From Zanthoxylum bungeanum (Eukaryota; Streptophyta; Magnoliopsida; Sapindales; Rutaceae), in NCBI GenBank assembly GCA_019454045.1, contig SKCR01036116.1:62001-126000 (forward strand): a stretch of DNA of 64,000 bases, given 5' to 3'. Positions 1-64,000 of the stretch are shown here, piece by piece. The notes under the pieces were generated by a model. It saw nothing but the letters and a program-made list of their open reading frames with translations. It did not search any database and was not told where the DNA came from. The stretch's first letter is position 1, and each line of letters starts with the position of its first letter. The position numbers were made by a program, and so were the translations under genes.

Positions 1-349
1 CTTCACTGGTTTTCTCTCAAAATCGTGCGCAGTGGGAAGCAAAGAGCGGGATTTTGTGGCAACATCACAAGTGCTAGCACACTTACGAGACATGCGAATG
101 TGATTGGGAAGTCCACCCATGAGCCGGGAATCGTTCGATGAAGCTTGGAGCTTGACGAATGACCAAAACCGAGCCAAACCAGTGGGTTGTGAACTGCCAC
201 TGCCGAACCAGTGAAGGTGAGCAGAAATGGATTTTTGTTCGTCAAAGCGCGCTCAACCGATCGATGTGAGTATTCCGTAACTTCTTTGATTTGTATTCGC
301 ACATGTTTCATGCTTATTATTGATCTTGGGACCTTAATAGAAACCAACA
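1..349 (+). mobile_element. 3' part of a Copia LTR (family E), cut by the window start
   Basis: This stretch aligns by eye with the last ~330 bases of the family-E LTRs at 21377-23011 and 28323-30311. Shared landmarks are the 'gtgctagcacac' block, the 'gcttggagcttga' block, the 'accgatcgatgt' block and the terminal 'taatagaaaccaaca'. It ends in CA at 349. No tRNA-Met primer site follows, unlike the copies at 23013 and 30313, so it is a 3' LTR or a solo LTR. It has landed in the LTR of a gypsy-type element. Confidence 0.75.
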
Positions 350-2136
350 CTGGCATATCACACAATACATTTCAGAGTTATCAAGTATTGACAAGCATCT
401 CGTATATCAGAGCACATAGTAATAATATCACATACATATAATAGACATACTTTTAACTTAGTATATATATACATAACATTCGATTATGCGCGGTTGAACT
501 AAACAACCCATACCCGTGGCTTTAACTATCCCAACCCGTGGTGGCTTTGTCACTTAATCTATACTTAGATCTATATAGATACATATACTTATATACACAT
601 ATATTTACACACATGTTTCCTACGAACAAACATCTGCCAATGTGTTAGTATGCATGCATGAAATACTTACCTCGTCTCATAATCACTTCTGATTCAAGTC
701 AAATCTATCACAATAAATTACAAAACGCAGTTAGGATCGCAGTTTTGCGGAATTCCCTGCTCAACAATACAAACTTCCAAATCTTATTGGAACACCCAAA
801 ATAAGTCCGATTCCTACGAGTTCAGTTTCATTACTCTCAATAAATTTAACTTCAACAGATCCGAAACATTTTGGATCTTTTCGATTTCTCTAAGAACCAT
901 TCAAATACTCATAATACATCATAATAGAACATTTTAAAATAATCTGGTAGCTTAAATTCATAAATTACGCATTTTCGAAATGTCTTCCAAAAAGTCTCTG
1001 AAAGCTCTATGGAGGGAACCTGAACCCTCCGAACTTATCCGGATTTATCTAAACATCGTCATAACATCATAATTAACTCAGATCTATCATTACTTTCGTC
1101 AAATCACAGACAGGCAAAAAATTCTATTTCATCAGAAACTCACTAATCCTATCGGATCGATCCAGTTCATTCTGATTTCCCCCGGATTCTACCTATAGCA
1201 CAAATTCAATACATTCTAGTTTATCCAATTCAATACAAGTCATTACATTACTCTGCGACACTATTGGAAGCATCTGAATACAAACTAATTTAACTAAAAT
1301 ATTGAGATTTTTTCCGGCAGGTCTTACCGAGATTCCGAGGGTACCGGTGAACTCCCTACAATAACACGAAGGCATATGAGTTGAAGAAATTAGAATCAGA
1401 GATACTGTTCAAAAGGAGGTTACTATTAATCGAACATTGTTCTCTCGTTTTGCATGAAATTGAGTACCTATTAGAAAAATCAACTCCACAGCCGTGTATT
1501 AATCTCCGAGAGCTTTAATTTGGCGGGTGGCTCGATATGTGGATCGAAGCGTCAAGTCTGAATAGAAAAAATCAAATTTGTGCGTTTCTTTCTCTCTACC
1601 ATTTCCTGCATTGTAGGGGCTGTTGCTGGCCACCGTTGGACAAAGGATGGCAGATAACAACCCTTGTGTCGGTGTGTCAATCAAAGGTGGCCGACTAGCT
1701 ACAGGCTTGGCCAGCCACTCAAACGTACAAAATGAAGGTGGGTGGTCGAATAGGGCTTCAGGGAAACTTTTGCAATTTTGTGAATTCAGGAAAATATGAG
1801 GTATTTGTAACAACATTTCTGAAAATTACAAACTGACCCCAATGAAATTACAAATTGGTCCCTCAAAGTGATCTATTCTGGAAATTAATTTTTTTGAGGC
1901 CCGTCTGGGGTAAATTTCATAAGTTATCACCATGAAAGTTGTTCATCTAAAAAAAAAAGAGTCCAACACTTTAATAATAACCTCAATTAGAGTTCGTTTG
2001 CTATTTTTATAGTCGAAACAATAAATTTGCTTTGAATAAAAAAATCACATACCCGATTCTTTCGAATTTCACAATTCCCAGTGCCACGAGATCGCACTTT
2101 AAGACATTCCGACTTATATTTTTCAAGGATATCACA
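350..2136 (-). mobile_element. Ty3/gypsy-type 3' LTR remnant (family G)
   Basis: Non-coding sequence lying to the left of a polypurine tract read on the minus strand (2137-2149). It carries the 'acaaattggtccct' type block (1850-1862) often seen in plant chromovirus LTRs (recalled family knowledge). The left edge is hidden by the Copia LTR at 1-349. Homology to the proposed partner LTR at 2840-4290 is weak by eye, so assignment as a 3' LTR rests mainly on the PPT and on the PBS at 2824-2835. No coding sequence is seen. Confidence 0.4.
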
Positions 2137-2149
2137 TTCTCCCATACTT
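2137..2149 (-). other. Polypurine tract of gypsy element G
   Basis: On the minus strand this reads as a purine run (GTATGGGAGAA) directly before the proposed 3' LTR. The following plus-strand 'aaaatttcatccttaaaattt' resembles the conserved stretch just inside the PPT of Tekay/Del-type chromoviruses, and the same arrangement is seen at 10057-10100 in element D. Confidence 0.45.
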
Positions 2150-2823
2150 ATAAAAATTTCATCCTTAAAATTTCGTATCCTTATATCTGATCAACCGGAG
2201 CTAAACACACATGCCAAAACTATCTTATTCATGTTCAAGAGTTATCTTACTCTATGCATGATCAAAAGTCACACCTTCCGCGTCCAAACGTACTATATCA
2301 CATCGTATCAACTCAAGCCAAAACATATCTGATCAAATCAATCATTTCACTTTAAATCTTGTTGATACATCACCAAAAGAAAATCACAACTAGTACATTC
2401 GAAGTACCTCGATCGTACCAAAATAGAATCTTATCAATCAGACATATCTGGACCACAATTGAATCAAACCATATCAATTCAAGCTATCACATGAAATCAT
2501 TTAATTTATGACGAGTCCATTCATATCACATCAAATTACATCAGATCAAATTACACCAAATAAAATCATGTCGATTCATATAAATTCCATTCCATCTGTT
2601 TCGTATGCAAGTCATGACATATTATGCCAACCCATATTCATAAGAAAAATCATACTTATATCAAAATTAGAATCTCAAAAAATCATGTCGTATATCATAT
2701 ACCAAAATCATAAGGAATCAAACAAAGTTAAAAACATAAGATCTATACAGTCTATATATAACAAAAAACTTACTCAGACGATCAGATACCCTATAGCTGC
2801 AGTCACTGATATCTAAAATTTTT
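2150..2823 (-). mobile_element. Short internal remnant of gypsy element G
   Basis: Only ~670 bases separate the PPT from the primer-binding site, so nearly all of gag-pol is gone. The sequence is AT-rich with many short ATCA-type runs. The open frames in it (for example 2081-2332 and 2508-2816 on the plus strand) show no recognisable protein motif. Confidence 0.35.
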
Positions 2824-2835
2824 ACTCTGATACCA
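2824..2835 (-). other. Primer-binding site (tRNA-Met type) of element G
   Basis: On the minus strand it reads TGGTATCAGAGT, the plant initiator-Met tRNA type. It lies four bases inside an LTR end at 2840 (TGTAACATCC on plus, so the LTR ends ...TTACA on minus). This fixes the element on the minus strand. Confidence 0.6.
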
Positions 2836-2839
2836 AATA

Positions 2840-4290
2840 TGTAACATCCTGCCAAATGTAGGATGCTACCGACCGAATATAGAATCAAATCGTCCTTCTG
2901 AGCCTCAAAACTAACGAAAAACGGACATGATGCACTCCAACAATGGACAACTTAGATCCCAGTCCAACACCAAAAAAAAGATCTCTACAAATACCAACTA
3001 AACAAATAGGGCCTCAGTTCCAAACTCAAAACAATTCAAATCACATTGCCAATCTTTAGGGCTACATGCCCAAAATAAATCATACAATTCAATATTATAA
3101 TTACATATACATATCAATATGCTTTGATCGATACAAACTTATACAAATGCAACATGATTTCAAAATAATGTGACCCCTCCCAGGACACTAGATTGGGTGA
3201 CTGCTACTTAAGTAACCAATCACCTCCAGCAAGATGTCCAATCTAGAATGGTCCTCCGATCATGTTCCCAGACTGCAAAACTAACAAACTGGTTTGATGT
3301 GAGCTAGAAGCTTAGTAACTAACCATACTCGTACAAAATATAACCAAAATCATACAAGTCAAATATAAATTTACATTCATATTCTAAACATATATATGTT
3401 ATCATATGGTTACGAATTCAAAACTTGAATGCAAACAACTCTTATCCTTATTTTATTAATCTTTCAAACTTTCAATTAACCTTTACTAACTAACCATACA
3501 AAATCAAAACCCTAAGACTTATTGGTGATTGCGTATATGTAAAATTATCATAATTACCAAGTCTTCTTATACTTTTCCAGTCTTCGATCAAAATCATCTC
3601 ACTACCACATATACCTTTAATGATTTAAATAATTATATAGGGTCAATTATATGATATTTATTTATAATCGTACATAGCGGAAAACAGTTCTAACGTTAGG
3701 GCATATATAAATATACGTCACATCATTCACATTCAAATATCTTACTTTTTTACACATTTGTACAATTTCAAAAACTTAAATTACATTGATCCTCAGGTCC
3801 TTCACATAACCATTGCACACACACCTAAATTTGCTTCAAACACCAATACTTTCATATGCTCATATTACAAGCATGTAGAATATCATATAACTGACAATAA
3901 CAACATACATATTTCTCGAAATGTAGAAGAACATGAGGGTAATTCATAAATATCCATATGCGCTGTCTTATACACTCACCAATCAATACCCATACACATT
4001 CACATATATCAGACACAAACTCTTACGCAAGTAATTTCATACAATCCCAAGTTCAAGATAAGACAAACACTCACAACTGATTTATCCATTTACTCTTTAC
4101 AAACGTAGATTCAACATAAATAATCACAAACATCATTATCATAGAAAACATAAACAATCACTTTAAAAATCATTCTGAAAACTCATCATAAAAATCCTTT
4201 GGTGTAAACAAAATCAAAATGATCTTCCTTATAAATCCTTTTCAAGCGTCCAGGATCAACTCAAAAACATTGAGATAAAACAACACAAAT
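2840..4290 (-). mobile_element. Ty3/gypsy-type 5' LTR of element G
   Basis: Starts on the plus strand with TGTAACATCC next to a PBS, as chromovirus LTRs often do (TGTAACA... ends). Positions 3170-3330 hold a GC-richer block with 'gtgagctagaagcttagtaactaacc', a stretch characteristic of such LTRs. The right edge is not defined; I place it where the sequence changes into the AT-rich repeats near 4290. No coding potential. Confidence 0.4.
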
Positions 4291-5718
4291 GAATGAGCAT
4301 AAGTTAAAAATCTTGATATCTACTTAGAATTTTCGTTAATTACATATGTTAATGAGCACGTAGATGAATTTTTTAATTTTGGTTTGACTTATAATTTTTA
4401 TTCATTATGGAAGTTAATAAGCATGAAGATGAATTTTTTAATGTTGATATTTACTTAGAATTAGGTATGGTAATGGTCGGATATCCGATTATTTTGGACG
4501 AAAATGAAATCGAAATCGAAACTAAATCTAATATACAATACCTATCCATAATTCGGATATTCACAATCGACCGAAATAATTGAAAAATTGAAAAAAGAAG
4601 AAGAAATATGATAAAATTCGAAAATGTATTTAATTAATTACTTATTTATTTATCTAAAAGATTAATTTTGATTTTATAATTAATATTATTTTTATTTTTA
4701 TTTTAGATTTTTTATTATTATAATTTGTTTGATTTAATTTAGGTTTTATAATTATTATAATTTTTTTTTCGATTGGATATTGGATATTGGATATCCAATA
4801 TCCTATACCACAACCGATCGAAAAGTATTTTAGATAATTACTAAAATTAATAAGCATGAAGATGGATTTTTTTAATTTTGGTTTTATAGTTAATTTTTAT
4901 TTATTATCGAAGTTAAGGAGTATGAATATGAATTGTTTTTTATTACATAAGATGACCATTTTTAATATTATATTTACTCAAGTCATTTTTTAGTTTACTT
5001 AATATAATTATCATTTACTCCTAATGTAGATTATGTAATAGGCTTAAGATGGGCTTTTCAAATTGCATGACAAACTCAAAAAGAAAAATGGGCCAAAGAT
5101 GGGCTTGCAAGATTATGACAAACATATATATGGGCCTATGAGTAAAGCATATTCAAACATGGGCCTAATATTATACTTAAGTCTACAAAATAAATGGAAA
5201 TTAAAATCAAAAATATTAATTTGAATATTATTATCATGCTTGCCTGTGATGCATGCTGGAGTTATTCTTCACCAACCATCTCAACCAAGCAAATTCATTC
5301 CAACTTCCAGGGATCTATCCATTCACGCCCAGCTTTTTGGTGTCTCTGGTTTCAGTCCGGCTTTGTGATGTCTCATGGTTTCAGTCCAGTTTCAACTTTC
5401 ATCAGCTTCATGCGAACACCATGTTCAAAGTCAATTGTTAGGCATAGTTTCATCAGATTTCATCAGCTTCCTCATTATGATTTAATGTGTATTTGACTTC
5501 TATTAATGCTAAGCCTTTTTAGGCATCTATTATATGAATGAAATGCTTAGGTTTATTATCAGATTATAATTTATTTATTTTATTTATTAAACTTAGAAAT
5601 TTATTAGAGGTAAGTTTTCTTTTATTAAGTCATATTTTTCCTTAGTATATTATTTTTATTTCAAATGTAATCATGACTACATCAACATATACTAGAAGTA
5701 TTTGACCTCAGAATATTT
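4290..5718. other. Unassigned AT-rich DNA
   Basis: No element ends or protein motifs are recognised. It holds three copies of an 'aagcatgaagatgaatttttt'-like unit (~4350, ~4415, ~4850) flanking a block (4484-4830) rich in GGATATC/GGATATTGG repeats, which could be an old DNA-transposon (hAT- or MITE-like) remnant. Positions 5040-5165 have at least five GGGCY hexamers (TGGGCC/TGGGCT). The stretch 5230-5500 is more balanced in composition and has a 100-codon open frame (5194-5496), but I do not recognise it and leave it uncalled. Confidence 0.4.
4350..4905 (+). repeat. Three dispersed direct repeats around a GGATATT-rich core
   Basis: Units near 4350, 4415 and 4850 share 'ttaat(g/a)agca(c/t)g(t/a)agatg' followed by a T-run, and two are followed by 'ttttggttt'. 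Between them the core carries 'ggatatccg', 'attcggatatt' and a partly palindromic 'ggatattggatatccaatatcc' segment. I cannot define terminal inverted repeats, so no transposon class is assigned. Confidence 0.5.
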
Positions 5719-6150
5719 TATTGAAGTTGGTGTTTGGAGTAACAATTCAAATAATGTATTGTACATTATATTTTATTATAACTACATTTTCGTTTAAAAC
5801 ATTGTTAATGGTAATGTCATTCTGCATATTAGTTTGATATATAAATATGTTCAGAATGATATCAACCACAAAATATGCATGTAGTAATATTGGACATTGA
5901 GTGGTTCAACATTGTGATAGTATTACTATTATAAACTATTCTTAAAGTAAATAATCCTAGTCATTGGTTTTGGAATACAGTCGAATTTCTAGAACCTAGA
6001 AGACTAGCACATGTCGTATATTGGAATTGGAGTTCCAGTGATCTAACCTAATGTACCATGACTAAAGGAAGCTCGTATAGAAATGTGGGTATTCATTTGA
6101 ACATCTACTGAATGACTCACATGTGATTCCTAATAGTTGTAAGTACACAC
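5719..6150 (+). mobile_element. Copia LTR fragment of the H/B family, plus orientation
   Basis: Reverse complement of positions ~44390-44823: shared landmarks are the 'ttggtgtttggag' end, 'aatgtattgtacatt', 'gactagcacatgtcgtatattgg' and 'gattcctaatagttg'. It starts near the LTR terminus at 5719 and is cut at 6150 by the LTR of another element. Confidence 0.65.
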
Positions 6151-7721
6151 TATTGGGATATATGCCCAAGAGCATAATGTAATATGTAAACATGATTTTA
6201 TTTTAAGTGTTAAATGATGTTATTGTTCATTTATTAAAATATTGATTTTAAAATCGCATATCATAAAATGTCATGTATGCCCTTGGATACTAAATATACT
6301 TTCAGAATTAGTGAATAAGTGTTATACACAAGAAGATTTAAGTATGAAATTAGTAATCCTAAGTAGTCCGTAGAAACCAAACAAAGACAGACACTTTGTT
6401 TGTGGTTTATCTACAGCTGCGGTCCATTCCATATTGTATGACGACTTTGATTCGGGTTTGTTCATACAGTGACATGGGAAAATAGTTGGTTTTATTAGTG
6501 TTTTTAAGAATGTAAGGCCATAAGGCCATTTTAGGAATTAATTACAAATATTGTATTTACTTTTACTATGTAACTTATGAAACATATTGCCAATGAGGAC
6601 ACTAAGGTAGTAATTGAGCAATGTTTGTTAAATGTGGATTGTGGTTGTGGGAAGCTATGGTAAACATAGGCATGATGAGTTTGACGACGACGTGTGGAGA
6701 TGATTACCACATGAAAGCATATCTTACGAGCAAAAGTGCTAATGTGGTCCGTAGTGAGTACACTACTACTTGAAGCGTTATATCCATATATTGAGAATGT
6801 TACTACTCAAGAAGCAACATTTTCGCTGGACAATCCATGGAGTCAATAGTTGAAGACCAAGGAATCTTGGATATTTTGTGTATTAATTAGAATAATATAG
6901 AAAACCAAAAAGCCCGATCAATGCATTACTTTTGTTTTATGTATGTTCACAATTCAAATGGTTTGAATAACATGTCATATATCATATGATGCCCACTTAT
7001 GAATTATAACATGCCATGACATTAAATGCATGTTGATTTAATCTAAGTATAAAATTTACGCAAATTATAAATATTTAAAATTTAGATTAATACATGTGAA
7101 AAATTAAATGGTTTAGTTTAAATAAGTTTAAAATTTGATAATTCGAAAAAATACGATTGATATGAGACTAGTTATTTATTTTGGTTTATAAGATGGAAAC
7201 CTGAATATAAATTCCATAGTTGATTCCGAATGGACGGTAGTATGGCCTGTACTCGGGATACAACTCCACATACCAAATAAAAATAACATAAGTCACCTAT
7301 ATCTAATTAAATAGTTTAATTAAATAATTACCTAAATCCAAATTTTATTTTAAACTTAAAATAGTGAACTAAAATTTTAAGAGTTAAAATTGAAATAACT
7401 CATTTACAAGAACACTTAATTAAATTGTTCAATTAAATTATATAATAGTTTGGACTAATAAGTATTAGTGAACAAAATTATTAAGTGTTAAAATTTGGAG
7501 ATATAACTATTCATCAACTAGTATTAATTAGGATATGTTTTTAGCCGCGTGTAATCTAAACAAATTAAATACTAGTAATAGAAACCTTAAACTATAAAAT
7601 AGTTAGTGGGAGAGGGATATATGACAATATATCCGGCGATCTCCGTTGTTAGTCTGAAAACGTGAGATTCAAAAAGGCACCTCGAGACGTCTTTATTTTC
7701 GTCCCCCTACGGATGGTGTCC
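6151..7721 (+). mobile_element. Copia-type LTR and possible leader (family F)
   Basis: Begins TATTGGGATATATGCCC, close to the TGTTGGGATTTATGCCC start of a common plant Copia LTR type (recalled from family knowledge). The preceding host LTR is interrupted exactly here. The part 7185-7270 matches the reverse complement of 19064-19160, marking a second copy of this repeat. The segment 7620-7720 ends where element D begins with TGTAACATCC. No coding sequence is recognised. Confidence 0.5.
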
Positions 7722-8309
7722 TGTAACATCCATGTTACGGAAATGCTACGGGCAAGCAATAGATCCCACTGTCGCCTAAGCCTCTAACTTATACGGTAGA
7801 AAGCTTGCTTTTTATCTTAATATATGCAATCTTATAACTAGTTACACATGCAAACTTAAAATTAGCATAAATGCATAATCATGAAAATATATATATATCT
7901 AAAAGTATTTATCATATACACATCATCAAACATATGTCTACAATATATCAAAATGAAATCCCAGAGAACTACGTTCTATATGAATATAGATCTGGAATGG
8001 TGGACCCCTTAACTAGTAACTGCAGCATAACTCTTGTCCTCAAACTTAGTCTCCAAAAGTTGCACATGGCTTACCAAAAGACGGATCCTGCAAACGAACT
8101 GGGAAGTGGTGAGGGGTGAGTCCTATGTAACTCAGTGAGTGGAACTACAAAATCAAAGAAACTATATTAGTATAACTGTTTAAAATCATTTTAGCTTTAA
8201 AACGTTTCTGAAATCCTTTGTTTGGAAACTAATTCTTTTATTTTAAACTTGAGAAAACTATTTCTGAAATATTTTCTGTATAAAATCTCTGGAACTGTAG
8301 AAAACCTGA

Positions 8310-8480
8310 CGCGTGGGGGCGTTACGTATCACCGTCCCCCCATACGCCTAACTAGTGGTCTTGGGGCGTTACGTATCGCTGTCCCCCAAGCCACTGAACA
8401 AGAACCAGAAGTGCAGATCTATCCTACTGCCTAACCCTGAAACTAGGGTCTAGCGGTGTTACGTATCGTCGTCCCCCTAG
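8310..8480 (+). repeat. Three GTTACGTATC...CCCCC repeats inside the D LTR
   Basis: The motif '(g)cgttacgtatc' followed within about 10 bases by a C-run occurs near 8320, 8367 and 8457 (the last as 'gtgttacgtatc'). Degenerate counterparts ('gacgtaacccc', 'tacgtaacgcc') are present in the opposite orientation near 47880-47980 in the other D LTR, so the array is an ancestral feature of this LTR family. Confidence 0.7.
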
Positions 8481-8987
8481 CTCTGAACTACGTGTGCACA
8501 CGTTCTATGTCCGTCAATTCCATAAGTCAGAGCTGAGGTGGGTTTTTCCCCATGCCTCCAAAATCATAAATACTCATGCTTTTAAATCTTAAAATTTCTC
8601 AAAACGTTTTTACAGAAGAAATAAATAATAGTCAATATGGCTAACGCCCTAAAGCATTTAAAGTAAATCTTGATCAATAATAAGTAAATACAAATCAACT
8701 TTGAAAGAAAAAATCATCCACTCACAGATTTGAAGTTTAATTAACTTCGTTTCACGTCACTGAGGGAGATCGCGGCTCCTGTCGAGTATCTATTTTGGAT
8801 AAACATAGTTAGAATATTAGTTGTAAAATATAATTCGAAATTAAATTAGGTTTCTTAATCCAATTTCATTATCCTCTCTATATGCAATGCATAAGTGTTT
8901 CTATCTTGGTACAAGTACCTTAGGGTGTTCCGCAATCCTTTTTAATGAAGTGGGGAAAGCTAAATAATTTTTAAATTAAAATGGTCA

Positions 8988-9250
8988 TGCGTCGCGATGC
9001 TATGGTATGGGTGTCGCGACGCTCATCTGGGCTGGGTCGAGGCATAGAGCAAATAGTTGTGTGTCGTGACTCTGGGAGGAGCATGTCGCGACTTTGCATA
9101 AAACAAAGGTTTATGCTTTTTATATGCGTCGTGACGCTCAATCATCAAGTCTGAATTTGTGGTTCTGCCTCGTTTCGCATCGTGATGCTAGGCAACCTGC
9201 GTCGCGACGCGCGGTCGTTTCCTAGCGTCGCGACGCGCGGTCGTTTCCAG
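8988..9250. repeat. Cluster of GCGTCGCGACGC-type palindromes in the D LTR
   Basis: Perfect or near copies of the palindrome occur near 8990 (gcgtcgcgatgc), 9013 (gtcgcgacgc), 9126 (gcgtcgtgacgc), 9177 (catcgtgatgc), 9200 (gcgtcgcgacgc) and 9225 (gcgtcgcgacgc). The last two share a following 'gcggtcgtttcc', so they are also a ~26-bp tandem duplication. The C-to-T variants look like deamination at CpG sites, as expected in methylated repeats. Confidence 0.75.
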
Positions 9251-10056
9251 GGTCAATCTTTACCTCTTCAATCATCAATTCACAACCTCCATTGGTACAC
9301 TTCCAAAAACAATTTCATGCACTCAATTCATCACCATACTAAGTCCTTAACATTCCAACATCATCAAATTCTATTAATCTTTACTAAATTAATCAACTAG
9401 GGAAACATACTTAAGGGTGACCCAAACACCAACTATTTAACACAAAATTCATCCAAATTTCATTGTTTTCAAATAAAAAACACACTACAATCATTAAACC
9501 ATCAAAACTCAAAATATCAAGATTTGGGTCAAGTCTTGCTTACCTTAAATCCAATCCTTCCTTTCGTAAGGGAATCCCCAAGCTGCTAATTCTTCTTCCT
9601 ATGGTTGTTTGGTGATGACTTGCTCTTGATTGTCCATAGAATTTTGTAAAGGAAATTGATATCTCTTTCCTTTAATCTTCTCTATCTCACGCCCAAGATG
9701 AGAAAATTACCCAAATTTTTATCACCTTCACCCGTTCAACATTTCAAGAAATTAGAAGAGTTTTCTAGAAATTATTGGACTAACAATTGGTCTTAGATTT
9801 GGGCTAAGCATAATTACATTTTGATTGGACCTACATACCTTAATTATACTAGTGGACCTTAGCTTAAATTAAACTTGGTTTAATGAAGAAAAATGACCAC
9901 CCCTTTTAACATACACTTAGGCCCATTAGATATCAATAGGCCCATTAGGCCCGAATTGAGTAAGGTCCGTGAGTTTTCTAAGTCGTCTCAGAATTTTCTC
10001 CCACTAACATTCCAATACCACACTAATTGAGCTTATGAAAAATTTTGATCGTTACA

Positions 10057-10070
10057 AAATCTCCCCCCTT
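10057..10070 (-). other. Polypurine tract of element D
   Basis: Minus-strand purine run AAGGGGGGAGATTT immediately inside the 3' LTR. The next bases on plus ('aaaatgattcatcctgaaatt') match the arrangement at element G. Confidence 0.75.
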
Positions 10071-10291
10071 AAAATGATTCATCCTGAAATTAAAATATTT
10101 AAAAATATGAAGTGTACCTTCATTTCGAAGAGTTGGGGGTATTACTCTCTCATGGTTTCTTCTGGTTCCCATGTAGACTCTTGTTCCTTGTGGTGTTGCC
10201 AAATCACATTGACTGAGGGAATCCATCGAAGTCATAACTTTATTGTCTCTCTACCGACTAATGCTACTGTTTGTTCCAAATAAGATAACTC

Positions 10292-10805
10292 TTAACAGAT
10301 ATCAACTGTCTGGGGTTCCAACACATAAGATTCATCACGCAAATACTTTCGTAGCATAGACACGTGGAAAACTAGATGTATTCTATCCATGCGAGGTGGA
10401 AACGAGAATTCATAAGCTCTCACTCCGACTCTCCGAAGTATCTGGAATGGTCCAATGAACCTAAGGATGAGCTTACCCTTTTTGCTGAATCTCATAACTA
10501 CTTTAAAGGAGATACTTTTAGAAACACAAAATCCCCCACCTGGAACTCCAAGTCCTTTCTCCGGTAGTCTGCATAACTCTTCTGGCGACTCTGAGCCATA
10601 CCCAGTCTTTCTCTGATTAGCTTTACTTTCTCCACCGTATCTTGCGCCAAATCAGGCCCCAATAATTTTTGTTCCCCAATTTCGAACCACCCAACTGGAG
10701 ATCTGCACTTCCTACCATACAAAGCCTCGAATGGTGCCATTTGAATACTTGCTTGATAACCATTATTATAAGTAAATTCTATAAGTGGCAAATGCTGGTC
10801 CCAGC
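10292..10805 (-). pseudogene. C-terminal integrase fragment of Ty3/gypsy element D
   Basis: The minus-strand frame from about 10805 to 10498 shows the end of the gypsy integrase core and its C-terminal domain: the 'LPLIEFTYNN' block, 'PFEALYGRKCRSP', 'RLGMAQSRQKSYAD' and 'FQVGDFVFLKVSP'. A stop follows at 10498-10500, and the homology goes on in another frame from 10495 to 10292 with 'KGKLILRFIGPFQIL' and 'HLVFHVSMLRKY', the usual end of plant chromovirus pol. So there is one frameshift at about 10497. The 5' side is cut off at 10806 by Copia E1, so the catalytic DDE residues, RT and gag are absent. It sits ~235 bases upstream of its own PPT and 3' LTR. It is a dead remnant. Confidence 0.9.
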
Positions 10806-13549
10806 TGTTGGACAATTATGACCCATAGTATCACTATTTGTAAAAGACATTGTGGTTTTTGTACAAATTAACTATGTGTCAAAGGAAATTGCTATTTTAT
10901 CATTTTGTAATTAGATTACTTAAATATATAAATGATAAAAGTCCTTATGATTAGTTCCAGATTATAAGATATGAGACAGTATCAATCCACTAAAGGTTTA
11001 ATCATTAAATATACCCAGTCATAGTATTATCGAGACTGGACATCGATAATGCGGAATAGGCTAGTATTGCACTTGTGCGCGTTATGGAAGCGTAACGACA
11101 TATTTCTCATATATTTGGGTATTGGATACTCATGCAAGTGTAATATGAGGTTCTGTTTACCGATGGTACGGAAACAACTTCGCTCTGGATAGACCCCTCG
11201 GAATCCCATTGGTAGTATGACTATGTGTTTATGGGAATCCGAATCAGGATAGGTGTATTTGGTCTTAACTTGAGATTTGCATCGCTAATACTTGCGAAAA
11301 TCAGTACGCTTTGGTTTTGGTCGTCTAAGGCCTTAACAGGTTCTGTGTACGCCTCTTCTAGGTTTAACACTCTCCTTCTCTCACTCTCAAATTGGCGTGA
11401 ACCTAGGGTTAATGAGTTCTTGATTTTGTTTCAAAATATTGATTGCTAGCACAAGAAAGGTGTCAACAAAGGTGTTAGGGAAACTTATCCCTAGAGTTTG
11501 GAATTCAAAGGAGGGCTTGGAGCACTTCTCAAAGGCAAAATTTTTATTATCTCTACATCCACTAAATCGTTCATTGTAAGTATTTTCCGCACACTTATCT
11601 TGAATTATTCACACAATTTCATGTCTTATTAGATCATTGGCATGTTCAAGGATCCCAACAATGGTATCAAAGCCGATTTTAAGCATGAAATATATTAAGG
11701 TTTATATACTTTAATTGGGTATTTTTACTTGGAGCTTGTTTTGTCCAAATTGATTGTTTGGTTATTCTTAGATTATGATAACTTAGAGTTATGCATGATT
11801 AATTTTGAGAAAAATTGATTAGATTAATTTTCCATAATTTGATTAGCATAGCCAAAAATTAGAACTTTAGATACTCATGGTGATTTTTGATTTTTAGACC
11901 ATTGGATGTGTTTAAATGCATGAGATATATTGATTTGTGATTTAATTGGATTGAAATCAAAATTGGTTAATATTATGCATGATTACCGTGAGATGAGAAG
12001 CATGTAATGAGGTTGATTTTGCTTCAATTGTGTTGGACATGAATTGAATATGTTAAAACATGATTAATTAGGTAAATTGGTGTTTTGGAAATATTAATTT
12101 AACTAATTAATTATGGCTAATACAATTTAATTAAAAATTGTGATATTTGGAATATTGTAATTAAATAAATTAGCCTTTAATTTTGAATTTGGCTAATATT
12201 GTTGTATTTGGGCTTAATGGGCTTGGTTGGGCCAAGTTGGTTTAGGACAATTGGATTGGATCCAAATTGGGCCTAAAACCATACCATAAAGTCCAAATAG
12301 AATAATTGGGCCTAATGGGCCGAAATTAATTTTTATGGCAAATGGTGATTCCTTATTAGGCTTTGGTTGCCAAAGTCCATGCCTTAAGAAATTAATTAAA
12401 AGCCCATTGGACTTTAATTAAATTGACATTAGATGTTAATTGGGCATTTGAAACCCAATTAGATTGGATTTAGAATCTAAGTCTAAAAGGCACAAATATA
12501 AGTGTAATTATTAATTTGGAATTAAATTAGAATTAGTATTGAATACAAATTAAATTGGATTTAATATTGTAGTTCGATATAATTCAAGAATACACACTTT
12601 GAGTACTTATTCTTAAACGAGTTGGACTCACGCAAATCAAATTGTTGTTTGAACATTGGATGATCATTAATTCAAAGATTATTTAATTGGATTAGATTGA
12701 TTGAATAACATGCTTTGTGTGAATACATGGATGTATTGTATGAATAATGTATATCGGATGGATATTAGATGGGTAAGGGTAATTTTGGAAATTGTTGTAA
12801 TAAATTTAGAATTTATTAAATTGGACCTGCGTGTCCAGCCTTTTATCTATTGACTCTTTGTACTTCTCTTCTCACCAATTCCCCTCAATGTAAATGAGGT
12901 TTCTTTATTGTATTATGTAATTGGGTAGAAGTAAGTATAGTGCTACCCGGGGAGAGGAAATGGAGAGATTTGTTCTAGGAATAATTTGTTAAATATCCAT
13001 CCGTATATCATTAATATTTATTTCGCGCCTTATTATTCTTTTAGAATGCATACTTAAGGGTGTATGATGAGACCTAATCAAAGATAATAAATTAGTTGCC
13101 AATTTACGCGAAAAACCCTCAAACAAATATTAAGCGATTTCCTTCCATTGAGTGGTTCTCTCTCAAGATCCAAGATTGGCATTGGTTTGTTGGCCAAAGT
13201 CAAGATCAATGTCCATCGCGGATGTGTTTGAACCACGAAAGCTTTGTTCCATATCGCATGTCTTGGGCAAGTTGTGATTAGTTGGCCAAAGTCAAAGTCA
13301 ATTCTTGTTCATCGACATGGATTACGAAGCTTTCCCACTGTCAATGGGTCCCGCTTAACTGGAATCATTAAGCTTGTTGAGCCAAAGCCAAGGCTTAGTT
13401 GATTCAGAGGAAAAGGTTTGGAAATATATTGGATATATTGGCATATATATTGTATATATGTTTCGGACTTGGAGGTCCACCTACCGGATCTAGGAATTGG
13501 ATGAGATCCAATTGATCTTAGAGATCTACCTAGTTAATATCATACAGCT
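10806..13549 (+). mobile_element. Truncated Copia element E1 (5' LTR plus leader)
   Basis: The 5' LTR is 10806-11660 (TGTTGGACA...CCCAACA), followed by a PBS and ~1.9 kb of non-coding leader that aligns with 23012-24715 and with the reverse complement of 32700-34592. The LTR is only 855 bp because its middle is deleted near 11370, after 'gtgtacgcctcttct'; relatives have 1.6-2.0 kb. The leader is rich in TGGGCC/TGGGCT hexamers (12200-12440). It breaks off at 13549 where an opposite-strand E2 LTR starts. Gag-pol is missing. E1 interrupts the integrase of element D. Confidence 0.85.
11662..11674 (+). other. Primer-binding site of E1
   Basis: TGGTATCAAAGCC one base after the LTR end at 11660. 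It differs by one base (A for G) from the tRNA-Met site TGGTATCAGAGCC of the tandem E element. Confidence 0.85.
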
Positions 13550-15604
13550 TGTTTTTTGGTTTCCTCTAAGGTTCCCAAGATCATTTATCAAGCATGAAAC
13601 AAGTGAATACAACAAGGAGAATGGCAGAATCATACTCACATCGAACGGATTGGATGCTACGAAGAATAAAATTTTCTGCTCCTCCCTCTTTGCAAGTCAC
13701 GACAGTGGCAGATTTTTAAGTCTTCAAATTCAGCTTTGGCTTGATCCATGAAGCTCCAAGCTTTGTTTGGTCATTCCTTGCTCATGAGATGGTTTCCCTA
13801 TCACATTGTATGCCTCCTAGAGTGTGCTAGCACCTTGATGATTTGACACAAATCATCATTTGTTTCTCATCCATTCACGGCAATGAACTAGAAAAGAGAA
13901 AGAAAAATAGCAGCCCTTGGGCATTTTTGGAGAGAAGAAAGAGAAGAGGGAGAGTGGTTTTTGGCTCCCAAAACCGTATGCCCAAAAAAAAGGAAAATGA
14001 AAAAGTGTAATAGGTTTTATAATTTCCAAAATTAATAAACCATTTACCATTTTTCAATTTGCAAGAAGTCAAAGGTACAAGCCTTTTAACTTTCCAACCA
14101 CTCCCATCACTCACATCACTCAATCAAGTGACAACTTGTCACATCACTCAAAGTTACATTTGATTTGACGCTTGATGTGACTAATGATTTGACGCTTGAT
14201 TTGACTTGCGTGCCGCACTCGAATTCGAAATGCGAATGCGCTCGCAAACAATCTCGGGCTCGGATTCGCTAATTCTAAATTAACGAATTTTCCGTTGCGA
14301 CGTAATTAAATGATTGTGCCTAGCGAAATCACTATTCACGTCGCTAACGAATTAATTCTAAATTAACTCGTTCGCCCGAATTAAAATCTAATTTTAATTC
14401 CGTGTCGAAATCCAATTTCGTATAATATATCGAATATATTATTTAACCGATTAATTCCCAATTAATCGTTATCTCTATTTAATGGATATTTTATCCCAGA
14501 TAAAATATCTCCGCAATTAATCCCAGATTAATTTTCTCTCTCTTCTAATTAATCCCAGATTAATAAAAGTGCGAGTCATACATCATCGATGAATCTTCGG
14601 GAAGCGACCAATGAGATCTCCGGATATGTTGGCAGTAAATACGGTCATCGGACTATCCGAACACGTAAGTACCTCGTACTACGTTTATACCGATTTACAA
14701 GACAAGGTTGGCTTCTAGCAAAGCGCCATGCCTACCCAATTCTCCAGAAACATGCTTACATGAATAAGCGATCTATATCAGGCGTAGTATACGTAGTATT
14801 GCGTATTTCGATCCAGTATCGGATGATCACGTGCTAGGCCTGGGCTGGAATTGTGTCTGCCCCGTACGAAGCACATGTCGGATGTCTGGTGACTAGTCTC
14901 TATAATCGGATAAACCTGACCTTGTTATTTTATCCCGATAGCTGCAACATTTAAGAGAACCAGTCACGTATTCTATGTGACCATCATCTCTATGTGACCA
15001 TCATCTTGACATCATACCCAACACACTACGATTCTCAATATACCCAGCATTGGCGTACACAGAACCTGTTAAAGCCCTGGACGACCGCAACCAAAGTATA
15101 TTGATTGTCGCAAGTATAGCGGTGCAAGTATCAGGTTAAGACCAAATACACCTACCCTGATTTCGGACTTCCATAGACACATAGTCATACTACCGATGGA
15201 ATTCCGAGGGGGTCTATCCAGAGCGAAGCTGTTTCCCGTACCATCGGTAAAACACAACCTCCTATTACACTTGCATGAGTATCCTATACCCAAATATATG
15301 AGAACTATGCCGTTGTGCCCTCACAACGCGCACAAGTGTAATACTAGTCTTTTACGCATTATTGATGTCCAATCTCGATAATACTTTGACTAGGGATATT
15401 TTAATGATTTATCCTACGTGGACTGATATTGTCTCATATCATTCTCCGTCCAGGAACAAATCATAGGGACCTCCTATCATTTATACATCTAGGTGAGATA
15501 ATCACAAATGATAAGAGTGCAATCTCCTTTGTCACATAGTTAATTTGTACAACAACACCATGATCTGTACAAATAGTGACGCTATGGGTCATAATTGTCC
15601 AATA
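13550..15604 (-). mobile_element. 3' LTR of Copia element E2
   Basis: Reads as the reverse complement of the E LTRs: the left end matches the LTR terminus ('caagcatgaaacaagtgaatac', 'gcagaatcatactcacatcg'), and the right end is 'gggtcataattgtcca' next to a minus-strand PPT. 2055 bp. Contains the family's palindrome cluster (14280-14580), for example 'ttaatcccagattaa' twice. It begins inside the leader of E1. The LTR resembles the tandem E LTRs more than that of E3. Confidence 0.85.
14270..14575. repeat. Short-palindrome cluster in the E2 LTR
   Basis: Successive self-complementary or nearly self-complementary stretches: around 'aattaattctaaattaact', 'ttaattcccaattaatcg', 'attttatcccagataaaat' and 'ttaatcccagattaa' (twice). 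The same set recurs in every longer E LTR (22425-22560, 29385-29600, 35210-35480). Confidence 0.75.
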
Positions 15605-18600
15605 ATCTCCCACTTGGCCTATAGCCAGTCACTCGAGTGTCTTACACTCGAACTATGTACGGTTGTCTCAAACTGCTGAGAATGTGCTTTCGTCAGCGGA
15701 TTTGCATGATTATCATCTGATGCGATTTATTCGATCATCACATCGCCACGATGTATGATCCGAACGAATCAGATGAATATCGAAGTATGTATCTGGATCG
15801 TTGATGAGACCATTAATTCTTTAGCCTGTGCTCAAGCCAAGCTCAGCTGCTAACATAATTATATCTAATCTAATTAGATTTGTTATCGACCCAAATGGCT
15901 TCTATTGCCGCCTCAGCTGCAGCAATTAATCCGCATTTGTTGTTTATACGGTAACAATATCTTGCTTGGAATATTTCCAGCTCACTGTTCCGTTATTCAA
16001 ACTGTATAGTACCGTTTGCGACTTATAGTCGTTTTATAGGTTTAGGAAACTTGCAGTAGTGATCCCAGTCACTTCAAGTTCTCTTTCTCCACAGATTAAG
16101 ACAACATCCTTAGATCTCTAAGATACTAACGGATGTTCTTAACATCAATCCGGTGACTATCACTTGGATTGGCCTGTTTGTGACTTCATATGCTCAAAGC
16201 GTATGTGACACCATGTAGCGTACATTTTTCAATGTACGATTCCACGGAGAGTTTTCGAAAGCCAAGCTTTCACCGATAGTTTTATGGGAATATCATTTCC
16301 AATAAATGACATATTATCATTATTTATAGGACAGCCACTGTCAGTGCGCTCCCACTAACCTCCTTATATACACAAGAATCATTTCATTTTTAATTAAATC
16401 ATAAACCATTATGATTACATCAAAACGACAATTCCAAGAACCTAATGCTTTCTTCAATCCAAACATGGATCGAATAACCTGCAAACCTGTTTGCTAGTTT
16501 TGGTACGACAAAACCGTCAAGATGTTCTAAACATCCTCCAAAAGGTTTCCTTTTCAGGAAAGCGATTTTCCCATTAAGCCGTCATATTTCATAAATGAAA
16601 CATGCAGCTTCAGCAAGCATTATCCAAATGGATTTACCGTGGAAACAGTTAAAAGGTTAAATCGTAATCAACACAATATTGATAACGATACATTTCCGCT
16701 AAAAGCCTAGCTTTATGCATTGGTATGTTGCCTTCCATGTATGTCTTCCTTGAAGACTTATAAAGTACCAATAGGCACAATGCCTTATGGTACATCAACT
16801 AGTATCTAAACTTGTTGATATACATGGAATCCATTTCGGATTATATGACACTTTGCCATAATTAGGGAGTCGATACCTTGTATCACTTCCTCATACGTAG
16901 TCAGTTGGTATACCTCAATAAGATTGACATCTTTATGTGGTGAGATCAGAAACCCATACCCAGGTTGTTTTCTGACTCTCTCCGACATACGCGGTTCTTG
17001 TGTATATGAAGATTAATGGTAATAGTTTCATCCTTGATGAACTATTTGTGTTCCATTAGGATTCGGTGCCTTGAATAGTATTACTCTGATTTTCATCGAG
17101 TTTTACTATCCTCCCACTTACCACTGCATATCGGTATTCCTCTTAGGAAAAACGCATGGTGAGCAACAACCTAATTGTTCTCTCGTGAGTTGTATAAGTA
17201 CAATACTTATGGTATCCCTAGGATAACCTAAAATTGGCACTTATCCAATTTGGGTTCTAGTTTGGTATCATCCAAACATATGCCTAGCATACCCAAATGT
17301 TCAGGAATGAGAAATCCGGTTTCTTTCCCGTTCATATCTAATATGATATCTATCAAACAGATTTTTATGGAACCTTATTCTAAATAAGTTCTGCACTGTT
17401 TATGCTTATCCGTTGAAAGAAATGGTAGCTAAGAGCGACTCATGATTAACCTTATCATGTCCAACAAAATTCGGTTACTCAGTTCAGAACACCGTCAACT
17501 TGACGTGTTTCGGGAGGAGTCCTCTTTGAAAGAATACTTTACTTTTTCAAGCATAATAGAAACTTATTGCTTAAGTATATTCCATTGCAGTCTTACCGTG
17601 ACGGTTTAATACTTTAGCCGATCTTTTTATCTATTTTCGTGTCGAAAGTCTAAAAGTTTCCGATTTGTGTTCTTCAAAAGAAACACATAACCATAACACG
17701 ATGCCACATCCGTATAGATCACGAAATATTCATATCTACCTCTAGCCTAGCTAGACATGGGCCCACTTGCTTCACTATGAACTAGGGCTAACAAATCTGT
17801 GGCATTTGCACTTTTACCAAGTAAATAGTGTTTTAGGCACTTTGCCCAATAAACTAGATTCGTAGACTTTATTTGATTGGAATCAAATTAGTCATAGTAC
17901 CAACTCTTCAAAAGTGTGGATATACGAGTCTTGTTTATTGTGTCCCAGACAACAATGCCACAATAATTGCTTCTGATCAAATCAGTTTGAGCTATTTGTT
18001 TGTCATGTTATATATTTGAGATTTATTTATATTCAAAATATAAATACTGTTATTCACATCTAATGTGTATATCTCAATATCATCATTATATAATAAAACA
18101 TTATTGTTCTATAATATAAATGTTCACCCGCAACGGGTCAAACAATGATATGGAGATAATGTCTCTAGTGAAACTAGTTACATTATAACAGTTTCTAAAT
18201 TTAGGTACAAACCCGAGGGTAGTTCCTAAAATTTAGGTATCTACGGTTAAAACAACGACTTTCGTCCCGTTTCCAGTTCGCAGATAAATCTCTATTGAAT
18301 TCAGTATACTGTTCAAAACAGATTCTGAACATCAATACATATATATATTATGTATCACACTAAGTATTTAAAATCTAATTTCAATACTAGTAATGAACAT
18401 AATTATGACAAACATATTTGAAGTCAGAGCCTTGCTTGTTCTTCAATTCCTTCATGTATGCTTTGTCCAAACGGCAGTCACGCTTCCGCGATCCCGTTTG
18501 CCACATCTTAGGCAGACATTTTGGGATATGTCCTTTATCTTCCCAGAAGATTATAATGATTTTGCCTTTGCCCTTTTCATATTCTAGAAGTCTTTGGCCA

Positions 18601-18630
18601 AGCCTCAGGTTTCTAGAATGCAATGCATGC
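15605..18630 (-). pseudogene. Decayed Copia gag-pol of element E2
   Basis: The minus strand starts (right) with a gag zinc-knuckle-like region at 18390-18590 (basic, 'WQTGSRKRDCRLDKAYMKEL'), then IN, RT and RNase H remnants in descending order, ending at a PPT (CAAGTGGGAGATTA, 15605-15620). The collinear plus-strand copy at 25542-28305 lets the parts be placed: RNase H at about 15860-16090, RT at about 16430-16700, IN at about 17700-17850. Stops and frameshifts break every domain, so no product is expected. The right end of the homology is at about 18630; the leader and 5' LTR are missing. Confidence 0.8.
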
Positions 18631-20350
18631 GTAAATAAAGAAACCATATGCAAAGGGTAAATGACATAATAAAAGGCGCGGCAAAACATCGTGGTAAAGG
18701 TAGCCTTCAGGCATTTCCCTCGAATATAGGACCTTTAATCCACCCTAGTTAGCCCATGCGCATTATGTTACCGTGCATATAAAATAAAAACAACAATAAT
18801 ATAGGACCTCGTATGCTCGATTAAACATATCTCACATTCAATCAAACATACTCCGTCTAGCGCGATAAAGTATTGTCGTAAAGGTAGCCTTTTGGACTTT
18901 TCTTCCCTCAAATACAGAACCTTTAGACCAACATACTGAGTCCATGCCCACTACATCATCAATACACAAACGGATAATGTGCAGAAAGTAAAGGGCGAAA
19001 TATAAAATGCGGATAATAAACAATCAAGGTAAAATGAAGCGAGATATGTGCCATTTGTTTAAGTGGTACGTGGAGTTGTATCCCAAGTACAGACCGCACT
19101 ACCGTCCATTCGGATTCGGCTACGGAATTTACGTCTAGGTTTCCATCTTATATACCGCAAAAGGCGACACATTTCTCATTCATTCAAGGGTCACAACACA
19201 CATCCACAAGCGACTCTCATGTGAAGAAAATAAATAAAACAATTAAGAGATGAATAAAAATGAATAATAGAAGTGCCTTAAGGTCTAACCTTTTAAGTCA
19301 CCTCTCGGACGTACGGTACAAGATCGTCGGAAGGATTAACGCTCCGTAACTCCTCCGGTTCACTGGTCCACTGCTTCCTTTCACTGTTTCGTTGTTTGGA
19401 CCACTGTCTTTACTTCGTTGTACTGCTATTTTTGCTATATTTGAGGGCTGTTTTGTGGCAAAAGGCTACTGTTTTTGCGGTAAAAAGGTCACCATTTTGA
19501 TGGTGATTTTCGTGGTGTTAGTGCATTTTTAGGGGTGATTTTCGGTGATGTAAGAGATTGTTATTAGAGACTGTTTTCGGTGATATTAGGGGACAATTTC
19601 ATGTTGTATTTGTGCAGCAATGAGGGTGTTTTGGTTTAGTGTTTTCAGCAATGGAGGAAGGAGGAGAAGATAATTATTTCTTTTTGCTTCTTACTTGTAT
19701 TGGGCTTGGACTCTCTTTTATTTTTTGTGTGAGTTATGCGTGAATGCTAGGAGTTTTTTGTGTGAATGAGCTAGGGGATGAGAGGTTGGTTTAGGCTTCT
19801 TTTATAGGCAAAGGTTAGGGTTTCTAAGGTTTGAATAGGAATGGATCAAGTAATTATGGGGGGAATAGTTGATTAATGTCTCATAAGAAAAAATCTTCTT
19901 ATGTTAGGAGGAGATTTGGTTTGATTGGGAAGGATATTATTTGATTTGTTTATTTAGGTATGTGGATTATTTAGATTGGGATGTGATTTATTTTAATTTA
20001 GGAAGGATTTATTTTAATTTGTGACATGTTTTAAATGTTTTAATCATTTTTGGGTGGGTTTTGGTGGGCTAATTGGGCTTGGGCGTGCGGCTAGCAACAA
20101 AACCAGAAGTACCGACACCGTTCGAACGCCAATTCGAATGCTGCACGAACGCCCGCAATATGCCTGACGTTCGAACGTGTTCACGAACACAACACGAATG
20201 AAAGCAATGAACATGTGAATTGAATCCGATGACATACTTATTCTGAATTTCCCCTTCCGACATTCGTTTCCCGCGACTTCCGTGACTTAAAAGGTAGTGT
20301 CTCCAAATGAGACTCATCATAGGGACTTACATGCAAAATGCAGTGCCTAC
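18630..20350. other. Mosaic repeat region without recognised genes
   Basis: Two diverged direct repeats start near 18690 and 18870 ('gtaaaggtagcctt...' then '...cctttaga/atcca' and a 'cccatgc' block). Positions 19064-19160 match the reverse complement of family F at 7185-7270. From 19330 to 19700 comes a run of short phrases based on 'actgttt' and 'ggtgattttcgg', low in complexity. 19790-19810 is TATA-like ('cttttataggcaaagg'). 20100-20260 has several GTTCGAAC-type palindromes. The composition suggests LTR sequence of one or two further elements. No protein motif is seen. Confidence 0.45.
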
Positions 20351-21371
20351 AATAATACGATTAGATACACATTAATTATTCGTCAAATGAGATTTTGATA
20401 CATGCCATAAATATATGTATTTGTTATTTATTGTAAATAAAAATACATATATAATAATAATTACATTAATTGATTATTTGAATATTTAATTGTTAAATAT
20501 TTCAATAATTAATTTATCCAACTTTTTCATAAATGTTTTGAAAAATAGCCAATTATTATTGGACCAAATGGCATGCATTAAATATACTTTATGTGTGTGC
20601 TAATTTGATTGGGTAATATAAAATGTATTATTATTAAATTTGATTTAATTTTTCAAAATTCAAAATTGCCCTCCTTTTACCCCAATTTTCGTCACTTCTT
20701 CTTTATATTAGAAAATTTGTTTCTCTCTCATGTTCATTCATCATAATGAACGTCCAAGGCCTCCAAAAATGGGTTTCCAATTAGCTTGAAGAATTCATGA
20801 AGAATCAAAGGAAAAACTAAAAAAATAGCTAAGGATTTGGAGGATTAAAGGTAATCTACCATACCCCTAAGCTTTGAAATTTAGTTTCTTGTATCTTGAG
20901 TTGTTAGAAGTGTTCTAGGGTTCCTAAGTTTCTGATTTTTGGGGCTTTTGTTTGTGGTTGTTGAAGATGGAAGTGAAATGCATGTGTGAGGTAGTATTGG
21001 ATGAAATTAGTGTAATGTTTGTCCAATTTGATCAATTGTTGATAGGTTGCCATTCTAGAGTTTTTGATCCACCCTAAGATAGCCTATAATTTTCTAGAGT
21101 TGTTCATGTGTGGTGGTACTCAATTGGTGTTGAGATTAATTAATTTAGTCTTGAAATTTTAGATTTAAAGCATGAAAAATTAGGAATTTTGGTTTACTGA
21201 TCAGATTATGTAAAACTAGAAATTCTGGGATGTTTTTGATGTCATACGAATGTAATGGATGTGTTTTGGGAGTTGGCATAATTTTCAGAAAGTGTTTCCG
21301 ACTTGAAATAAGCGAAAACGGTGTTACCAGGTGGATTTTGAGCCAACCGGGTGATGGCTATCCAAAGAGTG

Positions 21372-21376
21372 AATCT
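21372..21376. other. Target-site duplication AATCT, left copy
   Basis: AATCT directly before the TGTTGGAC start of LTR1. Its partner is at 32004-32008. The empty-site sequence is visible in the two other B LTRs. Confidence 0.9.
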
Positions 21377-23011
21377 TGTTGGACAGTTATGGCCCATAGC
21401 ATCACTATTTGTACAGATCATGGTGTTGTTGTACAAATTAACTATGTGACAAAGGAAATTGCTCTTTATCATTTGTAATTAGATTACCAAGATATATAAA
21501 TGATAAAAGGTCCATATGATTAGTTCCGGATTGAGATGATATGAGACAGTATCAATCCATGAAGGTTTAATCATTAAATATCCCTAGTGGTAGTATTATC
21601 GAGACTGGACATCGATAATGCGGAATAGACTAGTATACACTTGTGCGCGTTGTGGGAGCATAACAGCATAGTTCTCATATATTTGGGTATTGGATACTCA
21701 TGCAAGTGTAATAGGAGATTGTGTTTGCCAATGGTACGGAGACAACTTCACTCTAGATAGACCCCTCGAAATTCCATTGGTAGTATGATTATGTGTCTAT
21801 GGAAGTCCGAATCAAGGTAGGTGTATTTGGTCTTAACTTGAGACTTGCACCGCTAATACTTGCGACAATCAATATACTTTGGTTTTGGTCGTCCAGGGCT
21901 TTAACAGGTTCTGTGTACGCATCTTCTGGGTATATTGAGAATCGTAGTGTATTGGGTGTGATGTCAAGATGGAAGTGTCACTCCAGTCATAGTGGAGATG
22001 ATGATCACGTAGGATACGGAACTGGTTCTCAATGTACTGCAGTCATCGGGATAATATGACTAGGTCATGATTATCCGATAATAGAGACTAGTTACCAGAG
22101 ATCCGATATGTGCTTCGTACGGGGCAGACATAATTCCAGCCTCAGGCCTTGCACGTGACATCCGATACTGGATCGAAATACGCAATACTACGTATACTAT
22201 GTCTGATATAGATCACATATTCTAGTAAGAATATTTCTGGAGAATTGGGTAGGCACGGTGCTTTGCTAGAAGCCAACCACGTCTTGTAAATCGGTAAAAA
22301 CGTAGTACTAGGTACGTACGTGTTCGGATAGTCCGATGACCGGATTTACTGCCAACATATCCGGGGATCTCATGGGTCACTTCACGAAGATTCACCGATG
22401 ATGTATGACTCGCACTTTATTAATCTGGGATTAATTATAAGAGAGAGAAAATTAATCTGGGATTAATTGCGGAGATATTTTATCTGGGATAAAATATTAA
22501 TTAACGAGAGAGAACGATTAATTTGGAATTAATCGATAAAATAATATATTCGATATATTATACGAAATTTATTTTTGGGAAATCATAACCAACACACATT
22601 CTCTCATTCTTCTCTCATCTCTTACGGTCTTGGACCACATTTCCTTCTCCAAATTTTAGCAATTTCCGAGAACAACAAGAAGGGAAATAGAAATTTTGTG
22701 GCACAATTTCAAGGTGCTAGCACACATTCGGGGTCCTCCTAAGGTGATAGGGAAATCAACTTATGAGCATGGAATCCTTACCCAAAGCTTGGAGCTTGAA
22801 GGAGACATGGAGCACAAAAATTGGTGGTGACCGAAAACTCAAGGAGTCCATGACAGTCCACTGCCGAGAGCTTCTAGGAGGAGCAAAATGATTTGGTGTT
22901 CGTCGCATCGCATAACCGATCGATGTAAGTATGATTCCGCCATTCTTCGTTGAGTATTCACATGTGTTTCATTGCTTGAATTGATCCTTGGGACTTAATA
23001 GAAACCCAACA
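21377..23011 (+). repeat. LTR1 of the tandem E element
   Basis: TGTTGGACAG...AACCCAACA. Compared with LTR2 it lacks the block corresponding to about 29514-29870 (from 'tacgaaatt' to 'atttttggaaaatcataacc'), with a short T-rich junction. It is followed by a PBS. Confidence 0.92.
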
Positions 23012-23012
23012 A

Positions 23013-23025
23013 TGGTATCAGAGCC
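23013..23025 (+). other. Primer-binding site of the first internal region
   Basis: TGGTATCAGAGCC, complementary to the 3' end of plant initiator-Met tRNA, one base after LTR1. Confidence 0.95.
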
Positions 23026-25500
23026 ATTTTGAGCATGAAACTTAATTAGGGTAAATCAATTTGAGCATGATTTGATAAAATTAATTGAATGAGTATGCTT
23101 GAATGATGATGTATTGAAGTTGTATATGATCAATTTCATGAAAAGTGTGATTGGATCAATTTTTGCCCAAAATCTTGGCTTGGCCGAATGGTATACTTGC
23201 CCTAAAATCATGGTGATTTGTGTTTTTGATCATTGGATGAGTTGGAAAACATTGGGTAATGTTGATTTAGGATTTATTGGATTAAAACCGAATCGGACAA
23301 AGAAATCCCCATAATGTCGTGACATTGAAGCATGAAAATGATGTGATTTTTTGATTCAAATGTGTTGGACATATGTTGAAGATAATGAGCATAATTAATT
23401 GAGTGAATTAGTGTTTTGGAAATATTAATTTGGTTAATTAATTATGGCATACACTTTGGTTAATTAATTATGAAATTTGGAATTTTGAAATTAAATTAAT
23501 TGGGCTCAAATTTGGAATTGGGCTTGTAAAGTTGTAATTGGGCTTAATGGGCTTAGTTGGGCCAAGTTTGGTTTAGGCTAATTGGTTGGATCCAATTGGG
23601 CCCAAAACCATATCCATAAAGTCCAATTATGACTTAATGGACCTTTAATATTAATTGGGCCTAATGGGCCTAAATTGGTTTCTTGGCAAATAAAGGTGAT
23701 TCCTTAAATGGGCTTTGATATTTGGGTTTGACCCATATTGACCAAAAGTCCATGCCTTATGAAATTAATTAAAAGCCCATTGGACTCGCGCAAAATCAAA
23801 TCGTTGTTTGAACATTGGATGGTCATTAATTATTAGATTAATTAATTGAATTAGATTAATTGATAACATGCTTGTGTGAATACATGGATGCGATGTATGA
23901 ATAATGTATATCAGATGTATATTAGATGGGTGAGGGAAATTTTGGAAATTGTTGTAATAAATTTAGAATTTATTAATTGGACCTGCGTGTCCAGCCTATT
24001 ACCTATTGACTCTGTGTATTTCTCTTCTCACCTATTCCCCTCAATGTAAATGAGGTTTCTTTAGAAGTGTTATGTAATCGGGTAGAAGTAATACTTGTGC
24101 TAGCGGGAGAGAGGAAATAGAGAGATTTGTTCTAGGAATAATGTGTTAAGTATCAATCCGCATATCATTATTAAATTTATTTACGCGCCTTATTATGTGT
24201 TTAGAATGCATGTTTAAGGGTGTATGATGATGAGACCTAACAAAGATAATAAATTGGTTGCCAATTACGCGAAAAACCCTCACAACATATTAAGCATTTT
24301 TCCTTCCATTGAGTGATTCTTACTCAAGATCCAAGACTGGCACTGGTTTATTGGCCAAAGTCAAGACCTTTGCCCGTCGCGGATGTGTTTGAATCATGAA
24401 AGCTTTGTTCCATATCGGTGTCTTGTCCAAGTTGTGATTTGTTGGCCAAAGTCAAGATCACTTCTTGTCCATCGACATTGATTATGAAGCTTTACATGGT
24501 CAATGGGTTCCGCTTAACTGGGATCACTAAGTTTGTTGTGCCAAAGCCAAGGCTTAGTTGTTTCAGAGGAAAAAGGTTAGGGAATATATTGGATATATTG
24601 GCATATATAAGATATATGTTTCGGACTTGGATGTCCACCTACTGGATCTAGGAATTGGATGGGATCCAATTGATCTTAGAGATCTACCCAGTTAATTATC
24701 ATACAATTTGTTGGCCAAAGTTAAGATTGTGTGTTATTTAACGGGATCCTAGCCCACTAGGAAACAAGGTTTCCCGAGTGCTCCACAGAGGGTTAGAGGC
24801 TCGTCGAAAAATAGTGGGAGGCAAGTATTAAATTTGCAATATTCGTTTTAGTTACTTGCCATACGCGCTCATTTTAATTTTTCGTCAATATGTAATTATT
24901 TATTAGTTGGAGTAATATTTAATCGTTATTTTAATAAACAGTTGGACTGCATTCAAACTATTTCATTATAGTTGATTATATAATTGGATTATAGTAATCA
25001 ATATATTTGAATTAACCATTTCAATTAATAGTTGATTTTATAATGTGATTATAGTAATCAATATTATTGAATTTAACCTATTAAATTATAGTTGATTATA
25101 TAGTTGGGCTATAGTAATCATTATAATCAATAGTACCTAAAATCGTTGATTAAATAGTTGGACTATTGGAATCAAGATAATTGAAAGATTAGTGTTTAAA
25201 ACATAATCCTGGGTGAGAATGTATTTAAACAGCTTTAATTTTCAGATTGTGAATAAAATCTCATGATAGTCCTGGGTAACCGAGAAGTTACTTTATTTGA
25301 TATAGTGACGTCTCGAGCCTAAGCCTGGACTTGAGCAAATGGTAGAATATGATATTTGGAATATTAATGTGATGATAACTTTAGTGCTTAATCCGTTATG
25401 CTTTCCAATTAGACTCATTAATTTCTTAATAAGAACTAAGGATTAGATCCTTATAGTATGATAATGAAATTGAAGGATCTTCATAGATCTATCCTTAGAT
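23026..25500 (+). mobile_element. Non-coding leader of the tandem E element
   Basis: About 2.5 kb with no extended coding frame. It aligns with E1 (11675-13549) and inversely with E3 (32700-34578). TGGGCC/TGGGCT hexamers are dense at 23510-23720. At 23787 the sequence jumps from 'attggact' to 'cgcgcaaaatc'; E1 and the second internal copy carry ~220 more bases there. E1 has 'ttggact' at both edges of this extra block, which points to a deletion between short direct repeats. Confidence 0.75.
24955..25190 (+). repeat. Four imperfect ~60-bp repeats in the E leader
   Basis: The unit 'tatagttgattatataattggattatagtaatcaat' followed by a variable 'tattgaatt' part recurs about four times with substitutions (ggattat, gtgattat, gggctat, ggactat). 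A degenerate inverse form is seen at 32390-32530 in E3. Confidence 0.65.
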
Positions 25501-25541
25501 CTTAGAAGTACAAATTGCAATAGTAAACTCTTGGAGAGTTA

Positions 25542-28305
25542 ATGGCTATACTCAATGAGACAAAGCCAGAGTTTGCAATAAGGCAAGAAGCGCAAGGCAC
25601 ATCTTATTTCGACATTCTAGAAGGCCAAGGCTTGGCCAAAGGCTTATGGGTGTGGAAAATGGGCAAAGGCAAAGTCATTATAATCTTCTGGGAAGACAAA
25701 GGACATATCGCACAATGTCTGTCTAAATTATGGCAAACGGGGTCACTGAAGCGTGACTGCCGTATGGACAAGGCAAACATGAAGGAATTGAAGAAAGGGC
25801 AAGGCTTCCGACTTCAAATATGTTTTTCATAAACATGTTCACTACTAGTATTAAAATTGGATTTTAGATACTGAATGTGGTACATAAATATGTACTGGTG
25901 TGCAGAATCTGCTTATTAGCAGGATACTGACTTCAGTTGAGATTAATCTACGAATCGGAAACGGGACAAAAGTAGCTGTTTTAACCGTAGATACCTAAGT
26001 TTAGGAACTACCCTTCATGTATGTACTTAAAATTAGGAAACTGTTACAATGTAACTAGTTTGACTAGAAATATTATCTCTATATCAGGGTTTAACCCATT
26101 GCGGGTATACCTTTATATTATAGAACACTAAAGTGCTTTATTTTATAAAGATGATATTGAGATAAACACATTAGATGTGAATAACAGTATTTAAATTTAG
26201 AATATAAATGAATCTCAAACGTATAACGTGACAAACAAATAGCTCAAACTGATTTAATCAGTTGAGACTTATAAGTGGCATTGTTGTCTGGGACACAATT
26301 AACAAGACTCGTATATCCACACTTTTGAAGAGTGGATACTAAGACGGATTTGATTCTATTAAAATAATGTCTACGAATCTAGTTTATTGGGCAAAGTGCC
26401 TAAAACACCTTTTACTTGGTAAAAGTGTAAGTGCCATCGATCTGTTAGCCCTTGTTCATAGTGACGTAAGTGGGCCCATATCTAGCTTGGCTAGAGGTGG
26501 ATATGAATGTTTCGTGACCTTTACGGATGTAGAATCGCATTATGGTTATGTGTTTCTTTTGAAACACGAATCGGAAACTTTTAGAGTTTCGACACGAAGT
26601 AGACAAACAGATCAGCTAAAGTATTAAACCGTCATGATTAGACCATGATGGAAAATACTTAAGCAATAAGTTTCTCAAATACTTGAAAGAGTATAGTATT
26701 CTTTCAATGAGGACTCCTCCCGGAACACGTCAATTTGACGGTGTGTCCGAACAGAGAAACCGAATTTTGTTGGACATGATAAGGTTAATCATGAGTCGCT
26801 CTGAGCTACCATTTCCTTCAAGGGATAAGCTTTAACAGTGCAAGACTTATTTTGAATAAGGTTCCATAAAAATCTGTTTGACAGACTTCATATTAGATAT
26901 GAACAGGAAAGAAACTAGGTTTTTTCATTCCTGAAAATTTGGGAATGTTGGGCATAAGTTTGGATGATACCAAACTAGAACCCAAATCGGATAAGTGCCT
27001 AATTGTAGATTATCATAGGGAAACCTAAGTATAGTACTTATACAACTCACAAGAGAACAATGTAATTGTTGCTCACCATGTAGTTTTCCTAAGAGGAATA
27101 CCTAAATGCAGTGGTAAGTGGGAGGAAAGTAAAACTCGATGAAAATCGAAGGAAGACATTGTGTCGATTACGACTAAACCTTTTACTCGTTGCCATGGTT
27201 AAATCCATTTGGATAATGTTTGCTAATGCTGCATGTTTCATTTATGAAATATGGCAGCTGAACGTCAAAATCGCTTTCCTTAACGGAAACCTTTTTGGAG
27301 GATGTTTATAACATCCTGGCGGTTTTTTCGTACCATAACGAGCAAACAAGGTTTGTAAGTTAATTCGATCCATGGATGGATTGAAGCAAGCATTGCGTTC
27401 TTGGAATTATCATTCTGATGTAATCATAATGGTATATGATTTAATTCAAAACGAAAATGATTCTTGTGTATATAAGGAGGTTAGTGGGAGCGCACTGACA
27501 GTGACTGTCCTATATAAGTAATGATGACATATCATTTCTTGGAAATGATATTCCCATAATACAATTGGTGAAATCTTGGTTTTCATGAAATTTCTCCGTA
27601 GATTATTGAGAGAGACAACATTTATTCTAGGAATAAAGATCTACTGGGATAGATCTAAAGTTTGTTAACACTCTCCGAGAACTCGTACATTGAAAAATGT
27701 ACGCGACCTGGTGTCTCATATGCTTTGAGCATATGGAGTCACAATCGGGCCAATCAAAGTGATAATCATTGGATTGATGTTAAGAACATCTTTGAGTATC
27801 TTAGAGGAACTAAGGATGCTTTCTTATACTATGGAGAATGATAACTTGGAGTGACTGGGATCACTGTTGCAAGTTTCCTCACCGATAAAAACGACTATAA
27901 GTCGCAATAATGGTACTATAAAGTTTGAATAACGGAACAGTGAGCTGGAAATCTTCCATGCAAGATACTGTTGCCGAATAAACAACAAAAGTGGATTATT
28001 GCTGCAGCTGAGGCAGCAATAGAAGCCATTTGGGTCGATAATAAATCTAATTAGATTAGATGTAGTTCTGTTAGCAGCTGAGCTAGGCTACAGCACAGGC
28101 TAAAGAATTAATGGTCTCATCAACGATCCAGATATATACTTCAATTATTCATCTGATTCGTTCGGATCACACATCGTGGCGATATGATGATCGAATAAAT
28201 CACATCAGATGATAATCACACAAATCCACTGACGAAAGCATTCCTCAGCAGAAGTTTGAGCAAACCGTATATAGTTTGGGTGTAGGACACTTGAGTGATT
28301 GGCTA
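25542..28305 (+). pseudogene. Decayed Copia gag-pol of the tandem E element
   Basis: Domain order is that of Ty1/Copia: gag end, integrase, reverse transcriptase, RNase H. Positions 25542-25832 encode a gag C-terminal region with a knuckle-like basic stretch ('TGSLKRDCRMDKANMKEL'). 26367-26627 encodes the integrase core start ('LVHSDVSGPISSLARGGYE', 'FVTFTDVESHYGYVFLLKH'). 27111-27311 holds the RT block 'WQLNVKIAFLNGN' (usual form WQMDVKTAFLNGN, so the first catalytic Asp region is altered), and 27375-27480 a 'GLKQAS'-like and a 'VYKEVSGS'-like block. 27930-28080 matches RNase H ('SWKSSMQDT...' and 'AAEAAIEAIWV') with stops. No protease or YVDD block could be read. Not functional. Confidence 0.85.
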
Positions 28306-28322
28306 TAGGCCAAGTGGGAGAT
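28306..28322 (+). other. Polypurine tract before LTR2
   Basis: 'aagtgggagat' directly before TGTTGGACA, the standard Copia plus-strand primer position. The same motif occurs inverted at 15605-15625 in E2. Confidence 0.85.
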
Positions 28323-30311
28323 TGTTGGACAGTTATGGCCCATAACATCACTATTTGTACAGATCATGGTGTTATTGTACAAATTAACTATGTGACAAAG
28401 AAAATTGCTCTTTATCATTTGTAATTAGATTACCAAGATATATAAATGATAAAAGGTCCATATGATTAGTTCCGGATTGAGATGATTTGAGACAGTATCA
28501 ATCCATGAAGGTTTAATCATTAAATATCCCTAGTGGTAGTATTATCGAGACTGGACATCGATAATGCGGAATAGACTAGTATTACACTTGTGCGCGTTGT
28601 GGGAGCATAACGGCATAGTTCTCATATATTTGGGTATTGGATACTCATGCAAGTGTAATAGGAGATTGTGTTTGCCGATGGTACGGAAACAGCTTCACTC
28701 TAGATAGACCCCTCTGAATTCCATTGGTAGTATGATTATGTGTCTATGGAAGTCCGGATCAAGGTAGGTGTATTTGGTTTTAACCTGAGACTTGCACCGC
28801 TAATACTTGCGACAATCAATATACTTTAGTTTTGGTCGTCCAGGGCTTTAACAGGTTCTGTGTACGCCTCTTCTGGGTATATTGAGAATCATAGTGTATT
28901 GGGTGTGATGTCAAGATGGAAGTGTCACTCCAGTCATAGTGGAGATGATGATCACGTAGGATACGAAACTGGTTCTCAATGTACTGCAGTCATCGGGATA
29001 ATATGACTAGGTCATGATTATCCGATAATAGAGACTAGTTACCAGAGATCCAATATGTGCTTCGTACAGGGCAGACACAATTCCAGCCTCAGGCCTTGCA
29101 CGTGACATCCGATACTGGATCGAAATACGCAATACTACGTATATTACGTCTGATATAGATCACATATTCTAGTAAGAATATTTCTGGAGAATTGGGTAGG
29201 CACGGTGCTTTGCTAGAAGCCAACCACGTCTTGTAAATCGGTAAAAACGTAGTACTAGGTACGTACGTGTTCGGATAGTCCGACGACCGGATTTACTGCC
29301 AACATATCCGGGGATCTCATGGGTCGCTTCCCGAAGATTCACCGATGATGTATGACTCGCACTTTATTAATCTGGGATTAATTATAAGAGAGAGAAAATT
29401 AATCTGGGATTAATTGCGGAGATATTTTATCTGGGATAAAATATTAATTAACGAGAGAGAACGATTAATTTGGAATTAATCGATAAAATAATATATTCGA
29501 TATATTATACGAAATTGGATTTCGACGCGGAATTAAAATTAGATTTTAATTCGGGCGAACGAGTTAATTTAGAATTAATTCGTTAGCGACGTGAATAGTA
29601 ATTTTGCTATGCATAATTATTTAATTACGTCGCAACACAAAATTCGTTAATTCAGAATTAATGAACCCGAGCCCGGGAGTGTTTGCGGACGCACTCACAT
29701 TTCAAATTCAAGTGCGACTCACAAGTCACATCAAGCGTCACATCACTTGTCACTTTAAAGTTGCTTTAACTTGATGGGTTTTGGTGGAGTTGGTAGAGAC
29801 TTGAAACACACTCTAATTTGAAAGGTTTGAATGACTATTACCAAATCCACTTTTGGTATATCATTAATTGATTTTTGGAAAATCATAACCAACACACATT
29901 CTCTCATTCTTCTTTCATCTCTTACGGTCTTGGACCACATTTCCTTCTCCAAATTTTGGCAATTGCCGAGAACAACAAGAAGGGAAATAGAAATTTTGTG
30001 GCAAAATTTCAAGGTGCTTGCACACATTCGGGGTGCTCCTAAGGTGATAGGGAAATCAACTTATGAGCATGGAATCCTTACCCAATGCTTGGAGCTTGAA
30101 GGAGACATGGAGCACAAAAATTGGCAGTGACCGAAAACTCAAGGAGTCCATGATAGTCCACTGCCGAGAGCTTCTAGGAGGAGCAAAATGATTTTGTGTT
30201 CATCGCATCGCATAACCGATCGATGTAAGTATGATTCCGCCATTCTTCGTTGAGTATTCACATGTGTTTCATTGCTTGAATTGATCCTTGGGACTTAATA
30301 GAAACCCAACA
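28323..30311 (+). repeat. LTR2 of the tandem E element (full length)
   Basis: 1989 bp, TGTTGGACAG...AACCCAACA. It serves as 3' LTR to the first internal region and 5' LTR to the second. It contains the palindrome cluster (29385-29600) and, at 29831-30130, a 99-codon open frame without known motifs that I regard as chance. Confidence 0.92.
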
Positions 30312-30312
30312 A

Positions 30313-30325
30313 TGGTATCAGAGCC
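30313..30325 (+). other. Primer-binding site of the second internal region
   Basis: TGGTATCAGAGCC again follows one base after an LTR, showing that LTR2 also heads an element unit. Confidence 0.93.
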
Positions 30326-31189
30326 ATTTTGAGCATGAAACTTAATTAGGGTAAAATTTGGGTAAAATCAATTTGAGCATGATTTGATAAAATTAATTGA
30401 ATGAGTATGCTTGAATGATGATGTATTGAAGTTGTATATGATCAATTTCATGAAAAATTGATTGGATCAATTTTTGCCCAAAATCTTGGCTTGGCCGAAT
30501 GGTATATTTGCCCTAAAATCATGGTGATTTGTGTTTTTGATCATTGGATGAGTTGGAAAACATTGGGTAATGTTGATTTAGGATTTAATTGGATTAAAAC
30601 CGAATCGGACAAAGAAATCCCCATAATGTCGTGACATTGAAGCATGCAAATGATGTGATTTTTTGATTCAAATGTGTTGGACATATGTTGAAGATAATGA
30701 GCATAATTAATTGAGTGAATTAGTGTTTTGGAAATATTAATTTGGTTAATTAATTATGGCATACACTTTGGTTAATTTAATTATGAAATTTGGAATTTTG
30801 AAATTAAATTAATTGGGCTCAAATTTGGAATTGGGCTTGTAAAGTTGTAATTGGGCTTAATGGGCTTAGTTGGGCCAAGTTTGGTTTAGGCTAATTGGTT
30901 GGATCCAATTGGGCCCAAAACCATATCCATAAAGTCCAATTATGACTTAATGGACCTTTAATATTAATTGGGCCTAATGGGCCTAAATTGGTTTCTTAGC
31001 AAATAAGGTGATTCCTTAAATGGGCTTTGGTATTTGGGTTTGACCCATATTGACCAAAATTCCATGCCTTATGAAATTAATTAAAAGCCCATTGGACTTT
31101 AAATTAAATTAACATTGGATGTTAATCGGGCTTTGAGACCCGTAACGATTAGATTTAGAATCTAAGTCGTAAAGGGACATTAAAAAGCG
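30326..31189 (+). mobile_element. Internally deleted second unit of the tandem E element
   Basis: Nearly identical to 23026-23787 and then, unlike the first unit, keeps ~100 bases ('attggactttaaattaaattaac...') also present in E1. It then joins LTR sequence at about 31189 ('aagcg' to 'taatatattatacg'). All coding sequence and the 5' part of the third LTR are missing. Confidence 0.85.
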
Positions 31190-32003
31190 TAATATATTAT
31201 ACGAAATTGGATTTCGACGCGGAATTAAAATTAGATTTTAATTCGGGCGAACGAGTTAATTTAGAATTAATTCGTTATCGACGTGAATAGTAATTTTGCT
31301 AGGTATAATTATTTAATTACGTCGCAACGGAAAATTCGTTAATTCGGAATTAACGAACCCGAGCCCGGGAGTGTTTGCGGACGCACTCGCATTTCGAATT
31401 CAAGTGCGGTCCATAAGTCACATCAAGCGTCACAGCACTTGTCACTTTAAAGTTGCTTTAACTTGATGGGTTTTGGTGGAGTTGGTAGAGACTTGAAACA
31501 CACTCCAATTTGAAAGGTTTGAATGACTATTACCAAATCCACTTTTGGTATATCATTAATTGATTTTTGGAAAATCATAACCAACACACATTCTCTCATT
31601 CTTCTCTCCTCTCTTACGGTCTTGGACCACATTTCCTTCTCCAAATTTTTTCAATTACCGAGAACAACAAGAAGGGAAATAGAAATTTTATGGTAAAATT
31701 TCAAGGTGCTAGCACACATTCGGGGTCCTCCTAAGGTGATAGGGAAACCAACTTATGAGCATGAAGTCCTTACCCAAAGCTTGGAGCTTGAAGGAGACAT
31801 GGAGCACAAAAATTGGTGGTGACCAAAAACTCAAGGAGTCCATGACAGTCCACTGCCGAGAGCTTCTAGGAGGAGCAAAATGATTTTGTGTTCGTCGCAT
31901 CGCATAACTGATCGATGTAAGTATGATTCCGCCATTCTTCGTTGAGTATTCACATGTGTTTCATTGCTTAAATTGATCTTTGGGACTTAATACAAACCCA
32001 ACA
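31190..32003 (+). repeat. Partial LTR3 of the tandem E element
   Basis: Matches LTR2 from about 29500 to its end at 30311, including the ~350-bp block that LTR1 lacks, and ends ...AACCCAACA at 32003, directly before the right AATCT. Confidence 0.9.
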
Positions 32004-32008
32004 AATCT
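32004..32008. other. Target-site duplication AATCT, right copy
   Basis: AATCT directly after LTR3; it pairs with 21372-21376. Confidence 0.9.
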
Positions 32009-32324
32009 GTCACTGTTCGAGTAGCCTATGGACTACCCCGACATTATTGGAGCTGACTTGGGCAGTTTCCATAAGTGTTGGGTAGTCGGTTCGGTCAAAA
32101 ACACGTTTTAAGCCATTTTACTGAAAAATTATTTTCTTAAAAGTTTCGCAAGTTTTCAACTTGTTAATGTCAATATTTGATATTGAATAAGTAGGTTAAG
32201 GTGAAACATGAATAAATTATTCATATTAGATATTGAATAATTTATTTAGTTTTTTGAAAAAGTTTTAAAATACAATTTCGCCCGACCCGTACTTCTGCTG
32301 CGCCCATCGCCCAAAACTTCAACA

Positions 32325-34578
32325 ATTATCGCACATGACGATGTCCCTAACACTAATCTTTCCAGCCATCTCAATTGCAATAGTCCAACCATCCAATCAA
32401 TGATTTTGGGTACACTCAAAATGTAATGGTTACTATAGTCCAACTATATAACCAACTACAAGTGGAGTAGTGTGAAAACAGTCCAACTGTTCAATGAAAG
32501 CAATAAAAGATATTAGTCCAACTAATATATATTTATAACAACGATAAATAAAATAAAAGAGCACGTGTAAGCAAGTATTAAACGAAACTGCAAATTTAAT
32601 ACTGGCCTCCCACTATTTTTTAACGAGCCTCTAACCCTCTGTTGAGTACTCGGGAAACCCAGTTTTCTAGTGGGTAAGGATCCCGTTAATAACACACAAC
32701 CTTGATTTTGGCCAACAAGCTGTATGAAACTTAACTAGGTAGATCTCTAAGATCAATTGGATCCCATCTAATTCCTAGATCCGATAGGTGGACCTCCAAG
32801 TCCAAAATATATATCCAATATATCATCCTAACCTTTTCCTCTGAATCAACTAAGCCTTGACTTTGGCTCAACAAACTTAATGATTTTAGTTAGCGCGACC
32901 CATTGACAGTGGGAAAGCTTCGTAATCCACGTCGATGTACATAAGTGACCTTGACTTTGGCCAACAAGTCACAACTGTCCAAGACATGAGATATATAACA
33001 AAGATTTCGTGGTTCAAACACATCCGCGATGGACAGTGATCTTGACTTTGGCCAACAAATCAAAGCCAATCTTGGATCTTGAGAAGAACCACTCAATGGA
33101 AGGAAAAACGCTTGATATTAAAGTGAGGTTTTTTCGCGTAAATTGGCAACGAATTTATTATCTTTGATTAGGTCTCATCACACACCCTTAAACATGCATT
33201 CTAAAAGCATAATAAGGCACGATAAAATAATAATGATATGCGGATGGATATATAATACAATTTGTTCCTAGAACAAATCTCTCTCTTGCCACTCTCCCGC
33301 TAGCATATTACATATTTCTACCCAATTACATAACAGTAAAAGAAACCTCATTTACATTGAGGGGAATTGGTGAGAAGAGAAATACAAATAGATAAGGAGG
33401 TGAAAGGCTGGACACGCAGGTCCAATTTATTAAATTCCAAATTTACAATAATTTCCAAAATTACCCCCACCTAACAAATAGCCATCTAATATACATTATT
33501 CATATAAATACATCCAAGTATTCACACAAAGCATGTTGTCAATCAATCTAATCCAATTAATTAATTTTTGATTAATGACCATCCAATGTTCATACAACGA
33601 TTTGATTTGCGTGAGTCCAACTCGTTAAGAATAAATACTCAAAGTAAGTATTCTTTGAATTATATCCAACTACAATTTAAAATCCAATCTAAATTATATC
33701 CAATACTAATTCATATTTAATTCCAAATTAAATAATTACACTTTTAATTGTGCCTTTTAGACTTGGATTCCAAATCCAATCTACTTGGGTCTCAAAGGTC
33801 CAATTAGCATCGAATACTATTCAATTAAAGTCCAATGGGCTTTCAATTAATTCTTTAGGCATGTGCTTTGGCAATTATAGATCCAACCCAAGATGCCAAG
33901 GCCCAATTAGGAATCACTTTATGCCAAAAATCAATTTAGGTCCATTAGGCCCAATTAAATTATTAGAGGCCCAATAGTCATATTCTGACTTTATGGAAAT
34001 GGTTTTAGGCCCAATTGGATCCAACCCAATTGTCCAAAACCAAACTTGGCCGGACCAAGCCCATTAGCCCAATTACATTAAATTATATTAACATATTTTT
34101 CCAAATTACATATTAATCCAATAAAGTGTAATATGCACAATTAATTAATTAATCTAATATTTCCAAAACATCAATTAATATAACTAATCATGTTTAATTC
34201 TCAAATTCATGTCCAACAAAAAATTGAGGCAAAATCAACTCATTCCAACATGCTCAAGCTCATGGAAATTGCATAAAATACCATTCAATTTTGATTTCAA
34301 TCCAATTAAATCAACAATCAATAGTCATTTCATGCATTTAACATATCCAATTGTAAAATTTCAAAATTTACCATGAGCATTTTCTAGGGCATACAATCGG
34401 CCATGCTTAGGTTTTGGGGAAAATTAGATCCAATCAATTTTCTCAAATCCAATAATGCACAAATCCAATTCATCATCATATAAATACAACCAAACAATCA
34501 ATTTCGAATTTTCACACTGCAAGCATAAAATCCCCAAATTAAAGTTTAGTACCCTAGAATTTAAAATCAAGTTTAGGT
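32325..34578 (-). mobile_element. Leader of Copia element E3
   Basis: Reverse complement of the E leader: the TGGGCC-rich block (33830-34080), 'tggacctgcgtgtcc' equivalent (33405-33425), and the 'ggccaaagtcaag' phrases (32700-33070, with 'cttgactttggccaacaa' recurring at 32950 and 33045). It ends at 32325 against the LTR terminus of family B. No gag-pol follows. E3 is closest to E1. Confidence 0.8.
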
Positions 34579-34591
34579 GGCTCTGATACCA
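34579..34591 (-). other. Primer-binding site of E3
   Basis: Minus strand TGGTATCAGAGCC next to the LTR end at 34593. Confidence 0.92.
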
Positions 34592-34592
34592 T

Positions 34593-36457
34593 TGTTAGTG
34601 TCCTATACATGCCAATGATCTCTAAATATTGATTCGTGTGTGAATATATCAAGAAAACTTGCGGAAAAAACTTACATTGATCTGTTGAAGTTCAAAATTT
34701 TTTGTTGGATGTAGAAGCTCCAAGCCCTCCTTTTGAGTTCCAAACTCTTGGGTGAGTTTCCCTATCACCTTTCTAAGACTCCCAAAGTGCTAGCTTTGTC
34801 CAAAAATAAAACAAAAATTGAAAGAAAATTTTCCCTTCCAAAGAGAAGTATATTCGGACAAAGAGAGAAGTGAGAGAGAGAGTGAATAGTTACAGGTTTA
34901 AAAAATAAGTGTGTGTTATATTTGGTTTCCAAAACCAAGTTGTAATAATTGTTTTCCAAAAACAAGGTTGGTTAAAAGTAAGTGGTTTTGTGAAAACCAA
35001 TTACTTTTGCCAACTACCACCATCACCTTTGACAAGTGATGTGAGTGGTGGGTCCCACCCAATTTTGATATCCAAATTTCAGTTGGCTTACACAACACAC
35101 TTTGGGCTCAGATTCATTTAATCCGACTAAATGAATTTTCTGTCGCTACTTAATTAAATACAATTTAATTAAATAATAATGCCTAGCAAAATTATTACAA
35201 AAGTCCCTTACGAATTAATTCCAAATTTATTGTTCGCTTGAATTAAATCCAATTTTAATTCCATATTTAAATCCAATTTCAATTAATATATCCGATATAT
35301 TATTTTAGCCCAAATAAATAAATAAAATAGTAAAATCTAATTTAAATATTAAATTTACTTTGCCGATTAATTCCAAATTAATCACGTTCTCTCTTCTAGA
35401 CGAATTTAATCCTAGATAAATTCTTACCGTAATTAATCCCAGATTAATTTTCTCTCTCATAATTAATCCCAGATTAATTCTATTAGAGTCAAATATCATC
35501 GGTGAATCTTTGGGAAGTGACCCAAGAGATCTATGGATATGTTGGCAGTAAATACGGTTTTCGGACTATCCGACACGTGCGTACCCCGTACCATATTCTC
35601 ACCGATTTACAAGACATGGTTGGCTTCTAGCAATGCACCGTGCCTACCCAATTCTCCAGAAATATTCAACGAAGAATATATAATCTGTATCAGGCATAGT
35701 ATACTATGTATTGCGTAATACGATCCAATATCGGATGTCACATGCTAGGCCAGGGTTGGAATTGTGTCTGCCCCGTACGAAGCATATATCGGATCACTAG
35801 CAACAAGTCTTTGTAGCCCTGCATGGTCATCATCTCCATATGACTGAAGTGATAATTCTATCTTGACAACACACCTAATACACTACGATTCTGAGTAAAC
35901 CCAGAAAAGACGTACACAGAACCTATTAAAGCGACGGACGACCAAAACCAAAGCGTACTGCTTGTCGCAAGTATTAGCGATGCAAGTCTCAGGTTAAGAC
36001 CACAAACACCTACCCTGATTTGAATTCCTATAGACACATAGTCATACTACCAATGAGACTCTGGTGGGTCTGTCCAGAGCGAAGCTGTTTCTGGTCCAAC
36101 GGCTAAAAGAACCTCCTATGACACTTGCATAAGTATCCAATACTTAAATATATGAGAACTATTTTGTTAATCTTCCATAACGCGCACAATTGTAATACTC
36201 GTCTATTCCCCATTATCGATGTCCAGTCTCGATAATACTACGACTATGGATATTTAATGATTAAACCATTCGTGGATTAATACTGTCTTATATCTTATTA
36301 ATCCGGTACTAATCATATGGACTTTTAGCATTTATATATCCAAGTAATCCAATTACAAAAATGATAAAAGAGCAATTTCCTTTGTCACTTATTTAATTTG
36401 TACAAAAACACCATGTCTTTTACAAATAGTGATGTTATGGGTCATAATTGTCCAACA
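34593..36457 (-). mobile_element. 5' LTR of Copia element E3
   Basis: 1865 bp, TGTTAGTG... on the left and ...TGTCCAACA on the right (TGTTGGACA start on minus). The terminal ~170 bases match E1's LTR end rather than that of the tandem E element. The palindrome set (35210-35480) is present. It interrupts the gag region of element H; the 5 bases to its right are TAAGC, but no partner copy is found because the left part of E3 is lost. Confidence 0.88.
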
Positions 36458-36635
36458 TAAGCTGGATCTCCCCTTTATTCAGCCTTCTTCTAACCCTTAT
36501 GACCTACATGGAGTTGGAAATATGAGTAGGAATGCCATTATTTAACACCCATCCACTATTTGCATCTAAGGCTAAATAGATGTCAATAATAGGAAAAATA
36601 CAAAGCATATCTGAGGGTCATGCTTTTCCTTTCAG
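36458..36635 (-). mobile_element. Internal remnant of element H downstream of gag
   Basis: Short non-coding stretch between the E3 LTR and the gag remnant. It contains no motif that I recognise. Confidence 0.4.
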
Positions 36636-37407
36636 TTATAGACAGTCCTTATTCCAATGTCTAGACTTCTTGTAATGTAGACATTTATCACGAGCTACTA
36701 TCGGTTTTTTACCTTTGCACTTCTTGGAGTTCTTCATTGAAATCTTATTCTTCCCCATTTTGATTTTCTTCGAATTCCCATAAGTCTTTGAAGAGTCAGC
36801 TCCACCATAGAGGTACAAATTGAGGTTGCCTTTCCTCAAATCATATTCTGTCGTGCGTAACATGTTATGAAGTTCTTCATAGTTGGCTTGCATCGAGTGT
36901 ATATGGAATTTTAATACAAAGTCAACATAAGATCCAGGCAAAAAAGACATAACTAAATTATGGCCTAGCCGCTCATCAATCACAATGCCGTGTCATTCCA
37001 AGTATTGGATCTGGTCGATCTTTTATCCTTGAGTTCAGTAGGGAAAAATTCCTTAGACCTTCGCTATAACTCTATCTCTTGATTTCTCTCGAACAACTCC
37101 TTCAGAGTGATCACATAATGCTTCAATCATCTGGTACTTCTATGTATTGTCTCAGAAAATCTATAATCATTGATCTCAAAATATAGGATTTCACATTTAG
37201 GTTATCATTCTTCCATTTATCGAAAGTTTCTCGCTCTTCAGGAGTGGAGTCAGCATCGATTTCAATAGGTAGTGGATTGATATTTACATAAGTTAACTTT
37301 TCAAACTCCAAGACAAGACGGATGTTCATTTCTCTTTCGAAATAGTTATCGGCTCCTTTAATTTTATTAGTATCCAAAAGTCTCATCAATGGATTAGCGA
37401 CAACCAT
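36636..37407 (-). pseudogene. Copia gag remnant of element H
   Basis: Minus strand. The first frame (37407-37123, ATG start) encodes the N-terminal part of a plant Copia gag (UBN2-type): 'NPLMRLLDTNKIKGADNYF', then 'TPEERETFDKWKNDN' and 'SYILRSMI'. After a frame change between 37123 and 36983 the second frame (36983-36636) encodes 'MIDERLGHNLVMSFLPGSY', a basic stretch and a C-terminal zinc knuckle 'CLHYKKSRHWNKDC', in which the second Cys of the CCHC pattern is replaced by Tyr. The frame break and the damaged knuckle show that it is a pseudogene. It lies ~760 bases downstream of its PBS; pol is lost beyond the E3 junction. Confidence 0.88.
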
Positions 37408-38168
37408 CTAAAAGACAATATTTTAAATAGTAGCAGAACATTTTTCATTTCAAAATAATAACACTAATTGATCATAGAATTTTAAATCTATTAGTGCCAT
37501 CCCACTACTTTACGTAATTAAGTAACTCCCATAACGAAAAAATAGATATTTGACTGTCAAAATTTCATAGCGGGAAGTGGATCCCATGAAATTTACTATA
37601 GCTTCACACTAATGATGATCTTGGCCTTTATAAACTTATTAGGTAGACAACCAAGGTCAATCACTGCATGTGACTCCTAGTTTGGTCTTGAACCGTTTCT
37701 TATCCTCACACTAATGATGATCTCGGATTAAGACGTATTCTAGGTATATACTTATCAATGTGCACTAATGAGCTTTATATGTACACCTCACACTAATGAC
37801 TATATTGAGTGACTGCGTTAACTCATTACGCTACATCTAATGTTTTACCGAAGCTACCTAAGTTCCCAGTACTTATACCCTAACACTAATGACGATCTTG
37901 GATATAAGTAGTGAGAATTCAATCATCTATGTGTTGACAAGACGGACCTTCTAATAATACTCCAGCATTACTAATACTATTACATAAAATAAAGTAATCA
38001 CCTAATCATGGGAGAATTATGACAATCAAGTCATTAACTAAATTAGGTCAAAATTTTAATCTAAAACATGCAATAATATCCAATATGATCTACGCATAAT
38101 TAAATTAAAATACAGAGGCATAGATTCAAATACATGTCAAACATGTAATATGTGTTGTGTGGTTAAGC
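37408..38168 (-). mobile_element. Leader of Copia element H
   Basis: Non-coding. Contains 'ctactttacgtaat' (37505-37520) and several 'cacactaatgatgatctt(g/c)g' phrases (37606, 37708, 37790, 37883), which mirror the 'cagctttggcacg' phrases at 62470-62760 in the leader of element B. The regular ~100-base spacing of these phrases suggests an old tandem structure. Confidence 0.7.
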
Positions 38169-38184
38169 CTTGCATCTGATACCA
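38169..38184 (-). other. Primer-binding site of element H
   Basis: Minus strand TGGTATCAGATGCAAG, three bases from the LTR end at 38188. Confidence 0.85.
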
Positions 38185-39314
38185 TTCTGTTGGGGCAGTT
38201 GTGGAATCCCTAGGGTCGGATCGATATCATGCACAGTGGAAGTGGGTCTAACCAAAGGATATCAGGGATAATTATATTTTAAAATATTTTAAAACATTTA
38301 ATGAAAACTACATTTCAATACGAGTCTGTAGGAAAAAACGGGGACCAAATCGGAGTCCGCAAACTCCAGAACGAAGAAAATGAAGTTTTAGTGTTCATCA
38401 GTGCTCGGAGTTGCGACGCGGAGCCTTGGGAGTCGAGATGCTCCAAAGTGCAAGAGCAATTGCAAGAGCTGAATATACCGATATTGCAATGTGGAAGAGT
38501 AGGAGTCGTGACTCTCCTAGGTTTGATGCTCAGTGTCGCTACTCTGTAAGGTCAGTGTCACGATGCTCCCTTAGGTAGTGAGCAATTTCAACCTTAAAAT
38601 CAATTTTAACATAAAAATAAACCACAACACATATTATACAACTAACATACATGTATTCTAAATACATATATGCATTTGTTTCAATCAAAACACAAACCAA
38701 TTTAGGATCCCACTATGAAATGTCTCATGAAAAATTCTAGTTCAACCAAAGGTGGTCAAGTGTTTCTAGAATGGTAGTCATAGCTCTAAGCTTTAATCTA
38801 GTGTTCCAAACTCTTATTAATAGTTCCATTTCTAACATGAACATATTTGAAGCATCTTAACACAATTTATTAACCTTATTTCAACTTTAAGTTATGTAAT
38901 CATGCATCCAATAGATAATTCACACTATATGTCTCACTAATGAAAACTCACTAATGAAGAACATAGCTTAAGTGAAGTTCAAATTTATCTAGCAAGTTTG
39001 ATGCAAAGATCCATTCTCTTTCTCTTTGTTGAAATGGTTGGAGAACTTTCAAAGGTTTGCAAGCTTGACTCCAAGATCCAATCTTGATTCCAATGCTAGC
39101 AAACTTCACTCTATGATCCAATCTTGGTTTCTCCTAGATGAAATGTTGTAGTGACCTCACAAAGCCTCTCTAAACTCTTCTCTAACTTAGGCTAATTTCT
39201 CCAATAATTAATTGTACTTAATTTTCACAAGCATGATTAAAACATTGCTCAAGCTTGCTATTTATAAAAAAACTTATGAAATTTTAAATCAATATAAGTC
39301 TTAATCAAATATTA

Positions 39315-39319
39315 GGTAT
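39315..39319. other. Target-site duplication GGTAT, left copy
   Basis: GGTAT precedes the TGTTGATGG start of element K; it is repeated at 43480-43484. Confidence 0.92.
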
Positions 39320-39587
39320 TGTTGATGGTCTTTTTTAAGCACTATGATATTTAAGCAGTACGGCAGGGGTAAAAGGGTAACTCCCTTCTTGATCAAAACC
39401 ACTAATGCCGACCCGACCATTCGATGTTGCATACGCCAACGGTAAGGGACCCAGCACTTGGTGATTAGTGACTGACCAATTAAGCTCGGGTGGACATGTA
39501 TTGTCAGATCGATAGCAACATTCTCAGTTCAGAGGACCATTGTGACCGACCTCATAAAGACCGACCAGATAGCGAGATATGCTCCAG

Positions 39588-39806
39588 AGATAAGTTATCC
39601 TATTCTTATGGGATAAAGAGATAAGTTATCCTATTCTTATGGGGTAAGGAGATAAGTTATCCTATTATTATGGGGTAAGGAGATAAGTTATCATATTCTT
39701 ATGGGGTAAGGAGATAAGTTATCCTATTCTTATGGGATAAAGAAGATAAGTTATCCTATTCTTATGGGATAAGGAGATAATTTATCCTATTCTTATAAGA
39801 AAAGGA
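39588..39806 (+). repeat. 31-bp tandem repeat in the K 5' LTR, seven units
   Basis: Unit 'agataagttatcctattctt' plus 'atggggtaagg', repeated seven times with few substitutions; the last unit is degenerate. It lies just upstream of the TATA box, so it is in U3. The GATAAG at the start of each unit resembles the I-box/GATA motif of plant promoters. Confidence 0.93.
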
Positions 39807-39820
39807 ATCTGATTTCTTCT

Positions 39821-39833
39821 CTATTATAAATAG
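39821..39833 (+). promoter_or_regulatory. TATA box of the K 5' LTR
   Basis: CTATTATAAATAG, about 15 bases after the tandem array. The equivalent lies at 43174-43186 in the 3' LTR. Confidence 0.7.
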
Positions 39834-40129
39834 AAGGGGAAAATGTAAGTAAGGGAATCAAGATCATTACCATCAGACTTGTAAACAAAAAACAGAGCAG
39901 AGAAGCATGTTTCAGTAATAAAACATCGTCCGTTTTGTGCCCATGGATGTAGGTTGGATCCCATCCGCCGAACCACGTTAAATCTCTTTTTTGATTGGTG
40001 TATTTATCTGTCTTTTGCCAAATTTTCTTTTAGTTTCCCATAAACAAAACAAATTCACAGTTGGAGGAGGATTGTCTAGGGAGTAAAAAACCCTTATTGC
40101 CCCTGAGACCGAAATCAGCCGTCAACAGT

Positions 40130-40147
40130 TGGCGCCGTCTGTGGGGA
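40130..40147 (+). other. Primer-binding site of element K
   Basis: TGGCGCCGTCTGTGGGGA two bases after the 5' LTR, the form used by Tat-like plant Ty3/gypsy elements. Confidence 0.92.
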
Positions 40148-40179
40148 ACTCAAAAAAAGGTAGCTCGCGTAGTAAGACG

Positions 40180-41720
40180 ATGGCAGAAGATGAAAATCAC
40201 CGGTCGTCAGGGAGTTCAACAGCGGAATGGATGGAGAAGATGGAAGAAAATATGAGGAAAGATAGGGAGGAGAATCAAAACCTTATGAAATCCATAATTG
40301 ACAGACTAGAGAGGATGAAAGAGACGAATGATGAGAGACTAGAAGCCGGAACCAGTCGGAGGAGAGGCGAAGTAGCAGAAGGAAAAAAGGTCACAGATGT
40401 GAGTAATGACGATGAACCAAGGAGGAAGGGTCCCTACGGGATAAGGTCCGTAGTGGTAGGAAAAGATTTACAAACAGAGGATACGTGGGAAGAAGAAGAG
40501 GGGCGACAGTCGCTAGATTCTTCCTATGATAGCCCCCGAGACACTAGAAGGGGAGATATGAAGGATGGTGAGAGTGGACGGGAAATCTCAAGTCATGAGG
40601 AATGCCGCACTCGGGGTGACAGACGCGAAGAAGGCCGTAGGAGGCGGCACTGTAACACAGATGGCAATATAAAATCTTGGTTAAGAAAAGAAATGGCCAA
40701 GTGGGAAGTGAACCTCAAAACTGGCACGGGAGATGCTCGGGACGGCGAGGTTGAATCTCCCTTCACAGAAGAAATAAGGTCGGTAAAATTCCCAAGACGA
40801 TTCAACATGCCGTCCATGACGCCCTACAAGGGCCACATTGATCCAAAATCCCACATTAAGAGTTTTGTCCTGATGATGGAGGTCCAATGAGTAGTAGGGG
40901 ATGCCATTTGCAAAGTATTCCCCCTAACCTTGGGGGGATTTGCCATTCTGTGGTTCAGAAGTCTAGCCCCGGGGAGCATCAGAAGCTTCACGCAACTCAG
41001 GAAGTCATTTATTCGGCACTTCAAAGGGGTCTGCGTCCCAAAGAAAATGGTGGGAGAATTGAGACTGATGAAGTAGGGGGATGATGAGCCCCTGAGGAGT
41101 TTTATTGAAAGGTACCACAATTTGGTGCTCGAGTTCAGAGCGTACGAGTCATCGAAAGCGTTAGAAAGTCTCAAGGGAGGTTTGAAGGTCGGGAAGTTGT
41201 GGACTCACCTGAGGATTCAAGACGTATCGGATTATGCCACTGCCCTAGAGTTGGCCAGGAAGTTTATCTTAATAGAGGAGGAGCAAAAGATTGCCCGGGG
41301 AGTAGACACCCGAAAGACTAAGATACTCAGGTCAGACAATCAGTGGGATTCGATCAGAAATTTGAGGAGACCAGTCCCGGAGTAGAAGAAACTCAGACTG
41401 ACACCTCTGAGTAGTCATGTTCAAGAGATAAAGTCTTATGTCCAAGTCAATCGTGTCGCGGGGAGGACAATATACACCCCCTGAACAAACCTATGGCCCT
41501 GATAGTTCGGGAAATCCAGGATAAAGGTCTGTTGGCCGAGCCTAATTTGAGGAGGTTCCCGATTAGGAGGGAAATAATAGGGCTTACTGAATCTACCATA
41601 ACGTAAGGGGACATGCCACGAATGGGTGCAGAGACCTGCGGGAGCAGGTGGAAGACTTGGTGAAAAAAGGCTATCTCAATGTGTACATAGACCATTCAGT
41701 TTTTGAGGTCGACCAAAGTT
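40180..41720 (+). pseudogene. Decayed gag of element K
   Basis: The first ATG after the PBS (40180) opens a frame to the stop at 40888-40890 (236 codons). Its N-terminal part is charged and coiled-coil-like ('EWMEKMEENMRKDREENQNL'); its end carries 'FNMPSMTPYKGHIDPKSHIK', the start of a Ty3/gypsy retrotransposon gag domain. In the same frame after the TGA the gag domain goes on ('FPLTLGGFAILWFRSLAPGS', 'LRKSFIRHF') to a second stop near 41073, then from about 41080 to 41385 ('FIERYHNLVLEFRAYE', 'DYATALELARKFILIEEEQ'). Near 41612-41690 a 'GHATNGCRDLREQVEDLVKK' stretch is the usual gag knuckle remnant. Several stops; not functional. Confidence 0.88.
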
Positions 41721-41927
41721 GATAGCGGAAGTCATCCGGTCGGATGCGTGGAATGCTGAGATGCAGAGAGGATGTATTAAGAAGAGCATTGCTTGTAGTG
41801 AACCTTGTAGAGTTGCAAGAAAGGCAACGAATCCCAAAAATGTGAGTAAGACCTCTTCTGTCTTAGGCTGACATTTGATTATGCTTGTTTGTTATAGCCC
41901 ACACAATGGTTTTGATATTTGTTTTAT

Positions 41928-42460
41928 GGCTCGGGTCTGCTCTTGTACCGCCGAGTCCGTTTTGTTGATATATGTTTTACGGCTCGGGTCTGCCTTGTAC
42001 CGCCGAGATCGATGTTTCTTTCCGACTCGGGTCTGATCTTGTATCGCCGAGACCGATGTCTCTTTTCGACTCGGGTCTGCTCTTGTACCGTCGAGATCGA
42101 TGTCTCTTTTTAGCTCGGGTCTGCTCTTGTACCGCCGAGACCGATGTTTCTTTCCGGCTAGGGTCTGCTCTTGCACCGCCGAGACCGATGTCTCTTTCCG
42201 GCTCGGGTCTGCTCTTGTACCGCCGAGACCGATGTTTATTTCCGGCTCGGGTCTGCTCTTGTACCGCCGAGATCGATGTCTCTTTCCAGCTCGGGTCTAC
42301 TCTTGTACCACCGAGATCGATGTTTCTTTCCGGCTCGGGTATGCTCTTGTACCTCCGAGACTGATGTCTCTTTCCGGCTCGGGTCTGCTCTTATACCGCC
42401 GAGACCGATGTCTCTTTCTGGCTCGGGTCTGCTCTTGTACCGCCGGGAGGTGACATTCCC
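41928..42460 (+). repeat. 44-bp minisatellite inside element K, about 12 units
   Basis: Unit 'ggctcgggtctgctcttgta' followed by 'ccgccgagaccgatgtctctttcc'. Middle units are exactly 44 bp; the first is longer. As 44 is not a multiple of three, successive units change frame, and all three plus frames stay open for 117-135 codons with a 44-residue super-period. There is no sign that these frames are translated. A degenerate unit lies at 42480-42510. Confidence 0.95.
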
Positions 42461-42735
42461 CCAGAGCCAAATGTTCTTCTCAGCTCGGGGTCGGGTTACG
42501 TCCCACCGAGTTGATCTTCATCAGCATAAGGGCAAAGTATTTTCTCAACGGGTAGATATCGGGATCCTCGTTGACTGAGCACATGAAGGTGGCAGGAATG
42601 ACCAGATTTGCAGCCAAGACATTTTTCTCTGCGGTTCCTGGAGTGACCAACGACGGATTCATCGGCACACCATCTTTTTTTATAGTTCCCGGTATCAACT
42701 CGCAAACTCGTTGTTACCGAGAACTAGAGGATAGA

Positions 42736-43479
42736 TGTTGATGGGGTTTTTTAAGCACTATGATATTTAAGCAGTACGGCAGGGGTAAAAGGGTAACTCT
42801 CTTCTTGATCAAGACCACTAATGCCGACCCGACCATTTGATGTTGCATACGCCAACGGTAAGGGGTCGAGCACTTGGTGATTAGTGACTGACCAATTAAG
42901 CTCGGGTGGACAGGTATTGTTAGATCGATAGCAACATTCTCAGTTCAGAGGACCATTGTGACTGACCTCATAAAGACCGACCAGATAGCGAGATATGCTC
43001 CAAAGATAAGTTATCTTATTCTTATGGGATAAAGAGATAAATTATCCTATTCTTATGGGGTAAAGAGATAAGTTATCCTATTCTTATGGGGTAATGAGAT
43101 AAGTTATCCTATTCTTATGGGGTAAGGAGATAAGTTCTCATATCCTTATAAGAAAATGAATCTGATTTCTTTACTATTATAAATAGAAGGGGAAAGTGTA
43201 AGTAAGGGAATCAAGATCATTACCATCAGACTTGTAAACAAAAAAAAGAGCAGAGAAGCATGTTTCAGTAATAAAACATTGTCCGTTCTGTGCCCGTGGA
43301 TGTAGGTTGGATCCAATCAAACGAACCACGTTAAATCTCATTGTTGATTGGAGCATTTATCTGTCTTTTGCCAAATTTGCTTTTAGTTTCCATAAACAAA
43401 ACAAATTCACAGTTGGAGGAGGATTGTCTCTGGAGTAAAAAACCCTTATTGCCCCTAAGACCGAAATCAACCGTCAACA
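42736..43479 (+). repeat. 3' LTR of element K
   Basis: 744 bp, TGTTGATGGGG...GTCAACA, with five 31-bp units at 43004-43158 and a TATA box at 43174-43186. Point differences from the 5' LTR are few but visible. Confidence 0.93.
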
Positions 43480-43484
43480 GGTAT
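43480..43484. other. Target-site duplication GGTAT, right copy
   Basis: Directly after the 3' LTR of K. Confidence 0.92.
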
Positions 43485-44823
43485 GCTTAATTAAATTCAT
43501 CCAATATTCATAGTTAGGTGTGACTAATCTCATTGTCTACCACTTTGATTTAGTCAAATTAAATCAAGACAAAATTTACTTGATGGATTAGTTCAATGTC
43601 TACCACTTTGATTTAATCCAATTAAATAAAGACAAATAAACCTATTATTACATATTTGAAATTACCAAAATATCCTCAAAAGGCAGATATATTTATGAAT
43701 TTACAATTAAGCCCTTGTGTAATTTTGAATTAATCCAATTAGTTCAAAGTAAATAATCAACGTTATCCAATAAAACTTGATTATCTTGGTTGATAATTAT
43801 AATATCGAATATTATCCTTTATCAAAATTAATTGGCTACCCATGTGTTAAATAATTACTCTTTATATTGGGACTCTTTAAGTTTAGACATGTTCGTCATA
43901 TAAGCCTAGCTAATATGTACGCAATTCGACCACCTCCGAATTCACGAAGAACACGAACGATATTTCTGAACTATACAAGTTGAGGACATCACATATGTTT
44001 AACAATCATTTTGTCTTAGGCTATTCGAGTTGTGCTTAGGAAACATAGAATACACCGTCAAGTTTCCGAGGCGCACATCCCATGTCGACATGTCAATGAT
44101 TCTTTAAAACTGATGCAATCCACCCGATGTGATCGACTTTGACCAAAGTTTAAAGAATTATGACTTACATGGATACATAAACCCCTTATGGGATAGAAAT
44201 GGGCTGACAAATCCCATATTGATTCGCACTTGATTAACGAGTGCATCGGTTCACATCCAACAAGTAGAGGCCATACCATGAAAGGTTTTTGACATACATG
44301 ACATCAAAGTGTGGAGGGTCTCAAACAAAATCAATGTTATCATATAGTCAAATGATTACATATGCTACTTGACTCGAGGAGATTCCTATTGACGGTGGTG
44401 TGTACTTCCAACTATTAGGAATCACTTGTGAGTAATTCATTATTCAAGCATGTCTATATGAGCTTCCAAAGCTCATGGTACATTGGATTAAACAATTGAA
44501 ACTCCAATTCCAATATACGACATATGCTAGTCTTCTAGGTTATAGGAATTAGACCGTATTTCAAAACTAACGACTATGAATATTTACTTTAAGAATAGTT
44601 TAAAATAGTAATACTTATCCCAATGTCGAACCACCTAGTGTTCAGTATTGCTACATGACTACTCTAGGTCGATGTCATTCTTAACATATTTATATATCAA
44701 TCTAATATGCATAATGACAATACCATTAATAAGGTATGAAATAAAAATGTAGTTATTTTATTAATAAATAATAAAATGTACAATACATCATTTGGATTGG
44801 CGCTCCAAGCACCAATTCCAACA

Positions 44824-46055
44824 ATAAACATATTATTACATATTTTATAATTATCAAAGTATCCTTAAATGGTAGAGATATTTATGAAATTAGAACAAAG
44901 CCCCTGTGTAATTTTGGATTAATCCAATTTGGTCAAAGTAAATAATTAATGTTATATAATAACATTTAATTATTTTAATTGATAATTATAATATCAAATA
45001 TTATTTATTATCAAACATTATCGGCTATCCAAGTGCTTAATGAGTACACTTTATATTGTGGTACTCTCTAAGTCCAGACACGTTTGTCATAAGAGCCTAG
45101 CTTATTTGTACGCAATTCTGCCACCTCAAATTTCACTAAGAACACGAACGACCTTTCTGAACTATACAAGTCAAGGTCATCACATATGCTTAACAATCCC
45201 TCTGTCATAGGCTATTTGAGTTATGCTTAGGAAACATAGATTACACCGTCAAGTTTTCAAGGTGCACATCTCATTTCGTCGACATGTACACGATTCTTTA
45301 CAACTAATCAGAATACTATTTCTGATATTTGTGATCCACCCTAGGCCATCAGCTTTGGCCAAAGTCTTAAGAATCATGACTAATCATCTAGATACCTTAA
45401 CTCTTTATGGAATACATACGAGCCTACGGATCCTATCTTGATATGTACTTGTTTAATGAGTGCATCGGTCCACACCCAACGAACATCTAGGTGTCAAACC
45501 ATGAAAGGTCTTTGACATATATTACATTAAAGTGTGAAGGATCACACACAAAATCAATGTTATCCTATAGTCAAAGGATCATCTATACTACTCGACTTGA
45601 GGAGATTCCTATTTATTATAGTGTGCACTTCCAACTATTAGGAATCACAAGTGAGTCATTCAGTATTCTCTTTAACGAATACTCACATGTCTATACGAGC
45701 TTCCTTTACTCATGGTACATAGGGTTAGACTATTGGAAATGCAATTCCAATATATGACATGTGCTAGTCTTCTAGATTATATGAATTCGACCGTATTCTG
45801 AAACTAACGACTATAAATATTTACTTTAACAATAGTTTATAATAATAATACTATCCTAATGTCGGACCATCCAGTGTCCAGTATTACTATATGACTATTC
45901 TAAGATTGATGTTATTCTCAGCATATATATATATATATATCAATCTAATATGCATAATGACATTATCATTAATAAGGTTGAGATGAAAATTTGGTTATCT
46001 TATTAATAAATAATAAAATATAATGTACAATACATTATTCGGATTTACATTCTAA
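44824..46055 (-). mobile_element. Second LTR fragment of the H/B family, tandem to the H LTR
   Basis: Aligns over its length with 43640-44800 in the same orientation, with visible divergence (shared 'attattacatatt', 'aagcc(c)ttgtgtaatttt', 'cgcaattc(t/g)', 'gaacacgaacga', 'catagattacaccgtcaag'). It includes a short (AT)n run at 45923-45942. The terminal 'gctccaagcacc' end is missing on the right, where a D-type LTR starts. Element H probably inserted into or recombined with an older relative. Confidence 0.75.
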
Positions 46056-46482
46056 GGTAACACCTGGTAATCCCCGACGACTTATACATCGTCAGAGGCT
46101 GATGACTATTACATTATCGGAGGCATGATACATGCTGAAAATCATGTTCAAGTATGTATGTGCTTATGGAATGACTTTTTGGACATTCGGCAAATTCTTC
46201 GAGGTTGCGATACAAAATTCATTCCAAGATTAAATCTGGATAGCCTGTGGTATTTTTGCCAGATCGTTTTCATACAATCTCTGATTTTTATGAAAATTAT
46301 ATCGTCGAAAAGATAAGAACGAGACCTACAACTTTTGAGTTGGATATTTTTCCAAATTCGAATCAGCAATAAGTTCAAATTTGAGATATCTGCGGATGCT
46401 ATAATAATTTCGAGTGAGATCTAGAATAGGGTAAGGTGGCATAATCTTGACCACTCTTTTCATCACAAAAATTAGCATTTTT

Positions 46483-46496
46483 CTCTATAAATAGAG
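46483..46496 (+). promoter_or_regulatory. TATA box of the D-type LTR
   Basis: CTCTATAAATAGAG, a canonical plant TATA context within a perfect palindrome, ~430 bases into the LTR. Confidence 0.6.
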
Positions 46497-46989
46497 CGTT
46501 ATTCATCACCCCTCTCAAAAGGCCAAAAATGTGAGTAGCCTAGAAATGTTTCTTCAAATTTCCTCATCTCTCAATGCCATTCTTGAAGGTTGAGGTGATA
46601 ATCTTAAGCTCATTCCTCAAGTGGGTAAGCTTCTAACTCTATTTCTTTCATTATTTTTAAGTTTGGGTAAAGAAACTAGAGCCCTAAATCCGCACCTTGG
46701 ATGCCCTAGAGTTTGAAGTGGCTCAATTGACATTAAAAGTGTTGTTTGCATGCATTATGGGAAGTGTATGGATAGTAATAGGATAAAATGGAGTCTTTAT
46801 GTGTATGAATGAGTTGAGGGAATTGTATGTTGAGAGTTGATGATATTTAAATAAATGGTGTTGTGTTTGGGATTGAGTTTGGCTCTTTAATATGGATATT
46901 GAAGTTTAGAGAATTGTCTATGTAAATGTGTTAGTTGATGGTGGGAATTGCATTGAGCATTGTTATTGGAAGAGTTGGAAATAGTCTTG

Positions 46990-47250
46990 AAATTGGACTT
47001 GCATCGTGACGCTAGACCCCCAGCGTCATGACGCGTAGCAAACATAAGCCTTTTATTTCAGTTCAGTTTGAGTGGATGTCGCGATGCCATAACCTAGCGT
47101 CACGACGCAGAACTAATAGAGGCTCTACCTCGGGTCTGATCAGGTGGGCGTCGCTTCGCGTGGAGTCTGGCGTCGCAACATGAAGTAGAGCATGCTCTCT
47201 ACCTAGATCTGTTGTATGGGTGTCAGACGCGCCAGACTCGACATCGCGAA
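46990..47250. repeat. GCGTCGCGACGC-type motifs in the D-type LTR
   Basis: Degenerate copies: 'gcatcgtgacgc' (~46990), 'gcgtcatgacgc' (~47015), 'gtcgcgatgc' (~47077), 'gcgtcacgacgc' (~47097), 'gcgtcgcttcgcg' (~47148) and 'gcgtcgcaac' (~47171). Nearly all changes are transitions at CpG. Confidence 0.7.
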
Positions 47251-48017
47251 GCGAGGTAGAAATAATTTTATAATATTTTAGTTTCAACTTAGGATGTGAG
47301 AGGCCACCCGAAGGATTTTGTATTGATGTTTATACATGTATTATGACATGTCGCAAGTAGTATACATCATATGGTGGTTATAGATTAGTTAAATGGAGAA
47401 ACTTACCATAAATCCAAAATATATTTGCGAATTATATTCTAACCAAGTTTACCGATTATAGATTATCGGCAGGAATCCCAAGTTCTTCGACGAAGCAAAA
47501 CAGTGTCAGCCAGATTCCAAAATCTGTGAGTGGCCTCTTTTTTCTTTTCAAGTTGTCATTTCCTTATTTGTTTTGAAGCGAGACTTACTTTTAAGTGTTT
47601 TAGGGCGTTAGCCAAGATGATTTACATTTATTTCATAAATGAAAAAGGTTTTGGAAAGTTTGAGATAAAGAGCATGAGCTTTATGATTTTTGAAGGCATG
47701 GGGAAAAAACCCACCTCAATATGCAACTTGACTCATATATGAAATTGACGAATAGAAATATCGTGTGCACACGCAGTTCAGGACTATGGATAATTGATGC
47801 CCCGAGATCCTAGATTTTTGAGTCAGAAGGGCAACTTAGATTCGCACCACTGGCTTCAAATTTTTGGCTTGACGGACGACGAGACGTAACCCCAAGACCA
47901 CCAAATATTGCATATAGGGGGATGCCCGCAAGCGCAAACTTTTAATTTTGTAGGGACGGCGGTACGTAACGCCTCCATGTGCCAAATATTCAAATACAGA
48001 TTTTCAGATGTTGATTT

Positions 48018-50558
48018 TGTTGGGGTTTTAGCGCGGGCGCAGCGGAAGCTCGCGGTTCGGGCGAAATCTTAATTTTAAAACTTTTTAATTTACCGAATAA
48101 ATTATTCAATATCCAATATGAATAATTCATTCATATTTCACCTAAACATATTTATTCGATATCAAATAATGACATAAATAGTTAAAAATGTCACGAAACT
48201 TTTAAAAAATATTTTTCCGCAAAATGGCATAAAAATGCGTTTTTGACCGAACCGATCACCCAACACACATGAGGGCTGTTCAGATCAGCCCCAATAGTAT
48301 TAGGGAAGTTCATGAGCTGCCCGAACAATGACCAATTCACTATTTGGGTAGCCGTCACCCAGTTGGCTCAAAAGTCACCCGATAACACCGTTTTTCATTG
48401 TTTTCGCATATTTCAACTACGAAACAATTTCTGGAAATTGTTCCAACAAACAAAACACATCCAATATATTTATATGACATAATTTTCATCACCATATGAA
48501 CAATATTTCCAGATCTTATCCAGAAGCAAAATATATCAAATTTTCATGCTTAAAATCCAATTATCTAACATTAATCTAATTAATCTTAACACAAACCAAA
48601 GTCACCACAAATGAACCACCAAAGAAAAATTCTAGGCATTACAAGAGTGGTCATAAAACTCTAGAATTGTAACTTATCATTAAATGACAAAATTGAATCA
48701 ATATTACAATAATATTATCCAAAACAACTTCACACATGCACAAAGCCTTCCAATTCATCCTCCAAACCAAAAAGCTCCAATTTATAGAAAATAAGAAACC
48801 ATAGGATCTCACTAGATCATCAAGAGACAAGAAACATAATTTCTAAGCTTAGGGATTTGTAGAATTACCTTTAATCCTCTAATTCCTTAGCCTTTTTTTT
48901 TCTTGATTTTCTTCATTCTCCATCTTGAATCATCAAGTATGATTTGAGAGCTTTTTAGGATGAGTTCATTCGGCCATGGTGTTCATCAAAGTGAAAAGAA
49001 AAAATTTCAACTTTAAAACAAGCCATGACCGACTTAGCTAGGGGCATTTTGGTCAATTTTCAATTTTAATCCAATTAAACAAAATCAAACTTTATGTTAA
49101 CAAATCAAATTTGCACACCTAAAGATTAATCAAAACATGCCACATGTCACCAATAATAATTAAACATTTATCATAACAATTATGAAAAATGGATATTATT
49201 TAATTATTCAAATATATAACATTTAAATATCTAAATAATTAATTAATATAATAATTATTATATATGTATTTTATTTACATTAAGTAATAAATACATTTAT
49301 TAATGGAATTGTTAATGGCATGTGTCAAAGTCTTAATTGACACTTAATTAATGTGTATATAATCAAATTATGTATCAAATACAAATACACAATAATTACG
49401 ATAGACCAAAATCCCTTAAAACATGTGTTTTCGTTTAACCGATTAAACGATTCGAATTAACTCATTTAATCTGATGAAGTATTATGAATAATATATATTA
49501 TTCATAACGCGTTGCCCAAGTGCTCAACGAGTACACTTCATATTGTGGGACTCTCTAAGTTTAGGTTTATCCGTCATGAAATCCAATTTCGTGTCAATAA
49601 TTCATCCACTCATTACTTATAACGACCACGGATAATCTCGTTAAACTATACAAGTTGAGGTCATTGCATACATATAATCCCTCCGTCACAGGCTATCCAT
49701 ATTATACCTGGGATATAGATAAGAACGTCAAATCCATATGGTATAATATAGTTGACCTTCAAATTTACGATCTCTAAATAACACTCGGAACTGATTTCTG
49801 AAGTTATACCACGGCCATGGATTTACTAGATCACAAACACGTGCAAGATGCTTATGCTTGTACACAGTATTGACGGATTATATCTTGATACGCACATGAT
49901 ATCATGAGCATCAGCCTACACCCAACGAACAGACGGAGGTCTGATCTAAATAGATCGGTGACGTGACTGCCATCAAAGTGTGGAGAATAACTCATATATC
50001 CACTGTGGTATCTCAAGTCGAATGACTACTATGCTCGCTAAACTCGAGAAGATTCCTATTGACGTTGGTGTACCATCTATTAGGAAATATTCAGTGAGTC
50101 GTTCAGTGTTTATCAAATAAACACCTATATGTCTATACGAGTCTCCTGAGACTCATGGTTCATTGGGATAAACCACCGGACCAAGTCACGATATACGACA
50201 TGTACTGGTCTCAGTGGATTTTACTAACTGACCCGTGTTAGTAAATCTTGACCAGGAACTTTATTTAAGGATATACAACTTATAGTGACGCTTCCCAATG
50301 TCAATTACAAACTACGTTGTAACTGCACACTACGTTGTAAATCCTAGGGTCTTTGTCTAATATACATGTATCTCTAAATCTGATTTAGTTTCAATCTAAT
50401 CATAATTAGATATCTAATCACAATTAGATCGAATATGTATATAAAAGACAAGAGGTGCCACCATTAAATAATTAATATTATGGAAAAATGAATTGTTCGT
50501 ATTTATGAATCGAACATAAATACGATCCAGATTGGCACTCTGAGCACCAACCCTAACA
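48018..50558 (-). mobile_element. 3' LTR of Copia-like element B
   Basis: 2541 bp, TGTTGGGGTTTTAGCGC on the left and ...AACCCTAACA on the right. It reads on the minus strand because the PPT is on its right and the partner LTR at 63125 has a PBS on its left. The first 130 bases differ from that partner at only about six positions. Bases 48013-48017 (GATTT) are the probable left target-site copy; the partner lies beyond the window. Confidence 0.9.
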
Positions 50559-50575
50559 ATTTCTCTCACTTGCTC
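50559..50575 (-). other. Polypurine tract of element B
   Basis: Minus strand 'agcaagtgagagaaat' directly before the 3' LTR, comparable with the 'aagtgggagat' tract of the E elements. Confidence 0.75.
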
Positions 50576-51473
50576 TAGTTCTAATCTACAATATCATATA
50601 CACATCTCAATGTGTATCACATACTCATGGCCCTCAAGAGCTCACCTAGAACCCAAGAGGTAGGCAACAACAAGTAAGTCTACTTTAATAAATTGAGTCT
50701 GTCCAACAAACCTAATTGTTTTCCTTAGCCAATCATCATTCATATTTTGTAGAACCCAAGTTCTACATAAATATGACTCAGATGCGATATCAATATTGTA
50801 CTATAGCTATAAAGTTGTCTATGTATTTAAAGATCTAATCCAAAGTACTTTCCATACAACCGCAAGCACAATACTAATATCAAAATCTTCTAATCTATAA
50901 GGTCACTATATAACTGCATAAGTCAATACTTCATAAGTTATAACTAATTCTACTGACACAGTAGAATCATCTGTGACACTCTCACTGCATCTTTTCTGAC
51001 TCTATATGACATAGACTGTCTAATGTCATAATTAGATTAAAACTAATATGACTCTAATAGTTGCGGATTATATTCTCTATGAATAAGAAACTTGTTCTTA
51101 ATATCTCAAGGATAATAAGGAACATGTTCAAGACACATCCTATTGTCTATATCGTATCAAAATAGCTCATAACAATTACGATTAAATTGATATCTTTAAT
51201 CACACATGATATAGTATTCATTATGCTATCATCATATGATGCATCATATTGACTAAATATTCTAATCAATTTCTCTTTCGAAATATGAATCATCATATAC
51301 GAAAGATTAATATGATGTACAAGAGACACACTAACTGTCAAACAGTTATACTAACTGTCATACAGATAGTTTTGATGTGTCTTTATTAGATCATATCTAA
51401 TGCACGACTACTTGGAGTTTCTCACAAGTCTCTTAATTTTATATCATAGATAAAATTTTATATCAAATATAAC
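50576..51473 (-). mobile_element. Internal region of element B, 3' part
   Basis: AT-rich, with many stops in all frames and no recognisable pol motif. It ends at the ATAAC target site of element C (51469-51473) and continues at 59728. Confidence 0.6.
51469..51473. other. Target-site duplication ATAAC, left copy
   Basis: ATAAC directly before the TGACCGG end of element C; repeated at 59723-59727. Confidence 0.92.
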
Positions 51474-52369
51474 TGACCGGCGTAAACACACACGTATAAC
51501 GCAAGCGCACATATCGTTCAAGTAGTATAAAAATATCGATCCCACGAGGACTTAATTTCTACTGTTGTTATTAATTATTGAATCTATTTATTTACAAATA
51601 TCTAATTAAAGGAAGAATGGAATTGATTGTTTGATTGATTGAAAGTGGTTTTACAAAATAAATAAATAAATAAAAAGACAAAAGAAAATACTAAGGAAAA
51701 TAACAAAAGACACAAAGATCTAGGGTTGTGAATCCTTCTAATATCTTTTAAAAGATGAAGTGGTTATTTTATGTTTGTGTAATAAATCAGTTTACTAACC
51801 TGGAACACTAAATTATGTAAAAGCCTCTTCCGATGGTCAGACACAAATACCCAGTTTAACCCAATTGAACCATATGTCTATGTCAACCAAATTATCTGGA
51901 TTCATTAAGTTTAAGTTCCAATTATGGCTACCCCCGCCCGACAGGTATATTCCTATCCTGTAAGGAAATCTATTAAAGGGTTATCTATCCTCAAGGAAGA
52001 TCGTGGGCTATTAAGTCTAAGGCTGAAACCTAAAATCCCTATGTCTAGTTCATTTTAGATTTACCACATCAATCTTATTGGTGATCAGACAACAAGAAGC
52101 ATTAAGCTTAAGAATTAATAAGTAAACCTTTAAATTACCCAAACTATAAAATAACCCCATATAAATCAGTGATATTAGAATTCATCACAACCCCAGATAA
52201 CTAACACATAACTAGGGCTAGTAACAACTTAAAAGTAAAAGACATAAAAATACTGAAAAGTAAAAGACATAAAATAAAATGCTAAGGTAAAAGGAATTAC
52301 TTTTACTACTACTAATTTAGATATCTCCCATAAAATAATATATAAACTTGTGATTCTTTCTCCAACCAG

Positions 52370-52545
52370 CCATATAGGCGGTAACCTGATTAAGTCAAAT
52401 TAAGTCCAACCAGCCATAAAGGCGGAACCAAAATTAAATTACCAACCGACCAATCTGGCGGTATCCTTTATTAGTCAGGTTTAAACCAGATTAAAATGAA
52501 TTACCAACCGACCAATCTAGCGGTATCATTTATTAGTCAGGTTTT
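52370..52545. repeat. Four-unit repeat in U5 of element C
   Basis: Phrases 'ccaaccagccatataggcgg', 'ccaaccagccataaaggcgg' and two 'ccaaccgaccaatct(g/a)gcgg' copies, the last two followed by 'tat.(c/a)tttattagtcaggttt'. Present in both LTRs (58415-58595 in the other). Confidence 0.85.
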
Positions 52546-52848
52546 AAATAGTGAATATATTATTTTTAAGGGAGATTAATCTAAATAGTAAAAGTAAAAG
52601 AATTACCTTTCACCCTAGCTGGAGAAGTTACCTCCTCATGGTAAATAGTAAAAACTGTGAAAAGTAAAAAATAAAAATTAAATTACTATTATCACAAAAC
52701 ATAATTAAAATTATTTACAAAACTAAAAATTAAAAAAAACTAAAAAACTAAAAAAAAACTAAAAACTAAAGAATCTAGAGAGAGAAACTCTCTCTTTAGA
52801 AAGAATTTAAGAGAGAGGAAGGTACACTGAAATCTGAAATTTCGCGCT

Positions 52849-52858
52849 CTATTTATAG
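52849..52858 (-). promoter_or_regulatory. TATA box of the element C 3' LTR
   Basis: Minus strand CTATAAATAG. The same motif is at 58896-58905 in the 5' LTR, where it would drive the element's transcript through gag-like and LOG sequences. Confidence 0.7.
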
Positions 52859-52889
52859 GGGTCGATAAGGGTCCAGCGTCGCGACGCTA

Positions 52890-53360
52890 GATTTGTCGAC
52901 GTGGCAGCTTCCGGTTCGTCGGTTGCAGATTCCGGATAAGGTGATAAGGTGACAGGTGGCGGAGTGGTTGGAACTCAATTATTTTTACACGTGGCGGCTT
53001 CTGATTGGTCGCTGAGATTCTTATCCGCCACGTGTCAGATAAGGATAGGATATCCAATAATTGATGCTGACGAGGCGTTGACATGGCGGTGATGTGGCAA
53101 TGACGTGGCGACACGTGGGAAAGAGACTATCGGCATCATAAAATTGCGACACGTGGCCGCTTCTGATTGGGTGATGATGACGTGGCGATGAGGTGGCAAT
53201 GTTGACTTGTTGACTTGCTGACGTGGTTGATGACATAGAGATGACCTGGAGTGACACGTGGCACACGTGGCGATGGTGACTGTCGGCACCGTAGGATGCT
53301 GACACGTGGCACGGTGCATTTTAGCAGATCGACTGTGATGGTGACACGTGGCACGGCGCA
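52890..53360 (-). promoter_or_regulatory. Dense ACGTGG/CACGTG (G-box/ABRE-core) array in U3 of the 3' LTR
   Basis: At least ten ACGTGG or CCACGT cores, several being CACGTG, at about 52899, 52986, 53029, 53103, 53113, 53148, 53182, 53221, 53254, 53263, 53303 and 53344. They sit 30-510 bases upstream of the TATA box in element orientation. ACGTGGC is the core bound by plant bZIP factors (ABRE/G-box). The repeat phrase 'gacacgtggcacgg' occurs twice. No binding is shown by sequence alone. Confidence 0.7.
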
Positions 53361-53659
53361 TTTTAGCAAAGTCAAACTTTTCTCAGATTCTGATTTGTGG
53401 ACCCGACGTACGTTAGCACTGTTCGGCGTATTTTAGACGTCGCGACGCGGAAGGATTGGCGGCACGACGCGCTAAAGACCAAAATATCCCTGTTCATGCA
53501 TTTTTGTCCGTTTTTGCCCCAAATTGCCTCCAATGCTTTCCAAACTTTATTTATCTGCAAAATAACACAAAATACATCAAAAAGTTCACAAAACTCGAGA
53601 AACTATACGAAATATTAGGTCAAATGAGTGGGAATAAGTGATATAAATATCACTCATCA

Positions 53660-53672
53660 CACCCCCAAACCT
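53660..53672 (-). other. Polypurine tract of element C
   Basis: Minus strand GGTTTGGGGGTG directly before the 3' LTR. Confidence 0.85.
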
Positions 53673-54868
53673 AACATTTTGCTAGTCCTCGAGTAAAACA
53701 CAAAATAAAATAACATAAATAAATTAACTAAGCCACTTTCGTAGGGATCACGGTTGCATTTAGCGTATGCAATAAGCCTTTAAACCCCTAGGTGTCCCTA
53801 GTGGACGAGTTGTAGTCTCGTGAGGGCTTACAGCAATGATACCCACAAACATTTTTAGAAAAGTAAAAAGTTTATAAAACTAATGCACACAAAAGCAAAA
53901 AGACAAGCGAAAAGAGAATAAAGATGTTAGTGACTAATCAAGTGAAACTTCTACTCCAAGTTACTAGTTGTTTTGTTTCTTTCTAAATTACTGAATAAGT
54001 AAATTCTCCGATTATATTTACCATTCTCCATATACACAGCCAACAAAATATTAAACAACTCATTTTTGCCCACAACAGTCATAAGTGCAGTTGATAAGAG
54101 AGTAATATTTTTGTCCTAAAGTTTTATCAGAATTCACACATTTTTGCAGCAATGTAATAATTTTTCATTTTTCTGATTTTTTTTCTTTGATTTTTCTCTA
54201 TTTTTTATTTATATACAATATCTTCCATCTATGTAACGAGTGTTGGGTCGGTGACTCCCAAACTAGTTGGCTTTAGGGCACCAGGTGTTAAGACACCCCT
54301 ACGGACTTAATTACTCAGACTTCAGATATATATTTGCAGCATCTTTGATCCATGTAGTGAGCTTTGGGCCAGTGAGTCCCAAACCAGTTGGCTTTAGGGC
54401 ACCAGGTGTTAAGACACCCCTACGGACTTAATAACTCGGATTTCAGATTTTTTTTTTACTCCATTGCTTTTTGAGATGTTTCTTCCAATTAAACTAGAGC
54501 ACTGAATATTACAAACTTTTCAATTTTAGTTCATGTCCGTATGTTACTATAATGTTGATAATATCTGTCAACTGAGCATATGAAGATTCCTTTTAGTCAA
54601 TTTTATGAAGAATTTACAAATTAAGTAATTCAAAATAAAATAAACAAAAATTAACTTGTTTCGAAATAGGCTTGAGATATGTCTCAGGAGTGGAAACTCC
54701 TTACTCGGCTATCTCTTACCAATTTCACATTTTTAGTCAAAATAAAAACACAAAAACGCAAAATATTTTTGTAATTTTTGAAAAAATTTCAATTTTTTTG
54801 TATTTTTCGAAAAATTTTGAACTAAAAATAAAAACAACATACAACTAAAAACAAGATATTAATCAACT
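53673..54868 (-). mobile_element. Non-coding 3' interior of element C
   Basis: No coding frame. It includes the tandem pair at 54212-54450 and long A/T-rich runs. Phrases such as 'ccctaggtgtccctagtgga' may belong to the element's 3' untranslated region. Confidence 0.6.
54212..54450. repeat. 121-bp tandem duplication inside element C
   Basis: Two units share 'gttggctttagggcaccagg' and the following 'tgttaagacacccctacgga'; equivalent points are 121 bases apart (54277 and 54398). Confidence 0.9.
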
Positions 54869-54872
54869 AATT

Positions 54873-54912
54873 CCCTCCCCCAAACCTAAATGAGACATTG
54901 TCCCCAATGTCT
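54873..54912 (-). other. Second PPT-like block with CATTGGGGACAATG motif
   Basis: Minus strand reads ACATTGGGGACAATGTC, then, after 'tcatt', TAGGTTTGGGGGAGGG. From family knowledge, this pair is a hallmark of the 3' region of Athila/Tat-type elements. Here it lies 1.2 kb before the real PPT, just downstream of the LOG homology. Confidence 0.65.
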
Positions 54913-55123
54913 TAAACAGTAGAAGAAGAGTTTAGACGATAATACCTGGTTAACTGAAATTCTACAGGAATTTAAAGGTTAAGATCCAGATTAACCCGAC
55001 GTCTATAACCACGATCGTCCCCAGACCAATTTATCTTTGAAATGATAGGGTCAACTTGTGGTTCATATGCTATTAGTTGGTAAATTAGATCCGGAACGGT
55101 TCTGGCAGTAAACAGAAGTTCTT

Positions 55124-55660
55124 TTAAAGTTTTGATATTAACCCATTCCTCCGTGCATCATCAAGAAACACACAAAGAAAATCATAAAATCCATTAATAT
55201 TGTACAGCCCAATTGGTTTCTGGTGTATGTTCAGGTTCGCCCAAGATAGTACAATAAAAATTTCTTCCAATGTACCCAAGCCACCTGGCAAAGCAATAAA
55301 AGCATCAGCACGGTTAATCATTTCTACCAGTCGTTCAGACATAACTGGCACGATCAGTTCCTCTCCATTTGATGATTCAGTAAGATTTGCCTCTGCCAAG
55401 GGTTTTGGGATAATTCCTAAAACATGACTGCCTCCTTCATGTACGGCCTTTGAAACGATCCCCATTAATCCAAGATTGCCTCCGCCATATATTAAGTGCA
55501 TATTCCTTGTAGCTAATACTCGACCCAACTCCTGTGCTGCTTCTATGTATTGTGGTTTAACACCAACACTACTACCGCAAAACATACAGATGTTTTCAAC
55601 TCGTCTTCTTGAAGTGGCTTCCATTTTTATATGTATTTCTTTCTCAACTCTGGATGCCAT
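55124..55660 (-). CDS. LOG: LOG-family cytokinin riboside 5'-monophosphate phosphoribohydrolase, captured in element C
   Basis: LOG enzymes release active cytokinin base from its riboside monophosphate in the cytosol. This 178-codon frame starts at the ATG at 55660 (MASRVEK). It shows the family's landmarks in order: 'CMFCGSSVG' (25-33), 'YGGGNLGLMG' (58-67), 'HVLGIIPKPL' (79-88), the conserved Arg of 'SERLVEM' (Arg110), the hallmark 'PGGLGTLEE' (125-133) and 'KPIGLYNINGFYDFL' (148-162). Family members are usually ~210-230 residues. After the stop at 55124 the minus strand continues C-terminal LOG-like sequence in another frame to about 54972 ('LIYQLIAYEP', 'DPIISKINW'), so a frameshift truncates the protein near residue 176. 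No introns interrupt the frame although plant LOG genes have several, so it derives from spliced mRNA. It sits between the GGGAGGCAACCC block and the PPT-like block of element C, in the envelope-like slot. A stable enzyme is uncertain because C-terminal residues are lost. Confidence 0.88.
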   Translation of the reverse strand: MASRVEKEIHIKMEATSRRRVENICMFCGSSVGVKPQYIEAAQELGRVLATRNMHLIYGGGNLGLMGIVSKAVHEGGSHVLGIIPKPLAEANLTESSNGEELIVPVMSERLVEMINRADAFIALPGGLGTLEEIFIVLSWANLNIHQKPIGLYNINGFYDFLCVFLDDARRNGLISKL

Positions 55661-55663
55661 CAA

Positions 55664-56073
55664 AAGTGCAATGATGGGCTGAATTTATAGTACCTGAAAA
55701 AGGGTGAGTAATAATACCACTAGTATCTTCCAAAGGACGATTGTTAGCTAAACAACAAAAGAGATCGTGAAAGGTCAAAAAGTCTGGATCCTGTCTACGA
55801 AAATAAAGATAATTACAACAGAAAAGCAAATGAAAGCAATAATTAAGGTAACAGAATTGTGTACGCAATACGCCACTCGTTTGTATATAAATCCATTAGG
55901 ATGCTTCTCAAGATTTCATTCATTACTCAGCCTTCGCTAATGAATTGTTTCTCTTCTTTGTGATTTCCAAACATCATTCCTTCTGTCTTAAAATGCTCCA
56001 TTTGTGCCTTTCCCTACAAAAATAACACACAAAATTAAAAAGTTCACACAAAACAAATTACAACAAATTGCAT
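55664..56073 (-). mobile_element. Linker between the gag-like region and LOG in element C
   Basis: No conserved protein. The minus strand carries two pyrimidine-rich AG sites resembling splice acceptors ('tttttgtaggg' near 56015 and 'ccctttttcaggtac' near 55697), the second ~35 bases before the LOG start codon. These could let a spliced subgenomic RNA present the LOG frame, as proposed for envelope-like frames of Athila elements; this is inference. Confidence 0.45.
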
Positions 56074-56086
56074 GGGTTGCCTCCCT
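56074..56086 (-). other. GGGAGGCAACCC motif of Athila/Tat-type elements
   Basis: Minus strand TAGCAGGGAGGCAACCC, preceded by 'ttagcgc'-like sequence ('aatttagcgctagcaggg'). From family knowledge, such a block lies at the end of gag-pol or before the envelope-like region in plant Athila-type elements. Confidence 0.65.
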
Positions 56087-56136
56087 GCTAGCGCTAAATT
56101 TTTCGTCTTCAGCCAGACGTGACTGAAATCCATATG

Positions 56137-57258
56137 TCAAGGAGGTTTCAGCGTCGTTTTGGATGTCCGATTAAAGACAATCCCGTGAGCGTTGCTTTTG
56201 AAGGGTCTCTTCCAACGGAAAAATGGCAGAAAGAATTTTGTTCTATTCAGTGCTCGTGCCACCTTTTTACTCCTTGTTGTTCCAGTGGTTCCTGCAAAGA
56301 AAGAAATAAAATCAGGAGGTCTCGTATGATGCTTGACTGGGAATGGAAGTTCCATTCTGTCAAGCTTCTGGGCGATATCTTTGATTTGTACTCCCCAAAA
56401 CAGCGATGTTTCTCCTGAATGCTCTGGATCTTTATTAATGTCAGACATTTGGTCCTCCATTTGCTCTGCTTCTTGCTCCACATTTTCTTTACAGATGTAT
56501 TTTGAAATTTCCATATTCAGCTCTTCATCTGTCATCTGTGAAATACATGTTTCAAAATTGTCAACCTGAGGATGAAAAGAAATGTCAGATTTTAGGTCTT
56601 CATCCTCTGATATGACTGGAATTGATGGTTCAAATAGATCTTCTTCAAATATCATAGTAAAGCATGCTCCAAGATCTTCATTTTGAGGACACAGAATTCC
56701 ATCCTCATTTGTTGGTGCAGTTGGTACAAACAGTTCAGCTTCATCCTTGTCAGAATCAGAATAATAAATATCAAATCAAGACTTTGCCGGTTCGGGTTCC
56801 TGAACTGATTCCTCTGGTTGTTGATACTGCTCAGCCTCCTCCTCTGTTGAAGTGTCATTGTGAAATGATTGGTACTCGAAGGCTTCATCAATGTCATTTG
56901 AAACAGGTTCTTGAGGTATATAGTTCTGGTTTTCTGTGAATTGTCTGATCTGATCTGTCATTCTCTGTATGGATTATGTGTTACTCTGAATTTGTGCATC
57001 AAATCGAGCTGTTTGTTCTTTGAACATGTGAATCAATTGATCTTCCTCGGATGGTTCTGGTTCTTGATAAGGATCGAAGGAAGATGGTGGATAAGATGGA
57101 AAATGTGATGGTTCTTCGTACCATGAATGATTTTGATAGCTCTGCCACCCTGGATTGTAATTGTACTCGCAATAATCTCTTGGGTGGTTACCATTACATA
57201 TGTCACATCTCCACATTGAGTTCTGTTGAGCAAATGTAGTACTGCGTGGTTCTGGCAT
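56137..57258 (-). pseudogene. Gag-like frame of element C with two in-frame stops
   Basis: One minus-strand frame runs from 57258 to 56137 with stops at 56974-56976 and 56776-56778, three open pieces in the same phase. The N-terminal piece has a Cys/His knuckle 'CDICNGNHPRDYC' followed by Tyr/Pro/Glu-rich sequence ('PSSFDPYQEPEPSEED') and a short helix ('LIHMFKEQTARFDAQIQ'). The middle piece is Gln/Glu-rich. The last piece is acidic, then basic near its C terminus ('RSKKVARALNRTKFFLPFF', 'TSKTTLKPP'). I know no function; the knuckle before the acidic part suggests a rearranged gag product of non-autonomous Athila-type elements. The two stops, both single changes from sense codons in appearance, make it a pseudogene here. 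Confidence 0.7.
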
Positions 57259-57487
57259 CCAGTGATAATTATTGGGCTGGACAACAGGTCTCAGAAAACC
57301 GGACTGTTACTCCCAAATGTGGGGTGTATCTTTTAGTAAAGCTCGTAATCTCTCAATCTCCCAGTAATGTTCCATTTGTTCAATCACCTGAAAACAGAAG
57401 AAAGAAATAAAATTACAGATAAAAATAAAGAAAATTAGATACAAGTAAATTGGATAGTTTCAAAATTAATAACTCAAGAAATATAAA
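57259..57487 (-). mobile_element. Leader of element C
   Basis: Short AT-rich sequence between the PBS and the gag-like frame; no start context is evident. The ATG at 57258 is the first of the long frame, and the region upstream in the same phase is interrupted by stops. Confidence 0.5.
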
Positions 57488-57505
57488 TCCCCGGCAACGG
57501 CGCCA
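57488..57505 (-). other. Primer-binding site of element C
   Basis: Minus strand TGGCGCCGTTGCCGGGGA, six bases from the 5' LTR. This is the site typical of Athila/Tat-type plant Ty3/gypsy elements. Confidence 0.95.
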
Positions 57506-58895
57506 AAAACTTGACCGGCGTAAACACACACGTATAACGCAAGCGCACGTATCATTCAAGTAGTATAAAAATATCGATCCCACGAGGACTTAATTTCTAT
57601 TGTTGTTATTAATTGTCAAATCTATTTATTTACAAATATTTAATTAAAGGGAGAATGGAATTGATTGTTTGATTGATTGAAAGTGGTTTTACAAAATAAA
57701 TAAATAAATAAATAAAAAGACAAAAGAAAATACTAGGAAAATAACAAAAGACACAAAGATCTAGGGTTGTGAATCCTTCTAATATCTTTTAAAAGATGAA
57801 GTGGTTATTTTATGTTTGTGTAATAAATCAGTTTACTAACCTGGAACACTAAATTATGTAAAAGCCTCTTCCGATGGTCAGACACAAATACTCAGTTTAA
57901 CCCAATTGAACCATATGTCTATGTCAACCAAATTATCTGGATTCATTAAGTTTAAGTTCCAATTATGGCTACCCCCACCCGACAGGTATATTCCTATCCT
58001 GTAAGGAAATCTATTAAAGGGTTATCTATCATCAAGGAAGATCGTGGGCTATTAAGTCTAAGGCTGAAACCTAAAATCCCTATGTCTAGTTCATTTTAGA
58101 TTTACCACATCAATCTTATTGGTGATCAGACAACAAGAAGCATTAAGCTTAAGACTTAATAAGTAAACCTTTAAATTACCCAAACTATAAAATAACCCCA
58201 TATAAACCGGTGATATTAGAATTCATCACAACCCCAGATAAATAACACATAACTAGGGCTAGTAACAACTTAAAAGTAAAAGACATAAAGTAAAAATACT
58301 GAAAAGTAAAAGACATAAAATAAAATGCTAAGGTAAAAGGAATTACTTTTACTACTACTAATTTAGATATCTCTCATAAAATAATATATAAACTTGTGAT
58401 TCTTTCTCCAACCAGCCATATAGGCGGTAACCTAATTAAGTCAAATTAAGTCCAACCAGCCATAAAGGCGGAACCAAAATAAATTACCAACCGACCAATC
58501 TGGCGGTATCCTTTATTAGTCAGGTTTAAACCAGATTAAAATGAATTACCAACCGACCAATCTGGCGGTATCCTTTATTAGTCAGGTTTTAAATAGTGAA
58601 TATATTATTTTTAAGGGAGATTAATCTAAATAGTAACAGTAAAAGAATTACCTTTCACCATAGCTGGAGAAGTTACCTCCTCATGGTAAATAGTAAAAAC
58701 TGTGAAAAGTAAAAAATAAAAATTAAATTACTATTATCACAAAATGTAATTAAAATTATTTACAAAACTAAAAATTAAAAAAAAACTAAAAAACTAAAAA
58801 AAAAACTAAAAACTAAAGAATCTAGAGAGAGAAACGCTCTCTTTAGAAAGAATTTAAGAGAGAGGAAGGTACACTGAAATCTGAAATTTCACGCT

Positions 58896-58905
58896 CTATT
58901 TATAG
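58896..58905 (-). promoter_or_regulatory. TATA box of the element C 5' LTR
   Basis: Minus strand CTATAAATAG. Transcription from here would run leftward through the gag-like and LOG frames. Confidence 0.72.
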
Positions 58906-58919
58906 GGGTCGATAAGGGT

Positions 58920-58960
58920 CCAGCGTCGCGACGCCCAGCCAGCGTCGCGACGCTAGATTT
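58920..58960. repeat. Duplicated GCGTCGCGACGC palindrome next to the TATA box
   Basis: Two copies of 'agcgtcgcgacgc' about 20 bases apart in the 5' LTR; the 3' LTR has one copy (52875-52888). Confidence 0.9.
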
Positions 58961-58964
58961 GTCG

Positions 58965-59425
58965 ACGTGGCAGCTTCTGGTTCGTCGGTTGCAGATTCCG
59001 GATAAGGTGATAAGGTGACACGTGGCGTAGTGGTTGGAACTCAATTATTGTGACACGTGGCGGCTTCTGATTGGTCGTTGAGATTATTATCCGCCACGTG
59101 TCAGATAAGGATAGGATATCCAGAAATTGACGCTGACGTGGCGCTGACATGGCGGTGATATGGCAATGCCGTGGCGACACGTGGGAAAGAGACTGTCGGC
59201 ATCATAGAATTGCGACCTGTGGCCGCTTCTGATTGGGTGATGATGACGTGGCGATGAGGTGGCAATGTTGACTTGTTGACTTGCTGACGTGGCCGATGAC
59301 ATGAAGATGACCTGGAGTGACACGTGGCATACGTGGCGATGGTGACTGTCGGCACCGTAGGATGCTGACACGTGGCACGGTGCATTATAGCAGATCGGCT
59401 GTGATGGTGACATGTGGCACGACGT
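58965..59425 (-). promoter_or_regulatory. ACGTGG/CACGTG array in U3 of the 5' LTR
   Basis: The same array as in the 3' LTR, with cores near 58966, 59020, 59054, 59095, 59128, 59170, 59180, 59248, 59287, 59321, 59330 and 59370. A few cores are lost by single changes (for example 'gacatgtggc' near 59410 and 'gacctgtggc' near 59216). Confidence 0.7.
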
Positions 59426-59722
59426 ATTTTAGCAAAGTCAAACTTTTCTCAGATTCTAATTTGTGGACCCGACGTACGTTAGCACTGTTCGGTGCATTTT
59501 AGACGTCGTGACGCGGAAGGATTGGCGGTGCGACGCGCTAAAGACCAAAATATCCATGTTGACACATTGTCCGTTTTTGCCCCAAATTGCCTCAAATGCT
59601 TTCCAAACTTTATTTATCTGCAAAATAACACAAAATACATCAAAACGATCACAAAACTCGAGAAACTATACGAAATATTAGGTCAAATGAGTGGGAATAA
59701 GTGATATAAATATCACTCATCA

Positions 59723-59727
59723 ATAAC
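59723..59727. other. Target-site duplication ATAAC, right copy
   Basis: Directly after the CACTCATCA end of element C. Confidence 0.92.
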
Positions 59728-62700
59728 AGAGACTACTCCCACTGCTTTCACGAAGAAAAGAAGACTTAGATAAACCTTTTACCTCACAAACATTTCATTA
59801 TTTTATTAATAATGATAATGTCGTTAGGATATACAACACTAGAAAGAAATTTGTACGCTCCCACTGACCTTACTATTGCATATGTATTCTCTATGCTTTG
59901 ATAAAATCTGACAATCTGACTGTATCAAAATTAGAGAACACAGATTTCCGGAAAGCTTATCTGAGTCTACAATAGGCTCTATAAGCTAGTATATCAAACT
60001 GTGATCTTAGCAAAATACAAACTCTAGGGCCATTCTATAATGAACTTCTTGAAACAAAGAAACCACACAGATATCTCATTCGAAGAAACCATTCAAGAAT
60101 GCCCATTTGCATTCTTTTGCCAAAATACATAGTTTAATATCAACATTAACCAACAAATCTTTAATTGTTCAATTAGTGCGACTTGAGACAAGTTTTCTCA
60201 GAATCTACAATAGATCACTGAGTATAAATTTTCTCACTGTCATATTATAAATGTCATACATTTATCAAGCTCATTTTGCTTTTGCTGCGCAAAACATTTG
60301 CACATTTTATGAACTATTCATAACGAAAGCTTAATCAAGTTCAAAACTTGATCATAGTAAGCTACGGATAATTTTATATCTATGGTTCAATGGTAATTTT
60401 CGAAGTCGATATCAAATATCGCTTACACTATAAGTTATAGGATAATTTTCTTCAATAAGGAAACAACAGAACCATTAAGTATCAAATACTTTGTAAACGG
60501 TTCTGATATCCTATTAATATATACGGAAGATGACGTAGGGTCATTTTATATAATTAATTATGTAGTTCTATTTATAGTTTATCACTATCATATTTGACTT
60601 CAATAAGTCAAGTCTTTTCTACAATCATTAACATCTAATGTTACTTTCCAAGTAATAAAATAATTTTTATTACTCGGGATCATAGAAAAGATATTCTATC
60701 AAATAGAATATAATATTATATTAAATAGAATAAATGATAAACTTTTACTTGTACCTCTGAGGCTTAAGTACTTTCAATTATATAACCATTATACAAAAGA
60801 AAGATTCAAATCTCAAACTTTTCAAGATTCGAATTTTCTACCTATACATATCATATACGTAACTGTAGAAACTAATGGAACATTAATTAAAATGATGAAA
60901 TAATGTAACTGGAGCATAACCCCAAGAGTATTGAAAACCAATTCGGTAATACTCAATATCAAACAAATCAAATCATATAAGATTCGATTTCTCCCACTGA
61001 CCAATTCCATCATGATGAAATCATAGAAGAATAATATTGAGTAAGAATCACATTCATTAAATAATATCAGAACTAATTGCCATAAATTCATTTGTTTGAT
61101 CATATTAAACATCTTTGAACAAGTCAAAAACTCAAGATGAATTTTAAAGATATAGTTTTCAAGACTTCTAATAGAATATCTTTGAACCATTCAAAATATT
61201 CTATTCGCATTTCATCAGAAACATATTGAAAGTTCTCGAACCATTCAAGACATTCAATTTATATTCTTTTAGAAACATACAACTAAGTCATGACAACTCA
61301 TTAACTAAGTTACGAAGTAAAGAAAAACTATCCAAGACAGTTTAAAATTCATTAAACTACATACATCGAATGTATTAGTTTAATAAATATGTGGTCCAAT
61401 GATGATCATTGGTTAAATGAGATTTAATCACATTACAGAATACAATATTCATTAAATAGATAAGGATATATGATGTGATCTTGTATCAGACCATCCTTTT
61501 TCCATATGAAAAAAAAAACTTAATTCTTATGCGATAAAATCTCATAAAACAATGTTCTAAGTTATTTAGTTAACCGAATATCTTTCTTAATGTTCATATT
61601 CTTATCAATGACACTACTAGTCATATTAAAATATGTAACAATTGTTTATAAAGAACAAGTAACTATCCAATAGTCTCAAGTTCTGATATCAAATATCAAA
61701 ACAATCATTAAATATTATTTTAAATAACTAGCCAAAAGATCTCGTATCCAATACCTATAGTTGCCGTATTGTGAGAATCAATATTCTAAACACACAACTA
61801 TATACATCTCCTTTATTTAGCTTTACAATTTGCCTTCAATTATTCACAACAATTGCAAATAATTGATTAGCAAACTGTGTCAAACACGTGACTTCAAAAA
61901 GTCACTAAAGCCAAGAAACGTCATTATAGGATAAACAAAATACCTAATGGAGTTTTCTTAATGCCAGTCAAGAATCTCGAGACATGAACTGATTCGTATC
62001 AATTCTTACCACACAAGAAACTATTCTTTCTAGATAATTATATCTAAAACATATATCTATTTAGATTACTAATCGTGACTTAATAACTAAGTCACTAACC
62101 ATCTTGATTTTCAAGAAAATCGGAACAGCAGTTCCCGATGGTTTTACATAATCCAACAATATCTAAGTCTACTAACATTCTATAACTTATTCTAGAAATA
62201 CGCAACCAAAAGTGAAGTCAGAAAACATATTCAAATAATATGCATGCAGTGGATTAGAAGTATAAATTCTATCAACAATATATAATAAAGGAAAGCAAAA
62301 ACAGCAATTTCCAAAAAATTACACACTGTTTTAGTTATGGATTTTTAACGTAGCAATGTCTCCCACTACTTTACGTAATACCGTAATCCCCAACGGAGAA
62401 CATGAATTCAATAATTAAATCGAATTCCATAGTGAGAGTAGGATCCCATGAATATATTTTGACTCACAGCTTTGGCACGATCTCGCCTATGTATATTCAT
62501 TAGGTAGATAACTCATTGTCAATCACTCACCAGTGACTCATAATTTTGGTCATGACCATTTCTCGTTATGACAGCTTTGGCACGTTCACAATGAGGCGTA
62601 TCATGGCTTCACTTGCCAATGACAAACTCAAGCTACCGATGTAGTCCTGACAGCTTTGGCACGTTCAGGATTTCCACTTTCACTTGAATTTGTCTAGTAT

Positions 62701-63105
62701 CAAATATACATCCGGCATGGATAAAATTCTATCAACTACACCCTCACTGCTTTGGCACTTTCTCGGATGTAGCCATAAAAAGATACCCAAAAACCATATT
62801 GACAAGCCGGACCAAGAAACATGCATCCAATACATGTTACTTTACAGCCTTATTTAAGCGGGGATATTCCTCAAGGAAGCATTGTTCTACATCATATGAA
62901 GAATTTTAATCTAGATCATTTTCTAAACAATTTAATTCTACCTTAGAAAACATAACTTAATTTAACCATTAAATTTCCGTTACGTTTCCCGTTAGCGTAG
63001 AACCGAAAAGTCAAGAAACAAATAGATTACGTGCATGTGCAAACATTAAAATTGAATTATATATCATATATCAAGCATGAATAATGTAATGGATGAAGGA
63101 TCAGA
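59728..63105 (-). mobile_element. Internal region of element B without recognisable gag-pol
   Basis: More than 3.3 kb of AT-rich sequence with stops in every frame. The longest minus frame (60822-61190, 122 codons) has no known motif. The leader at 62340-63100 parallels that of element H ('cccactactttacgtaat', 'aggatcccatgaa', 'cattaggtagataac') and contains four 'acagctttggcacg'-like phrases at 62467, 62569, 62649 and 62746, about 80-100 bases apart. Where H has its gag frame, B shows nothing, so B is either a large non-autonomous derivative or too decayed to read. Confidence 0.7.
62465..62765. repeat. Four spaced 'gctttggcac' phrases in the B leader
   Basis: 'cagctttggcacgatctcg', 'cagctttggcacgttcaca', 'cagctttggcacgttcagg' and 'ctgctttggcactttctcg', each after similar context. 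Element H has 'cacactaatgatgatctt' in the matching places. Confidence 0.75.
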
Positions 63106-63120
63106 CCTACTTTGATACCA
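63106..63120 (-). other. Primer-binding site of element B
   Basis: Minus strand TGGTATCAAAGTAGG, five bases from the LTR end at 63125. Confidence 0.85.
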
Positions 63121-63124
63121 TTTT

Positions 63125-64000
63125 TGTTGGGGTTTTAGCGCGGGCGCAGCAGAAGCTCGCGGTTCGGGCGAAATCGTAATTTTAAAACTTTTTTAATTTA
63201 CCGAATAAATTATTCAAAATCTAATATGAATAATTCATTCATATTTAACCTAAACATATTTATTTGATATCAAATAACAACATAAATAGTTAAGAAACGT
63301 CGCAAAACTTTTACGAAACGTTTTTCCATAAAATGGCATAAAATGCGTTTTTGACCAAACCGACCACCCAATACACATGAGGGCTTCCCAGGTCAACCCC
63401 AATAGTATTAGAGAAGTTCATAGGCTACCCGAATAGTGACCAATTCACTATTTGGGTAGCTGTCACCCGGTTGGCTCAAAAGTCACCTGGTAACGCCATT
63501 TTTCACCATTTTCGCATATTTCAACTCTGAAACAATTTCCGGAAATTGTTCCAACACCCAAAACACATCCAATACATTTATATGACATAATTTTCATCAC
63601 CATATGAACAATATTTCCATATCTGATCCAGAAGCAAAATATATCAATTTTTCATGCTTAAAATCCAATTTTCCAATATTAATCTAATTAATCTTAACAT
63701 CAACCAAATTCACCAAAAATGAACCACCCAAGAACAATTCTAGGCATTACAAGAGTGGTCATACCACTCTAGAATGGCAACTTATCATCAAATGATAAAA
63801 TTAAATCAATATTACAATAATATTATCCAAAACAATTTCACACATGCACAAAGCCTTCCAATTCATCCTCCAAACCAAAAAGCCCCAAATTTATAGAAAA
63901 GAAGAAACCATAGGATCTCACTAGATCATAAAAAAACAAGAAACATAATTTCTAAGCTTAGGGATTTGTAAAATTACCTTTAATCATCTAATTTCTTAGC
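63125..64000 (-). mobile_element. 5' LTR of element B, cut by the window end
   Basis: TGTTGGGGTTTTAGCGC..., collinear with 48018-48893 with few differences. The window shows only about a third of it. Confidence 0.9.

Follow-up and report, generated by a model that had tools for sequence, protein, structure and literature searches.

A LOG-family reading frame within a decayed LTR retrotransposon of Zanthoxylum bungeanum

The 64,000-nucleotide stretch of Zanthoxylum bungeanum DNA analysed here (the window) carries on its minus strand an LTR retrotransposon, element C, whose interior includes a frame assigned by alignment to the LOG (LONELY GUY) family, the product of which activates the growth hormone cytokinin. 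We read C as a decayed, non-autonomous insertion of Ty3/gypsy type, probably Athila/Tat, in which LOG is an extra ORF that stems from a plant mRNA and has long been inherited, and we put the probability of this reading at roughly 0.8.

Borders, signals and age of element C

C is delimited by a pair of LTRs of 2.2 kb each (57512-59722, 5′; 51474-53659, 3′), both of which, in element sense, start with TGATGAG and end in GGTCA. Its structural features are as follows.

57512..59722, minus strand: 5′ LTR of element C, pairing with 51474-53659
51474..53659, minus strand: 3′ LTR of element C, pairing with 57512-59722
59723..59727, no strand: target-site duplication ATAAC on the 5′ side of C, outside the 5′ LTR
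51469..51473, no strand: target-site duplication ATAAC on the 3′ side of C, outside the 3′ LTR
57488..57505, minus strand: primer binding site, 18 nt, 6 nt inside the 5′ LTR
53660..53675, minus strand: polypurine tract (PPT) GTTAGGTTTGGGGGTG, adjoining the 3′ LTR
54875..54890, minus strand: internal PPT-like tract TTTAGGTTTGGGGGAG, just 3′ of LOG and a near copy of GTTAGGTTTGGGGGTG
54206..54447, minus strand: 121-nt unit in two tandem copies, in the stretch ahead of the 3′ LTR

The signs by which an LTR retrotransposon is recognized (LTR pair, target duplication, primer site and PPT) are all present in C, and they bear out the preliminary description, which had placed the LOG frame between C's LTRs, on the element strand and enclosed by ATAAC. 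The primer site, which we take to fit tRNA-Asp, has a shuffle mean of 0.00 (100 shuffles, up to 3 mismatches), and two PPT-like sites occurred in only 2 of 100 shuffles, using a pattern built from C's own two tracts. The LTRs differ at 66 of 2180 aligned sites (3.0%), with 8 gap events and a K2P distance of 0.031; at substitution rates of 1.3e-8, 6.5e-9 and 2.5e-9 per site and year this corresponds to an insertion about 1.2, 2.4 or 6.2 million years ago.

A second LTR-like pair (48015-48891 and 63122-64000, 15.1 kb apart, pieces 90-95% alike, the right copy leaving the window) encloses C, which therefore seems nested in another LTR element. Elsewhere in the window, a 44-nt unit forms a tandem array of at least 10 copies at 41906-42521, between the repeat pair 39320-40038 and 42736-43391. 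A 267-aa frame at 40087-40890 on the plus strand looks gag-like to the eye; 1599 candidate proteins yielded no relative for it at E 0.001, and Pfam gave nothing above cut-off. Between 22566 and 31857, direct repeats recur as families of three copies (300-nt pieces at 22566, 29866, 31558 and others), which points to more nested elements. A search for tRNA genes gave none.

A LOG-family frame with a damaged end

The LOG sequence within C occupies two adjoining stretches, read in different frames.

55124..55660, minus strand: LOG frame, 178 codons and stop, with profile, sequence and fold matches
54972..55124, minus strand: LOG C-terminal part in a different frame, past a frameshift, by alignment to P0001

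The main frame matches PF03641 (E 3.3e-34, 118.4 bits, cut-off 27), TIGR00730 (E 1.3e-46, 158.6 bits, cut-off 96.35) and PDB 2a33 (At2g37210, Arabidopsis LOG3; E 4.5e-53). The truncated frame stayed below the cut-off of the narrower NCBIfam equivalog NF058542, the model for cytokinin riboside 5′-monophosphate phosphoribohydrolase (113.8 bits, cut-off 300). The frame contains PGGLGTLEE and the MSERLVEM Arg; PGGxGTxEE and the upstream Arg are presumably the catalytic residues of LOG. Relative to MHQRKAEM of LOG3, the window sequence MSERLVEM keeps the Arg and replaces the adjacent Lys with Leu. A structure model of the frame as it stands reached a mean pLDDT of 80.9 in the best of five predictions (three fell below 50), and its top structural matches were 2a33 and 1ydh, followed by type-I LOG proteins of Pseudomonas and Corynebacterium. 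Judged by these profile, sequence and fold matches, the frame at 55124-55660 is a member of the LOG family (TIGR00730, type I), so that the identification first made from its motifs holds on alignment.

The frame had also been taken as whole, and here the preliminary description needs correction. A frameshift lies near the end of LOG: the window frame halts after ISKL at codon 178, and the last 50 residues continue in another frame, where they align to P0001 with a score of 196 (maximum of 1000 shuffles, 46). P0001 and other full-length LOG relatives have 217 residues; because of the frameshift, the window copy lacks a full-length frame. No base was restored in LOG or in the gag-like frame described below. 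The window copy would at best yield a LOG without its C-terminus. The preliminary description proposed that, if other copies carry LOG, the element disseminates a gene for hormone activation; because of the frameshift, this is doubtful for the window copy in its present state.

Decay was simulated at the between-LTR rate from an intact start. The 178-codon frame stayed free of stops in 78% of runs (observed stops, 0), and 1.05 frameshifts were expected over LOG's 651 nt (observed, 1). The damage matches the simulation, and LOG thus looks as expected if it was whole on arrival. For the gag-like frame, which has three in-frame stops, the simulated probability of at least three was about 0.05 and that of exactly three 0.04; 1.9 frameshifts were expected and none is needed to read the frame. 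Its stops exceed expectation, so the gag-like frame may have been partly dead on arrival.

A gag-like frame and no detected pol

Upstream of LOG, in element sense, lie a gag-like frame and a leader that separates the two.

56137..57375, minus strand: gag-like frame, interrupted by three in-frame stops and bearing a CX2CX3HX4C motif, its first Met set by P0138
55661..56136, minus strand: leader from the gag-like frame to LOG, both ends common to relatives

The relative P0138 aligns along the gag-like frame starting from the Met at 57375. The CX2CX3HX4C motif, CDICNGNHPRDYC, was found by eye and looks like the zinc knuckle in the gag of Athila/Tat elements. Neither this frame nor four of its relatives gave a Pfam match above cut-off. 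A search with a 212-aa part of it gave 120 candidates, of which 21 matched at E up to 1, with 67-80% identity over 23-100% of the query; none of 13 candidate stretches from viral contigs matched the same part.

The interior between the LTRs measures 3.85 kb and has two frames of at least 150 aa, neither of which is pol. Among the 13 of 37 interior frames of at least 40 aa that were scanned against Pfam, LOG alone scored above cut-off and no pol was found; the 10 short frames among these 13 gave no match above cut-off. The other 24 are mostly plus-strand or overlapping frames, and a strongly decayed scrap of pol may lie among them. Within the two long and 10 short frames, C lacks the pol of its own that would mark an autonomous element.

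Borders common to relatives

Relatives were compared as predicted proteins, each without its contig surroundings. Twelve of the 21 gag-like relatives extend to TLKP, where the gag-like frame ends in the window; eight stop there and four continue. These four (P0126, P0136, P0137 and P0139) run past C's gag-like stop into C's own leader rather than into pol, each with a leader match equalled in none of 500 shuffles; the furthest, that of P0139, extends to window position 55926 with a change of frame. P0137, alone among the 21, also starts inside C's LTR: its first 24 residues match window positions 57583-57512 (23 of 24 identical, 0 of 300 shuffles), up to the LTR's last base, from which the match jumps to a later part of the gag-like frame. 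LTR, gag-like part and leader thus meet in one other copy, and the jump may reflect deletion, splicing or assembly.

The LOG side gives a corresponding picture. A script searching for fixed spellings of the start motif marked 6 of the 120 LOGs as extended. P0007 and P0011 match the DNA just before LOG, at about 55733-55698 and 55698-55648, with scores of 50 (shuffle maximum 44) and 40 (shuffle maximum 35), each unmatched in 200 shuffles; P0062 (33 of 200 shuffles), P0068 (47 of 200), P0010 (160) and P0012 (172) do not match this flank. P0007 and P0011 are only 69% and 67% identical to the window LOG and yet share its flank, which indicates that flank and LOG have been together for long, and the flank may go back to LOG's own 5′ leader. 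A pairing of P0001 with P0121 on one 1296-nt contig was rejected, since 275 plus 217 codons would have to overlap.

There are signs, from these protein ends, that the LOG-bearing arrangement of C is common to other copies. The preliminary description had asked whether other copies carry LOG; leader, LTR start and pre-LOG flank do recur among relatives, but the middle ~190 nt or so of the leader is covered by none of them, and among the proteins compared none was seen with gag-like frame and LOG together.

The shared ends bear on two other accounts. One holds that window-clade LOGs are ordinary host genes, in which case the flank in P0007 and P0011 would be no more than a host LOG's 5′ leader. 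The named relatives, from Populus, Xanthoceras, Reevesia, Diplodiscus and Acer, would suit it; against it stand the element borders on both sides of the window copy, the leader common to the gag-like side too, and the YgdH domains reported by PMC9289625 for Citrus and Populus in consensus sequences of LTR elements. We regard it as quite improbable. The other account is a single event confined to C, as in maize Bs1: a host LOG mRNA was retrocopied, and the copy either inserted into the element or entered it by transduction. Plant LTR elements are known to capture genes (PMC13317346), and LOG stands in a single frame on the strand of the element; the pre-LOG flank in P0007 and P0011 and the leader common to four gag-like relatives speak against it, and further evidence comes from the surroundings and relatives of LOG itself.

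Relatives and origin of LOG

Had LOG arrived by itself, it might show its own poly(A) tail and target duplication, a check proposed in the preliminary description. Neither was found. The two 200-nt flanks of LOG hold no duplication (longest common word 8 nt, shuffle mean 8.3), and no run of five A occurs within 160 nt 3′ of it; three runs of 5-7 A lie 165-197 nt past LOG, beyond the internal PPT-like tract, in A+T-rich DNA. In view of this, LOG most likely moved as part of the element.

A protein search returned 4471 LOGs, and the best 120 were examined. The closest among these, P0001-P0003, are 84-87% identical to the window LOG, and those of Xanthoceras, Populus, Diplodiscus, Reevesia and Acer 54-64%; no row among the best 120 bears a Citrus name. 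Outside plants, one locus in 66 candidate stretches of viral contigs matched the LOG alignment, as a distant LOG-like sequence (44% over 48 residues, E 8e-7), and none of 43 bacterial and archaeal genome contigs matched P0001.

Two trees were built, a quick one of 120 rows (117 hits of at least 157 aa, the window and two Arabidopsis LOGs, with 3 shorter hits omitted) and a careful one of 45 rows, whose 42 hits were hand-picked from the best 120. LOG3 and LOG8 group together on a branch of 0.69 (quick) or 0.62 (careful). The window's near set comprises 10 rows at a support of 99 in the quick tree and 5 rows at 100/99 in the careful one, and the enclosing clade 32 rows at 99 and 18 at 100/99, respectively, with Populus and Malvaceae rows outside; in both trees the Populus LOGs fall within the same wider clade as the window LOG. 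Since resemblance to the window decided which hits entered, the trees show only that the window LOG is not close to LOG3 and LOG8. Xanthoceras and Acer rows keep MHERKA or MNERKA and are nearest to the Arabidopsis LOGs, and at a guess these LOGs are nearer to the donor.

A recent capture in C finds no support in these results: LOG3 and LOG8 are distant, closer relatives are many, and Citrus and Populus offer precedents (PMC9289625). With many LOGs nearer to the window than LOG3 and LOG8, and with no visible tail or duplication, the one-off event in C alone is unlikely.

Near-clade LOGs are 57-88% identical to the window, and 11 of 31 measure exactly 217 aa. PGGxG[TV][FLM]EE is present in 28 of these 31 rows and in 109 of the 120 best hits. 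The Arg is kept in 103 of 115 scorable LOGs (the best 120 of 4471, less 5); within the near clade (31 hits, quick tree), 29 are scorable, of which 21 keep it and 8 lack it. The Arg of MxxR is replaced by Gln in P0007, P0011, P0013, P0021, P0022, P0023, P0031 and P0092. On motif evidence, the Arg-less near LOG branch has perhaps altered or lost its activity.

Comparison with known elements

Two motifs that we take to be common in Athila/Tat elements, GGGAGGCAACCC (56074-56085) and GGGGACAATGT (54895-54905), occur in the window at counts hardly above chance and so carry no weight as evidence of type. C resembles Athila and other OTA elements in its non-Met tRNA primer site, a sense extra ORF before the 3′ LTR and non-coding stretches. 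According to PMC6317226, tRNA-Asp is one of the primers of non-chromoviruses, and extra ORFs and large non-coding regions occur in most OTA elements; PMC7264820 and PMC6317226 describe extra sense ORFs ahead of the 3′ LTR in plant LTR elements. All of these OTA traits (non-Met primer site, extra ORF, non-coding stretches) are found in C, where they are suggestive of Athila/Tat and no more. C is probably of Athila/Tat type, a label that rests on primer site and motif. It differs in that the extra ORF of Athila/OTA elements, placed between pol and 3′ LTR, is env-like or of unknown kind (PMC7264820), whereas that of C is LOG, and in that no pol was found.

A search of titles and abstracts, with most subscription papers outside it, found PMC9289625 as the sole report of LOG in LTR elements. 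That study screened LTR elements of 121 angiosperms with reverse transcriptase as marker. The YgdH (LONELY GUY) domain turned up in Citrus sinensis and C. clementina, in consensuses of Gypsy type, and, under a looser filter, in Ty3/gypsy elements of P. trichocarpa, a finding it calls consistent with Steinbauerova et al. 2011. C is thus a further LOG-bearing element of a kind already reported in Citrus and Populus. It has in common with those elements a LOG-family domain within a plant Gypsy-type LTR element; it differs in having no detected pol, and for C the LOG ORF is also characterized by where it lies, how it is bordered and how it is damaged. A screen with reverse transcriptase as its marker would miss a pol-less element.

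Other plant LTR elements also hold host-type genes. Maize Bs1, like C, is an LTR element with host gene sequence, but according to PMC13317346 it holds segments of three genes, none full length, whereas C has one near-full-length gene whose flank is shared by relatives. Gypsy elements of Phalaenopsis carry an AlkB-type demethylase ORF for which activity in vitro was shown (PMC9289625); they too acquired a host-type enzyme as an extra ORF. They differ from C in the enzyme and in their length of 25 kb.

How LOG may travel, and whether it is of use

In the reading that we prefer, a plant LOG mRNA would have become an ORF of the element long before the present C insertion, LOG in the C family would be an extra sense ORF between gag-like frame and 3′ LTR, and element copies would have inherited it since capture. 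The LTR would drive transcription of C, and an autonomous relative would supply the enzymes that move the RNA. In intact copies LOG would be translated from a spliced or downstream message and give an active phosphoribohydrolase; putative acceptor-like sites upstream of LOG were noted by eye.

This anatomy is compatible with a further reading, which concerns use: LOG could be mere freight, kept by chance and useless to element or host. The window copy is broken, and the Arg is absent in 8 of 29 scorable near relatives. The near rows nonetheless keep the Arg in 21 of 29 cases, PGGxG[TV][FLM]EE in 28 of 31 and a length of exactly 217 aa in 11 of 31; since open frames are over-represented among predicted proteins, such conservation argues only weakly against freight, to which we give somewhat less than an even chance. 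A bolder idea, which we consider unlikely, is that pol-less LOG elements persist across several rosid orders, where intact copies would raise active cytokinin in the cells that express them, and with it cell division and their own transmission.

If that idea were true, LOG would be the best conserved product of a pol-less family and would favour its transmission via dividing cells. Why plant LTR elements retain extra ORFs is an open question, and because the reaction of LOG is known, its use as an extra ORF is directly testable. The common borders described here suggest that LOG also travels in pol-less elements, which screens based on reverse transcriptase overlook.
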